This document shows, piece by piece, positions 1 through 59,978 of a DNA stretch of 59,978 nt. Position numbers and translations under genes: made by a program. The DNA is from a virus: positions 1 to 59,978 of IMG/VR virus record IMGVR_UViG_3300044950_001033. One strand, given 5' to 3'. Position 1 is the first letter of the stretch, and each line of letters starts with the position of its first letter. Under the pieces are notes generated by a model. The model did no database searches. It was not told the origin of the DNA and saw nothing but the letters and a program-made list of their open reading frames with translations.

Positions 1-4
1 AAAT

Positions 5-1129
5 TTAAATTACATATATTTGACGAGGCATTGCTCTAAACTTCATTTGTTTGTTTAAGTTTTCTGCTATTAACGCTTCTCTTTCCATTACTTTATCGGG
101 TCTCATTCTTGTTAACCATCCTTCAGCTCCTGTTAATTCTTCTATTAATTTAGATTTTTCATCTTTGGCCTCGGTTAGTAAACTTTGGTAATCCATTACA
201 ATTTCAGAATCAGGTGTCTTTAAGTTCCCACTATATTTACCTCTAACTCTCGCCAAAGTTTCTTTACAATATGCTGTAAACCATCTTCTCACCCATTGTT
301 GACCAGGGACATTTAAGTCTTCCCAAGATAATTCTTCAATAGGTACATCTGTTGGTAATTTAATAATATCAGGATTATTTTTTAAACAATCGGCTCTACT
401 ATCAGGTTCAACATCATAGTACCAATACCATACGGCTTTACCCACGTATTGACTATAACTTGACCAATTAAATTTACCACCAGGGGTATTCATTAAGTGA
501 ATTAACTTTTTACCATCAGGTAATCCTGTTATTCTATATGTCATTGAACCACCTAATATTCTATTAAGAATATTTGCTTCTTGCATTCTAATTAAATAAT
601 CAAAACCTGACATCATAAAATAAGAACCTTGATTACCCATTTGAGCAAATCCTGCTTGGTCGGCACCTAAACCGATACCACCAAAACCACCACCCATACC
701 ACCTATTCCAAAGGCGGTCCAAGGTTGGTCACTAAACCATAGTAATTCGTTAACCTCTCTACCTGCGGGAATTTCGTATGTTTGAACATTCTTTTCAAGA
801 ACAAAATAATCTTTCTTTAAAACCCAAGGACCTTCAGTTTGAAGACCAACAATTTTAGAATAAGCATAACTGAACTGTTGTTCAAAATCCATAGTTCTTG
901 TGACTAAGGCTCTTGCAACTGACCTTTCGTTCATGTTTAAATTCACAAGATTAACCCATTGTGAATCAATTAACCATTGAAGAATATACTCTTCGTAATC
1001 CCCAAGGGCTAACTCCATTAATGAATCCATCATCTCATCTTCAAGTTCAACACTTCTTAGTGGTGCACCTAACTGATGTTTAATTCTTGTATAAATTTTA
1101 CTTCTTTCTGGTTCCGGTATTACTGCCAT
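5..1129 (-). CDS. Putative virion neck/head-completion protein (gp13-like?)
   Basis: This 374-residue protein is not recognised with certainty. Its middle carries a YEIPAGREVNE segment followed by LLWF, which recalls the beta-rich part of T4 gp13-type neck proteins that close the head before tail joining. A glycine-rich insert (about residues 143-170, GGMGGGFGGIG) and a mixed helical C-terminus follow. There is no signal peptide or membrane segment. A gp14-like candidate lies at 5244 and a gp15-like gene at 6473, which would fit a neck cluster, but this gene is on the opposite strand and is separated from them by the SOD/SNF2/SET cassette. The start is the ATG at 1129, just downstream (on the minus strand) of a TATTTAT element. 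A virion structural role is likely; the gp13 assignment is an inference. Confidence 0.45.
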   Translation of the reverse strand: MAVIPEPERSKIYTRIKHQLGAPLRSVELEDEMMDSLMELALGDYEEYILQWLIDSQWVNLVNLNMNERSVARALVTRTMDFEQQFSYAYSKIVGLQTEGPWVLKKDYFVLEKNVQTYEIPAGREVNELLWFSDQPWTAFGIGGMGGGFGGIGLGADQAGFAQMGNQGSYFMMSGFDYLIRMQEANILNRILGGSMTYRITGLPDGKKLIHLMNTPGGKFNWSSYSQYVGKAVWYWYYDVEPDSRADCLKNNPDIIKLPTDVPIEELSWEDLNVPGQQWVRRWFTAYCKETLARVRGKYSGNLKTPDSEIVMDYQSLLTEAKDEKSKLIEELTGAEGWLTRMRPDKVMEREALIAENLNKQMKFRAMPRQIYVI

Positions 1130-1133
1130 GTCA

Positions 1134-1140
1134 ATAAATA
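1134..1140 (-). promoter_or_regulatory. TATTTAT element before the 5-1129 gene
   Basis: On the minus strand this reads TATTTATTGAC directly before the ATG. It is one of about fourteen same-sense copies found just upstream of transcription units in this window. The promoter role is inferred. Confidence 0.35.
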
Positions 1141-1146
1141 TATTAG

Positions 1147-2685
1147 TTATTCTATTTCGTGAATTAATGATGAATCATTAAACACATATTGGTTATGGTT
1201 TTTTATTGGTTTATTATCAAAAATCAAAATTTTATTTGTTTTTGTATTAATAAATATCATCCAATCTACACTATATGGTTGAACATTACCAGTATCTTTA
1301 ACCGTAATTGTGTTGTTTTCTTTTGTGATTGAGGAATATGGTTTAACTTGTGTTCTATATCTTTTACCATTTAAAGTGATTGCCAAATCTTCCCCTTTAA
1401 ATGCGTCTATTTTTTGACCATGACCCCCAAGTTTTTCAAGTTTTGCAGAATCTCCAAAATATTTTTGGAATTTATCTAATACCTCATCTTCAGACTTTTG
1501 TCCTCTATCCCATAGTTTTTTTAATACTTTGATGATATTAATAAATTCTTCGTTATTTTTTGTGAATATTTTTGTTTTAAAATGATTTAACGCTTTAACC
1601 AATCGGTTAATTTCTGTAATTGTTCTGTTTTCTTTTTTAGAAAAATCAAATTTCTTTTCGGGTTTACCTAATTTCTCAATTTGAATATTGATTGCTCGGG
1701 TTAACAAACAAAATGTGTTGAAGTTTGTGTTTAAATTATTAAGGATTGACCTTCCTTCTTTAGACTCTAATCCGTAAAACCCTGACATTTCTTTATCAGT
1801 ACTCTCAACCCAAAATTGATGGAATACTTGTTTTAGTGAGTCAGTTACTCCGTCTTGATAAATTTTCTTAATTTTTGTATTGTTGATAAGTTCTCTGTAG
1901 AATTGAACTTCTTTGGCATCACAGAATTTTGCCTCTTTAGATTCGGTTATTAATTTCTCAAGTTTAACAGATTCCATTAGTTTTGTTTCTGTTTTCATTT
2001 CATATAATTTAGAAACAAAATCCCAATTTACAACTTTCCAAAAGTTTACAATATATTCATCTCTTTTGTTTCTATACTTTAGATAATAAGCGTGTTCCCA
2101 TAGGTCTAACCCTAAAAGTGGAAATCCACCACCTTCAATAACATTCATTAAAGGATTATCTTGATTTGGAGTTGACATAATCTTTAATGTGTTTTTAGCT
2201 GTGAGTACTAACCATACCCAACCTGAACCGAATCTATCTTTAGCAACAGTATCAAATTGTTTTTTGAAAGAGATAAAACTTCCAAATTGTTTTGTTATTT
2301 TTTTTAAAAGTTCCCCTTCTAATTTCTTAGGGGTCGGGGTTAACATGTTCCAAAATAATGCGTGGTTAAAGGCTCCACCGGCATTATTTCTAATTGTTTT
2401 ATCAAAACGACCTATTGTTTTAATAATTTGTTCTAACTCTAAGTCCCCGTATTTTTTCTTGGATAAAGCATCGTTTAGTTTATCTACATACCCTTTGTAA
2501 TGTTTGTTGTAGTGGAAGTTCATTGTTTCGGGGTCAATAAACTGTTTGAGGGCTGAATAGGAGTATGGTAATTTTTCTATTCCTATTTTTTTCATTTCGG
2601 TAATCAATAACTCTTTTTCTTTGGTGATGTGGTTTTCAAGTATTTGTGTTTCGAGTTGTTGAATTTTCTCTTCTATTTTTTTCAT
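1147..2685 (-). CDS. Mn-type superoxide dismutase fused to a PD-(D/E)XK-like C-terminal domain
   Basis: This 512-residue protein carries a complete Fe/Mn superoxide dismutase (superoxide to O2 and H2O2) at about residues 38-228. All four metal ligands are visible: H58 (FHYNKHY), H108 (FNHALFW), D194 and H198 (DLWEHAYY). Glycine in the NNAGGAFNH segment and glutamine in the PNQDNPLM segment match the manganese type. Normal SODs are about 200 residues long; here a 33-residue helical leader precedes the domain and about 280 residues follow it. The C-terminal part has a helical region, then GEDLAI (D433) and TQVK (Q446, K448), the spacing of a PD-(D/E)XK nuclease core with Gln in place of Glu. 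ITE tripeptides flank the SOD part (residues 28-30 and 246-248). The SOD call is firm; the nuclease call is tentative, and the pairing is unusual. Confidence 0.85.
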   Translation of the reverse strand: MKKIEEKIQQLETQILENHITKEKELLITEMKKIGIEKLPYSYSALKQFIDPETMNFHYNKHYKGYVDKLNDALSKKKYGDLELEQIIKTIGRFDKTIRNNAGGAFNHALFWNMLTPTPKKLEGELLKKITKQFGSFISFKKQFDTVAKDRFGSGWVWLVLTAKNTLKIMSTPNQDNPLMNVIEGGGFPLLGLDLWEHAYYLKYRNKRDEYIVNFWKVVNWDFVSKLYEMKTETKLMESVKLEKLITESKEAKFCDAKEVQFYRELINNTKIKKIYQDGVTDSLKQVFHQFWVESTDKEMSGFYGLESKEGRSILNNLNTNFNTFCLLTRAINIQIEKLGKPEKKFDFSKKENRTITEINRLVKALNHFKTKIFTKNNEEFINIIKVLKKLWDRGQKSEDEVLDKFQKYFGDSAKLEKLGGHGQKIDAFKGEDLAITLNGKRYRTQVKPYSSITKENNTITVKDTGNVQPYSVDWMIFINTKTNKILIFDNKPIKNHNQYVFNDSSLIHEIE

Positions 2686-2707
2686 ATAATTAGATTATTC
2701 ATTACAT

Positions 2708-2714
2708 ATAAATA
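2708..2714 (-). promoter_or_regulatory. TATTTAT element before the SOD-fusion gene
   Basis: On the minus strand TATTTATATG lies 22 bases upstream of the ATG at 2685, in the 42-base gap after the SNF2 gene. Its position matches that of the other copies. The promoter role is inferred. Confidence 0.35.
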
Positions 2715-2727
2715 ATCCAGTTTTTAT

Positions 2728-4482
2728 TTAATTACGCATTTGGTTAATTCGTTTCAAAATTTCTTCGGCAGCATCTGCGGTATTTTGATTATCACCCATC
2801 ACAGTTGCAATGACTTGTTTCTTGTTATTGAGTATGTCATAGATAATTCCTTCAATTGTATTTTCAAATATTGGGTAATAAACTAATACATTATTTTTTT
2901 GACCGTATCTATAACTTCTATCTTCAGCTTGAGCGTGGTCTGAAGGAAGAAACGATAAATCATTAAAGATTACCGCTTCGGCGGCGGTTAATGTAATACC
3001 AACACCAGCAGCTTTAATATTACCCACAAATACTTTTATTTTATCATTCTCTTGGAATTGGTCAACACTATATTGTTTTTCTGTTTTAGACATTGTCCCA
3101 TTAAGTTTAACAGCCATTTTTCCAAAATGTTCTGTTATTTTTTCTAATGAATCAGTAAAATTACAGAAGATAATAACTTTTTTACCTTGTTCAATAATGT
3201 TCTCGGCAAGTTCTATTGTTTGGGTGATTTTTTCATCAGCAATAACTTGTCGTATTTTTGTTAATTTAGTAAATTGAACCGTAAGTGATTTTGACTCTTC
3301 GGGGTTTTTATCATACCAATCATAATACTCACCCATAATTGCTTCATACATTTTAGATTTTAACCTAAGATATACAGGTGTGATAATTTTGTCGGGAAGG
3401 TTAAGGACATTTTCTTTGAGTCGTCTTAATGTAAGACCCGCAGTTCGGTCTCTTAATTCTTCAAGATTGGATGCTCCTGTTACATTCCATATTTTTCTAC
3501 CGCCAGCATTAAATTGATAACCTTGACAATATCTAATAGCGTATGCCATCCAATTCTTTGCAACGGGGGAATCAACTAAACTTAATAGATTAAAATAATC
3601 CATTGGTCTTGATGTCATTGGGGTACCTGTTAATAACCAAAGTCGGTCTACTTTTTTAACAAGGTCATTGATTAATTTTGTTCTTTGGGCGGTGGCGTTT
3701 TTAATGTAGTGGGCTTCATCAACAATTACTAAATCAAAATTAGAATCAAGAATTTGGGAGTTTTCTTTCTTTTTTGTGGTGTGAAAGTTTTTAATAATAT
3801 CGTAATTAATAATGACAAAATCCGCATCACCATTAAAATTTTTACCTTCTGAGATGTAGATAGATTTATCTGAATAATTTTCTATCTCTCTTTTCCAGTT
3901 AATCTTTAAAGTTGCGGGACAAATAATTAAAACTTTTTTAGAACCTGATTCTAATGCGGCAATGATTGTTGAGGTTGTTTTACCCAATCCCATATCATCG
4001 GCAAGAATAAACTTTTTGTTTTCTACTAATTTTTGGATTGATTCTTTTTGATGGTCAAGTGGTGGACGGTGAGAATATTTGTCGTAATTTATAACAACAT
4101 TTTTTACCGTATTATCTTTAATGATTGCCGCTTTTGGTAACCAAAAATCATGAAATTCTTGTGTCTCTGTTATTCTACCCCAAATGTGAAACGCTTTTTC
4201 TTTGTCTGCCAATAACTTTTCAACCCACACCCTTTCAGGTATTTCAGTCATAAGTTTATCATCCGCCAATTTTTGTGCAAAATAGGCATCAAGTATTACC
4301 CATTTTTTTGCAACCTTTGGTTGTTTGTCATGGTTATTAATTATGTATTCTGCCTGACTTCTTGTTGGATAAAATCTTCTATTTATTTGAGATTTTCTTT
4401 TAAGTTCAATAAGATAATTATTTCCCCCTTCGTAAGTCTCCAATAAGGTCATCGCCTTAGACTCTAAACTTGCTTCACTCAT
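2728..4482 (-). CDS. SNF2-family ATPase/helicase
   Basis: This 584-residue superfamily 2 protein has the SNF2 order of motifs. Walker A is DDMGLGKTT (about 162-170), motif Ia is ICPATLKINW (about 187-196), the Walker B box is DEAH (255-258) and motif III is LLTGTP (about 283-288). The second RecA-like lobe ends with a motif VI of the form QAEDRSYRYGQ. Such enzymes translocate on double-stranded DNA and remodel protein-DNA complexes. The first 140 residues are not recognised. T4 UvsW is also an SF2 enzyme, but the DDMGLGKT and RxxRxGQ signatures point to SNF2. The gene starts directly after the stop of the SET-domain gene, so the two are probably co-translated. Phage copies may act in replication-fork repair or against host DNA-bound proteins; the role here is unknown. 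Confidence 0.88.
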   Translation of the reverse strand: MSEASLESKAMTLLETYEGGNNYLIELKRKSQINRRFYPTRSQAEYIINNHDKQPKVAKKWVILDAYFAQKLADDKLMTEIPERVWVEKLLADKEKAFHIWGRITETQEFHDFWLPKAAIIKDNTVKNVVINYDKYSHRPPLDHQKESIQKLVENKKFILADDMGLGKTTSTIIAALESGSKKVLIICPATLKINWKREIENYSDKSIYISEGKNFNGDADFVIINYDIIKNFHTTKKKENSQILDSNFDLVIVDEAHYIKNATAQRTKLINDLVKKVDRLWLLTGTPMTSRPMDYFNLLSLVDSPVAKNWMAYAIRYCQGYQFNAGGRKIWNVTGASNLEELRDRTAGLTLRRLKENVLNLPDKIITPVYLRLKSKMYEAIMGEYYDWYDKNPEESKSLTVQFTKLTKIRQVIADEKITQTIELAENIIEQGKKVIIFCNFTDSLEKITEHFGKMAVKLNGTMSKTEKQYSVDQFQENDKIKVFVGNIKAAGVGITLTAAEAVIFNDLSFLPSDHAQAEDRSYRYGQKNNVLVYYPIFENTIEGIIYDILNNKKQVIATVMGDNQNTADAAEEILKRINQMRN

Positions 4483-4875
4483 TTAAGTAACATTAGTATG
4501 TGTCCTACCGTCGCTCCAATAACTCATATCACCATAATATGTGAAAATTTCTTCGTTAGGATTTATTTCTTTTATTGCGTAAAATTCAAAAGTGTTGTTT
4601 TCCAAATTTGACCTCCAACTTGAATTTGGGTTATCACTATGATTATACAACATTCCATAACCTGTAGGTATAACTTGTGATGTCCAATCATTTCCTTGAG
4701 GCCAATTATATCGGTAATCAATTAATATGTGACTAACTTCTTTATTCAACCCCATATCAATTACAGGACATATTTCAATGATTTCTCCTTCGTAAATTAT
4801 TTCATTTGCGAATACTCCTAACCCATGTATTGTGCTATGAGCGATGTAAATTTTATGTGGTGTTGGTATTTTCAT
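4483..4875 (-). CDS. SET-domain protein (possible lysine methyltransferase)
   Basis: This compact 130-residue protein is almost entirely a SET domain, the fold that moves a methyl group from S-adenosylmethionine to lysine. Visible motifs in order are the GLGVFA turn (18-23), the YNHSDNPN box (77-84; canonical NHSxxPN, AdoMet pocket and pseudoknot) and NEEIFTYYG (107-115), which supplies the tyrosine region of the active site. There are no pre-SET zinc cysteines and no added targeting domain, as in small bacterial and viral SET proteins. The gene is directly adjacent to the SNF2 gene and divergent from the small gene at 4922. The substrate is unknown; host nucleoid proteins, ribosomal proteins or a phage protein are all possible. 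The family call is firm, while activity is inferred. Confidence 0.82.
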   Translation of the reverse strand: MKIPTPHKIYIAHSTIHGLGVFANEIIYEGEIIEICPVIDMGLNKEVSHILIDYRYNWPQGNDWTSQVIPTGYGMLYNHSDNPNSSWRSNLENNTFEFYAIKEINPNEEIFTYYGDMSYWSDGRTHTNVT

Positions 4876-4908
4876 AAAAGATTACCTTAAATATAAGTAA
4901 TTATAATG

Positions 4909-4915
4909 TATTTAT
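4909..4915 (+). promoter_or_regulatory. TATTTAT element in the divergent 4876-4921 gap
   Basis: TATTTATCAA ends a few bases before the plus-strand ATG at 4922. The 46-base gap must also hold the minus-strand start signal for the SET gene; a weaker TATTTAA copy reads toward that gene. If this is a promoter, the transcript of the 4922 gene would be nearly leaderless. Confidence 0.35.
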
Positions 4916-4921
4916 CAATAT

Positions 4922-5242
4922 ATGAGTATGAATCAAAAACAATTAGAAAAGTTGATAGGTAAAATGATGAATGTCATTAAACCTAATGGTGTATCTGATA
5001 TGGGTTTTAATTTAGAACCAATGGAAACTTATGAGGATGAATACTACATGAGGGTCACATATATTGTCCCTGATGGAAGTGAATTTTTAAGAAGAGACAA
5101 CATGAAAAAAACTGATGTTTATAGAGACCAATGGAATCGTGAAATTAAAAATACCATTAAAAATTATTTTAATGTTAATGTTGTTATTAGTTCATCGTCT
5201 ATTGAATCTGAATCATATCATAATAGATTAAAACAACATTAA
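4922..5242 (+). CDS. Hypothetical protein, 106 residues
   Basis: No family is recognised. The sequence is short, mixed alpha/beta and charged, with a tyrosine- and acid-rich middle (TYEDEYYMRV) and a serine-rich C-terminus. There is no signal peptide, membrane segment or cysteine. A second in-frame ATG two codons later (4928) could be the real start. It is the first plus-strand gene after the divergent junction and ends one base before the next gene, so it is probably translated with it as the start of the neck/tail operon. Confidence 0.7.
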   Translation: MSMNQKQLEKLIGKMMNVIKPNGVSDMGFNLEPMETYEDEYYMRVTYIVPDGSEFLRRDNMKKTDVYRDQWNREIKNTIKNYFNVNVVISSSSIESESYHNRLKQH

Positions 5243-5243
5243 T

Positions 5244-5756
5244 ATGCAGAAATTAGTTCCAATAACAAGATTAGGTAAATTCTTCGGAGGAGAAGATTAC
5301 ACCCTAGACATAGGTATGGGTGAAGAATGGTTATTGGGTGATATGAACTTCACAGTAGTTCTTTATCGTGTTGATAAATATAAGACAAAAACTGACGATG
5401 TCTACGGTGAGGTAACCGAAGATGGAATACAATTTATGGTACCTATTGAGTTAAAAGGTTTGGTTCAGGTAATGGCCCCTGCCCATAAATTTTTAGGTAA
5501 TTCTAAAGTGGAACAACAAGAACCTGGTAATATGAAGTTTTCTATTTATCAAAAAACTTTAGATGAGTTAGGTGTTGAAATATTCCTAGGGGATTATATT
5601 GGATATAATGAAACTGAAGATAGAATTAGATATTATGTGGTGAGTGATGATGGATATGTTAAGTCAGACAATAAACATACTTATGGTGGTTATAAACCAT
5701 TTTATAGAAGTATTATGGCCACTTACGTAAGTGAAAACGAATTTAGAGGGATATAA
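5244..5756 (+). CDS. Putative virion neck protein (gp14-like?)
   Basis: This 170-residue protein is beta-rich, with segments such as FTVVLYRVDKYKT, VYGEV and GDYIGY that loosely recall T4 gp14-type neck proteins. It sits one gene block before the gp15-like gene, the place expected for a neck component. It has no cysteines and no membrane segment. It starts at an ATG two bases after the previous stop, and its own TAA overlaps the next ATG by one base, so the group is translationally coupled. A virion role is an inference from position and general character; sequence support for gp14 itself is weak. Confidence 0.45.
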   Translation: MQKLVPITRLGKFFGGEDYTLDIGMGEEWLLGDMNFTVVLYRVDKYKTKTDDVYGEVTEDGIQFMVPIELKGLVQVMAPAHKFLGNSKVEQQEPGNMKFSIYQKTLDELGVEIFLGDYIGYNETEDRIRYYVVSDDGYVKSDNKHTYGGYKPFYRSIMATYVSENEFRGI

Positions 5757-6061
5757 TGAAATACATAATAACTGAAAATAGGTTAAATTCGATTATTGAA
5801 AATTGGTTAAATGAAAACTATAGTGATTTAGAAAGATATCATCGTACTGAATTTAGGGAAATTTATTTATCTAAAAATGGAAGGTTTAAATTCATGTATA
5901 ATTTAAGAACAAAACGATTATATGTTGTTAATGAAGTTTGGAGTTTTATTACAAATATGTTTGGTTTAGATTATGACGAGACGGAAAAAATTCTATTAAA
6001 TTGGTGTAGTAATAAATTTGGGTTTAGGATAAAAAACCTTGTTAAGGTAGATGAAATATGA
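5756..6061 (+). CDS. Hypothetical protein with N-terminal MKxxITE tag
   Basis: This 101-residue protein of unknown function starts MKYIITENRLNSII. The same pattern opens the next protein (MKILVTESQFDSIF), and the two align over about a dozen residues and then diverge completely. The rest is basic and aromatic-rich (FRIKNLVKV at the end), with no recognisable catalytic motif. Its start overlaps the previous stop by one base, preceded by GAGGG, one of the few purine-rich leaders in the window. Its own stop overlaps the next ATG by four bases. The shared N-terminus looks like a tag or targeting signal rather than a folded domain; this is inference. Confidence 0.65.
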   Translation: MKYIITENRLNSIIENWLNENYSDLERYHRTEFREIYLSKNGRFKFMYNLRTKRLYVVNEVWSFITNMFGLDYDETEKILLNWCSNKFGFRIKNLVKVDEI

Positions 6062-6471
6062 AAATATTAGTAACCGAATCTCAATTTGATTCCATCTTTA
6101 TAGGTAAAAAAGTTATGGTGTATTATAATTTACACAAACATACTTTTTCAGTTACATACGATAGTAAGGTAATATTACATTCAGACTATGTTAAGTTAGG
6201 GGATGTTGAATTTAGAGTTAGACCTGGTGGTAAGGATAGGGTTAGAAAAGAAAAAAGTAAAAATGTTCATGCTTTTGTTATTGGTACATTACTTGATTAT
6301 TGTGAGTATCCATGTGATGATATTCCAAATCCACCATCAGATATGATTGTCACCTATGACCCATACAAGTTTAACACATTTGTGTATAAAAATACTGAAG
6401 AACCTGTATATCAAGCAAAAGAAGTTGACATGATAAATTCAAAAAATAAACTATTTGTAGTTAAAAAATAA
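6058..6471 (+). CDS. Hypothetical protein with N-terminal MKxxVTE tag
   Basis: This 137-residue protein is of unknown function. It begins MKILVTESQFDSI, sharing the tag of the preceding protein. The body is beta-rich and basic (KDRVRKEKSKN at about 61-71) and contains a CEYPCDDIPNPP loop with two cysteines. There is no membrane segment. It overlaps the previous gene by four bases (ATGA) and is followed after one base by the gp15-like gene, so it belongs to the same co-translated group. No function is proposed. Confidence 0.65.
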   Translation: MKILVTESQFDSIFIGKKVMVYYNLHKHTFSVTYDSKVILHSDYVKLGDVEFRVRPGGKDRVRKEKSKNVHAFVIGTLLDYCEYPCDDIPNPPSDMIVTYDPYKFNTFVYKNTEEPVYQAKEVDMINSKNKLFVVKK

Positions 6472-6472
6472 T

Positions 6473-7513
6473 ATGCCATTACCAAAAAAAGTTATACCAA
6501 CACTACCATTAGTCCCTAAAAAGACATTGTCTGCTCGTAGAGAACAATTGTTAGAATATATTAATGAAGATGGAACTTATTTACCTAAGTCAGTTTTACA
6601 TGCAGATTTAGATAGAGGAATGTTAGATTTTGTTAAAGATGATTTACAAGTTATCACAGCAGGAAAAATTGTACCAATGGTGGATATCATTATTACAACT
6701 CAGAATTGGAGTCAATATGTTGAGACAGCATTATTTGTTGATTTAGATTATAACCCTTCACCACCTTTCATTACCGTAGTTAGAAGTCCTGAAGTAAAAT
6801 TTGGAACTAATCCCGCACTTCAATATACAATCCCAAATAGAAAACAATTCTATTACGCCTCAGTACCAACTTGGAATGGTAATGAACAAGGTATGGACAT
6901 TTACACAATACCACAACCTGTTCCTGTTGATATTAATTATAGTGTGAAAATTATTTGTAACCGAATGAGAGAGTTAAACGAACTCAACAAAGTTATAATG
7001 CAAAAGTTTTCATCAAGACAGGCTTATACATTTATAAAAGGTCAATATGTTCCAATCATACTAAATAATATTTCTGATGAATCTCAAATGAGTATTGAAT
7101 CAAGAAAATATTATGTTCAAAATTATGATTTTACTATGTTAGGTTATTTAATTGACGAAGATGAATTTGAAGTTAAACCGGCAATTGCGAGAGTTGCTTT
7201 ATTAACAGAACTTGAAACTTCATCGTTTGGTAAGAGAAGAAAAAAATCTCCTGAAAACCCTGATGAATTTTTATCTAATTTTTATTATATGGTAGGTAAT
7301 GATACTTTAAGTGATGTTGTTGCTTACACTGCAAATTTAACTTGGGCAAATTCAACTAATGTAAATTCTTATGATGTTTATATTAATGGAGACTATTATG
7401 GGACTGATGTACAAAAAATTCAAATAACTACTAACGATATATTATCAATCACCGTAGTGAAACAAAATAACTTATTAGAATCAAACATTAAGTTTGATAA
7501 TATCTTAGTTTAA
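6473..7513 (+). CDS. Tail sheath stabiliser/completion protein (gp15-like)
   Basis: This 346-residue protein resembles T4 gp15, which caps the head-proximal end of the sheath and tube and joins the tail to the neck. Supporting features are the N-terminal part with VDIIITTQNW (about 71-80), a central segment with PVPVDINYSVKIICNRM, and RQAYTFIKGQYVPI (about 183-196), the core of this family as I remember it. T4 gp15 is 272 residues, so this protein is longer, the excess being a C-terminal domain (about 255-346) that looks like a small beta-sandwich (NSYDVYINGDYYGTD). The position just before the sheath and tube genes fits the T4 order. The family call is made from memory of conserved blocks. 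Confidence 0.62.
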   Translation: MPLPKKVIPTLPLVPKKTLSARREQLLEYINEDGTYLPKSVLHADLDRGMLDFVKDDLQVITAGKIVPMVDIIITTQNWSQYVETALFVDLDYNPSPPFITVVRSPEVKFGTNPALQYTIPNRKQFYYASVPTWNGNEQGMDIYTIPQPVPVDINYSVKIICNRMRELNELNKVIMQKFSSRQAYTFIKGQYVPIILNNISDESQMSIESRKYYVQNYDFTMLGYLIDEDEFEVKPAIARVALLTELETSSFGKRRKKSPENPDEFLSNFYYMVGNDTLSDVVAYTANLTWANSTNVNSYDVYINGDYYGTDVQKIQITTNDILSITVVKQNNLLESNIKFDNILV

Positions 7514-7662
7514 TCTTCCCCGTAGATATCTTTTTTCTCTTTACAGGTCTCAACGATTAAATTTTCTAAAAATTTATAAATCTTAAACCCTCGTTTATCA
7601 CAATACTTTTTTAGTATTTCGTGGACTTTAGGGTCTATTTTAATGTTCTTGATTTCTTTCAT
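7510..7662 (-). CDS. Small ribbon-helix-helix-type DNA-binding protein
   Basis: A 50-residue minus-strand frame starts at the ATG at 7662 and its stop overlaps the end of the gp15-like gene. It reads MKEIKNIKIDPKVHEILKKY and continues with a turn (CDKRGFK) and a second helix (IYKFLENLIVETC). This beta-strand, helix, turn, helix layout is that of Arc/MetJ/CopG repressors, which bind DNA as dimers through the N-terminal strand. It lies antisense between tail genes, just upstream of the sheath promoter region, so it could regulate the late tail operon or its own transcription. It is short, but the amino acid pattern is strongly family-like. Confidence 0.65.
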   Translation of the reverse strand: MKEIKNIKIDPKVHEILKKYCDKRGFKIYKFLENLIVETCKEKKDIYGED

Positions 7663-7750
7663 AGTTTTTGTGGTGAGAAAAAAGGTAGAATTTATTCCTA
7701 CTGTTTACTAATACATATTCAAAAGTCAAGTTTTTTGTGTTAGTATCTAA

Positions 7751-7757
7751 TATTTAT
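7751..7757 (+). promoter_or_regulatory. TATTTAT element before the tail sheath gene
   Basis: TATTTATCAA lies 35 bases before the ATG of the sheath gene, in the 130-base non-coding stretch between the small minus-strand gene and the sheath. It is a good candidate late promoter for the main tail operon. Confidence 0.45.
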
Positions 7758-7792
7758 CAATAAAATAAATCTGCAATAGAATTAATTAAATA

Positions 7793-10700
7793 ATGGCAAC
7801 AGCACAAGCAAATCAAAAAGTTTTTGTATCACCTGGAGTTTACACATCAGAAACGGACTTATCGTTCGTAGCACAAAGTGTAGGTGTTACTACCTTAGGT
7901 TTAGTAGGGGAAACAATAAAAGGACCTGCATTCGAACCTGTATTTATAACTAACTACGACGAGTTCCAAGCATATTTTGGAGGAACTGAACCTGTAAAAT
8001 TTGTAAACACACAAATACCAAAATATGAAGCGGCGTATATCGCCAAATCATACTTACAACAATCTAACCAATTGTTTGTAACAAGAATATTAGGATTATC
8101 AGGATATGACGCTGGTCCATCTTGGAGTATTAGAGTTACTGCCAATGTTGACCCGTTAACGATTGGTATAATTTCACCAACAGGAGGAACCGCTTTTTCG
8201 GCAACATTCACAGGATATTCTTCAGGAAGTACAATTCAATTTATTGGGGGAGCATTACCAACTCAAGTAAGTAATAACTATAATACTCTTTACAGATTAT
8301 CTGATGGTAGTACTTCAACATATGGTGAAGATTTCAATAGTAATTTAAGTTTTATTATTGATAATAATTCTTATTCCGCAACAACCGTTGCTATGTATGG
8401 TGCAATTCCTTCAGACCAATATTGGAGTCTTGTTAGTCAATATTCAAATCAATTAAATGTTTTTGGTTCAGACACAAATAATTTAGATACTAACGATTTA
8501 AGTTCAGACTCAAATGACCCATGGTATTACGCAGCGTTTACTAATGATGCAAATGTAAATAACGATTATGCTGGTTATTCATTTTATTATGATGTATCAT
8601 CATTAAGTACTAGTGATGGTGGTATCACTTATACAGGAACTATTACAGGAGAGTCATATAATTTTTCAGGAACTGCTTATAGTGAATATAATAATATGGT
8701 TGTTGGAACTTTGCGTTCAAGAGGTATTTCATTATATTCTAACAATGCAGACCTTGACCAACATGGACCTGTATATGAAGTGACAGGACTTACTGATGTT
8801 ACTTTAATTAGTACTGGACAATATTCAGGAATCACTAATTCACCATATGAAGGGTTTTTACTTTCAGGTATAACTAATGATAGTAATACGTTTTCTTTTG
8901 AAACTTCATTATCAGCGGCATCATCTAAATTTATTACTAAAGTTTTAGGCACAGATAATTTTGGTAAATCAAGATATGAAGTACCAATCTTTGTTGAAGA
9001 GTTATATCCAAGTTCTTTGAGTTATGCTTATAACCAAGGATATATTAAAGGTATTAATCCTCAATTAGTTGCTCTTGAAGATGCAAGAAGTGAAAACACA
9101 CAATCAATCGCGTATAAAGTTGAAAAATACCAATCACCTGAAACACCATTTTTGGTTTCTGAGTTAAGAGGTAATCAAGTTTATAAATTATTTAAATTTA
9201 TCTCAATCTCTGATGGAGACGCAGCGAATGTTGAGGTAAAAATTTCAATAGCTAACTTATCGTTTAATAACATGACATTTGATGTACTTGTTAGAAACTT
9301 CTTTGATACTGATGCAAATCCTGTTGTTATTGAGAAATTCACTAATTGTAATATGGACGCAGGTTCTAACAATTTCGTAGCGAAAAAAATTGGTAGTGCA
9401 AATGGGGAATACGCATTAATTTCAAAATTCGTTATGATTGAATTAGCGGAAGAATATCCTATAGACGCAATTCCTTGTGGATTCTACGGTTATACTCAGA
9501 GAGAATACGAATCAACTGAAAATATTTCACCAGTACCTAAATTCAAAACTAAATATTATTATCCAGGTGAGGTTGTTTTTAACCCCCCATTTGGAACAAC
9601 TGCAAATGCAACTGAATCAGCAGGTGATATTGTTAGAAGAACTTACTTAGGATTCTCAAGTCAATTTGGTATTGATGAAGCATTTTTATCTTATAAAGGT
9701 AAACAAAACCCACCAAACTGGGTTAGTTCAGCATTACCTATCGCAGGTCAAGCGTGGAATTACTTAAGTAGAGGTTTCCACATGGACTCAGGAGCAACTG
9801 TTGTTACAATTGCAAACTCATACCAAACAAGTGGGGCGACTGCTTTTGAATGTGGTGTAGCTGATTTTAGATTTGACCCTGAAACTCAAGAAAACCCATA
9901 CTACTTCATTTACTCAAGAAAATATACATTATGTTTTGCGGGAGGATTTGATGGTTGGGATGTTTATAGAGAATTTAGAACTAACCAAGATAGATTCCAA
10001 TTAGGAGCATCAGGTTACTTGGCAGGAGCATCGTCTTCTACAAGATACCCAACAGCAACAGGTCAAGGTTTATTTAAACGAATTGTGGTAAGTAATAACA
10101 CACAAGATTTTGCAAACACTGATTATTATGCATACTTACTTGGTATCTTAACATTCTCAAATCCTGAGGCAACAAATATTAACATATTTGCAACTTCAAG
10201 TATTGATTATGTTAACAACTCAAACCTTGTTGAAGAAACTATTGATATGGTACAATATTCAAGAGCTGACTCTGTGTATATCGCAACAACTCCTGATTAC
10301 TTAATGTACACTCCAGATGGAACTAACTCTTTAGATATCATCTACTCACAAGAAGCGGTTGATAACTTAGATAATACAGGAATTGACTCTAACTATACTG
10401 CAACTTACTATCCATGGATTTTAGTAAGAGATACTGTGAATAACACACAAATCTATTTACCACCAACAGGTGAAGTTGTAAGAAACTTGGCATTAACTGA
10501 TAACATTGCGTTCCCTTGGTTCGCATCTGCGGGTTACACAAGAGGTCTTGTAAACTCAATCAAAGCAAGAGTTAAATTGACTCAAGAAGATAGAGACACA
10601 CTTTACCAAGGTAGAATTAACCCAATTGCTACTTTTGCGGATGTAGGTACTGTAATTTGGGGTAACAAAACATTACAAATTGCTGATTCAGCACTTAACA

Positions 10701-11008
10701 GATTGAACGTAAGAAGATTATTACTTCAAGCTCGTAAGTTGATTTCAGCGGTGGCAGTAAGATTATTGTTTGAACAAAACGACCAAATCGTTAGACAACA
10801 ATTCTTAGATAGTGTTAACCCAATCTTAGACTCAATTAGAAGAGACAGAGGTTTATATGATTTCCGTGTAACAGTTTCTTCAACACCTGAAGACTTAGAT
10901 AGAAATACATTAGTAGGGAAAATCTATTTAAAACCTACGAAGGCGTTAGAGTTCATTGATATTGAATTCTTCATTACTCCAACAGGAGCTTCGTTCGAGA
11001 ATATTTAA
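7793..11008 (+). CDS. Contractile tail sheath protein (gp18-like)
   Basis: This 1071-residue protein forms the outer contractile tube of the tail. The N-terminus (VFVSPGVYTSETDLS, then GLVGETIKGPAFEP) is the typical start of myovirus sheath proteins. The C-terminal 200 residues (RLLLQARKLI, then FRVTVSSTPEDLDRNTL and LEFIDIEFFITPTG) form the conserved domain that links neighbouring subunits. T4 gp18 is 659 residues; the extra length lies in the middle (about 130-480), a Ser/Thr/Asn-rich stretch probably exposed on the tail surface as inserted domains. The gene opens an operon after a 130-base regulatory gap. The tube gene follows two genes later. Confidence 0.93.
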   Translation: MATAQANQKVFVSPGVYTSETDLSFVAQSVGVTTLGLVGETIKGPAFEPVFITNYDEFQAYFGGTEPVKFVNTQIPKYEAAYIAKSYLQQSNQLFVTRILGLSGYDAGPSWSIRVTANVDPLTIGIISPTGGTAFSATFTGYSSGSTIQFIGGALPTQVSNNYNTLYRLSDGSTSTYGEDFNSNLSFIIDNNSYSATTVAMYGAIPSDQYWSLVSQYSNQLNVFGSDTNNLDTNDLSSDSNDPWYYAAFTNDANVNNDYAGYSFYYDVSSLSTSDGGITYTGTITGESYNFSGTAYSEYNNMVVGTLRSRGISLYSNNADLDQHGPVYEVTGLTDVTLISTGQYSGITNSPYEGFLLSGITNDSNTFSFETSLSAASSKFITKVLGTDNFGKSRYEVPIFVEELYPSSLSYAYNQGYIKGINPQLVALEDARSENTQSIAYKVEKYQSPETPFLVSELRGNQVYKLFKFISISDGDAANVEVKISIANLSFNNMTFDVLVRNFFDTDANPVVIEKFTNCNMDAGSNNFVAKKIGSANGEYALISKFVMIELAEEYPIDAIPCGFYGYTQREYESTENISPVPKFKTKYYYPGEVVFNPPFGTTANATESAGDIVRRTYLGFSSQFGIDEAFLSYKGKQNPPNWVSSALPIAGQAWNYLSRGFHMDSGATVVTIANSYQTSGATAFECGVADFRFDPETQENPYYFIYSRKYTLCFAGGFDGWDVYREFRTNQDRFQLGASGYLAGASSSTRYPTATGQGLFKRIVVSNNTQDFANTDYYAYLLGILTFSNPEATNINIFATSSIDYVNNSNLVEETIDMVQYSRADSVYIATTPDYLMYTPDGTNSLDIIYSQEAVDNLDNTGIDSNYTATYYPWILVRDTVNNTQIYLPPTGEVVRNLALTDNIAFPWFASAGYTRGLVNSIKARVKLTQEDRDTLYQGRINPIATFADVGTVIWGNKTLQIADSALNRLNVRRLLLQARKLISAVAVRLLFEQNDQIVRQQFLDSVNPILDSIRRDRGLYDFRVTVSSTPEDLDRNTLVGKIYLKPTKALEFIDIEFFITPTGASFENI

Positions 11009-11018
11009 TAAAAAAAAT

Positions 11019-11036
11019 GGGGGGAACAATCCCCCC
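11019..11036. terminator. G6/C6 hairpin after the sheath gene
   Basis: Six G, a six-base loop and six C form a strong stem between the sheath and HAD genes. On the plus strand it is followed by only TT, but on the minus strand it is followed by a T-rich run, so as an intrinsic terminator it would work better for leftward transcription. For rightward transcription it may act as an mRNA stabiliser or partial terminator. Confidence 0.55.
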
Positions 11037-11044
11037 TTAGCCAA

Positions 11045-11872
11045 ATGAAAAAGAATTTAACAGAAGGATTTAAAGAAGAAGGTTCCCCAGATATGAAATA
11101 TTATGCGTTTGATTGGGACGATAATATTGTTCATATGCCAACCAAAATTATGGTTAAAACAGAAGGGGGTGACGAAGTGGGTATGTCAACTGATGATTTT
11201 GCGGAATATAGACATCAATTAGGTAAATCACCATTTCAATATAAAGGTGAGACAATTGTAGGTTATGGTGATGAACCATTTAAAAATTTCCAAACTCCGG
11301 GGGATAAAGATTTTTTAATTGACGCGATGAGGGCTGAAGAAGGTCCGGCATTTAATGATTTTAAAGAGGCGATTAATAACGGGTCAATTTTTTCTATAAT
11401 CACTGCGAGAGGTCATAAACCAAACACTTTAAAACAGGCGGTTTATAACTACATAATAAATGATTATAATGGGATTAATAAAGAAGAACTTCTTAAGAAT
11501 CTTAAAAAATATAGGTCGTTTGCTGGTGAAGATGAGATGAATGATGATGAGTTAATTAAAACTTATTTAGATATGTGTAAATTCCATCCTGTATCTTATA
11601 ATGATGTGGAAGGGGCTGCAAATCCTGAGGAAGCCAAAGTTCGTGCAATGGACAAATTTGTGGAGTACATTAGAGAATTATCTTCTAATTTAAATAAAAG
11701 AGCATTTTTTAAAGACGATGTTAATAATAATTTTGTCCCATCAAAACCTACTATTGGATTTTCAGATGATGATATTAGAAATGTGGAAGTAATGAAAAAA
11801 CATTTTAAGGATAAGCCTGATAACATTGTTAAAACTTATTCTACTGCAGGAGGAATAAAAAAAGAATATTAA
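11045..11872 (+). CDS. HAD-superfamily hydrolase-like protein
   Basis: This 275-residue protein has the motifs of haloacid dehalogenase-type phosphatases. Motif I is FDWDDNI with nucleophile D23 and acid D25, motif II is IITARG (T120), and motif IV is GFSDDDIRN (D241-D243), which binds Mg2+. The region between motifs I and II is longer than in minimal HADs and may form a cap; a helical, acidic insert lies at about 135-215. Substrate is unknown; candidates are a nucleotide, a nucleic acid 5'-end or a phosphoprotein. The first residues, MKKNLTEGF, resemble the MKxx(L/I/V)TE tag of two other genes here. If M17 were used instead, the tag would be lost. Lying between sheath and tube genes, it is probably a late-expressed gene. 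Confidence 0.8.
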   Translation: MKKNLTEGFKEEGSPDMKYYAFDWDDNIVHMPTKIMVKTEGGDEVGMSTDDFAEYRHQLGKSPFQYKGETIVGYGDEPFKNFQTPGDKDFLIDAMRAEEGPAFNDFKEAINNGSIFSIITARGHKPNTLKQAVYNYIINDYNGINKEELLKNLKKYRSFAGEDEMNDDELIKTYLDMCKFHPVSYNDVEGAANPEEAKVRAMDKFVEYIRELSSNLNKRAFFKDDVNNNFVPSKPTIGFSDDDIRNVEVMKKHFKDKPDNIVKTYSTAGGIKKEY

Positions 11873-11947
11873 CTAGTAATAAAAAACTAGTATTAAATAA
11901 ATAAAGAAAAAAAACTAGTTAAAATAACTAGAATTAAATAAACTAGT
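11872..11947. repeat. ACTAGT repeat cluster, about 14-base spacing
   Basis: The 177-base gap between the HAD and tube genes holds ACTAGT at 11872, 11886, 11914 and 11942, plus ACTAGA at 11927. Spacings are 14, 28, 13 and 15 bases, close to multiples of 14. Within it, 11915-11931 is a perfect inverted repeat with 7-base arms and a 3-base loop. Because each unit is a palindrome, any pair can form a hairpin. It may be a repressor array, a recombination or replication site, or a degenerate terminator. Confidence 0.6.
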
Positions 11948-12009
11948 CTGGAATATAATGATAATAATTTAATTTCAGAAAGTCAATAAAAATATTTTCC
12001 ATTTGGATA

Positions 12010-12016
12010 TATTTAT
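12010..12016 (+). promoter_or_regulatory. TATTTAT element before the tube gene
   Basis: TATTTATGATAATAA lies 33 bases before the tube ATG, the same distance as at the sheath and SSB genes. It is a candidate late promoter. Confidence 0.42.
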
Positions 12017-12049
12017 GATAATAAACAAAGAAAAACTAATTTAAATAAT

Positions 12050-12538
12050 ATGGCTGATTTATTGATGAAAATGCCGATTCCTTATGAACCGAAAAGACAA
12101 AACCGATTCATTTTAAGGTTTCCATCAAGTTTAGGGATTAATGAATGGTTTGTAGAGTCTACATCAAGACCACACATTACCATTGCAGCGACGGAAATAC
12201 CGTTCTTAAATACTTCAACTTATGTTGCTGGTAGATTCAACTGGCAAACAATTAATGTAACATTTAGAGACCCAATTGGTCCTTCTGCATCACAAGCTCT
12301 TATGGAGTGGGTTCGTTTACATGCTGAGTCTGTAACAGGTCGTATGGGATATGCTGCGGGTTATAAAAAAGATATTGACCTTGAAATGTTAGACCCAACA
12401 GGAGTTGTTGTTGAAAAATGGATTCTTTACGGAACATTCTTAACAGATGTAAACTTCAATGCGTTGGCTTACAATACAGACGCGTTAGCAACAATCACTG
12501 CGACACTTCGTATGGATAGATGTGTACTTGTTTACTGA
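12050..12538 (+). CDS. Tail tube protein (gp19-like)
   Basis: This 162-residue protein is almost the same length as T4 gp19 (163 residues), which stacks in hexameric rings to make the inner tail tube through which DNA passes. It shows the family pattern: an N-terminal KRQNRFILRFP strand, a short RPHITIAATEIP segment, VTFRDPIGPSASQAL in the centre, then ILYGTFLTDVNF and a final strand ATITATLRMDRC. This is the fold shared by tail tube and Hcp-type proteins. It has its own upstream element and is followed by a hairpin terminator, so it can be made in large amounts from a monocistronic transcript, as expected for a major virion component. Confidence 0.92.
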   Translation: MADLLMKMPIPYEPKRQNRFILRFPSSLGINEWFVESTSRPHITIAATEIPFLNTSTYVAGRFNWQTINVTFRDPIGPSASQALMEWVRLHAESVTGRMGYAAGYKKDIDLEMLDPTGVVVEKWILYGTFLTDVNFNALAYNTDALATITATLRMDRCVLVY

Positions 12539-12560
12539 TATAGTAATAGAATAGTCTTTC

Positions 12561-12567
12561 TATTTAT
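12561..12567 (+). promoter_or_regulatory. TATTTAT element between tube and gp26-like genes
   Basis: TATTTATAAA lies 22 bases after the tube stop and 62 bases before the next ATG. A hairpin with a T-rich tail lies between it and that gene, so a transcript starting here would begin with the hairpin as its leader. Confidence 0.3.
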
Positions 12568-12590
12568 AAAAAATTAATACTAATTATATT

Positions 12591-12627
12591 TAACCGTAAA
12601 GAACATAAACTTTACGGTTAATTTTTT
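12591..12627 (+). terminator. Intrinsic terminator after the tube gene
   Basis: An 11-base perfect stem (TAACCGTAAAG with its complement, 12591-12601 and 12610-12620) with an 8-base loop is followed by ATTTTTTAT. The next gene begins at 12630, immediately after the tail of the hairpin. Confidence 0.82.
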
Positions 12628-12629
12628 AT

Positions 12630-13373
12630 ATGGATAATCAATCAAAAGAATACGGACAAGCGAATTTTACGCTACCCCACGATGTGGTACCATTACCATC
12701 TCAGGGAGTCTTTTACAAAAACAAGAAAAAATCTATCAAAGTCGGTTATTTAACCGCTAATGATGAGAATTTATTAATGGCGGGTGGTGACGGAATGACT
12801 CAAAATCTTTTAAGAACCAAAATTTACGAACCAGATTTACGTGTTGAAGATATGTTAGAAGGTGATGTTGAGGCAATACTTATCTTTTTACGAAACACGG
12901 CTTTTGGCCCTGAAATGGAGTTAACACTTACTGACCCTGGTACTCGGAAACCTTTTAAAACTACGGTTGCTTTAGACCAACTATCAATCAGTCAAGGACA
13001 ACAACCTAATGAGGACGGTACTTTTATTACCACTTTACCAAAATCACAAAATACTATTAAGTTAAAACCAATGACTTATGGTGAAATTTTGGAAAATCAA
13101 AGAATTGCAGACACTTACCCTGCAGGTAGAGTTGTACCAACAGTTACATTAAGACTTCAAAAAGAAATTATTGAAGTTAACGGGATAACCGATAAAGGCG
13201 AAATCGCAAAATTTATTGAGTCGATGCCAATCGCGGATTCAAAATTCATACGAAAATTTATGAATGATAATGAACCAAGATTAGATATGACACGCACAGT
13301 TACAACCCCATCAGGAGAAAAACTTACAGTTAATGTAGGATTTGGGGTTGACTTTTTTCGTCCTTTCTTCTGA
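12630..13373 (+). CDS. Tail assembly/baseplate hub protein (gp26-like), start frame of a likely frameshift product
   Basis: This 247-residue protein has the pattern of the T4 baseplate (gp26-like) family. It opens with VVPLPSQGVFYKNKKKSIKVGYLTANDENLL (split here as VVPLPSQGVFY and VGYLTANDENLL), followed by a helical DMLEGDVEAILIFLRNTAFG block and, after a beta region, KLKPMTYGEILENQ. In many phages a protein at this place, directly before the tape measure gene, is a tail-assembly chaperone with a longer form made by ribosomal frameshifting. Here the zero frame ends VDFFRPFF-stop, while another frame continues for 46 coding-like codons without its own ATG. The gene starts three bases after a terminator hairpin, so its leader is unusual. 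Confidence 0.65.
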   Translation: MDNQSKEYGQANFTLPHDVVPLPSQGVFYKNKKKSIKVGYLTANDENLLMAGGDGMTQNLLRTKIYEPDLRVEDMLEGDVEAILIFLRNTAFGPEMELTLTDPGTRKPFKTTVALDQLSISQGQQPNEDGTFITTLPKSQNTIKLKPMTYGEILENQRIADTYPAGRVVPTVTLRLQKEIIEVNGITDKGEIAKFIESMPIADSKFIRKFMNDNEPRLDMTRTVTTPSGEKLTVNVGFGVDFFRPFF

Positions 13374-13512
13374 TTATAGGAAAAGTCAGCTCGATGAATA
13401 TTACTATTTGACTACGTTATTACACATAGGATACCAAGATTTTTTAATAATGCCTCTTTTTATGAGGAAATATTTACTAGATAAATGGATTGAAGATAAT
13501 AAAAAGGACTGA
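13339..13512 (+). CDS. Probable frameshift-expressed C-terminal extension of the 12630 gene
   Basis: This frame is +1 (equivalently -2) relative to the 12630 gene, opens after a stop at 13336 and runs to a TGA at 13510-13512. From 13372 it encodes 46 residues beginning DYRKSQLDEYYYLTTLLHIG, with a later MPLFMRKYLLDKW segment. The composition is that of a real helical protein. It has no ATG near its start; the first in-frame ATGs are far inside. The overlap contains six T followed by CGT (13353-13361), where tRNA-Phe could slip from TTT to TTC. Its stop falls in the terminator stem, as expected for a true gene end. The alternative is a non-ATG start (TTG at 13342 or 13348). Confidence 0.62.
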   Translation, partial: DLGLTFFVLSSDYRKSQLDEYYYLTTLLHIGYQDFLIMPLFMRKYLLDKWIEDNKKD

Positions 13513-13527
13513 AAACTCAGTCCTTTT
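13502..13527 (+). terminator. Intrinsic terminator before the tape measure gene
   Basis: An 11-base perfect stem (AAAAGGACTGA and its complement) with a 4-base AAAC loop ends in TTTT. It overlaps the stop codon of the frameshift extension and directly precedes the next TATTTAT element. Confidence 0.85.
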
Positions 13528-13528
13528 G

Positions 13529-13535
13529 TATTTAT
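13529..13535 (+). promoter_or_regulatory. TATTTAT element before the tape measure gene
   Basis: TATTTATAAATAA follows the terminator by one base and lies 22 bases before the ATG at 13558. The terminator-then-element layout strongly suggests a transcription start. Confidence 0.45.
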
Positions 13536-13557
13536 AAATAACTAATACAATTATAAT

Positions 13558-15408
13558 ATGGCAGATAATACAGAAGACGGATTTTTAAATGAGATGAAAG
13601 ATGCTACAAATTTCTCAGCTAAAGAATTTGAGTATGGATACGAAAGAATTAGTTCCACCGCTGGACAAATCAACAAACTTTTTGGACAGACAAGAGAAAG
13701 AATTAATGAATTAAAAACTTCTCTTGCAGACACTTCACCTGGAATTGTTAGATTAGGTGGGGATTTAGGTGCCGTTGCTGATACTATTAGTGAAATAGCT
13801 ATCGCTTCAAGAAGAAATGTTGTTGCGAATAAAGAAGATGTGGAGCAAATGTACGCGGCTCAGAAAATTTTAGGAACTTCTGTTGGGGAGTTATCTGAAA
13901 AATTTATGGATATTGGAGTTGGTATTTCCCAAATACCAGAAGAATTAGAAAAATCAATCAATTATATTCAAAGTATTGGTGGTAACACCAAACAGGTAAT
14001 GAAAGATGTTCAAGACAACATGGGTCAAATGAATCGTTACCAATTTGAAGGTGGTGTTCAAGGTTTAACCAAAATGGCAGCCCAAGCGTCAATGTTAAGA
14101 TTTGATATGGGTCAAACATTTGCATTAGCGGAAAAAGTGTTAACTCCTGAAGGTGCAATTGAAACTGCAGCAGCATTCCAAAGATTGGGAATATCTGCAG
14201 GAGCTCTCGCCGACCCATTTGCATTAATGAATCAGTCAATTAATGACCCATCAGGTTTACAAAATAGCTTGGCGGATGTTGCCAAACAATTTACTTATTT
14301 TGATGAAAAAACAAAAACTTTTAAAATTAACCCACAGGGTGTATTAACTTTAAAAGAAATGGAGACTCAAACAGGTGTTAGTGCTAGAGAGATGAGTAAA
14401 ATGGGTCTTGCGGCTGCGGAATTGGACCAAAGATTATCAGCGATTAAAACAGCGGGACTTACAATTGCAAGTGAAGAAGACAAACAATATTTAGCTAACA
14501 TTGCGACAATGCAAGATGGTAAATACAAAGTGACTTTAGAAGATGGTACCAAAAAAGAATTGGCAGAATTAACACAACCTGAATTTGATAAATTAATTGA
14601 ACAACAAAAAACAGGTCCAAAAACTTTAGAAGACATTGCCAGAAAACAAATGAATTATTCTGACATAATTTCGTCTGATGTAAAGGCGATTAAATCGGCG
14701 GTTATTGGAGGTGCTGTAACACAAAAAGATTTATTAAGACTTTCAGAATCTGCTAGGTCAAGAAGTACTGATTTAACAGGAGCAGCATCACGAAACTTTG
14801 CAAGTCCTGAGGCAGTTAGAGGAGAATTAACAACAGCGTTAGGTGATATGAAATCACTGTATAAAGATATCCAAGAGGGTAAGAAAACCCCAACAGACGC
14901 TCTTAGCGATTATCTTAAAAAGATGGGAGAACAAGGGGAAAACATTAATTCAAAATTATTATCTAGTTTTAATAAATCAATAAAAGAAGCTCGTGATAAA
15001 AACCCTAATCAAACAGGTTTGGACAAAATGGTTCAAGAAGGTTATAATAAAATTTTAAACGAATTAGACAAAACAGAAAATGCTGCTAAAGCAAAAGAAA
15101 AAAATACTGTTTACGGTAATAAAAATATATCTTCACTTATTGAAGGAAGACAAACAAAAGATTTAAAAGAATCCTCATCAACGGAGGGCGCTTTTGGAAG
15201 TAAAAGTCAAAATGTTACTTATGATGGTACAGTTAATGTTAATGTTAATTTTACAGGAAATGGTGCGAAAGATTTAAACCCATCACAAATGGAACAAGTA
15301 ACTAAAGCCATTACAAGTACATTACGCTCTACAGCATTTGCACAAACATCCTATAATAATGCTCGTCCCGGCAATCCAACTAAATCACCTAAAGAAGTTA
15401 CGGTTTAA
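13558..15408 (+). CDS. Tail tape measure protein
   Basis: This 616-residue, mostly helical protein is rich in Ala, Lys, Glu and Gln, with long amphipathic stretches (such as FAQTSYNNARPG at the end and ISEIAIASRRNVV near residue 80). Phage tape measure proteins set tail length by spanning the tube lumen during assembly. T4 gp29, with the same job, is 590 residues, so by the usual length rule the tail would be similar in length to that of T4. The middle (about 120-300) resembles TP901-type tape measures (GALADPFALMNQ, then TQTGVSAREMSKMGLAAAE). No hydrophobic transmembrane segment is obvious. Its position right after the tail-assembly gene and before the large baseplate proteins supports the call. 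Confidence 0.72.
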   Translation: MADNTEDGFLNEMKDATNFSAKEFEYGYERISSTAGQINKLFGQTRERINELKTSLADTSPGIVRLGGDLGAVADTISEIAIASRRNVVANKEDVEQMYAAQKILGTSVGELSEKFMDIGVGISQIPEELEKSINYIQSIGGNTKQVMKDVQDNMGQMNRYQFEGGVQGLTKMAAQASMLRFDMGQTFALAEKVLTPEGAIETAAAFQRLGISAGALADPFALMNQSINDPSGLQNSLADVAKQFTYFDEKTKTFKINPQGVLTLKEMETQTGVSAREMSKMGLAAAELDQRLSAIKTAGLTIASEEDKQYLANIATMQDGKYKVTLEDGTKKELAELTQPEFDKLIEQQKTGPKTLEDIARKQMNYSDIISSDVKAIKSAVIGGAVTQKDLLRLSESARSRSTDLTGAASRNFASPEAVRGELTTALGDMKSLYKDIQEGKKTPTDALSDYLKKMGEQGENINSKLLSSFNKSIKEARDKNPNQTGLDKMVQEGYNKILNELDKTENAAKAKEKNTVYGNKNISSLIEGRQTKDLKESSSTEGAFGSKSQNVTYDGTVNVNVNFTGNGAKDLNPSQMEQVTKAITSTLRSTAFAQTSYNNARPGNPTKSPKEVTV

Positions 15409-15430
15409 TGATAAAAAATAACCCTCAATC

Positions 15431-15437
15431 TATTTAT
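15431..15437 (+). promoter_or_regulatory. TATTTAT element before the 1683-residue baseplate gene
   Basis: TATTTATTAATAAA lies 14 bases before the ATG at 15452, in the 43-base gap after the tape measure gene. Confidence 0.4.
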
Positions 15438-15451
15438 TAATAAAGTAATTA

Positions 15452-18400
15452 ATGGGAAGTCCTTTAGATTATATTAATTCGGATGGTTTCAGAAAGAAAC
15501 TTATTGTTAGAAACTTAACACCTTATGCTAAGTCTCCTAACCGACCTACGCAACCAATTGATACAGAATATATTCAATCAGACACATCTGTACAAGATAG
15601 TCCTGACCAATTAATTGATATCCCATCATTTGCAAATCAATTATATCCTCTTAACCAATACGGTAATGAGGGTGGTTATGAACAAGTTCCTGACCCAAAC
15701 GCATTAATGAATACCAAATCAAATGAGGGCGAATATGGATTTCAAGATGCTCATATTGTAGACCAATCATTACCCGAATCTCAAAAATGGAAACCACTTA
15801 ATGTTTTTTCAAATGGTTCGCAAACACAAATTGATAGTGCCGAATTTTTTAATTCATTAGACAAACCACAAACCACAAACAACTATAACAATCAACCCTA
15901 TCCAACTACATTTGTACCATCATTTTATAGTCCTTTATCTATATTATTATCTCCTGACCCTTCAGGTAGTAATGGTTCGTTAAGTCAAGATAGTTTTATT
16001 GCTCGTTTAGGGGCTCAAACACTTAGACGTGAGTTTGAAGAAAGGATTGCAGCACAAATTTATCAAGACACAATAGGTCGCGCCAATATTTTAAATATTA
16101 ATAGTGGTTCTGATTTAGTTAACATTATATCAGGAAATGTTCCATTATTGGAGCCAAACTACACAATCACGGTAAATGCAAACCCAATTTTAGCGGCGGC
16201 TAATTTTGCGTTAAGATTAGGAGGTAGTATTTTACCAACATCTACAATACCAGGTTCTTATTTTGACCCTACCGTTAATCCTGGTCAACCAACGACAATA
16301 CAACAATTATCATTGGCCTTTGGACAAAGTACTGTTGGTAATTTCTTTAATAAGTTAATTGGTGCTGGACAGACAGGGTCTCAAATTTTTTATAACAATA
16401 CAGGTGCAGGACAAAAATCAAGATTGTTTAAAAATATTGATTATAACAAATACAAACCAAATTACGACAGAACTCTTATTGATAGAATTGGTGGTGCACT
16501 AACAGGTACTTTAACTAATAATAGTAATTTCTATGTTGGTAGTATAACATCAGACCCATCAAGAGTATTCTCACCAGGTGGAGATGTTCCTGTTAACGCT
16601 TTTGGACAAGAACAACAAACTCCTGTTTATGGTCCATCAGAGTTAGCACAACTATATGAAGGTCCAAGTAAAGAAATTCGTTTAGGAGCCAATGGTCCAA
16701 CATATAGTAACGGTGGTGGTATTGAGGGTGGATTTACATGGGTATCACCTAAATACAAAGGTAATGCTGGTAAGACAGTTGGTATTGGTGGTGAAATTAT
16801 AAACCAAGACCAAGACTTTAAACCTTCATCATATAATTCAACTGAGTCTACAGAAAGAACATTTAAACAAGGTTCAATATTAGACCAAACACAAAGAATT
16901 ATTGATAGTCAACCTCAAGGTGGTAGAAGATTACAACATGTTGGAAATGCTATTGACCAAGTAAGTAAAGTCTTTCATGATGGATATAAAGAAATGACTA
17001 AAGGTTCAATGGTTTATAAATATACAGGTGCTATTGGACAAGAGGTAGGTACAGAATATTGTAGAGTATTTGCCAAAGATATACCTTACTTACAATATAA
17101 TGACCTTCAAAAAGTTGATGGTATTACAGTTAACGGTAGAAGATTTGCAGATTCAGTATTAGATAATACATACAACCTTAATATAGCTCCAAACAAACAA
17201 GAAGGTGGGCAAGACTCTACAAATTTAATAGGTAGTGGGGTAAATGGTTACGCCAAAAAATATATGTTTTCTTTAGAAAACTTGGCGTGGAGAACCTCAA
17301 GCACTCCTGGGTATTCTGTTTCCGATTTGGCAATTTGTGAAAGAGGTCCAAACGGTGGTAGAGTTATGTGGTTTCCACCATATGGATTAACTTTTAGTGA
17401 ATCAGTTTCAACAAATTGGAATCAAAGTGATTTCTTAGGAAGACCTGAACCTGTTTATACATATAAAAGTACTCAAAGGACTGGTAGTTTAACTTGGAAA
17501 ATAGTTGTTGACCACCCATCTGTGTTAAATGTAATTGTTAATAAAGTATTAGCAAACGAAACAAATAAAACTAGAGTTAATAGTATTTTGGACTCATTCT
17601 TTGCGGGATGTAGAAAATACGATTTATATGAACTTGCCAAAAAATATGCTAATATACCTCCTGGAGAACTATCTTATTTACAAGACATTATTAGTTCAAA
17701 AGATGTGTCTAAGGAAGAATTAGAATATACTAAAGGTACCATTCAAACAGGAGATAAATCACCTGACGGAAGTACAGACCCAATTTCTCAAGTTGGAGGT
17801 GGTGGTAATACAAAAGATTATTTTAAAAAATATGTTAATGTAGGTGCTTATTTTGGAAATGATTTCCCAAAACCAAGTAATGTTTTAAATTATTCAAGTG
17901 AATATACTAGATATACATCTCCTGCTAATGTAACGATATACACAGGAAAAACTAATGGAGCTCAATTAGGAGAATTTTTTAACACTGTTGTTACTCCAAA
18001 CTATGATGTTTTAACTGCGATGACACTTGATTTGTCAACACAATTAAAACAATATCCTGATGGGATTGTTACGGTCATGATTGATTCGAGTTGTTCTGCA
18101 CCTGCGACACAAACATATAATGTTGAATTATCCAAACGAAGAATATCATCACTTAAGAAATTTTTTGAAGAAGATACTAATGTTGCTGCGTTTGTTACAC
18201 AAAAAAGATTAATCATTAAAGAAGGTAAAGCGTTTGGTGAAAATATTCAAAACACTCAGCCACGTATGGCAAATAGTTCTACAGGTCCATTTACCGCTGA
18301 CAATTTAACTAAACAAGGGACGACAGTAAATTGTACCGATAGTGATGTTAATACCCCTGGAGGTGATACACAAGCAGGGTCAAAAGACATTTTTACAACA

Positions 18401-20503
18401 GCCGCGATGGCTTGTAGGAGAGCTTACATATCGGCAATTGAGTCAACATTAAACGCACCTAAATCACCTCCTGTACCACAATATACAGAAGTTACGGTTG
18501 GTAATGTTGTGACAAAAACAGTTAAAGAAGAAGTAATTACTCAAGAAAGAAGACCATACGATAATATAACTAAAAGAGTTTTAAGGTCTTTATTATCGGA
18601 GTGTGATTATTTTGAAACAATTAAGACTGAAACTCCAATGGTTTATGATAACCTTAAAGATAAGTTGAAATTTTTCCAACCAGCATTTCACTCAACAACA
18701 CCGGAAGGGTTGAATACAAGACTTACATTTTTACAACAATGTATGAGACCTGGGAATACTATACCAACAATAAAACAAAATACACCTCAAAGTAAACCCG
18801 TGTTAGAATATAATAACGCTATTAACACGGCTTTCGGTGCTCCACCGGTATTAATTTTAAGAATTGGGGATTTTTATAATACAAAAATTATCCCAACTTC
18901 ATTGGCATTAACATATGAACAATTGGATATTAATCCTGAAGGGATTGGTGTGCAACCAATGATTGCCAATGTAACAATGGCGTTCAATTTTGTTGGTGGT
19001 AGTGGATTAAAAGAATCTGTAGATAAATTACAAAACGCTTTGACATTTAACTATTATGCAAATACAGAAATATATGATGATAGGTCTGATGTTACTTCAA
19101 ATAAGGAATTATTAAAAGTATTGGATAAAGAATTTTTAGCGTTAAATAATCCGCCGGCACCTCCTGCTGTTAATCAGGCAGAACCTAATGCCGGTCAGGA
19201 TAATAATGGAACGGTTGGAAAAATAACTAGTAATAATATTACCGCTAGTGGTGAAACGGGAACATTAAATTATTCAGAATTTATGGATAAAGTAGTTAAA
19301 GATACTCAAACATATTTTACTACTGTTGTTAATAAAACAAAAGAAACCGTTAGTCAATATAATAATGCGGTTCGTCAACAATGGATGTTACAACGCTCGT
19401 ACACACAGGGTAAATTAAATGTTGATAATGAAATCCCTGTTGTTCTTTTTGGTAAACCTAGTGGTGTTGAAAAAAGATTTGATGAAATTTTTGGAGCATT
19501 TGAAAAAAACATTAAAAATGATAATGACCCATTTATAGAGTTTATAAGTGCACCAATTAGAGACTTCTCTAAAAGATTAATTTCAACAGTACAAGACAAT
19601 TATTTTAATTTTGTTAAAAATAAAAGAAGTGCATTTCAAAACGCAATTTTTAAAATCACCCAAGATTTAACAACTATTGAACAAAGTTATCTTCAAACAA
19701 TGGGTAAAACAAATCTTATTACTTTTGCTGGAACCTTAAATAATGGAACTGATGGGTTACAAGGTAGTACGGGTAATGCCAAAGTTTATGTGACTTCAGG
19801 TACAACAAAAGTGTCAACATCTTCCTCAGGTGCCGACACATTAATAGAATTAGTGGATGATGTTAAAAAAATACAACTCGGTATTAAAAACTTTAATCAA
19901 GTTATTGGGACCGACTCAACATTTGTATATCCTGCAGATAGTAAAGAATATACAGGTACTTTAGTTTTTAGTGTTAGTGATGGGATATCAAAAGCGACAA
20001 CTGTTGAACAAGTTTTTGTACCTTTTAGTAAAAATTCGTTATTTGATAATGTATCATTTAAACAAGAATATATGATTTTATCAGACGATATACTTGATGA
20101 TAAAAAATATCAAACATTTAAAACGGCAATAATTGGTAATATAATTGGTAATAAATCAATAATTGGTAAGGGGGCTGACAATATCGATGCGGTATTTGAC
20201 GCATATTGGTTGACTGTTACAAAACCTGTTTTCTTAGGGGAGAATAATATAACTAAATCTTTTATTGAAAATATGGAAAAAACAAAATTAAAAGACTTTT
20301 TAATTTATACACCATTTACTACTAAAACAAGGGAATTTACATATACTATTGAAAATAGCGCGTCTGAAGATAAGGTAAAATCACAAAAAAATATGATTAA
20401 AGGTTTAGGGGCGACAACAAATCAAAACACAAATAAAAACACTTGGAATGATACTGATGGTAATACGACAGGAGCATACATTTCTAAAGCAAAATTAAAC
20501 TAA
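15452..20503 (+). CDS. Large baseplate/tail structural protein with OmpA-like domain
   Basis: This 1683-residue protein is a probable baseplate component, as it lies between the tape measure and the hub genes. The N-terminal 500 residues are rich in Asn, Gln, Pro and Gly and look extended. At about 600-700, GLTFSESVSTNW followed by TGSLTWKIVVDHPS resembles a domain common in T4-like tail proteins. At about 830-935 there is an OmpA/MotB-like peptidoglycan-binding pattern: VTVMIDSS, then YNVELSKRRISSLKKFF and IIKEGKAFGE. A basic/helical stretch and a Ser/Thr-rich region follow. The stop overlaps the next ATG by one base. The structural role is fairly sure, while the OmpA-like call rests on pattern only. 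Confidence 0.72.
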   Translation: MGSPLDYINSDGFRKKLIVRNLTPYAKSPNRPTQPIDTEYIQSDTSVQDSPDQLIDIPSFANQLYPLNQYGNEGGYEQVPDPNALMNTKSNEGEYGFQDAHIVDQSLPESQKWKPLNVFSNGSQTQIDSAEFFNSLDKPQTTNNYNNQPYPTTFVPSFYSPLSILLSPDPSGSNGSLSQDSFIARLGAQTLRREFEERIAAQIYQDTIGRANILNINSGSDLVNIISGNVPLLEPNYTITVNANPILAAANFALRLGGSILPTSTIPGSYFDPTVNPGQPTTIQQLSLAFGQSTVGNFFNKLIGAGQTGSQIFYNNTGAGQKSRLFKNIDYNKYKPNYDRTLIDRIGGALTGTLTNNSNFYVGSITSDPSRVFSPGGDVPVNAFGQEQQTPVYGPSELAQLYEGPSKEIRLGANGPTYSNGGGIEGGFTWVSPKYKGNAGKTVGIGGEIINQDQDFKPSSYNSTESTERTFKQGSILDQTQRIIDSQPQGGRRLQHVGNAIDQVSKVFHDGYKEMTKGSMVYKYTGAIGQEVGTEYCRVFAKDIPYLQYNDLQKVDGITVNGRRFADSVLDNTYNLNIAPNKQEGGQDSTNLIGSGVNGYAKKYMFSLENLAWRTSSTPGYSVSDLAICERGPNGGRVMWFPPYGLTFSESVSTNWNQSDFLGRPEPVYTYKSTQRTGSLTWKIVVDHPSVLNVIVNKVLANETNKTRVNSILDSFFAGCRKYDLYELAKKYANIPPGELSYLQDIISSKDVSKEELEYTKGTIQTGDKSPDGSTDPISQVGGGGNTKDYFKKYVNVGAYFGNDFPKPSNVLNYSSEYTRYTSPANVTIYTGKTNGAQLGEFFNTVVTPNYDVLTAMTLDLSTQLKQYPDGIVTVMIDSSCSAPATQTYNVELSKRRISSLKKFFEEDTNVAAFVTQKRLIIKEGKAFGENIQNTQPRMANSSTGPFTADNLTKQGTTVNCTDSDVNTPGGDTQAGSKDIFTTAAMACRRAYISAIESTLNAPKSPPVPQYTEVTVGNVVTKTVKEEVITQERRPYDNITKRVLRSLLSECDYFETIKTETPMVYDNLKDKLKFFQPAFHSTTPEGLNTRLTFLQQCMRPGNTIPTIKQNTPQSKPVLEYNNAINTAFGAPPVLILRIGDFYNTKIIPTSLALTYEQLDINPEGIGVQPMIANVTMAFNFVGGSGLKESVDKLQNALTFNYYANTEIYDDRSDVTSNKELLKVLDKEFLALNNPPAPPAVNQAEPNAGQDNNGTVGKITSNNITASGETGTLNYSEFMDKVVKDTQTYFTTVVNKTKETVSQYNNAVRQQWMLQRSYTQGKLNVDNEIPVVLFGKPSGVEKRFDEIFGAFEKNIKNDNDPFIEFISAPIRDFSKRLISTVQDNYFNFVKNKRSAFQNAIFKITQDLTTIEQSYLQTMGKTNLITFAGTLNNGTDGLQGSTGNAKVYVTSGTTKVSTSSSGADTLIELVDDVKKIQLGIKNFNQVIGTDSTFVYPADSKEYTGTLVFSVSDGISKATTVEQVFVPFSKNSLFDNVSFKQEYMILSDDILDDKKYQTFKTAIIGNIIGNKSIIGKGADNIDAVFDAYWLTVTKPVFLGENNITKSFIENMEKTKLKDFLIYTPFTTKTREFTYTIENSASEDKVKSQKNMIKGLGATTNQNTNKNTWNDTDGNTTGAYISKAKLN

Positions 20504-20826
20504 TGGCATTTCAATACTGGAATAGATATAGTGATTTTTTAATTAACGGAGAACAAACCGTTGTACCGTATGTGCCAATCGCCCAAAAATCTACGGATAA
20601 AGCTTACATCTATAAAGTCGCTCAAAGTAGATTAGATAAAGTTTCTCAAGAGTATTACAATTCACCATACTTTAGTTGGTTAATACTCCAAGCTAATCCA
20701 CAATTTGGTGGACTTGAAAACAACATATATGATGGTGCTATATTGATAATTCCTTTTCCATTACTACCTTCATTACAGGATTATAAGGCAGCGTTAGAAA
20801 ATCATTTTTATTATTATGGTAGGTAA
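20503..20826 (+). CDS. LysM-like baseplate wedge protein (gp53-like)
   Basis: This 107-residue protein has a LysM-like core: YKVAQSRLDKVSQEYYNSPY, then FSWLILQANP and a final GAILIIPFPL strand. T4 gp53 and the short LysM-type tail proteins of other contractile systems share the idea of a residue run such as RLDKISQKYYGNPYYWWLI followed by a glycine-anchored IxIP end. These proteins clamp baseplate or tube parts together. The gene overlaps the preceding stop by one base and the following gene by eleven bases, so it is tightly coupled to both large baseplate proteins. The LysM-like fold is well supported; the exact T4 counterpart is less certain. Confidence 0.7.
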   Translation: MAFQYWNRYSDFLINGEQTVVPYVPIAQKSTDKAYIYKVAQSRLDKVSQEYYNSPYFSWLILQANPQFGGLENNIYDGAILIIPFPLLPSLQDYKAALENHFYYYGR

Positions 20827-23800
20827 TTTAGGACCGGACAACAGCGGAAACATATATGTTGAATTTGACTATAACAATTTAATAGTTGTTGACCCAAACA
20901 AAACAACTAAAGATGGTCAAGTTTCTGAAAGATTAGTTGACCACGAAAATCTTGTTATGTATGCGAATTTGGAAGCGGAAGTACTTCCAAGAACAAAACT
21001 TGCGGTAGGGATAAGTCCTGAAGATAGTGGGATAAGAACAATTTCTGTTGCTAAAATGAATTTTTTAAAACCAGGTAAAAATGATTATCTTGGAACGGGA
21101 TATTATGACGAACTAACAGGACAAAATGTTACAAAATTTGATGGAACTAACCAACCACTACAAGTAGGTGTAATACCTAAAAATGGGGATAAACCATATT
21201 ATACTAATACGGTTTCAAATGAAACAAATGTAATGGATAATGGGTTATTAGGTATTACCCAAATACATGTTACAACAAATACGTCATTTATACCATCTGT
21301 AACTATGGAATTAGAAGATGTTCAAGGTAAGGCATTATTTCAATTAGGTAACAACTCTCCTTATTCTGCCTTTTTTAATTTACCATATCCAGTATTTTAT
21401 TTAACACTAAAAGGTTATTACGGACAGGCGATTAGATACCAATTAAACTTAGAAAAATTTAACGCTAGATTTAATTCGGTAAGCGGTAATTACCAAGTTT
21501 CATTAACTTTTAAAGGATATAAGTTTAATATATTAAATGAGATTGCTATGGGTCATCTTTTGGCAACACCACACATGTTTTCTCAGACATTTAATATAAG
21601 TCAATCTCCTGTTGGTCCACAACAAACAAATAGGGCAACTGAATCACAATCTAAGACTCAAGCGGCAAAGGCGTTTAATAATGTTAATAGTTCTGATGCG
21701 GTTGTGACTGAGTTAATTGCGGAAAAAGGATATCAAAAAATTGCCGAAGTTTATAGTGAATATAAAGCTAAAGGACTAATTTCAAAAGATTTACCGGAAT
21801 TAACAATAGTCCAATTAATGTCTAAATTAGAACAGTTTGAAAAATTAATTACTGCGTCTTTTGATAAAACTGAAGTTGGGTCATTAACAAATATTAGAAA
21901 TTATAAAGGAATATTAACCCAATATTTTTCAAATGTTAGAGGGGCAACAAGTTCTTGGTTTAATACATATTTAAATCCAAATCCAATAATTTTGAAGGGT
22001 GGTGATAAAACCTATGTTTTTAAAAATAGTGACCCCGGTCTTCATGTTACCGCTATTTCATTATTAGAAAGTAATATTAAAAAATATAATGAAGGGTTGG
22101 CAGAAAATCCAACATTAGGTACTAATGGCACGGCACCAATACCTAATCCAATTACCCTTAAAATGATTAAAATTGACCCGCCATTAGACTCTAATGTTGA
22201 TTGGGTTGCAACAGCAACCGCACAAACGGGAAATTATAAACCAAGTAAAGAAGTTGTTGATTCGGTTTACAATCAATATATTCCAATATTCACACCAGCT
22301 ATTAATGAAACAATAGTTAATGGAAAACCTCAACGTACAGAAATTAAACCTTCATTTTTTGTGTTTGAAGGTAATGGTAGATTTGATTCAACAATATCGT
22401 CTTTAGAAACACAGGCAAATAAAAAATTATCTGAGTACGAAACAAAGATTACTGCGGAATTATTAAGAAAAATTGAAGATAAAGACACAGGACTTGGGTT
22501 TAAGCCAACAGTAAGAAACATTATTGCGGTTATTATGGCGTCTGCAGAAGGGTTTATTAGATTAATGGATGACACGCATACCAAAGCGTGGAATGTAAAA
22601 TATGACCCTGTTAGAAAACAAGCTATTTTAGATAATCCTTCATCGGCACCTAGTTCTGAAACAAGAGACCACGTAGTACAAACACAAGGTTCGTTATTAG
22701 GTAATACCGCGGCTGAGAATTCTCAAATCCCTGTATACCCATGGCCACAATATTTTGTTGAGACATCTGATGATAAAAAAGGTAGATTCCAATTAAAGTA
22801 TCTTGCAGACCCAACAGAAATTGATAAAACTGATGGGGGTAATTATGCTAAATGGCCTGAAGTTCAATTTGTTGAAGAGTACATGAAAGGACTTACAATG
22901 AAGTTTCAATCACCAATTGCTCCGCCACCATTAGAAACGGAAAGAGAAACTAATATAATTAATATTAATGCGATTGAATTTCCTTCGACAGGAATTGCAT
23001 ATCGTAATAAAGAAGAAATTAAATTTTTCTATGAGATATGGGAAAGACAATTTTTGACTGCTCATTATTCAGGATTTGTAAGGGCTAATTTAAATCAAAT
23101 TCAAGATTTAATTAAACTTAATGTTGAGGCGGAAATTAGTAATGTTAAAAATGGTTTAGGATTAAGTTCTCCTTATATTACATTTACATTAAAAAATTAT
23201 GGGTTAAACGCGGCTTCCTATCCGGATTTCTTAAAGAATATCTCAAATATGGGAACAGGCCGAGCATACCAAGATTATGTTAGAGATTTCTTTGTTACAC
23301 CATATCTTAAAACTATTACTGAAGATTCTTTCAGTATATTAGGTGTTGAAGATATTGGTAAAATTCCACAGACAACAACAAAATCAGAAGGACTTAAAAA
23401 GTTAATAGACAATGCGCCTAACGACCCAATGATTGTTGATACAATACCATACACAGACCAAACATGGTGTGCAAACAATTTAAATCAAGGGGCGAGCTCT
23501 ACGGGTAATCAAGTATATGGAACTAAAAAAAGTTTGATGATATTTGAACCAAGAAAAATTATTGCAAATTTTAATAATGTTTTTGACTTTAAAAATAATA
23601 GACCTGTAACAAACTTTTCATATTTATTAGGTCAAAATCCTACAATTCTTGCACTTTCATCAATGTTATTTGGTTTAGGGTTATCCGGTTTTTATGATAC
23701 AAGGGAGTCTGACGATTTTATTGCAACTGAAGGATATGTTTATGGAGCCACTCCAACAGGAATATTAAGTCCAAGAACAACAACGTCCATGTTGAATACT

Positions 23801-26800
23801 CCGTATTTTGTTAACGCTATTCAAAACGGTGTAGATAATTCAAGAATTTCAGGTAACACTTATCCATATACTCAAGCCGCGTATTTATTCATTAATTCAT
23901 TACCATTAGCAACTTTAAGAGAAAAATATAAATCAGTATCAGATAATAATACTGTAACTGAATTAGATTACATATCATCTTGTTTTAAAAAGTTTGGTGC
24001 AATACATAAAATACCGTATGCTTGGATATTAAAATACGGGTCAATATGGTATAGATATAAAACGTACAAACAAACAGGTACTGATATATTAAAAACTGCT
24101 TGGAAAAATTTTGATTATTCCAAAAATTATAATCCGATAGTTCCGGTAACAACGGGTACCACAACAGGGACCACTACAACAGGGGTGATAATTACAGGTA
24201 CAACAAGTACGTCAGTAGAATATAAATTTAAATACAATGGTGTTAATAGAAATGTTGTTTTACAAAGTGAAACATCTATAGATGTTGATATGCAAGTTGG
24301 ATTTTATCCAAAATTAATTAACGATTTTAATTTCTTTTATAATGGATATGATTTGTATACGGGTTATACAAATAGTGAAATACAACAAAGTGTTAATGAT
24401 GGATTAAAAATGTATAATTTTTTAGGTTCAAATATCAATAATGGTAAACAAAATGGTAAAAATTTAAGATTAATAACATGGTCTGTAATGTTACCAAATA
24501 ATGTACCTGAAGATGATGAAGATTGCGACCCAACAAATAATACTAAAGGTGCAACTTATTATGTTGTTCCATCATTTGGAACATCATTTAACCAAACTAT
24601 TGATACTTGTATGACGGGTGAAACTACATCACCAGGAACTAAAGTTAATCTTACAAACAATACTAGTGTTTATAATGGTTCTGTTAGATGTTTATGGCCG
24701 GCAACTAATTTTGGGTATTATGATAATAATCAAATTGCATATCCTGACCCATATTCATATATTAATAACATAACAACAGGGAGCGACCAATCACCAGTAC
24801 AATTTTTAACTGATAACAATTACTCAAAGATTGAAGAAATATTTTCGGTTTTTGATAAAAAAATATTGGATTCTTTTGAAGAAGAATTTTTAAATTGGTG
24901 TAAACCTGATACTGACATTAATTTGAGTAAAGAGATTGTGACTTTTAATCAAAGCCCTATTAATCTTAATTCATCGTTTAGAAACTTCCAAGCGTTATTT
25001 AAAACATTAATGGAAGTTCCTGCCAAAACCACAAGTGAGTTAGAATCAGATTATTTTAATAATGTTACTACTAAACAATATGATGTCTTTAGTAATAGTA
25101 TTACTAATTTTATGCAATATGATATTCTTATTAGATATGGTAATCCGTCAAATTATAACCGAAGAATTCTTAATTCTTATTTATCATTTAATGGACAAAT
25201 TGAAGTTGCGGACCCTATAACATTTAATTCATATGTTAAAAATAGTTTACCGTCTAGTGTCGGTGGAATAACATTACAACAATCACAAATTAATAACCCG
25301 ACAGCATGGTTTGAGTTACAAACACAGGTAGGGTTTTCAACAATAGAGAATGTTTTTTATAGTTCTAATGGTTCGTATATTACCGACTTTTTTATTGATA
25401 ATAACATAGAGTTTACCGCACAGAATGTAATATTATTGGCACCAATAATTAAAATGTATGCTACTCAAAAATTAAAATCGCCAACAATTGCCGTTGCTCA
25501 ATTTAAAAATGAGTTAAAAAAATATTTGGATTTAGAATCTACTTTACAAGGTAACTTTTTAAATGGTTTATTATCTGGGTTAAACGCAATATTACCTAAT
25601 CAACAACAAGTACCTGAAAGAACAGTACAAAGTGTTATAAGTGGAGACCAAAGTAAAGTTGAGAATTATGAAGTTTTTAAGGCGTTAAATGACAAATGGA
25701 TATCAGGTGGTGACTATACAACCAAAACTTTATTTGAAGATATAATGTTTTTAGATAGGGCATCAAGAAATATTGGGGACACTCTTTTAATTGATATCTT
25801 TGATTTGAAATATATGTTTGGTGTTGGGGGAAAAGAAGGTGAGTATTCTTTAAATAATGCTATGAGTGTTTATACGTTCATTAGTGGTATTCTTATTAAG
25901 AATAATTTTAATGTAATGAACCTGCCCGCGTATGTTAATTTTTATAATGTACAAGATGCTGACGGGATTAAAACACCATTAGGTAGTGGAGGGTCTTTAG
26001 CATTTGCAGATAGTTTATGGGGGACTTTCTTGGATGTTGATTATAGAAAATCAGGTCCTAAAATGGTTTGTTTTTATGCGGGTAAACCATCACAATATTT
26101 AGATTTACCTAAAGGTAATTTTAAATTTAGAGATGATGCGTTTGAGATGAGAAGAGCCTCTGAAAATCCTTTACTTGAAAATTTACAAGGTAAAACAGAT
26201 TGGGCTGTTTCTAATAAGTGTGTGGGATTTACCGTAGATATTGGGATTAGTAATCAAAATATATTTTATTCATTTAGTGTATCTCAAGATAATGGAGTGG
26301 CAACTTCAGAATCAATTAATACTCAATTGAATATGGTTGACCAAGCGTCAGGAAGACAAAGTGCTACTCAAAATGTTAGTTTATACAATCTTTATAAAAA
26401 TAGAAGTTATAAATGTACTGTTGTGTCATTAGGTAATGCGTTGATACAACCAACAATGTACTTTAATCTTAGACATGTTCCAATGTTTAATGGACCTTAT
26501 ATGATTCAATCTGTTGACCATAGTATTCAATCGGGTAACTTCCAAACAACTTTTACAGGTATTAGACAAGGGGTATTTGATTTACCTGCGATTGATACTT
26601 TCTTACAAAGTATTAATCAAAATCTTTTGACTAAACTTGAAGAAATTTTAAAAATTAATAAAGATAGTGTAACTATTAGTGGTACCACAAATGCGATTAA
26701 GAGTACTCAAGTACCACAAAAGGCGGACAATACTTTAGATACAACAAACGCTTGTGTTTCTAATCTTAATAGTTCATTTGCCGCTGGATACCAAAGTGTT

Positions 26801-28633
26801 GCAGGCGTATTAACCCCAATACAACCAAAAACATTTGCAGACGCATTAATTAAACTTGTACCAAACAGTCAAGAACTTCAAATTATTATTTATTCTTTAT
26901 CATATATTAGCACATTCCAAGATAAGTCATTTAATGGGTGGGATAATAACTTTGGATTAATTTCGTTAAGCAAGGATTGGGGAGGTCAAAACACATTAAT
27001 ACAAAGAAATTATAGTTGTGTAAAAGTTAAAACAAATGCATCATCAAGTACCTCTCAACCACTAGCACATTTTGATACAATTGACTCTTATATTAGATTT
27101 ATGATTGGAAGATTATCGGAAAGAGTTCCACAAATATTAGAAATGGGTCTTGCAAAATGGTATGTTTGTCATTGGCCTATAGATAATGTTTCAGAAGATT
27201 ATTATAACTCACATATTGGTGAATTTAAAGAAACTAAAGATACGTTATACAATGCGTTAAATTCTGCGGTTAAAGTTGGATTATCAACAGTTGCAGATTC
27301 TAAAGACCTTAAATTGACAATTAAGAAGACAGAGGAAAAAGGAAAAACTCCTGGTGTTACACCAACACCAACACCACTTCCAGCGTTGGCGGGTAAAACT
27401 TGTCCTCCACCGGTGTATACAACAATTGCACCATTATCAGGATATACAGGAACGGTTCTCCAAGTTAATGGTAGAAATTTAATAACAACTAAAGAAGTTA
27501 AGATTGCTAATGTATTGGTACCATTTAGTAGTGTAACTATTGTTAATGATACTTTGGTGAGATTTGTAGTTCCTAAAATTTTCACGGGAGATGTTAACAT
27601 TTATACCCAAATTGGTATTACAACGGATTATGGTTCATTTTCAGGAGGAACTTTATTTAACTATAACCCATCATTAAGTGGAACTTCTATGACATCACCA
27701 GGTTCAATTACAAATCCAGAAGCGGCAAACACTCCGTCAACAACAAGTACGACAGCAACAACCGCAACAACTGTAACGAATGTTGCGCCGGGGGTGAATA
27801 CAAATCCACAAAACACAGGACCAACACCATTAATTGTTGTTACTGATTCTAAAGACGCTAGAGGTAGTACAACTCAATTAACTGTTAGGGTAAATCCTGA
27901 TGCCGGTGCTTGGAAAATAGACACTCAAAATGATTATTCATCTAAAATCGTGGATGTAGTACCAGGACCAAATAACAAATACATTGAAGACACATTTGAA
28001 AATAGTTATGGGCAACATTTTAATGGATATGTTTCTACCGACCAACAAGAATTTTCAATTTCAAAACAACAAATGATTGAGGTGGTAGGTATAGATGATT
28101 TAGATGAAAAAAATATTAGAGCTTATACTCAAATTGAATTATATGTAAGACCTGATGATAAAGTTAAAAATCCAAACGATGTAATTTTAAATTATAATTT
28201 TAATATATTCCAAACAGATATTAAAGAGGGTGACCCTGTGGTTGCAACACCACCACCACCTGTAACAACTAGTGGTACTACTTTTCCAGAAAAACAATTG
28301 TCAATAACTTTAGTTGGGGAAAGTCCTGATATACAAGGAATGGGATTAGAATATTTTAATATTAAAAAACCCGCCGGTGGTTATATTACATTCAGGTTTA
28401 ACTCTCCTGACTTTAAGGATAGTTGGTATAATGATAGGGCAATTCTTAATTCTAATAATCAAATAGCGCCATATTCTGGTAGATTAAATGTCGATAGTCA
28501 AACATATGAATATACGGTTAATAGTTTAGGTGTGTTTAAATTAAAAATATCGTATAAACCTTATGGATTTACTGCGCCAATCGGAGGTAAAGTCTTAGAA
28601 CAAATCGTTTATAGTCCACCATTCACTTTATAA
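20816..28633 (+). CDS. Giant baseplate hub protein with lysozyme-like and IPT/TIG domains
   Basis: At 2605 residues this is the largest gene here. An early segment (about 120-260; FNLPYPVFYLTLKGYYG) and a central one (about 1850-1930; YKCTVVSLGNALIQP, then GPYMIQSVDHSIQ) look like the hub fold of T4 gp27-type proteins, in which the latter marks the last hub domain. A Thr/Gly linker lies near 1108-1132. At about 2010-2130, a segment with GWDNNFGLISLSKDW and a HFDTIDSYIRFMIG run resembles lysozyme or glucosaminidase domains used by tails to cut peptidoglycan; no catalytic residue could be assigned. An IPT/TIG immunoglobulin-like domain follows (about 2195-2285), then a Thr/Pro linker and beta-rich C-terminal domains. 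It overlaps the LysM-like gene by eleven bases. Confidence 0.75.
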   Translation: MVGNLGPDNSGNIYVEFDYNNLIVVDPNKTTKDGQVSERLVDHENLVMYANLEAEVLPRTKLAVGISPEDSGIRTISVAKMNFLKPGKNDYLGTGYYDELTGQNVTKFDGTNQPLQVGVIPKNGDKPYYTNTVSNETNVMDNGLLGITQIHVTTNTSFIPSVTMELEDVQGKALFQLGNNSPYSAFFNLPYPVFYLTLKGYYGQAIRYQLNLEKFNARFNSVSGNYQVSLTFKGYKFNILNEIAMGHLLATPHMFSQTFNISQSPVGPQQTNRATESQSKTQAAKAFNNVNSSDAVVTELIAEKGYQKIAEVYSEYKAKGLISKDLPELTIVQLMSKLEQFEKLITASFDKTEVGSLTNIRNYKGILTQYFSNVRGATSSWFNTYLNPNPIILKGGDKTYVFKNSDPGLHVTAISLLESNIKKYNEGLAENPTLGTNGTAPIPNPITLKMIKIDPPLDSNVDWVATATAQTGNYKPSKEVVDSVYNQYIPIFTPAINETIVNGKPQRTEIKPSFFVFEGNGRFDSTISSLETQANKKLSEYETKITAELLRKIEDKDTGLGFKPTVRNIIAVIMASAEGFIRLMDDTHTKAWNVKYDPVRKQAILDNPSSAPSSETRDHVVQTQGSLLGNTAAENSQIPVYPWPQYFVETSDDKKGRFQLKYLADPTEIDKTDGGNYAKWPEVQFVEEYMKGLTMKFQSPIAPPPLETERETNIININAIEFPSTGIAYRNKEEIKFFYEIWERQFLTAHYSGFVRANLNQIQDLIKLNVEAEISNVKNGLGLSSPYITFTLKNYGLNAASYPDFLKNISNMGTGRAYQDYVRDFFVTPYLKTITEDSFSILGVEDIGKIPQTTTKSEGLKKLIDNAPNDPMIVDTIPYTDQTWCANNLNQGASSTGNQVYGTKKSLMIFEPRKIIANFNNVFDFKNNRPVTNFSYLLGQNPTILALSSMLFGLGLSGFYDTRESDDFIATEGYVYGATPTGILSPRTTTSMLNTPYFVNAIQNGVDNSRISGNTYPYTQAAYLFINSLPLATLREKYKSVSDNNTVTELDYISSCFKKFGAIHKIPYAWILKYGSIWYRYKTYKQTGTDILKTAWKNFDYSKNYNPIVPVTTGTTTGTTTTGVIITGTTSTSVEYKFKYNGVNRNVVLQSETSIDVDMQVGFYPKLINDFNFFYNGYDLYTGYTNSEIQQSVNDGLKMYNFLGSNINNGKQNGKNLRLITWSVMLPNNVPEDDEDCDPTNNTKGATYYVVPSFGTSFNQTIDTCMTGETTSPGTKVNLTNNTSVYNGSVRCLWPATNFGYYDNNQIAYPDPYSYINNITTGSDQSPVQFLTDNNYSKIEEIFSVFDKKILDSFEEEFLNWCKPDTDINLSKEIVTFNQSPINLNSSFRNFQALFKTLMEVPAKTTSELESDYFNNVTTKQYDVFSNSITNFMQYDILIRYGNPSNYNRRILNSYLSFNGQIEVADPITFNSYVKNSLPSSVGGITLQQSQINNPTAWFELQTQVGFSTIENVFYSSNGSYITDFFIDNNIEFTAQNVILLAPIIKMYATQKLKSPTIAVAQFKNELKKYLDLESTLQGNFLNGLLSGLNAILPNQQQVPERTVQSVISGDQSKVENYEVFKALNDKWISGGDYTTKTLFEDIMFLDRASRNIGDTLLIDIFDLKYMFGVGGKEGEYSLNNAMSVYTFISGILIKNNFNVMNLPAYVNFYNVQDADGIKTPLGSGGSLAFADSLWGTFLDVDYRKSGPKMVCFYAGKPSQYLDLPKGNFKFRDDAFEMRRASENPLLENLQGKTDWAVSNKCVGFTVDIGISNQNIFYSFSVSQDNGVATSESINTQLNMVDQASGRQSATQNVSLYNLYKNRSYKCTVVSLGNALIQPTMYFNLRHVPMFNGPYMIQSVDHSIQSGNFQTTFTGIRQGVFDLPAIDTFLQSINQNLLTKLEEILKINKDSVTISGTTNAIKSTQVPQKADNTLDTTNACVSNLNSSFAAGYQSVAGVLTPIQPKTFADALIKLVPNSQELQIIIYSLSYISTFQDKSFNGWDNNFGLISLSKDWGGQNTLIQRNYSCVKVKTNASSSTSQPLAHFDTIDSYIRFMIGRLSERVPQILEMGLAKWYVCHWPIDNVSEDYYNSHIGEFKETKDTLYNALNSAVKVGLSTVADSKDLKLTIKKTEEKGKTPGVTPTPTPLPALAGKTCPPPVYTTIAPLSGYTGTVLQVNGRNLITTKEVKIANVLVPFSSVTIVNDTLVRFVVPKIFTGDVNIYTQIGITTDYGSFSGGTLFNYNPSLSGTSMTSPGSITNPEAANTPSTTSTTATTATTVTNVAPGVNTNPQNTGPTPLIVVTDSKDARGSTTQLTVRVNPDAGAWKIDTQNDYSSKIVDVVPGPNNKYIEDTFENSYGQHFNGYVSTDQQEFSISKQQMIEVVGIDDLDEKNIRAYTQIELYVRPDDKVKNPNDVILNYNFNIFQTDIKEGDPVVATPPPPVTTSGTTFPEKQLSITLVGESPDIQGMGLEYFNIKKPAGGYITFRFNSPDFKDSWYNDRAILNSNNQIAPYSGRLNVDSQTYEYTVNSLGVFKLKISYKPYGFTAPIGGKVLEQIVYSPPFTL

Positions 28634-28643
28634 CATAACAACA

Positions 28644-28650
28644 TATTTAT
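28644..28650 (+). promoter_or_regulatory. TATTTAT element before the 74-residue gene
   Basis: TATTTATAATAAAAA lies 15 bases before the ATG at 28666, in the short gap after the giant hub gene. Confidence 0.42.
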
Positions 28651-28665
28651 AATAAAAACAATTTT

Positions 28666-28890
28666 ATGAACATAAAATCAGCATTAGACAACTATCTTGG
28701 GAAATCAACAAGAGTTTCTCAAACAGATAACGGTGACGGAACACAACAAGTTTGTGATTTAGACACAGGAGATTGTTATACAATCAGAGAAAGAGATGGT
28801 CTTATTGAGAGAGCGGGTCATCAAACAACAATTAACAGAAAAGTTAGAGTTGAGACAGCAGGAGGAATTAAACAATTATTAAACGGATAA
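28666..28890 (+). CDS. Hypothetical small protein, 74 residues
   Basis: No family is recognised. The protein has a helical start (MNIKSALDNYLGKS), then a short beta region with two cysteines (VCDLDTGDCYTIRERDG), and a polar C-terminus ending GGIKQLLNG. The cysteine-flanked hairpin could be a small disulfide or metal site, but this is not supported by any known motif. It is the first gene after the hub and lies four bases before the acidic protein gene, so they are probably co-transcribed. A virion or assembly role is a guess from position. Confidence 0.65.
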   Translation: MNIKSALDNYLGKSTRVSQTDNGDGTQQVCDLDTGDCYTIRERDGLIERAGHQTTINRKVRVETAGGIKQLLNG

Positions 28891-28894
28891 CACA

Positions 28895-29590
28895 ATGATA
28901 GATAAAAAAATATTAAGTGAAATTGAAAGATATAAAAGTATTAATCAATACATTACAGAACAGGCTGCGGATGAAGCACTACCTCCTGAAGATTTAGGTC
29001 CATTGGCACCAGCACCTGGAGATGCAGGGGCAGGAGCTCCACCACCACCTTCAGACGCAGGAGCGGTACCACCACCAGCACCGGAAGCAGGCCAACCAAT
29101 TGATATTGCAAATGACCCTGATATTGAAAAACTTGACGATGATGGAAATCCTGATGAGAGTTCTGATACAGGAAGTGAAGATTCTGAAGAACTTGATATA
29201 ACAGAATTAGTGGATTCTCAAAAAAATATTGAAACAAAACAAGAAGAATATTTTAATAACTTATTCGGTCAGTTGGATAATTTACAATCAAGACTTGGAG
29301 AAATGGATAATATAATGAACAAATTAAATAGCCTTGAAGCTAAGATTGAAAAGTATAGAGAAAAAACTCCACAAGAAAAATTAGAATTAAGAACATACGA
29401 TTCTTACCCATTCAATCAAAAACTATCACAATTTTTTGATGATAAATCGGAAGAGATGGAAAAGACGGGAAAAAATGATTATGTTTTAACAACAGATGAT
29501 GTAACAGACATTAATTCTTCAGATATTAAAAGTTCTTTTCAACCAGGAGGAACACCAAGTAACGATAATTACAAAACATCGTTTAGATAA
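28895..29590 (+). CDS. Acidic Pro/Ala-rich coiled-coil protein
   Basis: This 231-residue protein has a distinct layout: a helical start (MIDKKILSEIERYKSINQYI), a Pro/Ala/Gly-rich linker (about 30-67), an acidic Asp/Glu/Ser block (about 70-102), and a predicted coiled coil (about 105-160; FGQLDNLQSRLGEMDNIMN) followed by a polar tail. Such a design, helical, acidic and low in aromatic residues, is common in scaffold or core proteins of phage heads, but no family match is seen. An ITE tripeptide occurs at residues 20-22. A strong terminator follows the gene and separates it from the SSB gene. Function is unknown; a structural or scaffolding part is possible. Confidence 0.65.
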   Translation: MIDKKILSEIERYKSINQYITEQAADEALPPEDLGPLAPAPGDAGAGAPPPPSDAGAVPPPAPEAGQPIDIANDPDIEKLDDDGNPDESSDTGSEDSEELDITELVDSQKNIETKQEEYFNNLFGQLDNLQSRLGEMDNIMNKLNSLEAKIEKYREKTPQEKLELRTYDSYPFNQKLSQFFDDKSEEMEKTGKNDYVLTTDDVTDINSSDIKSSFQPGGTPSNDNYKTSFR

Positions 29591-29593
29591 AAT

Positions 29594-29617
29594 AAAGGTG
29601 TCGAGAGACACCTTTTT
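29594..29617 (+). terminator. Intrinsic terminator before the SSB gene
   Basis: A 9-base perfect stem (AAAGGTGTC and its complement) with a GAGA tetraloop is followed by Ts. It separates the structural block from the replication block. Confidence 0.85.
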
Positions 29618-29645
29618 CATTTGACTAAAGTCACATTATAACCTA

Positions 29646-29652
29646 TATTTAT
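29646..29652 (+). promoter_or_regulatory. TATTTAT element before the SSB gene
   Basis: TATTTATATCAG lies 33 bases before the ATG at 29686, directly downstream of the terminator. That a replication gene carries the same element as the tail genes suggests either it is not purely a late promoter or the SSB is also made late. Confidence 0.4.
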
Positions 29653-29685
29653 ATCAGATAGATAATCACTTAAAATTAAAAAAAC

Positions 29686-30540
29686 ATGAGTTCATTAGAC
29701 GCCGTATTGGCACAGTACGAAAAATCACAACAATCTGCGGGCGGAGCCCAAAGTAAAATGTCGCAAGACGAAAGAATGAAAAAGTATTTCGCTTTAATCT
29801 TATTAGATAAAGAGAAATCAGGACAGAGAAGAGTAAGAATTCTTCCTACAACAGACGGTTCTTCACCGTTCAAAGAAGCATGGTACCACGAAATCCAAGT
29901 TGGTGGTCAATGGCAAAAATTCTACGACCCAGGAAAAAACGACAACGAGCGTTCACCATTGAATGAGGTTTACGAAGAATTAATTGCAACAGGTAAAGAG
30001 TCTGACAAACAATTAGCGGCTCAATATCGTTCTCGTAAATTCTATATTGTAAAAGTTATAGATAGAGATAAAGAAGAAGACGGACCAAAATTTTGGAGAT
30101 TCAAACACAACTACAAAAACGATGGTATCTTAGACAAGATTATTCCGATTTGGAGAAATAAAGGTGATATTACTGACTCTGAAAAAGGTCGTGATTTAAT
30201 CATTGAATTAAACAAATCAAAAGCACCAAATGGTAAAGAATATACTGCGGTATCAACAATTATGTATGATGACCCAGCACCTGTTCACGAAGATACGGCA
30301 CAAGCAAAGGCTTGGATTGAAGATGAGTTAACTTGGTTAGATGTTTATTCTAAAAAACCTGTTGAATACCTTGAGGCGATATCTCGTGGAGAAACACCAA
30401 AATGGGATTCAGAAAAAGGTGGATACGTTTACGGAGATAGTTCTGTTGAAACAGAATCTTTTGGTGGTAAAAAATCAAATGACTCAAAACCTGTTGACCC
30501 ACAAGCAAATGATGAGGTTGACGAAGACCTTCCATTCTAA
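29686..30540 (+). CDS. Single-stranded DNA-binding protein (gp32-like)
   Basis: This 284-residue protein has the make-up of T4 gp32, which coats single-stranded DNA in replication and recombination. The N-terminus is basic and polar; the core contains QRRVRILPTTDG, an EAWYHEIQ strand and FWRFKHNYKNDGILDKI, typical of the gp32 OB-fold region. T4 gp32 is 301 residues and carries a zinc site (one His, three Cys) in this core; no cysteine occurs anywhere here, so the zinc site is missing. The C-terminus is a long acidic tail ending DEVDEDLPF, like the acidic tip of bacterial SSBs that recruits partner proteins. UvsX, exonuclease and helicase genes follow, fitting a replication and recombination operon. 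Confidence 0.82.
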   Translation: MSSLDAVLAQYEKSQQSAGGAQSKMSQDERMKKYFALILLDKEKSGQRRVRILPTTDGSSPFKEAWYHEIQVGGQWQKFYDPGKNDNERSPLNEVYEELIATGKESDKQLAAQYRSRKFYIVKVIDRDKEEDGPKFWRFKHNYKNDGILDKIIPIWRNKGDITDSEKGRDLIIELNKSKAPNGKEYTAVSTIMYDDPAPVHEDTAQAKAWIEDELTWLDVYSKKPVEYLEAISRGETPKWDSEKGGYVYGDSSVETESFGGKKSNDSKPVDPQANDEVDEDLPF

Positions 30541-30553
30541 AATAAAAAAAAAT

Positions 30554-30585
30554 CATGTATGGTATCTTGTATGGTACCATACATG
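30554..30585 (+). terminator. Long hairpin after the SSB gene
   Basis: An 11-base perfect stem (CATGTATGGTA and its complement) encloses a 10-base loop. The following bases are TTAATTCT rather than a run of T, so termination may be partial. This would let SSB be made in excess while some transcription continues into the UvsX operon. Confidence 0.6.
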
Positions 30586-30598
30586 TTAATTCTATCAC

Positions 30599-30901
30599 AT
30601 GACATTTAAAGAAGAAATTGACCTACAATTAAGGGATAATAAAATGTTGTCTTATGAAATCTTAAGTCAACTAAAAGATAAAGGATACTTTTCAGGTAGG
30701 GCTAAACAGATTGGTGAAACAGTTTTGTTTGCTATGTTGAAAGAAGAATCAGAAGATGGGGAATTAGGTCTTAGATTGATAACCCTTCATGAAGAAGAAA
30801 TTGGTGTTCTTTACGAAGAAGACAATACTTTCTATAATAGAAATAAAACAAGTAAATTACCTAACATTAAAAGAATAGAAAATGGCAATCAAGAAAACTG
30901 A
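30599..30901 (+). CDS. Hypothetical small acidic protein upstream of uvsX
   Basis: This 100-residue protein is not recognised. It is acidic, with a helical N-terminal half (MTFKEEIDLQLRDNK) and a beta-rich second half (GELGLRLITLHEEEIGVLY). It has no cysteine, membrane segment or known motif. The gene starts right after the SSB hairpin and overlaps the uvsX-like gene by twenty bases, so translation of the two is likely coupled. A recombination or replication accessory role is suggested only by its place. Confidence 0.65.
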   Translation: MTFKEEIDLQLRDNKMLSYEILSQLKDKGYFSGRAKQIGETVLFAMLKEESEDGELGLRLITLHEEEIGVLYEEDNTFYNRNKTSKLPNIKRIENGNQEN

Positions 30902-31886
30902 TTTTAAGTCTATTAAAGACAAATTCTCAACATCCGCAAAATATAAACCTCAAAGATTTTTTGATTTAGGTCCTGATTTTTTGGATGCTGTTGGATTACC
31001 TGGTCCTGCTATAGGACATTTAAATATGTTTTTAGGTCACTCAGATACAGGTAAAACAACTGCTTTGGTTAAAACTGCGGTGGATGCCCAAAAGAAAGGT
31101 ATTCTTCCTGTGTTTATTATCACAGAACAAAAATGGTCGTTTGAACACGCAAAACTTATGGGCTTTGATTGTGAGGAAGTTGTTGATGAAGAAACAGGTG
31201 AACTTGATTGGGACGGATTTTATATTTTTAATAATAATTTTAGTTATATTGAACAAATAACCGATTATATTAATAATTTGTTAGATGAACAAGAAAAAGG
31301 TAATTTAGATTATAGTTTATGTTTTATGTGGGATTCAGTTGGTTCTGTTCCTTGTAAAATGACTTTTGAAGGTAAAGGTGGGAAACAACACAACGCTTCA
31401 ACATTAGCCGATAAGATTGGTATGGGTATCAATCAAAGAATTTCAGGTTCTCGTAAATCTGATTCAAAATATGAAAACACTTTAATCATTGTAAATCAAC
31501 CATGGGTTGAATTACCTGATAATCCTTTTGGACAACCAAAAATTAAAGCTAAAGGTGGTGAAGCGATTTGGTTAAACTCATCATTAGTTTTTTTATATGG
31601 AAATCAAAAAGGAGCTGGTACAACTAAAATTACAGCAACTAAAGATAAAAGAACAATTAAGTTTGCATCAAGGACAAAAGTGTCTGTTATGAAAAACCAT
31701 ATTAATGGGTTAGGGTATGATGATGGAAAAATAATCGTCACACCACACGGATTTATTGGAGGTAAAGATGCTGCTGAAGAGAAAACTTCATTGGAAAAAT
31801 ACAAAAAAGAATACGCAGATTATTGGAAAGGAATCATCGGAACAGATGGTGATTTTGACCTAAAAGAAGAAAAAGAAGACAATTAG
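30882..31886 (+). CDS. uvsX: UvsX/RecA-like recombinase
   Basis: This 334-residue RecA-fold ATPase would form filaments on single-stranded DNA and drive strand exchange in recombination-dependent replication and repair. Walker A is GHSDTGKTT (52-60), a little unlike the usual GPESSGKT of RecA but close to phage UvsX types. Walker B lies near residue 150 (CFMWDSVGSVP), and the loop and NQPWVELPDNPFG segment follow as in UvsX. The mobile-loop region (KAKGGEAIWLNSSLVFL) precedes a beta C-terminal part. T4 UvsX is 391 residues, so this one is shorter at the ends. It lies between the SSB and exonuclease genes, like T4-style replication clusters. Confidence 0.88.
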   Translation: MAIKKTDFKSIKDKFSTSAKYKPQRFFDLGPDFLDAVGLPGPAIGHLNMFLGHSDTGKTTALVKTAVDAQKKGILPVFIITEQKWSFEHAKLMGFDCEEVVDEETGELDWDGFYIFNNNFSYIEQITDYINNLLDEQEKGNLDYSLCFMWDSVGSVPCKMTFEGKGGKQHNASTLADKIGMGINQRISGSRKSDSKYENTLIIVNQPWVELPDNPFGQPKIKAKGGEAIWLNSSLVFLYGNQKGAGTTKITATKDKRTIKFASRTKVSVMKNHINGLGYDDGKIIVTPHGFIGGKDAAEEKTSLEKYKKEYADYWKGIIGTDGDFDLKEEKEDN

Positions 31887-31914
31887 TAATTTATTCACCC
31901 TTTAAATCACAACT

Positions 31915-32916
31915 GTGATTAAAACATTAGCAATAGACGGTTCCAACTTAATGAAGATTGGATTCCACGGAGTAAAAGACCTTTATAGTGACGGAAGTCA
32001 CTTAGGTGCCATTTACCACTTCATCAATACAATTCGGAAATTCCTTGAAGAGCATAACTACGATAAGGTAGTTGTGTTCTGGGATGCCGAACATAGTTCG
32101 TCCGTTCGGAAAGGACTATATCCTCAATATAAAGGAAAAAGAAAAAATGATATGAACGAGTATAAACTTGAATCATATCTTACACAAAATGCTCGTATTA
32201 AAGAATATCTTGAAGAGGTCTTTGTTAGACAAGTTGAGATGATTAATAACGAAGCGGATGACTTAATTGCTTATTACTGTCAGATAGCTATTGATGAGGA
32301 TATTACTATTTTTTCGTCAGATAAAGACCTTACACAACTTATTTCGGGTAAAGTGTCCGTTTACTCACCAAACTTAAAACGATACTTTAAACAAGGTGAT
32401 ATGGTCACCATAAATAAAGTTGAAATACCTCATTATAATGTGTTGACTTGTAAAATTTTTGCCGGTGATTCATCTGATAATATTGATGGTATTGAAGGTT
32501 TAGGGGAAAAAACTTTGGTTAAGTTATTTCCCGATATTCAAAAAATGCCCGTTAATATGGACATTCTATTGGAAAGTGCCCGAAATAACGAGCAAAAGAA
32601 AAAACCCAAATCATTAGAGAATATTTTGATTGGTAAAACAAAAAATGGTATACTTGGAGAAGAGTTCTATAAGATGAATAAAAAGATTGTGGACCTTGGA
32701 ACACCACTTATTACTGATGAAGGTAAAGAACTTGTTGAACAAATTTATACAGATACCATAGACCCCTCAGAAAGAGGATACAAAAACTTAATGAGACTTA
32801 TGATGGAAGATGGTCTCTTTAAGTATCTTCCAAAAAACGACGAAGCTTGGGTAAACTTCCTCCGACCATTTATGAAATTAACTAGAAAAGAAAAAAGAAA
32901 CACAAACAAAAATTAA
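31915..32916 (+). CDS. 5'-3' exonuclease/flap nuclease (RNase H-like, FEN family)
   Basis: This 333-residue protein has the motifs of FEN-type nucleases such as T4 RNase H, which removes RNA primers and 5' flaps. In order: AIDGSNL (first metal Asp), VVFWDAEHSSSVRKGLYPQYK (split here, VVFWDAE then RKGLYPQYKGKR), EADDLIAYY, SSDKDLTQL, and the helix-three-turn-helix motif GDSSDNIDGIEGLGEKTL. The start is GTG at 31915; the next ATG would remove the essential AIDGSN motif, so GTG is chosen. T4 RNase H is 305 residues. It follows uvsX by 28 bases and precedes an unknown gene and the helicase gene in the replication operon. Confidence 0.9.
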   Translation: MIKTLAIDGSNLMKIGFHGVKDLYSDGSHLGAIYHFINTIRKFLEEHNYDKVVVFWDAEHSSSVRKGLYPQYKGKRKNDMNEYKLESYLTQNARIKEYLEEVFVRQVEMINNEADDLIAYYCQIAIDEDITIFSSDKDLTQLISGKVSVYSPNLKRYFKQGDMVTINKVEIPHYNVLTCKIFAGDSSDNIDGIEGLGEKTLVKLFPDIQKMPVNMDILLESARNNEQKKKPKSLENILIGKTKNGILGEEFYKMNKKIVDLGTPLITDEGKELVEQIYTDTIDPSERGYKNLMRLMMEDGLFKYLPKNDEAWVNFLRPFMKLTRKEKRNTNKN

Positions 32917-32922
32917 ACAAAC

Positions 32923-33375
32923 ATGAGAGAACAAGACAGTACAAAAATGGAATTCCTTTTGACTCTAAATGAAAACATCGTAGTTCAAAGATTTTTTAAT
33001 GTCCGAGGGTATAACCCAAAGGCAAAAAGCTCTACTGATTTATATGATTTTATTTTAAATCTAAAAGATGAGCTTCAACACGCGTTAAAAATGAAAACCG
33101 TAATTTACATGATGGACAATAAAGAAGCGATTGTCCACGACCAATCAATTATGAACACATCTTATACAGATGGTCCTGAAGATTTTAACATTTATGTTAA
33201 ACTTGGGGAACAGACAATTTGTCATAGAGTTTTTGATGGAAAATTTTATCCACCAAAAGTTCGTTATACAGTTGATGTACGACCACTTTTAAAAGAGGTA
33301 CTTCGTGAATTAACTGACATTTTTTCAAATCATAAATTAAGTTACAATTATTTGGAATTTGACCTAAGTAAGTAG
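32923..33375 (+). CDS. Hypothetical protein in the replication operon, 150 residues
   Basis: No family is recognised. The protein has a beta-rich start (MEFLLTLNENIVVQRFFNVRG), a helical middle (LYDFILNLKDELQHALKMK) and further strands with FNIYVKLGEQTIC, ending in a helix. It lies seven bases after the exonuclease stop and just before the helicase gene, so it is likely translated from the same message. It might be a small replication accessory protein, but nothing in the sequence identifies it. An internal in-frame ATG at residue 9 (MEFLL) could be an alternative start. Confidence 0.68.
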   Translation: MREQDSTKMEFLLTLNENIVVQRFFNVRGYNPKAKSSTDLYDFILNLKDELQHALKMKTVIYMMDNKEAIVHDQSIMNTSYTDGPEDFNIYVKLGEQTICHRVFDGKFYPPKVRYTVDVRPLLKEVLRELTDIFSNHKLSYNYLEFDLSK

Positions 33376-33413
33376 CTATTTAATTAATACACAGTTAAAC
33401 ATTAAAACAATTT

Positions 33414-34796
33414 ATGAACAAAAATTTTGATTATTTAGGGAACACATTTCAACTACAATTACTAAATCAAATAGTGGTAGATAAAGATTTTTCATCTTCT
33501 ATTATGGAAGTAATTGAATCATCGTACTTTGACAATAAGTACTTTAAAATCATTTTACAAATGATTAAAGAATATTACATAAAGTACCAATCTACACCTA
33601 ATTTTGAAACTCTTGACCAAATTGTTAAATCTGAAATTAGTCAAGAAATAGTAGCAAAAGTGGTTTTAGACACCCTAAAACAGGTAAGTGATGCTCCATT
33701 TGAGGGTACAACATTTGTTCAAGAGAAAGCTTTGAAGTTTTGTAAACAACAAGAACTTCAGAAAGCAATGGATAAAGCTCAAAAAATTATTACAGAAGGT
33801 GATTTTGAATCATACGATAAAGTTGAGGGGTTAGTAAGAAATGCATTACAAGTCGGTGAAATTGAAAAAGGACAGACAGACATCTTTGATAACTTAGATA
33901 CCGTATTAGATGAAGATTACAGACACCCAATCCCTATGGGAATTGCGGGTATTGATAGATTACTTAAGGGTGGTTTGGCTAAAGGTGAAATTGGTGTTAT
34001 CTTGGCACCAACAGGGGTTGGTAAGACAACAATTTTAACCAAAATTGCAAACACAGCATTCAATTTAGGGTATAATGTACTTCAAATATTTTTTGAAGAC
34101 AACCCTAAAATTATTCAAAGAAAACACTTCACACTTTGGACAGGGATTGAGCCGGATAATTTGGTTAAAAATAAAGAAGAGGTGATGTCTAAAATAACTG
34201 AAATTAAAGAGACGATGAAAAATGAGTTAATTCTGAAAAAATTAGCTTCTGATACTATGACTATGAATCAAATCAAAAATCAAGTTAGAAAAATTATTGC
34301 CGATGGAACAAAGATTGATTTAATTATGTTAGATTATATTGATTGTATATTACCTGAATCATCAAGTAAAGACGAATGGAAAGCGGAAGGTTCTGTAATG
34401 AGAGGATTTGAAGCAATGTGTCATGAACTAGATTTAGTAGGATGGACCGCAACACAAGGTAATAGGTCTTCAATTTCAGCTGAAGTAGTGACGACCGACC
34501 AAATGGGTGGGTCAATTAAAAAGGCTCAGGTTGGTCACGTAATTATCTCCATTGCAAAAACCCTTCAACAAAAAGAAATGAATTTGGCGACAATCGCTAT
34601 AACAAAATCTCGTCTTGGTAAAGACGGTGTAGTTTTTGAAAATTGTAAATTCAACAATGAGTTATTAGAAATTGATACTGAAAGTTCAGTAACATTCTTA
34701 GGGTTTGGAGAACAACAAGAGGAAAGAAAAAGAGATAGGGTTAAGGAGTTAATGGAAAAAAGAAAACAAAAAGAAGAACAATTAAAACAAAATTAA
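33414..34796 (+). CDS. Replicative DNA helicase (DnaB/gp41-like)
   Basis: This 460-residue RecA-type hexameric helicase would unwind DNA at the replication fork. The N-terminal 160 residues match the helical domain of DnaB-type enzymes. The ATPase core starts [19 protein letters not shown]; Walker A is APTGVGKTT (about 198-206). The Walker B strand is [12 protein letters not shown], followed by the DnaB-like [19 protein letters not shown] block, and the Q-T-R region holds [12 protein letters not shown] and [10 protein letters not shown]. The C-terminus is a basic/acidic tail ([14 protein letters not shown]). T4 gp41 is 475 residues. The gene is followed four bases later by nrdB. A TATTTAA near-copy of the element lies at 33377. 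Confidence 0.9.
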
Positions 34797-34800
34797 AAAA

Positions 34801-35751
34801 ATGGAAGAAAAAATATTAAAAGAAAATCCGAATAGATTTGTGATTTTCCCTATTGAACACAACGATATATGGGAATTTTACCAACAACATCAAGCGGCAT
34901 TTTGGACTGCAGAGGAAGTTGATTTATCTAATGATATTAGAGATTGGGAAAATTTAACAGATAATGAAAGATTCTTTGTGAAGAATGTATTGTCATTTTT
35001 TGCAGCATCTGACGGAATTGTTAACGAAAACCTTGCAGAAAATTTCTTAAAAGAAGTTCAATACCCTGAAGCCAAATTCTTCTACGGGTTCCAACTTATG
35101 GCGGAGAATATTCACTCTTTAATGTATTCATTATTGATTGACACTTATATTTCAGACGCAGACGAAAAAGATGAATGTTTTCATGCTATTGATAAATTAC
35201 CTGCGGTTCAAAAGAAAGCCAAATGGGCTTTGGATTGGATTGAAAATTCAACATTCCAAGAGAGATTGGTGGCGTTTGCTGCGGTTGAAGGTATCTTCTT
35301 CTCAGGTTCATTCTGTTCAATCTTTTGGTTGAAATCAAGAGGGATAATGCAAGGGTTATGTAATGCTAACTCACTTATCTTTAAAGATGAAAATTTACAT
35401 TGTGATTTTGCAATCCATTTAATTAATAATCATGTTGAGAATAAACCAAGTGAGAAGAGAATTAGAGAAATCTTATTATCCGCTTTGGAAATTGAAAAAG
35501 AATTTATTACAGAATCTATTCCAGTATCGTTAATTGGTATGAATTCAAACTTAATGAAGCAATACCTTGAGTTTGTTACTGATGGTTTATTAGTTAAGTT
35601 TGGTTGTAAAAAACAATTTAATGTTGAACAACCATTCAAATTTATGGAACAGATAGCTGTTGAAACAAAAGGAAACTTTTTTGAATCAAGAACTATGGAG
35701 TATCAAAAGGCCAAGTTAGGTGAATCATTAACATTTACGGAGGATTTTTAA
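34801..35751 (+). CDS. nrdB: Ribonucleotide reductase class I, small subunit
   Basis: This 316-residue protein generates the tyrosyl radical used to turn ribonucleotides into deoxyribonucleotides. The di-iron ligands are all present: D41 (EEVDLSND), E102 and H105 (AENIHSLMY), E163 ([11 protein letters not shown]), E197 and H200 (DENLHCDFA). The radical tyrosine is Y109. The C-terminus ends TFTEDF, the tail that docks to the large subunit. The sequence resembles the eukaryote-type R2 group also found in Bacteroidota, more than the E. coli type. The nrdA gene starts two bases after its stop, so the two subunits are made together to feed phage DNA synthesis. Confidence 0.95.
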
Positions 35752-35752
35752 T

Positions 35753-38182
35753 ATGATGTCATTAAAGATAAAAAAAAGAGATGGGGACGAAGTTTCGTTT
35801 AACCCTCAAAAAATATACAATAGAGTTAAAAGAGCAGCAAGAGGATTAACAGTTAATGCTGATGAAGTATTCATTAAAGTTATTACCTCAGTACCAACAG
35901 AGGGTGTTATTACAACCAAAGAGTTAGATAAATTGGTTTACGAGATTGCTGCAGCATATACTGGAAGTCATCACGATTATTCAAGATTAGCGTCTTCAGT
36001 TGCAATTTCTGCATACCATAAAGAAACTGATGAAAGTTTCTGTAATACAATGCACACCTTACATGTTGATGGTATCATTAACGATAAGTTAATGGAAACT
36101 ATTGAACTTTATGGTCCTGAAAATATTGATTCTGTAATAAATCACGAGAATGATTACAATTTTGATTATTTTGCGTGGAAATCATTACAAGAAATGTATT
36201 TGTTAAAAACTCCCGAAGGTAAGGCAATTGAAAGACCTCAACACATGTACATGAGAGTTGCTTTATGGGTTACTAAATCATTTGAACAAGCGGTTGAGTA
36301 TTACCAATCATTGTCAAACCAACTTATTTCTCCAGCAACACCAATCATGATTAATGCAGGAACCAAGACACCTCAATTAGCGTCTTGTGTATTGAAATAC
36401 AATCATGGGGATTCAAGAGAAGGGTTATTACAAACATTCAACGATATTTCAACCTATTCATCAGATGCAGCAGGTATTGGATTATGTATGTCTAACATTC
36501 GTAGTAAAGAAAGTAGAATTAACTCATCAGGAGGATTTGCTGGTGGTCTATTAAAATACTTAAAAATTGTTAATGAGGGGTTAAGATTCTTCAATCAACA
36601 AGGAAGAAGACCGGGTAGTGCAGCTATCTACATTGAACCTTGGCATAAAGACATCATGGACTTACTTGAAATCAAAAAGAACACAGGTGCTGAAGAGATG
36701 AGAGCAAGAGATTTGTTTACATCTATATGGTTACCAGACAACTTCATGAACGCAGTTAAAGACAACGGGGATTGGTATTTATTCTGTCCTAATGATATTG
36801 TTAAGGCGGGTATTAAACCATTACAAGAAGCTTATGGTGATGAGTATGAATCAAACTACAATAAAGCGGTTGAACTTGGTTTAGGTAAAAAGGTTAAAGC
36901 TCAAACAATTTGGAATAAAATTATTGAATCTCAAGTTGAAACAGGAGTGCCTTATTTATGTTCTAAAGATAGTGCTAACAGAAAGACAAATCATCAAAAC
37001 ATTGGGGTGATTAAACAATCTAACTTATGTAATGAGATTTACCAATATACTGATGAAACTACTACGGCAATCTGTACATTATCATCTATGGTATTAAAGA
37101 ATTTTATTATTAAAGGTGAGTTCAATTTTAACTTACTTTATAGTGAGGTTAGAAAAGTTGTTAGAGCACTTAACAAAGTGGTTGACATTAATAGTTATTC
37201 AACTGAACAAGGTAGAAAAGGTGGATTAGAACAAAGAGCAATTGCGATTGGAACTCAAGGACTTGCTGATGTATTTTATTTGATGGACTATATCTTTACA
37301 TCGGGAGAAGCAAAAAAATTAAATAAAGAAATTTTTGAAACTATCTACTTTGCGGCAATCACCGAAAGTATGGAATTATGTAAATCAGGGGGATATAAAC
37401 CATACAAATTTTTTAAAGGTTCACCAATGTCAAAAGGGGAATTCCAATTTGATATGTGGGGATTAGATTACGAAGGATTAAGTAGAATGTGGGATTGGGA
37501 TTCACTAAAATTAGAAGTGTCTAATCACGGGGTTTGTAACTCGTTATTTACGGCTCAGATGCCAGTTGCATCTTCTGCTAAAATCACAGGTTCATTTGAA
37601 ATGACAGAACCAGCTCATTCGGCATTATTTAATCGTCGTGTAGTTGGAGGAGAAATCTTAATTGTTAACAAATACTTAATTAGTGATTTTGAAAAATTAG
37701 GAGTATGGTGTGAAGATTTGAAAAATGAAATCATCATGAATGAAGGTTCAATTCAAAATATTAACTTTAATCATTACCTTGACACAGAAGACAAGAATTA
37801 CAACAAAAAAGTTAAAAGAATTGAACATTTGATTCCAAAATACAAAACAATTTGGGAGATATCTCAAAGAGAACTTATTGATATGGCGGCTGACAGAGCA
37901 CCATTCATTGACCAATCACAATCAATGAATATCTATATGTCTAATCCAACATTGTCAAAGATTTCATCATCACACTTCCATTCTTGGGGTAAAGGATTAA
38001 AAACTCTTTGTTATTATGTAAGAACAAAAGCTATATCAACGGGAGCTAAACACTTAGCGGTAGACATTTCAAAGGTACAAAAACCTAAAAATGTTGAAGT
38101 CCCTAAAGTAGACTATAGTAACATGAATTTACCACCCAAACCTGAAGGTATTGAAATTGATTGTTTTGGATGTTCATCTTAA
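35753..38182 (+). CDS. nrdA: Ribonucleotide reductase class I, large subunit
   Basis: This 809-residue catalytic subunit is complete. An ATP-cone (residues 1 to about 90, KIKKRDGDEVSFNPQKI) allows overall activity control by ATP/dATP. Catalytic residues visible are C212 (ASCVLKY), the NLCNEI loop (N424, C426, E428), C441 (ICTLSS), the radical-path tyrosines Y754-Y755 (LCYYVRT), and the C-terminal reducing cysteine pair C804/C807 (CFGCSS). The protein is close in size to the E. coli enzyme (761). An ATG-ATG pair gives two possible starts one codon apart. It is the last gene of the replication block and is followed by a strong terminator. It works with NrdB to raise the dNTP pool. Confidence 0.95.
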   Translation: MMSLKIKKRDGDEVSFNPQKIYNRVKRAARGLTVNADEVFIKVITSVPTEGVITTKELDKLVYEIAAAYTGSHHDYSRLASSVAISAYHKETDESFCNTMHTLHVDGIINDKLMETIELYGPENIDSVINHENDYNFDYFAWKSLQEMYLLKTPEGKAIERPQHMYMRVALWVTKSFEQAVEYYQSLSNQLISPATPIMINAGTKTPQLASCVLKYNHGDSREGLLQTFNDISTYSSDAAGIGLCMSNIRSKESRINSSGGFAGGLLKYLKIVNEGLRFFNQQGRRPGSAAIYIEPWHKDIMDLLEIKKNTGAEEMRARDLFTSIWLPDNFMNAVKDNGDWYLFCPNDIVKAGIKPLQEAYGDEYESNYNKAVELGLGKKVKAQTIWNKIIESQVETGVPYLCSKDSANRKTNHQNIGVIKQSNLCNEIYQYTDETTTAICTLSSMVLKNFIIKGEFNFNLLYSEVRKVVRALNKVVDINSYSTEQGRKGGLEQRAIAIGTQGLADVFYLMDYIFTSGEAKKLNKEIFETIYFAAITESMELCKSGGYKPYKFFKGSPMSKGEFQFDMWGLDYEGLSRMWDWDSLKLEVSNHGVCNSLFTAQMPVASSAKITGSFEMTEPAHSALFNRRVVGGEILIVNKYLISDFEKLGVWCEDLKNEIIMNEGSIQNINFNHYLDTEDKNYNKKVKRIEHLIPKYKTIWEISQRELIDMAADRAPFIDQSQSMNIYMSNPTLSKISSSHFHSWGKGLKTLCYYVRTKAISTGAKHLAVDISKVQKPKNVEVPKVDYSNMNLPPKPEGIEIDCFGCSS

Positions 38183-38188
38183 TTATTA

Positions 38189-38217
38189 AAATAATCCCGG
38201 CAATGTCGGGATTATTT
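38189..38217 (+). terminator. Intrinsic terminator after nrdA
   Basis: An 11-base stem (AAATAATCCCG and its complement) with a 7-base loop runs into ATTTTTAGG. It closes the replication block and precedes the next TATTTAT element. Confidence 0.85.
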
Positions 38218-38226
38218 ATTTTTAGG

Positions 38227-38233
38227 TATTTAT
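38227..38233 (+). promoter_or_regulatory. TATTTAT element before the baseplate wedge operon
   Basis: TATTTATAAGAAAT lies 31 bases before the gp25-like ATG at 38265, directly after the nrdA terminator. Confidence 0.45.
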
Positions 38234-38264
38234 AAGAAATAATCACAACACTATAATTATAGAT

Positions 38265-38735
38265 ATGGCAGCAGGTACAACATACGGTCTTAATTTTCCT
38301 TTTAGAAATTCTAAAAGAGGAGATTATTTGGAATTAACTCAATTTGAAGCTCAAGAAGTAAAGGCGGATTTAATCCATTTATTGTTAACAAGAAAAGGTA
38401 CAAGATATTATCTACCTGATTTTGGTACTAGGTTATATGAGTTCTTATTTGAACCATTTGATGGTCTTACTTTTGATGCAATTGAATCTGACATTAGAGA
38501 AGCGGTTTCAAATTATATGCCAAATTTATTATTAAATAATATAACAATAACACCAGCAGACCCTCAAGAAGAAGTTGATATCGCAACAGGACAAAATTCT
38601 ATCGGTAGTAGTGAATCACCAATCTATAGATTTCCTGGTAAAGGAACTTCAGAATATACTGCTAAAATTAAAATAGACTACTCAACAGATAAAAACACTT
38701 TTGCACAAAGTGATTTTGTTATTATTAATATTTAA
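38265..38735 (+). CDS. Baseplate wedge protein, gp25-like
   Basis: This 156-residue protein is a GPW/gp25-family wedge component, which helps start sheath assembly at the baseplate. The signature is EVKADLIHLLLTRKGTRYYL followed by PDFGTRLYEFLFEP (about 30-65), then a helix that ends in the NNITI strand. A Ser/Gly-rich insert at about 105-125 separates the last two strands, and the protein is a little longer than T4 gp25 (132 residues). It precedes the gp6-like gene by five bases, the same pair order as in many contractile tails. The family call is secure. Confidence 0.9.
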   Translation: MAAGTTYGLNFPFRNSKRGDYLELTQFEAQEVKADLIHLLLTRKGTRYYLPDFGTRLYEFLFEPFDGLTFDAIESDIREAVSNYMPNLLLNNITITPADPQEEVDIATGQNSIGSSESPIYRFPGKGTSEYTAKIKIDYSTDKNTFAQSDFVIINI

Positions 38736-38740
38736 TATAG

Positions 38741-40579
38741 ATGGCAAATCGTAATATATCATATACAACTAGAGATTATCAGGGGATAAGAACAGAGTTA
38801 TTAAACTATGTTAAAACTTATTATCCTGAATTAATACAAGACTTTAATGATGCTTCGGTATTTTCTGTGTTCTTGGATTTAAATGCTGCCGTAGCAGATA
38901 ACTTACATTATCACATAGATAGAAGTATTCAAGAGACAGTTCTTCAATACGCTCAACAAAGGTCTTCAATTTACAATATTGCAAGAACTTATGGATTAAA
39001 ATTACCGGGTCAAAGACCTTCGGTTGCTTTAGTTGATTTCTCTATTACAGTTCCTGCTTTTGGGGATAAAGAAGATGAAAGATATTTGGGTACTTTAACA
39101 AGAGGTTCACAAATTACAGGCGCGGGTATTGTATTTGAAAACATTTATGATATTGATTTTACATCACCATATAATGCTCAAGGTTTTCCAAACAGACTTA
39201 AAATACCTAATTTCAACGCCAATAATGTATTAATTAATTACACAATAACAAAAAGAGAACTTGTAGTTAATGGTATTACTAAGGTATTCAAAAGAGTTAT
39301 TACGCCAAATGATGTAAGACCATTTTTTGAATTATTCTTACCTGAAAAAAACGTTTTAGGGATTACAAGTGTTTTATTAAAAAGTGGGACTGAATATACA
39401 AATATACCGACAGCAGCTGAATTTTTAGGTGTGTCAAATAAATGGTATGAAGTAGACGCTTTGGCTGAAGATAGAGTTTTTATTGAAGACCCGACAAAAG
39501 TTTCTGACCAACCAGGGATTAAAGTTGGTAGATATATTCAAACACAAAATAGATTTATGACAGAGTATACGCCTGAAGGATTTAAAAAAATGACTTTTGG
39601 TGGAGGAACTAATACAGCCCAAGACGCGTTAAATCAATTTACAACGGTGGGTGCAACATTAGACTTACAAAGATATTCTAATAACTTTTCATTAGGTTCT
39701 GCATTAATCCCGAACTCAACATTATTCATACAATATAGAGTTGGTGGTGGATTAGCAACAAATTTAGGGACAAATGTAATTACTCAAATCGGTACCGTTT
39801 CGTTTTATGTTAATGGACCATCAGAATTAACAAACTCTTCAGTTGTTAACTCGTTAAGATGTAATAATGTTACCGCAGCTATTGGTGGCGCGGGTATTCC
39901 ATCATTAGAAGAAATACGAAATTATGTTTCATTTAACTTCGCAGCACAAAAAAGAGCTGTTACAGTTCAAGATTATGAGGCGATAATTAGAAATATGCCG
40001 GCAGAATTTGGGGCACCTGCGAAAGTAGCAATTACAGAAAATAATAATAAAATATTAATTCAATTATTGTCATATGATACTTCAGGTAAATTAACTAACA
40101 TTGTATCAGACACATTAAGACAAAATGTTGCAACATACTTGTCAAATTATAGAATGATGAATGATTACATTTCAATATTAACGGCTGAAGTTATTGACCT
40201 TAGTGTGGATGTACAAATTGTTTTAGACTCTGCACAAAATTCAGGACAAATTATTGCAGATGTCGTTGATAAAATATCAACATATTTTAATCCACAAATA
40301 AGACAATTAGGACAAAATGTTTATTTGTCAGAAATTAAAAGTATTGTTCAAAACCAAAATGGTGTATTAACAGTTGCAGGACTTAATGTTTATAATAATG
40401 TTGGTGGGCAATATTCATCAGCAGAAACATCAATGCAATATTCGGACCCTGAAACTAAAGAAATCGCACCTGTAGATGATACAATTTTTGCACAACCTTC
40501 ACAAGTTTATCAAATTAGATATCCTAATAAAGATATCCGAGTATCTGTTAAAAATTTCCAATCTGTTACCTTCTCATAA
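38741..40579 (+). CDS. Baseplate wedge protein, gp6/gpJ-like
   Basis: This 612-residue protein is the wedge backbone subunit (T4 gp6 is 660 residues; P2 gpJ is a shorter relative), which forms a ring linking wedges. The N-terminus (MANRNISYTTRDYQGIRTEL, then DFNDASVFSVFLDLNAAVAD) and the segment LEEIRNYVSFNFAAQKRAVT with TVQDYEAIIRNMP are typical of this family, as is the C-terminal LYLNPQIRQLG-like stretch (here STYFNPQIRQLGQ). It is encoded five bases after gp25, so both are coupled. It is followed by a 98-base gap with a new TATTTAT element. Confidence 0.9.
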   Translation: MANRNISYTTRDYQGIRTELLNYVKTYYPELIQDFNDASVFSVFLDLNAAVADNLHYHIDRSIQETVLQYAQQRSSIYNIARTYGLKLPGQRPSVALVDFSITVPAFGDKEDERYLGTLTRGSQITGAGIVFENIYDIDFTSPYNAQGFPNRLKIPNFNANNVLINYTITKRELVVNGITKVFKRVITPNDVRPFFELFLPEKNVLGITSVLLKSGTEYTNIPTAAEFLGVSNKWYEVDALAEDRVFIEDPTKVSDQPGIKVGRYIQTQNRFMTEYTPEGFKKMTFGGGTNTAQDALNQFTTVGATLDLQRYSNNFSLGSALIPNSTLFIQYRVGGGLATNLGTNVITQIGTVSFYVNGPSELTNSSVVNSLRCNNVTAAIGGAGIPSLEEIRNYVSFNFAAQKRAVTVQDYEAIIRNMPAEFGAPAKVAITENNNKILIQLLSYDTSGKLTNIVSDTLRQNVATYLSNYRMMNDYISILTAEVIDLSVDVQIVLDSAQNSGQIIADVVDKISTYFNPQIRQLGQNVYLSEIKSIVQNQNGVLTVAGLNVYNNVGGQYSSAETSMQYSDPETKEIAPVDDTIFAQPSQVYQIRYPNKDIRVSVKNFQSVTFS

Positions 40580-40654
40580 TATAGGTTTATTCTTGAATTG
40601 ATTAGTTTATAATTTAAAAAGAGTGTGTTTGTATTCCAAAAATAACACATAAAC

Positions 40655-40661
40655 TATTTAT
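40655..40661 (+). promoter_or_regulatory. TATTTAT element before the 1713-residue gene
   Basis: TATTTATAAATTAAAGG lies 16 bases before the ATG at 40678 in the 98-base gap. This start has one of the few purine-rich leaders (AAAGG). Confidence 0.42.
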
Positions 40662-40677
40662 AAATTAAAGGTATTAC

Positions 40678-43600
40678 ATGGGTCAATCATATAGAATAAA
40701 AACTGAACTTGGTGTCAATAAGACAATCAATGTACAATTAGACCAAGATTTTGAGTTTTTAGAAATATTATCATTAAAAATACAACAAACAGATGTTTAC
40801 ACAAGAAGTTGTGCTGACTATGGTGTATTAGTAGGTAGAGTAATTGCAAATGGAGGATTTGGGGTACCTAACGCCAGAGTTTCGGTGTTTATCCCAATTA
40901 CAGTTGCCGACCAATCAAACCCTTTAATCTCAAGTATCTACCCTTATAAATCACCTACAGATAAAAATGAGGATGGTTATAGATACAATCTTTTACCTTA
41001 CGAAAAATCTTATTCAAAACACGCAGCAACGGGTACTTTACCATCAAGGATTGATTCTTTAACAGGTTCTACCGCTGTTGAAATATTTGACAAATACTAT
41101 AAATTTACGGCCAAAACAAATGAGAGTGGTGATTATATGATAATGGGAGTTCCTTTGGGGAATCAAACCGTTGTCATGGATGTGGATTTATCGGACATTG
41201 GTGAATTTTCATTAACACCTCAAGATTTAATTAGAATGGGACTTGCAACTGAAGGACAAGTTGCGGGTAATAAATTTAGAACTTCTACTGATTTAAAATC
41301 ATTACCACAAATTATTAATATTGTTAAAAGCGCTGAGATTTCTCCATTATGGGGAGACCCGACTACCTGTCAAATAGCCGTTAATAGATTAGATTTTGAT
41401 TTAAGAGATGAGGCAAATGTTGATATACAACCGACATCAGTATTCATGGGTTCAATGTTTTCATCTTCTGATGGGTTTAAAGTTAGAGATAATTGTAAAC
41501 CAAGAGATGATATGGGTAATCTTTGTGGATTAACAACAGCTCCTGGTCAAATACTTGCAATTAGACAAACAATTCAACAAGATTCTGAAGGTAATCCTGT
41601 ATTAGAGCAATATGATTTAGAACAGGCTGGAAATGTTATTGATGCGAGTGGTACATGGTTAATTGAATTACCTATGAATTTAGATTACTTTATCACAAAT
41701 GAATTTGGAGAAAAAATAATATCTTACGACCCAACAGTTGGAATCCCAACAAAAGGTAAATATAGATTTAAAGTAAAATGGACACAACCAAATGATTTAA
41801 CATTAGCAACAAGGAGACCATATTTTTTAATCCCTAATGTTAAAGAATATGGGTGGACTACTAGTGAGTCGGACCCAACAAGTAGAGGACCAGTATCGGG
41901 ATATACAAATAAACAAAAACAACAATTAAGTTCATATTATTTTGGTTTGGCTTGGAGTGGATATACTGATGGTTTTATCGACCAACAAAAAATAGATAAA
42001 TTAAATGAATCTATTGATTGTAATGACACTTTTTATCAATTTGAATTTAATAGAGTTTATACCGTTTCATCATTTATTGACCAATGGAAAAAAGGAGGGA
42101 ACTTTATTGGTCCATCTTCAGGTAATTTTATTGGTATTAAAGAAATTGATTCCTTTGATTGTGAAGATACTGTAAATAAATTTCCTGTTAATGACGGATT
42201 TAAAAATTTTGATTTATTATACTTTTTATTTTCAATTATATTCACAATTTTACAACCTGTTGGGATAATCGTTTTAGTAATTGCCCATATTTTATTATAT
42301 CTGTATAACCTAATCGCAGACTTTTTATGTTGGCTTTCTAAACAAGGAATAGGTAGGCCAATTAATTGGAAACCATTTAGATGGTTGAATAAATATTGTC
42401 CTAAAAAAGATTTTACAGTTAGATTACCGATGATTACTTATCCTGAATGCCAAGCCTGTGGTTGTGAACAAAATATACAAACAAAACCAAACAATACTGC
42501 GTTTACAAATTCACAAGGTACAGGAGCTTTAACTTTATTATCGGATTCTACCTTATATGAAGACAAACTTCAATCGACTTATTTTTCTGGGGATACTGAA
42601 AATGGTGCTGATTGGTCTATTATGTTTTCACAATCTCTTGCGGGTTTCTGTCCGACTGCAGAACTTTCCAATCCAATCAGTTATAAACTACCTATTTCTC
42701 AAATAATAACTTTAAGTGATAATAGACAAAGATTTGTACAATCATATGATTTACCTGTTGGAGAAAGAATTAATATTTTTAATCAAAGGAGTTCTTTTTT
42801 TACAGATATTAATAAAATTAAAGTTACTGTGGCTAAAGATTTAAATGCTGGTAAATACCATTATGATAATACATTAACAGTTTTATCCCAAGAACCTATA
42901 CCTGCTGGTACGTTATTAAGTTTTATTAATATTACAGGTACTACGGATATGAACTATACTTATTCAGCATCAACTCCAACTGGGACTATAACAGGTATTA
43001 GCGGTGAAACTTATAATGGCACTGGTGCGACTACAGTTAATGTTTCATATGCAATAAATCAAGTTACTAATTCTGTGCCAGTTACATATAATCTACCTTA
43101 TGGGTCTGGTGAAACTAATTATAAATTTCCTGCTGACGTAGAATATTTTCAGGTTGTAACGGCAATTACCGTTGCTGATGCCGCAAAATTATGGAATACA
43201 GGTACAACACAATCATTTGGTAATATTTTATTGGAACCAACAGAAGCGACCGATTGGATTTCAGAATATCTTGGTGGTGTGGGATTTAGATTTATACCAT
43301 ACAGAAATCCTGGATTGTCTTTTGTTGCAACAGATTATTATGAAGCATTCCAAACACAATATGTGTTGGTGTTACAAAGAGGTGTTGACCCATATTCTCC
43401 TGTGTATCGAAATGAGTATAGTTTGGGTAATATATTTGGAACCAATGAATTTGACCCAAATTGGACATTTACTGCGGAAACAAGACTTAATATTCCTATA
43501 CAAAAATTAAGTAATCCGACTATCTCTGTTCAAGGATATTCTCAAAATGAAATATTTTATCAGTCTTACTTTTTTAAACCTGGTACAACAACTCAACCAA

Positions 43601-45819
43601 TACCTGGACAATCTTTTACAGGGTATAATACAACGAATACTGCGTATTACGGTTCGTTAGATTCCAATGGTCAAGCACCAGGGGCAAAACCTTCTTTGGT
43701 CCCTAATAATCCTGGAACTACGGGGGGAGCTAGAAGATTATCTTACTATGGTTCTACATCTAATCCATTGTCAACTTGTAATATATCGACTGCAGTGGTT
43801 GCGGATAGTTTATTTGTTCCTGTAGCGTACACATCTCCTGTTGTTGGATTACGACTATTTCAAGATTATACTGAATATGGTTCAGGATATTATAGTAATC
43901 CTTTACCTGGTAATAATTTGTATTGGAAGATAAATTGGAATGGAGCTTATTATAATATTAAAGTTAAACCTAATGGATATATTGAGTCATTTACTTCTTG
44001 TCCTACACCATCAACAGTTCCCAATGAAATGATTTCCTTAACTACTAATCGAATGTATGACAGTTCATCTAGCTCTACAAGTTATGATAATAGTGAAGAT
44101 GTTTCTGGTATGGGAATAATGTCACAATTTACCCCACCATTATGGAATAATATTCCTTATGTTGGTAGTCCTAGGTTTGATTTTAGCTCTTATTATTATA
44201 CTCGAATTTTTACATCAAGTTTTAATACGACAAATCCTATTTTTATACCAATGACAATTAATGCTTCCCAATTAAATGTTATTAGAACAGATAGGTTACC
44301 AAGTTCAGACCAATTAGATGGTGGTAGTTGGGATAATAATCCTTCATTATTACAACAAAATCTTAATTTTGCGATTTATGAAATTAATACCGCAGGGGAT
44401 GATATTAGTTCAGTATCTTTTAGTGTTGGTGCTCAAACAGTGACAGCAGATTTAGATGGATACGGACAATTAACAACTGGTGTGTTAGAAAGTTTTGATT
44501 GTGAAAATATGGTTGGGTTAGGGTGTTATACAGGATTTGGAACTCAATTTGGAATTAATCAAGATTGTCCAACAGCGGATGCTGTTGAAGGTGGGTGTTA
44601 TATGTTTTTAAGAAGACCATTAACAGATTTAACTAAAGACATTGGACAAACTTTTCCTGAATGGGGTTATAGATTTAGATTTTTCTACGCACTCTGTAGA
44701 GGAGTGTTATCGCAATCATTTATGAATAATTGGATTAATGGAGCGTTATATGCCTATCCAATACAAGTTACTACATACTATAATAATCAAAACAAAGCAG
44801 AATATCCAAGATTTTGTCAAGGAATTGCTTATTATAATATGGATAGTCAAAATTTTTATTACAGAAGTAGTCCATGGAATGATAATTTTAATAAATTTGT
44901 TGGTAAGAGAACCAATAATCCTGCAGGTTTAAATGGGGTTAATTTATTAAATCCAACAACAATTGTTAATTTAGGTATGAAAGATTATTTTTATTCTGAA
45001 ATTACTTTTGATGCAACTACTAAAGCTTACATAATACCAAATATAGACTCTACAAGTTACGCGGATACTTCAGATTTAGTTAATTTATTTGTAATTTCTA
45101 GAATAACCGACTCAGATTTTTTGGATAAACTTATTGCTGCCGGAGATGCTGGAATAGATAAATTATTTTCAAGAGACCAATTAAGAGTTGATGGAGATTT
45201 TGCACAATTAACCTCAATAAATTCTGAGATTGGAAATGTTAATTTTTCGCCTCAATTTTATGAAATACTACCGGGAGATACAAACCCACCTACTAATGTT
45301 TTAGGAAGTGCTGGTGACCCCGCAATGGCTGTTTGGTTTTCATCAACAACTCAAGATTTACAAACAAAAGATTATTTAACACCGGGTATAATTGATTTTA
45401 GAAGTTCAGATAATTTAGGGTATTATCCATATCCTTATGGGATTAAATCTCAATTGGTACCATTTTATCAATGGGGGTTAGCGGATGGAAGTAGAATATT
45501 TGGTAATCAAAAAAATAATTGGAAGACAAGTACTAGTGATGTTATTCAAAATTATTACCAATCTTTAGATAGAGCGGCAACAAATACTAAATATTTTTTA
45601 AATGGGACATCTGTTGCTAATGATTTAACCGCAAGGGCTTACATATTTAGTGTTGATGGAGACAGGACTAATTACCCAACAACAGGTGGTAAATACATAA
45701 ATACAGGTCAAGAATCAAGTGAATTTTTAGTTGGGGCACCGTTCCAATTTTATTTTGGTCCTGTTAAAGGAGCTTCGGCATTAGATAGATTTAAAACAAA
45801 ATATTCCGTAGATGAGTAA
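40678..45819 (+). CDS. Large baseplate/tail protein with Cna-B-like domain and hydrophobic segment
   Basis: This 1713-residue protein lies in the place of T4 gp7 in the wedge block but is longer (gp7 is 1032). The N-terminus holds a carboxypeptidase-regulatory/Cna-B-like beta-sandwich (about 45-185; GVLVGRVIANGGFGVPNARV, then KTNESGDYMIMGVP). At residues 512-548 lies a long hydrophobic stretch (DLLYFLFSIIFTILQPVG, then IIVLVIAHILLYLY), strong enough for one or two membrane-spanning helices. A cysteine cluster follows (PECQACGCEQ). The rest is beta-rich and Ser/Thr/Asn-rich. The stop overlaps the next ATG by eight bases. The structural role is likely; the purpose of the hydrophobic segment is unknown. 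Confidence 0.72.
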   Translation: MGQSYRIKTELGVNKTINVQLDQDFEFLEILSLKIQQTDVYTRSCADYGVLVGRVIANGGFGVPNARVSVFIPITVADQSNPLISSIYPYKSPTDKNEDGYRYNLLPYEKSYSKHAATGTLPSRIDSLTGSTAVEIFDKYYKFTAKTNESGDYMIMGVPLGNQTVVMDVDLSDIGEFSLTPQDLIRMGLATEGQVAGNKFRTSTDLKSLPQIINIVKSAEISPLWGDPTTCQIAVNRLDFDLRDEANVDIQPTSVFMGSMFSSSDGFKVRDNCKPRDDMGNLCGLTTAPGQILAIRQTIQQDSEGNPVLEQYDLEQAGNVIDASGTWLIELPMNLDYFITNEFGEKIISYDPTVGIPTKGKYRFKVKWTQPNDLTLATRRPYFLIPNVKEYGWTTSESDPTSRGPVSGYTNKQKQQLSSYYFGLAWSGYTDGFIDQQKIDKLNESIDCNDTFYQFEFNRVYTVSSFIDQWKKGGNFIGPSSGNFIGIKEIDSFDCEDTVNKFPVNDGFKNFDLLYFLFSIIFTILQPVGIIVLVIAHILLYLYNLIADFLCWLSKQGIGRPINWKPFRWLNKYCPKKDFTVRLPMITYPECQACGCEQNIQTKPNNTAFTNSQGTGALTLLSDSTLYEDKLQSTYFSGDTENGADWSIMFSQSLAGFCPTAELSNPISYKLPISQIITLSDNRQRFVQSYDLPVGERINIFNQRSSFFTDINKIKVTVAKDLNAGKYHYDNTLTVLSQEPIPAGTLLSFINITGTTDMNYTYSASTPTGTITGISGETYNGTGATTVNVSYAINQVTNSVPVTYNLPYGSGETNYKFPADVEYFQVVTAITVADAAKLWNTGTTQSFGNILLEPTEATDWISEYLGGVGFRFIPYRNPGLSFVATDYYEAFQTQYVLVLQRGVDPYSPVYRNEYSLGNIFGTNEFDPNWTFTAETRLNIPIQKLSNPTISVQGYSQNEIFYQSYFFKPGTTTQPIPGQSFTGYNTTNTAYYGSLDSNGQAPGAKPSLVPNNPGTTGGARRLSYYGSTSNPLSTCNISTAVVADSLFVPVAYTSPVVGLRLFQDYTEYGSGYYSNPLPGNNLYWKINWNGAYYNIKVKPNGYIESFTSCPTPSTVPNEMISLTTNRMYDSSSSSTSYDNSEDVSGMGIMSQFTPPLWNNIPYVGSPRFDFSSYYYTRIFTSSFNTTNPIFIPMTINASQLNVIRTDRLPSSDQLDGGSWDNNPSLLQQNLNFAIYEINTAGDDISSVSFSVGAQTVTADLDGYGQLTTGVLESFDCENMVGLGCYTGFGTQFGINQDCPTADAVEGGCYMFLRRPLTDLTKDIGQTFPEWGYRFRFFYALCRGVLSQSFMNNWINGALYAYPIQVTTYYNNQNKAEYPRFCQGIAYYNMDSQNFYYRSSPWNDNFNKFVGKRTNNPAGLNGVNLLNPTTIVNLGMKDYFYSEITFDATTKAYIIPNIDSTSYADTSDLVNLFVISRITDSDFLDKLIAAGDAGIDKLFSRDQLRVDGDFAQLTSINSEIGNVNFSPQFYEILPGDTNPPTNVLGSAGDPAMAVWFSSTTQDLQTKDYLTPGIIDFRSSDNLGYYPYPYGIKSQLVPFYQWGLADGSRIFGNQKNNWKTSTSDVIQNYYQSLDRAATNTKYFLNGTSVANDLTARAYIFSVDGDRTNYPTTGGKYINTGQESSEFLVGAPFQFYFGPVKGASALDRFKTKYSVDE

Positions 45820-47509
45820 TTATTTAATAGTTCCGAGTAATTTAAGATATAAAGGAGCACCTTCGGTTGATGAACAAATTGCAATATCATTAGATAGTCA
45901 GAATCAACAGATTACTGAATATGATAGAAGTTCAACCATAAGTCTTGCTCAAGTTTATGATGATGAGAGACAGGGATGTACGGTATTTAGACCAACTTTT
46001 AAGGCGACATTCCTGTATGAAAATACTTATACGGGAACTACGGGATATCTACCATTTCAATATAACCTTTATTATACCGCACCTGTTTCATCAAAACAAA
46101 GTACAAAATGGCAAGGTTTCCCACAATATTATGAATTTGATTTTTATAGACCAGATGTTGGTGACCAACATTTTAATTATAAAGCTAAAAGTGCCTACAC
46201 ATATAATTGGACTTACTATTTAACATATCCTTATAATAATAACTACACTAAACAGTTAACATATTATAGAAATAATATAAACTCTATTAATTGGATTGCG
46301 GGAGATGGAATACCTTTTTCAATTACAAATACATCACAAAATGGTAATGGGTTAGTGTCATTTACTTGTATTGCACCACATGGATTAACTATTGGTGAAT
46401 ACGTGGAGTTATCACTTGTTTATAGAAACTCAAATTTATTCCAAGTATATTCTTTAGGTAATGGATTATTGGATAGTGATGTTCACATATTTAATCTGTT
46501 AAACATAGGTTATACAGGAACAACATTTAGTAATGGAACTACAGGCACATTTAAAAGGGTTATTAATCCTGATAATTTAACGGAAACTAAATCAAAATAT
46601 TATATTAGAGAACAAAAAGTTCTTACAAATTTAACAGATTTGGAAATAACCAAAGCTGGATTTGAAAAAAATGTATTTGCGGAACAAAAAAAATTAGAAT
46701 ATAGTTCTATAACACCAAACAATCTTACAAGAATATCTCAAAAAACTAGTAGTAATGCTTATAATATGACTTCGGCATACGATTTAGATTTTGCGAATTT
46801 AAAAGATAATCAAAAAAGACCTATTAGCGAAATTAATTTAACGATTGTTAATAAAGGATATTCAGGTTACTTTAATCAACCAAGTAATGGTTTTGGGTTA
46901 AAACAAGGGTGGGAGTTTAATTTATCAAAAACAACAAATCCTTGGTGGAATCTAACTGAACAAAGGTCTAATACTTCTATTCCTGTTTCTTCATATACAT
47001 TAACTAGCGGTGAAACAAAAACATTTTATTATAATCTTGATTTGAAAAAGGATGATATTATGGATGGTGATTTTTGTGAATGGAATGATTATGAACAGAT
47101 TGAAAGAGTAGTTTCACCATACTATCACAAGTTAAAGTTTAACCAAACTGTTTTTCAAACAACAACGGTTGCAACAACAAATTCACCAGGGTATTACTAT
47201 CAACCACATAATAAAATGACTATTAGGGTATTTTCAGATTATGTGGAAACAGGAGATGTGGAGTTTGTTGACCAAGTCCCTGAATGGTCTTTCTATTCAA
47301 CTAGCGACCGACAGTTTAGATGGAGAGATTTGTATACTTATGGATTTAGAGATAATTTAAATAGAGGAGTGGATTACCCGTATATTAATACGGCACATTA
47401 CCCATTTTCAGAAATTGTTTTTAGATTAATTCCTGAAGGAATAAACTATAATGAGAATTTAGACGGATATGACTTCTCATTCAAACCATTAATAGATGAG
47501 TGTGAATAA
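45812..47509 (+). CDS. Probable baseplate/tail structural protein, 565 residues
   Basis: No family is recognised. The protein is beta-rich and very high in Tyr, Asn, Thr and Ser, as is common for tail and adhesion proteins, with no membrane segment and few cysteines (QGCTVF, ECE). It starts inside the end of the 1713-residue gene (eight-base overlap) and ends inside the next (fourteen-base overlap), so it is part of a long co-translated baseplate chain. Its start MSNYLIVPSNLRYKGAPSVD has the look of an N-terminal docking arm, but this is a guess. Confidence 0.7.
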   Translation: MSNYLIVPSNLRYKGAPSVDEQIAISLDSQNQQITEYDRSSTISLAQVYDDERQGCTVFRPTFKATFLYENTYTGTTGYLPFQYNLYYTAPVSSKQSTKWQGFPQYYEFDFYRPDVGDQHFNYKAKSAYTYNWTYYLTYPYNNNYTKQLTYYRNNINSINWIAGDGIPFSITNTSQNGNGLVSFTCIAPHGLTIGEYVELSLVYRNSNLFQVYSLGNGLLDSDVHIFNLLNIGYTGTTFSNGTTGTFKRVINPDNLTETKSKYYIREQKVLTNLTDLEITKAGFEKNVFAEQKKLEYSSITPNNLTRISQKTSSNAYNMTSAYDLDFANLKDNQKRPISEINLTIVNKGYSGYFNQPSNGFGLKQGWEFNLSKTTNPWWNLTEQRSNTSIPVSSYTLTSGETKTFYYNLDLKKDDIMDGDFCEWNDYEQIERVVSPYYHKLKFNQTVFQTTTVATTNSPGYYYQPHNKMTIRVFSDYVETGDVEFVDQVPEWSFYSTSDRQFRWRDLYTYGFRDNLNRGVDYPYINTAHYPFSEIVFRLIPEGINYNENLDGYDFSFKPLIDECE

Positions 47510-48326
47510 ATTTGTAATACGACAAGACGGATTTCAAGATAAGCAAATTGATATACCGATATCTCTTACTTGGGATTATCTTGGGTTAGATATGGCTATT
47601 GAGGAATATGAAAAAACTGTAATTACGGAAGTAATTGGTGTTGGTAGAGATTTTGAAGTTTCAAGATTTGCTCATTTACCTGCAACTGCTACCACAAATA
47701 ATACTGAAATTAATTATGAATTTTATTTTTATTCTGGTGGTTCTTTATCGGATATTAATAATTGGAAGATAAATTATTTAGGAGAGGGATTTACCCCTCA
47801 AGAACTTTATTATTATGAAAACAATTTTTCAAATTCATTTTTTAAATTAGATTTTTATGACAGCCCTGATGATAAGTCACAAACAAATTATTTAACAATA
47901 ATCATACCTACACAACAAGGTCTTACAATGGATACTCTGATGCAACGAACATTAGTTAGTGTTAAAAAACCAAAATTTATTTTAGACTATGTTGGTGATA
48001 AAGAAGGGTTTTTTATTTATTGGTTAAAGAAAAGAAACTTTTTAAATATAGATACTTTCTATATGGCAGCTAAGTTTTTTAACGCCAAAACAGGTCAGTT
48101 TACTAAAATGATGACAGGTAAAGGAACAAATCCATCAGACGATACAGAAGGACCTCAGTGGGATATGGGAACTAATCCATACACTTTTGATGGTGCTACT
48201 TATTTTTATTACACGGTAAAGTTAGATTATTTAACACAAACCTATCAAGTATTTAATTCTGTTGGTCAAAGATTAGGGACTGAGATTCCCATAAAATGGT
48301 ACGAATATGTTAACCCACCACAATAA
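47496..48326 (+). CDS. Probable tail structural protein, 276 residues
   Basis: This 276-residue protein is unrecognised. It is mostly beta, with aromatic-rich segments (ELYYYENNFSNSFF) and an extended middle (KKPKFILDYVGDKEGFFIYW) that could be a bilayer- or carbohydrate-facing sheet. It has no cysteine cluster or signal peptide. Its start overlaps the upstream gene by fourteen bases and its stop overlaps the next start by one base. The position inside the baseplate chain suggests that it is a virion protein; no further assignment is possible from sequence. Confidence 0.7.
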   Translation: MSVNKFVIRQDGFQDKQIDIPISLTWDYLGLDMAIEEYEKTVITEVIGVGRDFEVSRFAHLPATATTNNTEINYEFYFYSGGSLSDINNWKINYLGEGFTPQELYYYENNFSNSFFKLDFYDSPDDKSQTNYLTIIIPTQQGLTMDTLMQRTLVSVKKPKFILDYVGDKEGFFIYWLKKRNFLNIDTFYMAAKFFNAKTGQFTKMMTGKGTNPSDDTEGPQWDMGTNPYTFDGATYFYYTVKLDYLTQTYQVFNSVGQRLGTEIPIKWYEYVNPPQ

Positions 48327-49420
48327 TGGAAGATTACTATAAAATAACGGTATCACCTGAAAACATTAAAGGAGATTTGTCTGTGGTATATGACACAGAA
48401 GGTACTCCTGTTGGGGTTTATTCTGCCATGACCAAAGTGGTTAGTTCTGGTTCATATGGTACCTCATTATTAACTAACTTAAGTGTACCAATATTATTAC
48501 GACAAAGTGCCGTTGACGCGGGATATTATAGTCCATTTGATGGTGCGGTATTACAAAAAAATGTAGTTGCAAATTTTATATTTTCATCAACAACTACCAA
48601 CCCATATGTTTATAATGTTTACAATACTTCAAATGAATTTCAAAAGTTTTTAGACTTATCTGCATATAGAATAAACTGGGGTGATAATTCGCCAACACAA
48701 CTTATTACAGGGTATACGCCTAACTCAATAACACATACATACCCATCGGCTAATAAAGTTTATAAGATTACTATGGAACAAACAAATCCATGGGGTGTTA
48801 CTAAAGTAATTAAAAAAATAACAACACCGTTTAGTAATCCAACAATTTATAACCCTCAAGGGGAAGCTTTTTTTGTCCCATCATCAGGTAATTGGGTTGG
48901 TACTCCTGTATCATATGATTATATCTTTTCAGGTGATGCGGTAAATGAAGTATCAGCACAAACATCAAATAATTATGTTACAGTACCATTTACAGTATCA
49001 GGTTTAACTAAATCAAGAATAAATGAATTAGCTCAATACGGACCTAATAAATTTCAAGTTGGAGTTCCTGTTATTGCTAATGGTCAAATATGGGGGGCAA
49101 TATCAGATATAAATGTTATCTACACTGCTTACACTATTACAGGTATCAACTATTATGACTATGAGGACGGTACTACAATATATTTCCAACAATCTTCAGG
49201 ATTGACAACAAACAATCTTACCGCCGAACCAATAACAAAAGATGAGGTATTATTAAAAGTTGTTGACCAAGCTCAAATACAAACGGATGTTTTTGTTGAA
49301 AGAGGTAAAAACAGTGCATATGAAAGAGTTCAAAGATTGGGAGAAGTTGATAATTTGGGAGATATGATAAATTATGGATACGGATTCTTTAATGTTGAGA
49401 ATAAAAAACAAACAACCTAA
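48326..49420 (+). CDS. Tail protein with PKD-like domain
   Basis: This 364-residue protein contains a PKD-like beta-sandwich (about 95-170), seen from YRINWGDNSPTQLITGY and THTYPSANKVYKITM, the usual WGDG-like and HxYxxxGxY-like landmarks. Such domains are spacers or adhesion modules on cell-surface and tail proteins. The rest is beta-rich, ending in a charged segment (EVDNLGDMINYGYGFF). It overlaps the preceding gene by one base and is followed by a 39-base gap with a new TATTTAT element, so it is the last gene of one coupled group. The PKD-like domain is well supported; the role of the whole protein is not known. Confidence 0.72.
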   Translation: MEDYYKITVSPENIKGDLSVVYDTEGTPVGVYSAMTKVVSSGSYGTSLLTNLSVPILLRQSAVDAGYYSPFDGAVLQKNVVANFIFSSTTTNPYVYNVYNTSNEFQKFLDLSAYRINWGDNSPTQLITGYTPNSITHTYPSANKVYKITMEQTNPWGVTKVIKKITTPFSNPTIYNPQGEAFFVPSSGNWVGTPVSYDYIFSGDAVNEVSAQTSNNYVTVPFTVSGLTKSRINELAQYGPNKFQVGVPVIANGQIWGAISDINVIYTAYTITGINYYDYEDGTTIYFQQSSGLTTNNLTAEPITKDEVLLKVVDQAQIQTDVFVERGKNSAYERVQRLGEVDNLGDMINYGYGFFNVENKKQTT

Positions 49421-49439
49421 TTGAAAAAAGGAACTAAAC

Positions 49440-49446
49440 TATTTAT
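49440..49446 (+). promoter_or_regulatory. TATTTAT element before the 302-residue gene
   Basis: TATTTATAAAATAAAAG lies 13 bases before the ATG at 49460, in a gap of only 39 bases. Confidence 0.4.
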
Positions 49447-49459
49447 AAAATAAAAGAAT

Positions 49460-50368
49460 ATGGCAATAGGTTCATACGGTACGATAAGACCATCCGATGT
49501 CTCACCAGCAGATGTTGAAATTATAATGAATTACACACCAACAAGGGATGTAACAGACCAATTCTTGCTTACAAAGTTAGATGCACAGACAATACTTAGA
49601 CCTTACTTTGCGAATACTGAAACAGGTGGAAATGCAGGAGTTGAGGTTTTAGGCGGATTATACAATTTAACTCTACCTGCAAGTCAATTTAACGCAATAG
49701 GGATTTATACCTTATATTTAAGACCTGTACAAATAAGAACAACAATTACTGATTGTGGTGTTTTAAGTGCGTTACCAAATGTTAAGGGTCTTGTAATTGA
49801 CATTACAAATGTTCCTACTCAATATCAAAATAAATTTGTTCCACAAGGACTTATTGGATTTAGAATTGAATATTTAAATCCCGACGGTTCAAAAATACCT
49901 AATTTCTTTAGAGTAGTGACCTCAAGTTTTTATTGTCAACCTGTTGTAACAAATGAGGTTAACACTTCACAAAAATCGGTTAGATATAGATATGTTGACG
50001 GTAGTTCAAATCTTTTGTTTTTAACATTATCACCTTCGTCATCACCAACAAACAAACCAAACGCAACACCATTTATTGGACAGCCTGACCAAGACATTAT
50101 AATTAGTAATACTTTTTTCAATCCTGTTACTTTGGAAATACAAATGGCGGAATATGACATTGATTCATTGGCAATTGCTCTTTACGGTAATCAAACCAAA
50201 TCTATTGATGACGGTATCTACACAATTTACGATTCTCAAAATAACATATACAGACAATACAACTTATATGAAATTAGAGACCAATTTAATGCATTGTTAT
50301 ATGAAGTTAGACAGAATAGAAACGATAATATTGATTTCAGTAAAAATTTCACAAATATAAGTAGCTAA
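49460..50368 (+). CDS. Probable baseplate structural protein, 302 residues
   Basis: This 302-residue protein is unrecognised. It starts MAIGSYGTIRPSDVSPADVE and has repeated beta segments with a few positions that recall immunoglobulin-like sandwiches (YNLTLPASQFNAIGIYTLYL). A serine-rich loop (SPSSSPTNKPN) lies at about 190-202, and the C-terminus is helical and polar (RDQFNALLYEVRQNRNDN). T4 gp8 is of similar size, but no clear match can be claimed. The stop overlaps the next start by one base, coupling it to the large tail protein. It is probably a virion component. Confidence 0.68.
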   Translation: MAIGSYGTIRPSDVSPADVEIIMNYTPTRDVTDQFLLTKLDAQTILRPYFANTETGGNAGVEVLGGLYNLTLPASQFNAIGIYTLYLRPVQIRTTITDCGVLSALPNVKGLVIDITNVPTQYQNKFVPQGLIGFRIEYLNPDGSKIPNFFRVVTSSFYCQPVVTNEVNTSQKSVRYRYVDGSSNLLFLTLSPSSSPTNKPNATPFIGQPDQDIIISNTFFNPVTLEIQMAEYDIDSLAIALYGNQTKSIDDGIYTIYDSQNNIYRQYNLYEIRDQFNALLYEVRQNRNDNIDFSKNFTNISS

Positions 50369-53300
50369 TGGCAATAACACAAAAGAGCACAAAATATTTT
50401 TATCCCCCAAGACCTGGTAGTGGTGCGGGGACTTTCTCAGACAACATTGTAGGATTACAAACTGTTGAGGGTGGAGGTCTTACGCAAGGTAATTTTGAGT
50501 TCACAACTTCTATTGTTGAAAAAGTTAATAGAACTTTTACGGTTGGAGCTTTTTCGGAACCAATTAATTTAGATGATTTAGATATTGGAGATTTAACGGA
50601 AAGCCGTAGAATAATGGCGACTCAATTTAGAGTTTATCCAAACTATGATGTATCCCAAGTTTTAAACTTTTCAATGTATGGGTCTTTAAGTAAAAGATTC
50701 CAAGTTTCGGTTACACATATAATCCATAATTTCCCTGCGGGATTAGATGTATTATACACCAATTTAGATTTTACTACAGGGCCAACAGCATATGACATAT
50801 CTTATGATTTAACAACTGATGAAACATATTTTAAAGTTAATGTTGATAGGATTAATAATCCTTTTGATATTGATTATTCAATTAGTGCTGCAACTAACTT
50901 GTCACTTAGAGAGATAATTGTGTCACCATATAGAAATTTGTATAATAGTTATTTGGATTATTGTATTAGTATTAATGATAACATATACAATGTAATGTCA
51001 TTTAATCCTTCGGAAAATTTAAATACGGGTTACATAGAGTTTTATGTTTCAGGGGCGCCTTTTGGAGATACAGCAACAACAATTAATGAACAATATCAGA
51101 TAAGATTAAATGATTTTATTACGGATAAAGTATTTGCGGAAAACTTTGATGAGGTTGAGAAATTTTTATTAAATCGTTTAGTAAGACCTGAATATACGGC
51201 GACTTTCCAAGTACCACAACAAAATGAAGATGGACAATTTTATACTGACTATCAACAAGTAACTTGGCCAAAAGATGGAAATTGGAACTTAGACATTAGG
51301 TCATATTTGTTTGATGATTACTTGTCTCAGTTAGAAATTATTGCGCAAAATTTAGATTCATTTAAAACTAATTTATTATCAAGATTTTTAGTTACGGACT
51401 CGTTAAAAGAGTTTGACACACGAGGACAAAAAGTTGAAAAAATATTTCAAATCTATGGTAGAAGTTTTGACCAAGTAAAACAATTTATTGATGCTTTGGC
51501 TTATATGAATTCGGTTAATTATAATCCTTCAAATGATATACCATCAGAATTGTTGGTAAATCTTGCGAGAACTTTAGGTTGGTCTTCAAACTTTTCGCCA
51601 ATAACAAATGAAGACTTCTTAAGTTCGGTATTTGGTAATACAAGTACCCCAACATATCCTGGATATGCAAGAGCTCTTACTCCAACAGAATTAAACTATG
51701 CATTCTATAGAAATTTAATTCTAAACGCGGCTTACCTTTTTAAATCAAAAGGAACAAGAAGGTCTATTGAATTTATGATGAGACTAATTGGGGCTCCTGA
51801 TTCATTGGTTGAATTTAACGAACATATTTATCTTGCCGACCAAAGAATTAATTTAGACCAATTCTATACTCAATGGATGAAAATCTCAGGAGGAACATAT
51901 GTTCAAGATACTCCTTCGTATTTGCCGGGACAAACTTATAAAATTAAAGGTGATTTCTATAGTGGTTATACCTCAAATAAAAGTTACCAAGATGTTAATG
52001 TTAAATTAAGTGATTATCCTATTGATGATTTAGGTTATCCGTCAGCACCTTTAAATACTGACAATTATTTTTTCCAATTAGGTTCTGGTTGGTACGAATC
52101 AACACCTCAACATAGAAGTCCTGATGAGGTGGTAATTACAGGAAATGTTTATACGGGTCAAAACTATGATTTTCAAACTAAATTAACACCATTTAGTTAT
52201 GGACAACCATATTTAAATAGGTTTAGAGATTTCCCATATATGACTGAAGGTTTTAAATTGACTAAAGTAGTTGATAATAATAAATCATGGTTAGAAGAAG
52301 ATAATAAAATTAGAGTTTCTATAAATGCAGATTATAATGCATATTATTATGTTGATAATGAAAAACTTGTATTAAATGTTAAAAATGTTGATTTATTTTT
52401 AAATCCTTCACAAGGACTTGTATATGATGTTTGGGACCAATCAAGGAGATATGATTATCCTATACCTGAATCAGGGTTAACGGTAGGGTACCCTGTACCT
52501 GGAGGTGTGGATTGGACTTACGTTAATCCTGAACCAAAAAAGAAAACATTTTTTGAGTTCTCACAAACATTTTGGCAAAACATGATTAATGTAAGAAATA
52601 GACAATATATTACTGACGGTAAAACAGGAGGATATCCAACATTACAATCTATATGGTGGAAATATATTGAATCTGAACAAACCGTTGGATTACCAAATAA
52701 CAAATACACTTATCAAAAATTAATTGATTATGTAAACGGTATAGGGCCATATTGGATGAAGTTAGTGGAACAAATGGTTCCTGCAACAACTATTTGGAAT
52801 ACGGGAGTTAAATTTGAAAACTCAGTATTACAAAAACAAAAATTTGTTTATAGAAGACAAAGAGGATGTGAATTTGTACCAGTACCTGTTAAACCGTGTT
52901 ATATCATATCAAATATTTTTGATTATACCTGTGCAACAGAATCCGTGGATTTCTTCATATATCCATGGAGGAATGGTGATATTGAGGTTAGTAATTTTAG
53001 TAGTATCTTATCAAATAGATTAAATGATATGTTATCATCAAGTGGGTTAACATTAGGTAATTGTACCCAAAATTCGGTTGAAAGTAATTGGTATGTTGAT
53101 TTACAAATAGATGGTGATATTATTATACAAGAGTTGTTTTATACGGGGTATGGGTTAACGGATGTCCCAACAAATGATGATTGGAGAAATGCCCTTATTT
53201 TATATTTACCTAATCTATATGATTATGGGTTTAATTATTTATTAGATGGTAGTTTTTTAACAATTACAAGTTTAACTTGTACCGAAAGAAACTTTGGGGA

Positions 53301-53388
53301 AACATTAACTTTAAATTCAGGAATAAACATTAGCATAAACTGCACACCTAACAAAAAAGATATATCAAATGGCATCATTCAATTATAG
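50368..53388 (+). CDS. Large tail protein with tail protein I-like segment
   Basis: This 1006-residue protein is probably a baseplate component. The segment LNYAFYRNLILNAAYLFKSK followed by GTRRSIEFMMRLIG (about 443-475) resembles the tail protein I-type core found in baseplate wedges of P2-like and T4-like phages. The upstream LLVNLARTLGWSS is also typical of it. The remaining sequence is beta-rich and Tyr-rich; the C-terminal 130 residues contain cysteines (CEFVPVPVKPCYIISN, CTQNS, CTER) as possible disulfides. It overlaps the previous stop by one base and the next gene by twenty bases. The structural role is fairly sure. Confidence 0.72.
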   Translation: MAITQKSTKYFYPPRPGSGAGTFSDNIVGLQTVEGGGLTQGNFEFTTSIVEKVNRTFTVGAFSEPINLDDLDIGDLTESRRIMATQFRVYPNYDVSQVLNFSMYGSLSKRFQVSVTHIIHNFPAGLDVLYTNLDFTTGPTAYDISYDLTTDETYFKVNVDRINNPFDIDYSISAATNLSLREIIVSPYRNLYNSYLDYCISINDNIYNVMSFNPSENLNTGYIEFYVSGAPFGDTATTINEQYQIRLNDFITDKVFAENFDEVEKFLLNRLVRPEYTATFQVPQQNEDGQFYTDYQQVTWPKDGNWNLDIRSYLFDDYLSQLEIIAQNLDSFKTNLLSRFLVTDSLKEFDTRGQKVEKIFQIYGRSFDQVKQFIDALAYMNSVNYNPSNDIPSELLVNLARTLGWSSNFSPITNEDFLSSVFGNTSTPTYPGYARALTPTELNYAFYRNLILNAAYLFKSKGTRRSIEFMMRLIGAPDSLVEFNEHIYLADQRINLDQFYTQWMKISGGTYVQDTPSYLPGQTYKIKGDFYSGYTSNKSYQDVNVKLSDYPIDDLGYPSAPLNTDNYFFQLGSGWYESTPQHRSPDEVVITGNVYTGQNYDFQTKLTPFSYGQPYLNRFRDFPYMTEGFKLTKVVDNNKSWLEEDNKIRVSINADYNAYYYVDNEKLVLNVKNVDLFLNPSQGLVYDVWDQSRRYDYPIPESGLTVGYPVPGGVDWTYVNPEPKKKTFFEFSQTFWQNMINVRNRQYITDGKTGGYPTLQSIWWKYIESEQTVGLPNNKYTYQKLIDYVNGIGPYWMKLVEQMVPATTIWNTGVKFENSVLQKQKFVYRRQRGCEFVPVPVKPCYIISNIFDYTCATESVDFFIYPWRNGDIEVSNFSSILSNRLNDMLSSSGLTLGNCTQNSVESNWYVDLQIDGDIIIQELFYTGYGLTDVPTNDDWRNALILYLPNLYDYGFNYLLDGSFLTITSLTCTERNFGETLTLNSGINISINCTPNKKDISNGIIQL

Positions 53389-55504
53389 TATTGCGGTAAC
53401 AGGGGATTGTTCTAACACAAATGCGGGGATTATAAGCCTGTTTTTAACAGGTGGGACAGAACCTTATACAGTGCAATGGCAATCACCATTAACTCAAGTT
53501 GATGTTGTTACGACAAACGCCTCTACTGTTACAAATTTATCTGCATCAACATATGCTGCTAGGGTAAATGATAGTACATTACCTACCAACTCAGAATTTT
53601 ACATAAACATTCCTGTGTCTAGTGGGGTTTGTACTTCAATAACATCAGTAAACAATACAACATGTAATCTACCTAATGGTTTTGTTACGGTTGGGTCAAC
53701 ATCAATATACTCATCAACAATTTTTTATTTATTTGATTCAAACAATAATTTTCTTAATTCGGGTTCTACAAATACTGATAGCTTTACCTTTAGTAATTTA
53801 AGTGCCAGTACTTATTCCATAGAAGCTCTTGATTTAGGAGGTTGCACTGGGTTGAGCCAAAGTTTTATTGTAAATAATTCAAATGAGTTTGACTATGGTT
53901 TATATGTAGTCCCAAATTCAAGTTGTGGAGGTTCACCAATTGGTAAAATAATAGTGACGGGTCAAACAGGAATATCACCATATCAATATCTTTGGAGTGA
54001 TGGACAAACAGGAAGTACTATTACTGGATTAACTATGGGTAATTACTCTGTTCAGGTTACGGATTCATTAGGGTGTGATATTACAAAATCGGCATACCTT
54101 GAAAATGTTGACCCAGTTGGATTTGCTTTAGTAACATCTACAGCACCAAGTTGTCTCCAAAGTAATGGAGTTATTACCGTAACTTTAACAGGAGGTACTG
54201 CGCCATATTATTACTCGGCTTCAACAGGAAATGTTGAGGTTTCCTATTCTCAAAGTTATACTATTTCAGGTTTAACTGCAGGTAACTATCAATTTCAAGT
54301 TACAGACGCGGCATATTGTCAATCATCTGTGGGTACAACATTGGCAACACCTGGAGGAATAACCTCTGTCTCTGTAACTAGTCAAAATTCAACATGTTCA
54401 AGTGTTAATGGTCAAATTCAAATTTCTGTTGTTGGAGGAAGTTTACCTTATACATATACTTTAATTTCTCCTAACGGTAACACATTAAATGTTAGTAATT
54501 CTCAAACAACATATGTTTTTGACGGGCTATCTTCGGGAACGTATACTGTAGCTGTTGCAGATTCAACAGGGTGTTCTAATATACAAGAAATTACAATTGT
54601 TGCTCAAAACAAATATACAATTTCTACGGAAGTTACCTCAACATCATGTAATCAAAATAATGGAAAAATAAAAATATACACAACAACAGGAAGCACATTA
54701 CCATTAGACTATTCTATTGATGGATTGTATAACATTATTGATACTAACTTAAGCGCAGTAACATTTAATAATTTAACTGCCGGAAGTCATGTTGTAACGG
54801 TTACCGACGCTGATGGATGTGTTCAAACAAAAAATGTGTTGATACCATTTAGTCAAAAATTAGATTTTTCATTGTATAGTACTTCTTGTGGTAGTGGAAA
54901 TAGTGGGCAAATAACAGCCTTTATTACATCAGGTGAACCACCATTTAACTTTAATTGGTCTGATAATATTCCTAACGAACCTCAACAAATTCAAGTTTCA
55001 GGGTTGACAGGAGGAACATATAGTTTAACCGTAGTAGATAATAACGGATGTTCTTTAAAAAGAACTGCAACAATCACATGTAATCAAAATTATGTTTCAT
55101 ATCAAACTTATGTTATGGGCGAAGAAATATTTAGAGTTTCATCACCTACTAAGTTTGGATTATTACAAATGTTGAATGAGGGTTATTTTGACTTAACATC
55201 AGGAAATACAAATTGTGATTTAGTTAATGCAACATTTACTGTGAAAGTTTCAGTTAATCCTGCAGGATTAACAACAAGTCAAACTTTCTTTACAGGAACA
55301 ACATTAGTTCAGGTACCTACTGATAATTTATATTACGATGCCCTTAGACAATTATTATTAAGTGTTCCTGGAGTTGGTAATGTTAGTATTGATGCTCTTG
55401 ATAATCAAATAACTATTGAAACTAGTAGAGATAATACATCTTTAGAGGGTCAAGAAATTATTATTGATTTGATAATTGTTTACGATATAATGTGTTTATC
55501 ATGA
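53369..55504 (+). CDS. Tail-tip protein with SprB-like repeats
   Basis: This 711-residue protein is built of about seven beta units of roughly 75-85 residues. Several show a pattern like GGTxPYxYxW, then a SGLTxGxYxxxVTDxxGC end (for example GLTMGNYSVQVTDSLGC, GLTAGNYQFQVTDAAYC, GLTGGTYSLTVVDNNGC). This is the SprB-type repeat, widespread in Bacteroidota surface adhesins and gliding proteins such as SprB of Flavobacterium. After about residue 575 a separate C-terminal domain follows (SYQTYVMGEEIFRV). In a phage it may help contact the host cell, or display host-like domains on the tail tip. It overlaps the upstream gene by twenty bases and the next by four. Confidence 0.8.
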   Translation: MASFNYSIAVTGDCSNTNAGIISLFLTGGTEPYTVQWQSPLTQVDVVTTNASTVTNLSASTYAARVNDSTLPTNSEFYINIPVSSGVCTSITSVNNTTCNLPNGFVTVGSTSIYSSTIFYLFDSNNNFLNSGSTNTDSFTFSNLSASTYSIEALDLGGCTGLSQSFIVNNSNEFDYGLYVVPNSSCGGSPIGKIIVTGQTGISPYQYLWSDGQTGSTITGLTMGNYSVQVTDSLGCDITKSAYLENVDPVGFALVTSTAPSCLQSNGVITVTLTGGTAPYYYSASTGNVEVSYSQSYTISGLTAGNYQFQVTDAAYCQSSVGTTLATPGGITSVSVTSQNSTCSSVNGQIQISVVGGSLPYTYTLISPNGNTLNVSNSQTTYVFDGLSSGTYTVAVADSTGCSNIQEITIVAQNKYTISTEVTSTSCNQNNGKIKIYTTTGSTLPLDYSIDGLYNIIDTNLSAVTFNNLTAGSHVVTVTDADGCVQTKNVLIPFSQKLDFSLYSTSCGSGNSGQITAFITSGEPPFNFNWSDNIPNEPQQIQVSGLTGGTYSLTVVDNNGCSLKRTATITCNQNYVSYQTYVMGEEIFRVSSPTKFGLLQMLNEGYFDLTSGNTNCDLVNATFTVKVSVNPAGLTTSQTFFTGTTLVQVPTDNLYYDALRQLLLSVPGVGNVSIDALDNQITIETSRDNTSLEGQEIIIDLIIVYDIMCLS
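53400..55090 (+). repeat. SprB-like repeat region in the 53369 gene
   Basis: About seven related beta units of 75-85 residues occur in tandem. The repeats share a position pattern (Gly-Gly, Pro-Tyr, then Asp-x-x-Gly-Cys) but differ strongly in DNA, so they are old repeats, not recent duplications. Confidence 0.75.
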
Positions 55505-55800
55505 CCCAAGTAAGAATAACCGAAATATCTGGTAGTACTGCCTACCCAATTAGTGTCTTTATATCAGACATTTATCTTAATTATCAAACTTTGTTAGGTA
55601 CTATTAGTGGTGCGGTTCCTCCTGTTGTTGAATACAATACTACAATACCATCAATTTTCCAATCAGCGCCTCAAATTGTTTTGACATTAACTGATAATAA
55701 TAATTGTGAAGTTTTTAAAGTTTTGGATTGTACATTCGGATGTACTTTCTTAATTACTATTGAATTAGCATCATGTGTTGTTAATATGGTTATTGAATAA
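55501..55800 (+). CDS. Small tail-tip protein, 99 residues
   Basis: This protein is taken to start at the ATG at 55501, which overlaps the previous TGA in the common ATGA fashion; a GTG three codons upstream (55492) would extend it to 102 residues. It is beta-rich with four cysteines near the C-terminus (CEVFKVLDCTFGC, ASCVVN), perhaps two disulfides. It shares a general look with the N-terminal 75 residues of the next protein (TAYPISVFIS versus [10 protein letters not shown]), so both may have a related attachment domain; this is a weak inference. It is the last gene of the coupled tail-tip chain. Confidence 0.68.
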   Translation: MTQVRITEISGSTAYPISVFISDIYLNYQTLLGTISGAVPPVVEYNTTIPSIFQSAPQIVLTLTDNNNCEVFKVLDCTFGCTFLITIELASCVVNMVIE

Positions 55801-55864
55801 TACCAACATTATTATTTCATTTTAATTTTTTCTAATAGTTTTTACTGAAATAGAATAGTTAAGG

Positions 55865-55871
55865 TATTTAT
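55865..55871 (+). promoter_or_regulatory. TATTTAT element before the Thr/Pro-rich gene
   Basis: TATTTATTTAATAAAAAC lies 16 bases before the ATG at 55888, in an 87-base gap. A weak inverted repeat (TATTTCA/TGAAATA) in the same gap is not convincing as a terminator. Confidence 0.4.
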
Positions 55872-55887
55872 TTAATAAAAACTACGG

Positions 55888-58104
55888 ATGTCCATATACA
55901 CAATAATTGTAACAAATAACGCCCCTGGATGTGCAGCTGAAATTGAACAACAATTAACAGTAGCAGGTTGTACCTCATATATTGTAAAATTAGCGTCAAA
56001 TTCAAATGCTTTAGGACCATTTAATGTATATGTAGACACTACATTAATTTATTCTGCGGTGACAAGAAATAACATGCTTATGGGTGTTATTCTCCCATTA
56101 GATTGTGCTACATCAACACCAACAATTACTCCAACAAATACACCAACTACTCCTCCGTCTTCTACTTCAACACCAACTTCAACACCAACTTCAACACCAA
56201 CCGAAACAATGACACCAACTCCTTCAGTTACTATAGGTGCAACACCTACATCGACTGAAACTCAAACACCTACGCCAACTCAAACTCAAACTCAAACTCC
56301 GACTAATACGGCTACGCCAACTAATACGGCTACGCCAACTAATACCGCAACTCCAACTAATACCGCAACTCCAACTAATACAGAGACACCAACACCGACT
56401 GAAACTCCGACTAATACTGCTACGCCAACTAATACCGCAACTCCAACTAATACAGAGACACCAACTCCAACAGAAACTCCAACTCAAACTGCTACGCCAA
56501 GTCAAACGGAGACTCAAACTCAAACACCAACTCAAACCGCTACGCCAAGTCAAACCGCTACGCCAACTAATACAGAAACACCTACACAAACTCAAACTGC
56601 GACAAATACAGAAACTCCGACTCAAACTCAAACACCAACTCAAACTTCAACAGAAACTCCAACTCAAACTTCAACGGAAACTCCAACACCAACCGAAACA
56701 ATGACACCAACTCCTTCAGTTACTATAGGTGCAACACCTACTATGACTGAAACTCAAACACCTACTACAACAGAAACTCCAACAGAAACTCCAACTCAAA
56801 CTGCTACGCCAAGTCAAACGGAGACCCCAACTCAAACCCCAACTCAAACTAATACAGAGACACCAACTCAAACTCAAACTGCAACAAATACAGAGACACC
56901 AACTCAAACTCAAACACCAACTCAAACTTCAACAGAAACTCCAACAGAAACTCCAACTCAAACTGCAACGCAAACTGCGACTCAAACTCAAAGTCAGACA
57001 CCTACAACGACTACTACTTCAACTGCGACTCCAACTCAAACTCCAACTAATAGTGAGACGCCGACTAATACTGCTACGCCAAGTCAAACATCAACACCAA
57101 GTCAAACTGCAACACCAAGTCAAACTGCGAGTCCAAGTCAAACCTCAACACCAAGTCAAACTGCGAGTCCAAGTCAAACTGCGAGTCCAAGTCAAACGGC
57201 AACGCCAAGTCAAACTGCTACGCCAAGTCAAACTGCTACGCCAAGTCAAACTGCAACTCAAACCGCTACTCCGAGTCAAACCGCTACTCCGAGTCAAACC
57301 GCTACGCCAAGTCAAACAGCAACTCCAAGTCAAACAGCAACTCCAAGTCAAACGGCTACTCAAACCGCTACACCAAGTCAAACTGCCACCCCAAGTCAAA
57401 CTGCTACGCCAACAAATACTACAACTCCAACACAAAGTCAAACACCAACCAATACGGCAACACCAACTAATACAACAACACAAACACCAACTAATACGAC
57501 AACTATGACACCAACACCTTCAACAACACCTCCAGGATTAACCGCATACTTGTTTATTGACCGAAGTGATGCAACACTTAGAACGGCCTTAAATAATTAT
57601 ATGGCGGCTCAAGGAAGTGCATTTAGAGGATTTAATATTAATAACGTGACTAATACTGTCCAAGCAACATTTGATGCTCAAATGAACGCATATATCGCTT
57701 ATAGTGGTTGGGGTGTTAGTGAACCTGCAATATTTACTGCCCCAATATCAACAACATCTGGTGGGGTTGACGTATGGGGTAATACAATTACTGCTTACAA
57801 ATTCCAAACAATTCAAGTTCCAAACACTACAGTTCCTTCAGGTGAGATTGCTTGGTATACATGGATAGTTGCAACAGGTGCGACAAACGGACAAAAATAT
57901 TCAACCATTAAAAACGGTAGTTCAAATCCGCCATTAACCGACACAGTTGTTAATGCCGTAACTAATAATTTAGTTGTTAATTATAGTGGGTCAACAAATA
58001 TACCGGCAGGAACATATAGAGTTTATACAACAAAAACCGCGTCAGGTCTTAACATTAATAATCTTGGTAATAATTGGTATTTCCAAGGAGGGTCTTTAGT
58101 ATAA
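55888..58104 (+). CDS. Thr/Pro-rich mucin-like fibre protein
   Basis: This 738-residue protein has three parts: an N-terminal beta domain (1 to about 74) with four cysteines that could attach it to the tail; a long low-complexity shaft (about 75-548) made of short Thr-Pro-x-x units such as [12 protein letters not shown] and [12 protein letters not shown]; and a C-terminal globular domain (about 549-738) rich in Trp/Tyr/Gly/Asn ([22 protein letters not shown] at the end) that may be the receptor-binding head. Thr-rich shafts could be extended and possibly glycosylated. Two distinct long units of the shaft are exact DNA repeats. No known adhesin family can be named. The reading frame is intact through all repeats. 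Confidence 0.8.
56192..56249 (+). repeat. Direct repeat copy 1 (58 bases)
   Basis: A 58-base block encoding [18 protein letters not shown] is repeated exactly at 56684-56741, an offset of 492 bases. It indicates an in-frame segmental duplication within the shaft. Confidence 0.85.
56684..56741 (+). repeat. Direct repeat copy 2 (58 bases)
   Basis: This is the exact second copy of the 56192-56249 block, 492 bases (164 codons) away, keeping the reading frame. Confidence 0.85.
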
Positions 58105-58143
58105 AAATAAAAAAATAGATAACCATTAAATATAACAAATAAT

Positions 58144-59978
58144 ATGAGCTTTAATTATAAAAATCCAATTTCGACCACCATTTTACAAGCCCCCGATTCG
58201 GTAACCAGAATTAGTACCGATGGAACTAATTTTAGCGTCCTTGGTATTGGTGGTTACATGGAGGTATTTTATTTATCCAATTTAAATTGGATAATTCCTC
58301 CTCAAACATTAATTGATGGTGGATTGGTTGAATATTCAGGAAATACAACTCCAATAAGTTTTTATTATAATGTTCCATTTGATTATTTTAATATTTTAAA
58401 TCTTAATAATGACGGTATTTCTAGTGGTCGTAGAAGATTAGGTATGCAAGTTTATGTTCAGGAAACTGACACAGTATATCAATATACTATGACAGGATTT
58501 ACTGCGATGTGGGATGCGGCAGAAGCGGTAGGGTCAGTTATAGATACTGGTAATGGTTATGAGGTTTATAACGACACCACTGAAGGAACAACATTTATTA
58601 ATGCTTGGACAGCCTCAACTATTGAAGGTGTTGGTGGTGTCACAAAAAATGATGCAAGATGGCAAATATTTTGGGGTACTGACGTTCAAATCACAGGTGG
58701 AACTTATTATTCAGGGACATCTGATTTAGATTTATACAATAGTTCTGGTGGTACAATAACAATTTCAGGATTTACCGCACCAATTACGGGTGGAACATAT
58801 AATAGTGGGTCACAAACACTATCACTTAATAGTGCAGGAGGTTCTAGTATTGATATAACAGGGTTTACAAGTGGTGGAGGTAATCCTCTTACCGTTTATG
58901 ATGCCACGTCAGGTGTAACAGTCTCAAATGTTACAGGTATGACATTTTCAGGTGCTTCCGTTATTAATAATGGAGGTGGTAATATAACAATTAATTTTAC
59001 AGGAGGAACGGGAACCGCTGGGTCAAGTGGTACTTCAGGTACTAGTGGAACAGATGGTACTTCAGGTACTAGTGGAACTGATGGTTCATCAGGTACTAGT
59101 GGAACAGATGGTTCAAGCGGAACTTCAGGTACAGATGGTTCATCAGGAACTAGCGGAACAGATGGTTCATCAGGAACTTCAGGTACTAGCGGAACAGATG
59201 GTTCTTCAGGAACTTCAGGTACTAGCGGAACAGATGGTTCATCAGGAACTTCAGGTACGGATGGTTCAAGCGGTACTTCAGGTACGGATGGTTCTTCAGG
59301 AACTTCAGGTACAGATGGTTCTTCAGGAACTAGCGGAACAGATGGTTCTTCAGGAACTAGCGGAACAGATGGTTCAAGCGGTACTTCAGGTACGGATGGA
59401 ACTTCAGGAACTTCAGGTACAGATGGTTCTTCAGGAACTTCAGGTACTAGCGGAACAGATGGTTCTTCAGGAACTTCAGGTACTAGCGGAACAGATGGTT
59501 CATCAGGAACTTCAGGTACGGATGGTAGTTCAGGAACTTCAGGTACGGATGGTTCTTCAGGAACTTCAGGTACAGATGGTTCTTCAGGAACTTCAGGTAC
59601 TAGCGGAACAGATGGTTCTTCAGGAACTTCAGGTACGGATGGTAGTTCAGGAACTAGCGGAACAGACGGAACTAGCGGAACAGACGGAACTAGCGGAACA
59701 GACGGAACTTCAGGAACTAGCGGAACAGATGGTTCTTCAGGAACTTCAGGTACTAGCGGAACAGATGGTTCATCAGGAACTTCAGGTACGGATGGTAGTT
59801 CAGGAACTTCAGGTACGGATGGTTCTTCAGGAACTTCAGGTACAGATGGTTCTTCAGGAACTTCAGGTACTAGCGGAACAGATGGTTCTTCAGGAACTTC
59901 AGGTACGGATGGTAGTTCAGGAACTAGCGGAACAGACGGAACTTCAGGAACTAGCGGAACAGATGGTTCTTCAGGAAC
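58144..59978 (+). CDS. Collagen-like tail fibre protein (3' end outside the window)
   Basis: This open frame starts at the ATG at 58144 and has no stop up to the window end, giving at least 611 residues. The first 286 residues form a globular, beta-rich N-terminal part (MSFNYKNPISTTILQAPDSV, ending INNGGGNITINFTGG) that may attach to the tail. From about residue 290 the protein is an uninterrupted Gly-X-Y run made of GTS, GTD and GSS triplets with almost no proline. Collagen-like shafts occur in phage tail fibres and could form a stiff trimeric rod. No TATTTAT element precedes it; it begins 39 bases after the Thr/Pro-rich gene and may be read from the same message. Confidence 0.8.
   Translation, partial: MSFNYKNPISTTILQAPDSVTRISTDGTNFSVLGIGGYMEVFYLSNLNWIIPPQTLIDGGLVEYSGNTTPISFYYNVPFDYFNILNLNNDGISSGRRRLGMQVYVQETDTVYQYTMTGFTAMWDAAEAVGSVIDTGNGYEVYNDTTEGTTFINAWTASTIEGVGGVTKNDARWQIFWGTDVQITGGTYYSGTSDLDLYNSSGGTITISGFTAPITGGTYNSGSQTLSLNSAGGSSIDITGFTSGGGNPLTVYDATSGVTVSNVTGMTFSGASVINNGGGNITINFTGGTGTAGSSGTSGTSGTDGTSGTSGTDGSSGTSGTDGSSGTSGTDGSSGTSGTDGSSGTSGTSGTDGSSGTSGTSGTDGSSGTSGTDGSSGTSGTDGSSGTSGTDGSSGTSGTDGSSGTSGTDGSSGTSGTDGTSGTSGTDGSSGTSGTSGTDGSSGTSGTSGTDGSSGTSGTDGSSGTSGTDGSSGTSGTDGSSGTSGTSGTDGSSGTSGTDGSSGTSGTDGTSGTDGTSGTDGTSGTSGTDGSSGTSGTSGTDGSSGTSGTDGSSGTSGTDGSSGTSGTDGSSGTSGTSGTDGSSGTSGTDGSSGTSGTDGTSGTSGTDGSSG
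59447..59670 (+). repeat. Long exact repeat, copy 1 (224 bases)
   Basis: By direct comparison this block recurs at 59717-59940 with no difference that I can see, an offset of 270 bases (90 codons). Identity at synonymous sites shows a recent duplication. In short-read data such a repeat can also be mis-assembled. Confidence 0.8.
59717..59940 (+). repeat. Long exact repeat, copy 2 (224 bases)
   Basis: This is the second copy of the 59447-59670 block. The sequences diverge again after it, just before the window ends. Confidence 0.8.

Follow-up and report, generated by a model that had tools for sequence, protein, structure and literature searches.

A superoxide dismutase-nuclease fusion with two exchanged nuclease alleles in uncultured phages, possibly a precursor carried in the head

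The window analysed here (the complete stretch of 59,978 nucleotides of IMG/VR record IMGVR_UViG_3300044950_001033) possesses a minus-strand gene in which a superoxide dismutase (SOD) is fused to a predicted PD-(D/E)xK-type nuclease. Both halves are present in all 175 complete loci (123 distinct proteins of 508-512 aa) retrieved in similarity searches with the fusion, with its nuclease half or with the SET gene, and the C-terminal half exists as two alleles exchanged between close relatives. With somewhat less than even confidence, we read the product from its sequence features as a Mn-SOD/nuclease precursor that would be packaged into the head, processed as the head matures and passed into the cell alongside the DNA. 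The carriers probably belong to a lineage of large uncultured T4-like tailed phages, probably with hosts among Bacteroidota.

The preliminary description combined three minus-strand genes, for a SET-domain protein, a SNF2 ATPase and a SOD-nuclease fusion, into one cassette. Its coordinates and strands are right, as all three open reading frames are complete on the minus strand (Table 1); its SET, SNF2 and SOD calls all have Pfam matches, and its nuclease-like part agrees with a PD-(D/E)xK-type predicted fold and with invariant residues. The direct adjacency of SET and SNF2 also stands, with the ATG of SNF2 directly following the SET stop codon, as do the neighbours, a head-tail adaptor PHROG match on one side and a plus-strand tail sheath on the other. 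The adaptor (neck) gene is matched in 80/80 loci of one set of relatives.

Table 1. Features of the SOD-nuclease region, in positions of the window
Feature	Position	Strand	Basis
SOD-nuclease fusion gene	1147..2685	-	ORF (512 aa), Pfam, alignment of 136 distinct relatives
SNF2-family helicase/translocase gene	2728..4482	-	ORF (584 aa), Pfam, PHROG 62
SET-domain protein gene (lysine methyltransferase family), patchy among relatives	4483..4875	-	ORF (130 aa), Pfam, loci comparison, tree
Head-tail adaptor (neck) gene, downstream neighbour of SOD-nuclease	5..1129	-	PHROG 211, E 2.3e-10
Tail sheath gene	7793-11008	+	Pfam and PHROG search
TATTTAT promoter-like motif upstream of SOD-nuclease	2708..2714	-	87/90 distinct upstream regions
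TATTTAT promoter-like motif upstream of neck gene	1134..1140	-	89/89
Promoter-like element (TTG, spacer, TATATTT) facing SET/SNF2, putative promoter	4888..4918	-	40/41 SET-less slots
TATTTAT promoter-like motif facing plus-strand genes	4909..4915	+	41/41 SET-less slots
N-terminal leader, residues 1-30, ends I28-T29-E30, putative propeptide	2596..2685	-	alignment
Fe/Mn superoxide dismutase domain, residues 31-235, predicted Mn type	1981..2595	-	Pfam, residues, PMC10172142
Linker, residues 236-249, two x-E/small sites, putatively cleaved	1939..1980	-	alignment
C-terminal half, residues 250-512, helical region and PD-(D/E)xK-type nuclease domain	1150..1938	-	predicted fold, residues
Nuclease domain proper, about residues 388-512	1150-1524	-	predicted fold, residues
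Region swapped between types I and II, ORF nucleotides ~721 (codon ~240) to stop	1147..1965	-	DNA comparison

The SOD half matches Sod_Fe_N (77.8 bits, cut-off 27) and Sod_Fe_C (135.8 bits, cut-off 20.9) over residues 36-226. All active-site positions checked in the fusion are invariant in the 136 distinct proteins, in the SOD domain H58, H108, Q175, G192, D194 and H198; its metal ligands we assign by motif, presumably equivalent to those of the Escherichia coli SOD. The domain combines these ligands with the C-terminal Gln and a Gly at position XD-2 (the role of the latter two residues in SODs is treated in PMC10172142), and is predicted from them to be a Mn-type, SodFM1-like superoxide dismutase. 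SODs of the PA5oct group and of Vibrio phage 2.275.O share the fold at 28-30% identity, but the annotated SOD gene of 2.275.O (570 nt) is too short to contain a nuclease half.

At E 1, Pfam has no match to the nuclease portion of the window protein. A predicted structure of the C-terminal half (mean pLDDT 88.1) was compared with solved structures. The model yields tied VIA-align Z values for SPARDA (8.9), Hjc (8.7), I-Ssp6803I (8.6) and NhoI (8.6); in Foldseek its best solved structure reaches E 1.3e-3, with none at or below 1e-3. Residues E399, D433, Q446 and K448 (pattern E..D..QxK) are invariant in 136/136 proteins and are retained in two free-standing relatives of the domain from other phages, one of 634 kb (LR745206) and one of 735 kb (LR756501). 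By this fold model and these residues, the last ~125 residues are a PD-(D/E)xK-type nuclease domain with predicted activity. I-Ssp6803I and the SPARDA nuclease DREN share its fold, and DREN likewise uses D and Q-x-K and was inactive as a monomer (PMC12205087); they differ in their low identity to the phage domain (11-15%) and in that the latter is joined to a helical region and a SOD. The gene of one free-standing relative shares 8 nt with the end of another frame, which by eye resembles part of a DNA polymerase. The top BFVD structural match of the C-terminal half (TMq 0.80, 29% identity) is UniProt A0A6J5L953, a 501 aa protein named "superoxide dismutase [uncultured Caudovirales phage]". Judged by name and length alone it is probably the same fusion, so that such a protein would already be in a public database, in at least this one record under the name of SOD alone.

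Type I and type II alleles (58 and 7 proteins) are 88% identical in the SOD and 37% in the C-terminal half. The borders of the exchange tract are sharp in the DNA and coincide with the domain. On a tree of neighbouring sequences the allele type changes at least 6 times, 5 of these forced by starred branches; the swaps happen between close relatives, and each type persists across wide clades. Evolution is faster in the nuclease half than in the SOD, yet neither half is lost. A fusion so constant in its SOD and so exchangeable in its nuclease needs explaining even under a weaker reading than ours.

The case for packaging draws on the leader, the linker and the protease of relatives. PMC9026906 describes cleavage by T4 gp21 after L/I-x-E, and a T4 capsid-targeting sequence in which targeting falls to residues 4 and 7 and processing to residues 8 and 10. 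Leaders ending in L/I-x-E are also known from the internal proteins of T4 (IPI-III, Alt) and from further ejection proteins processed in the prohead (same source). In the fusion E30 is invariant (136/136), with I (128) or L (8) at position 28. E30 is followed by Met in every protein (136/136), whereas small residues follow at the two linker sites. These sites read L/I236-x-E238/S239 and L/I/M246-x-E248/G/S/A249, with E238 and E248 both in 136/136, S239 in 122/136, G/S/A249 in 125/136 and Met at 246 in 8/136. Enrichment in the fusion appears only under a strict x-E/small rule, fixed after the linker had been seen, by which six other proteins from the region (2,591 columns together) contain a single site; when the small residue is not demanded, conserved [ILM]-x-E is not enriched in the fusion (3/506 columns against 13/2,591). 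L/I-x-E is a short and common motif, and in 148 ORFs of one relative motifs of this kind show no N-terminal excess (19/148, against 19/148 further in).

An S77-family protease exceeds its cut-off in 7/8 relatives, and a gp23-type capsid protein is present in 7/8, with I-N-E/A at residues 58-61 in 7/7; no S77 protease was found in the 60-kb window record. The window leader, MKKIEEKIQQ, lacks aromatic residues at 4 and 7, which we take to be the T4-type targeting residues. The free-standing nuclease relative of LR745206, by comparison, starts MKKFTEYIKE/SS, an N-terminus that fits the T4 targeting and processing positions and is unique among 239 ORFs examined. Its counterpart in LR756501 has no such leader, and S77 matches fall under the cut-off in both huge phages. 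The fusion thus resembles the T4 internal proteins in the leader ending, in the gp21-type protease encoded by relatives and in adjoining virion genes; it differs in a longer leader without T4-type targeting residues and in additional sites between two domains. To our knowledge, no T4 internal protein is a SOD or a PD-(D/E)xK nuclease.

The gene also carries a promoter-like motif of the virion-gene type. TATTTAT is present in the 45 nt preceding SOD-nuclease (87/90), neck (89/89) and sheath (45/46) genes but rarely so at SNF2 (4/87) or SET (1/33); in 4/4 head regions it also lies in the 60 nt preceding the putative scaffold gene, the protease gene and an adjacent gene of 231-235 aa. The capsid gene lacks it and an ssb-like gene possesses it, so the motif is an inexact marker of virion genes. 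At SOD-nuclease it may point to late expression. The earlier statement that all three genes are unrelated to virion assembly is doubtful, and probably untrue for this one.

In the preferred reading, one precursor would comprise a 30-residue leader and a Mn-type SOD, joined by a short linker to a PD-(D/E)xK-type nuclease. This precursor a gp21-like protease would cut in the prohead at L/I-x-E-like sites after the leader and within the linker. SOD and nuclease would travel inside the head and enter the cell together with the DNA. There the SOD may clear superoxide near packaged or incoming DNA, or it may assemble nuclease units prior to cleavage, while the nuclease would cleave DNA of the host or of competing phages; such conflict could maintain the two diverged alleles, traded as a cassette. 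SNF2, perhaps a UvsW-like translocase, and the optional SET methyltransferase would constitute an upstream unit under different regulation. A sharper version, in which the nuclease is swapped like a polymorphic toxin and on injection destroys the DNA of host or rivals, with the dismutase protecting that of the phage, we regard as doubtful. If the packaging reading is true, the phage head is loaded with a single cleavable protein that supplies both an enzyme against reactive oxygen and a swappable nuclease, and a link would emerge between phage ejection proteins and polymorphic effectors with swapped alleles; conserved x-E/small sites within variable linkers together with the virion-type motif would then be a simple sequence handle for packaged effectors in uncultured phages.

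The exchange tract may also be the trace of gene conversion. The C-terminal half would then be an endonuclease of homing or exclusion type that became joined to a phage SOD gene, its mere host, and would spread between co-infecting phages through cleavage of the other allele or of DNA close to it. The homing enzyme I-Ssp6803I among the fold matches, the free-standing relatives in two phages, the coincidence of tract borders and domain, and reports of nuclease genes at exchange borders and of domain swapping in phages (PMC10448857) speak for this; but no empty allele occurs among the 175 complete loci thus retrieved by similarity, each record holds one copy (10/10), each allele type is kept across wide clades and the faster-evolving nuclease half is never lost, and we consider it unlikely. 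An ordinary auxiliary SOD acting against superoxide late in infection, with a C-terminal half minor or unrelated in role, fits the invariant SOD positions and the SODs of other large phages such as 2.275.O, but leaves the retention of the nuclease half and its active-site residues in all loci unexplained and is improbable. The SNF2 and SOD-nuclease genes might instead form a recombination unit with UvsW-like branch migration and Hjc-like resolution, the SOD protecting or dimerising the nuclease. They are matched together in 80/80 loci and lie within 200 nt of each other in 221/240, so that they may be transcribed jointly, the tied structural matches include Hjc, and a jumbo-phage survey suggests that Snf2/Swi2 helicases could stand in for UvsW (PMC7824862). 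Against such a unit, which we judge quite unlikely, stand the different promoter-like motifs of the two genes, the virion-type motif with its suggestion of late expression, gaps of more than 200 nt in 19/240 loci, and two 37%-identical alleles in otherwise close relatives, hardly expected of a core resolvase.

Highly improbable is the proposal from which the analysis started, that all three genes work together, either upon chromatin-like complexes or in defence or counter-defence. They share one strand, SET abuts SNF2, and in the unrelated 735-kb phage LR756501 a SET relative adjoins the free-standing nuclease relative, which partly favours a SET-nuclease link. Of the expected co-occurrence, however, the pairing of SNF2 with SOD-nuclease holds and that of SET does not: about half of the sampled slots lack SET but keep the other two, the tree shows at least 16 switches between its presence and absence, and the promoter-like motifs are separate. 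SOD-nuclease appears to stand outside a SET-SNF2 system, with SNF2 and SET as a separate unit, probably co-transcribed as they abut.

The SNF2 protein (SNF2-rel_dom 99.9 bits, Helicase_C 61.1 bits) matches the common phage helicase family PHROG 62 (E 1.3e-116, residues 83-565) and has relatives in 2,043 phage records. PADLOC defence-system profiles of SNF2 proteins match it (ZorD E 3.3e-46, DrmD 1.7e-33), but it reaches the cut-off of none of the 11 listed NCBIfam families, and SOD-nuclease, SET and neck have no PADLOC match at E 0.01. The suggested likeness to DISARM DrmD fails by a wide margin (93.3 bits against a cut-off of 950, and 84.2 against 610).

The SET protein (Pfam SET 51.5 bits, cut-off 22.4) is a predicted member of the SET-domain methyltransferase family. 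N78, H79, S80 and Y114, which we take to be its NHS and C-terminal Tyr motifs, are invariant in 12 sequences. Its closest solved relatives are PBCV-1 vSET (E 9.4e-9) and Plasmodium SET7-type proteins (2.8e-15, 6.2e-14); vSET bears the label of a histone H3 lysine methyltransferase, whereas these phages have no known histone substrate.

The genes for SNF2, SET and the SOD-nuclease, a fusion of leader, Fe/Mn superoxide dismutase (SOD), linker and PD-(D/E)xK-type nuclease half, are complete minus-strand ORFs as given in the preliminary description, with the SET stop directly abutting the SNF2 start. The window spans the whole of a 59,978-base virus record and therefore lacks a host genome.

Features of the SOD-nuclease locus and its surroundings in the window
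Feature	Position	Strand	Remarks
Head-tail adaptor (neck)	5-1129	- (same as SOD-nuclease, after it)	PHROG 211
SOD-nuclease	1147-2685	-	complete ORF, 512 aa
SNF2	2728-4482	-	complete ORF, 584 aa
SET	4483-4875	-	complete ORF, 130 aa
Tail sheath	7793-11008	+	

A viral-contig scan with SOD-nuclease flags at least 598 stretches, among which one virus may recur in several records. In the best 80 of these, residues 1-512 or 9-512 are matched, and SNF2 and the neck are matched in all 80. Further loci were obtained from three scans, with the SET query, a nuclease-half alignment and a divergent member. Complete SOD-nuclease ORFs are present in 175 loci (123 distinct proteins, counted before the scan with the divergent member), are 508-512 aa long and contain both halves in every case. 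Neither a SOD-nuclease devoid of SOD nor a free-standing nuclease is seen inside the lineage among the loci from these queries, and nuclease matches occur once per record in 10 of 10 records. As the sampled loci are relatives within one lineage, their common gene order by itself says little on function. The genomes are large, since two contigs (L041 and L048) reach 317 and 326 kb. From weak signs, the host likely belongs to the phylum Bacteroidota: the neck matches seven phage records (a Microcystis phage best, followed by four from Flavobacterium and two from Stenotrophomonas), the best bacterial SOD found is from a Fluviicola MAG (50%), the SOD has SodFM1-type residues, and a promoter-like element approaches the Bacteroidetes consensus TTTG/TANNTTTG (excerpt of PMC6847099) but lacks its final G. 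SodFM1 is the main SOD type of Bacteroidota (excerpt of PMC10172142).

The C-terminal half of the gene exists as two alleles, types I and II, which are exchanged. Between types (58 type I and 7 type II proteins) mean identity is 88% in SOD and 37% (33-41%) in the C-terminal half; compared inside their own type, the C-terminal halves have means of 69% and 64%. The distinct proteins of the 175 complete loci comprise 58 of type I and 65 of type II. A FastTree phylogeny built from SNF2, SOD and neck calls for at least six switches of type, five of them forced by starred branches. The different-type pairs L069/L190, L052/L191, L009/L142 and L014/L142 have nucleotide flanks of mostly 80-95% identity and about 38-68% from approximately ORF nucleotide 721 to the stop. 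The pair L050/L157 possesses the same drop, yet its DNA upstream of SOD-nuclease differs, and the same-type pair L069/L054 has no such drop, though its C-terminal half is lower (62-82%).

None of the checked SOD positions, metal ligands, Gln and Gly included, varies among the 136 distinct proteins (Met start recoverable, over 480 aa). This Gln and Gly accompany Mn-preferring SodFM1 enzymes (excerpt of PMC10172142). VIA-align of the full model, whose SOD part is of low confidence, returns 50 rows, all of them SODs or SOD-like plastid RNA polymerase subunits (Z up to 14.9). A scan of genome_contigs for bacterial donors of the nuclease half recovers 13 loci, all matching the SOD part only; its patterns were saturated and drawn from the SOD end, so that donors may have escaped it.

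In the nuclease half, E399, D433, Q446 and K448 are invariant (136/136) and occur in two free-standing relatives as well. Modelled alone with 64 sequences, this half reaches a mean pLDDT of 88.1. VIA-align of the last ca. 125 residues yields tied matches to SPARDA (Z 8.9, rmsd 4.3, 114 aligned), Hjc (Z 8.7, rmsd 2.9, 101 aligned), I-Ssp6803I (Z 8.6, rmsd 4.1, 109 aligned) and NhoI (Z 8.6, rmsd 2.7, 98 aligned). Foldseek places I-Ssp6803I best (E 1.3e-3), with no match at or below 1e-3, and a PDB sequence search with the nuclease profile finds nothing under E 0.35. Weak Pfam matches comprise DUF6602 in 29 of 64 sequences (best E 8e-4) and MC4 of ABC-3C in 17 (best 5e-5); PHROG 5018 is weakly matched by 21 of 64 (best 5.6e-5). 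The SPARDA DREN domain, similar to I-Ssp6803I, relies on a D and a Q-x-K; its tetramer is active, its monomer is not (PMC12205087, in excerpt), so that by analogy a multimeric SOD could act as a scaffold for nuclease units.

Among viral structures, the best match of the nuclease half is a 501-aa uncultured-phage protein named superoxide dismutase, so such a fusion is probably already in UniProt; the second is a marine phage protein of 1,113 aa. Among the related papers listed, titles and abstract openings do not name such a fusion. In GenBank phages, the window-type C-terminal half has no match at E 10, and the type II query matches LR756501/LR756503 (E 2e-4), LR745206 (3e-4) and, weakly, Mycobacterium phages (0.8). 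None of 15 pattern matches in viral_contigs is confirmed as a relative of the LR756501 nuclease. In the 634-kb phage LR745206.1 (L276 4503-6675), the free-standing nuclease-half relative runs into the last part of a 474-aa frame, which by eye resembles a family B DNA polymerase in its C-terminal portion, so that a split of the polymerase gene at this point is possible.

We tentatively read SOD-nuclease, with a confidence somewhat short of even, as a head-packaged, protease-matured Mn-SOD/nuclease with exchangeable nuclease; conservation and the genetics of the exchange are demonstrated, and the packaging, activities and targets are predicted. A further-reaching form of this reading, rather less likely, is that the cassette-exchanged nuclease, cut from the SOD at head maturation, would act against host or rival DNA at injection. 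The main rival is homing or exclusion by the nuclease half, which could be combined with head packaging. SOD-nuclease has candidate sites for a prohead protease. An S77 (gp21-type) protease is encoded by seven of eight relatives, with none in the window record, and S77 matches in the phages LR745206 and LR756501 remain under the cut-off. A gp23-type capsid protein is likewise present in seven of eight relatives, and its residues 58-61 read I-N-E|A in 7/7. T4 gp21 cleaves after L/I-x-E (excerpt of PMC9026906). In SOD-nuclease, E30 at the leader end and E238 and E248 in the linker are invariant and have I/L two residues before them, except that position 246 is M in 8 of 136 proteins. In the linker, amid otherwise variable residues, E238 is followed by S in 122/136 and E248 by G/S/A in 125/136. 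A strict site rule, fixed after the fact, is satisfied twice in SOD-nuclease, each time within the linker, and once across 2,591 columns from six other proteins. Four observations speak against such sites: if the next residue need not be small, SOD-nuclease is not enriched (3 of 506 columns vs 13 of 2,591); L/I-x-E-like motifs are not generally enriched at N-termini; E30 is followed by Met; and neither position 4 nor position 7 of the window leader is aromatic. The missing enrichment under the looser rule and the leader without T4-type targeting residues slightly lower the confidence in the head-packaging reading and in its further-reaching form.

The free-standing nuclease relative of LR745206 has the N-terminus MKKFTEYIKE|SS, the only one of its kind among 239 ORFs of LR745206 and other pieces examined; it is aromatic at 4 and 7, with Ile at 8 and Glu at 10, in agreement with the T4 residues. 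Positions 4, 7, 8 and 10 serve targeting and processing in T4 (PMC9026906, in excerpt). Two small proteins encoded at 5756-6471 of the window possess ITEN/VTES-type starts (MKYIITENR, MKILVTESQ), and similar starts are found elsewhere in a relative.

For SOD-nuclease, 87 of 90 distinct sequences have the motif TATTTAT among the 45 nt before the gene (2.4 expected from single-base shuffles, as for all genes here); for the neck it is 89/89 (5.5 expected) and for the sheath 45/46 (2.5 expected). Upstream of SNF2 it is present in 4 of 87 (4.7 expected), 42 of these regions being SET coding DNA from loci with SET and the SET-less ones having it in 3/45; for SET the count is 1 of 33 (3.1 expected). 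In four of four head regions it lies no more than 60 nt upstream of three genes, namely the putative scaffold (an acidic ORF next to the capsid gene), a 231-235-aa gene and the prohead protease; it does not precede the capsid gene and a 143-146-aa gene there. The window has TATTTAT at most 60 nt before 12 of 38 genes, including sheath, tube, neck, several large late-type genes and an ssb-like gene; the frequency inside coding frames is 0.015 per 60 nt. By this pattern, SOD-nuclease resembles a gene of the virion class. At the strand switch, on the flank towards SET/SNF2, TTG and TATATTT separated by 17-21 nt are present in 40 of 41 SET-less slots (the SET position upstream of SNF2). Both motifs are putative promoters. 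In the spacer before SOD-nuclease (window 2686-2727), TATTTAT lies within an imperfect inverted repeat (TGGATTAT...ATAATCCA), seen by eye in many relatives inspected and possibly an operator.

SNF2 residues 83-565 match PHROG 62 (E 1.3e-116), with relatives in 2,043 phage records. A jumbo-phage survey proposes that Snf2/Swi2 helicases replace UvsW in some groups (excerpt of PMC7824862). The protein scores far below the cut-off in each of 11 NCBIfam families listed, and DISARM membership by SNF2 is rejected on that basis. Zorya and Dpd are rejected on the same cut-offs and because the PADLOC matches, ZorD, DpdE and DrmD included, correspond to the common ATPase region.

The SET protein keeps N78, H79, S80 and Y114, consistent with SET motifs, and its best solved-structure matches are Plasmodium SET proteins and PBCV-1 vSET. 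SET is present in 46 of 93 distinct slots, a share that is too high as L082-L113 were fetched by SET itself; the 47 slots without it include L102, though tblastn shows SET there. Its presence changes at least 16 times on the tree (109 distinct rows, retained for their long matches to SNF2, SOD and neck, the rest dropped; 108 scored for SET, truncated copies as present). The gene is exchanged too, because SET identity is 39-40% in the close window relatives L009-L013 (SNF2 90-91%) vs 89% in L087 (SNF2 85%). Given this patchy SET and the separate promoter-like motifs, a single SET-SNF2-SOD-nuclease cassette is rejected, and the proposal that the three genes form one system fails. Searched throughout, six of eight larger relatives' records have no SET at E 0.01; G004 has a weak match elsewhere and G006 a truncated one. 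The latter (L288, G006:C1:52427-52552) is a remnant with 42 positions matched in a 68-aa frame, as if decaying, ca. 2 kb upstream of the relative's SOD-nuclease. In the unrelated 735-kb phage LR756501.1 (L209 4023-5363), whose record has no SOD match, a SET relative (48%) is the divergent neighbour of a free-standing nuclease-half relative, with about 70 bp between them as measured by ATG starts. L072 (5418-6202) and L097 (8001-8770) each contain a tandem pair of diverged SET genes within a single slot.
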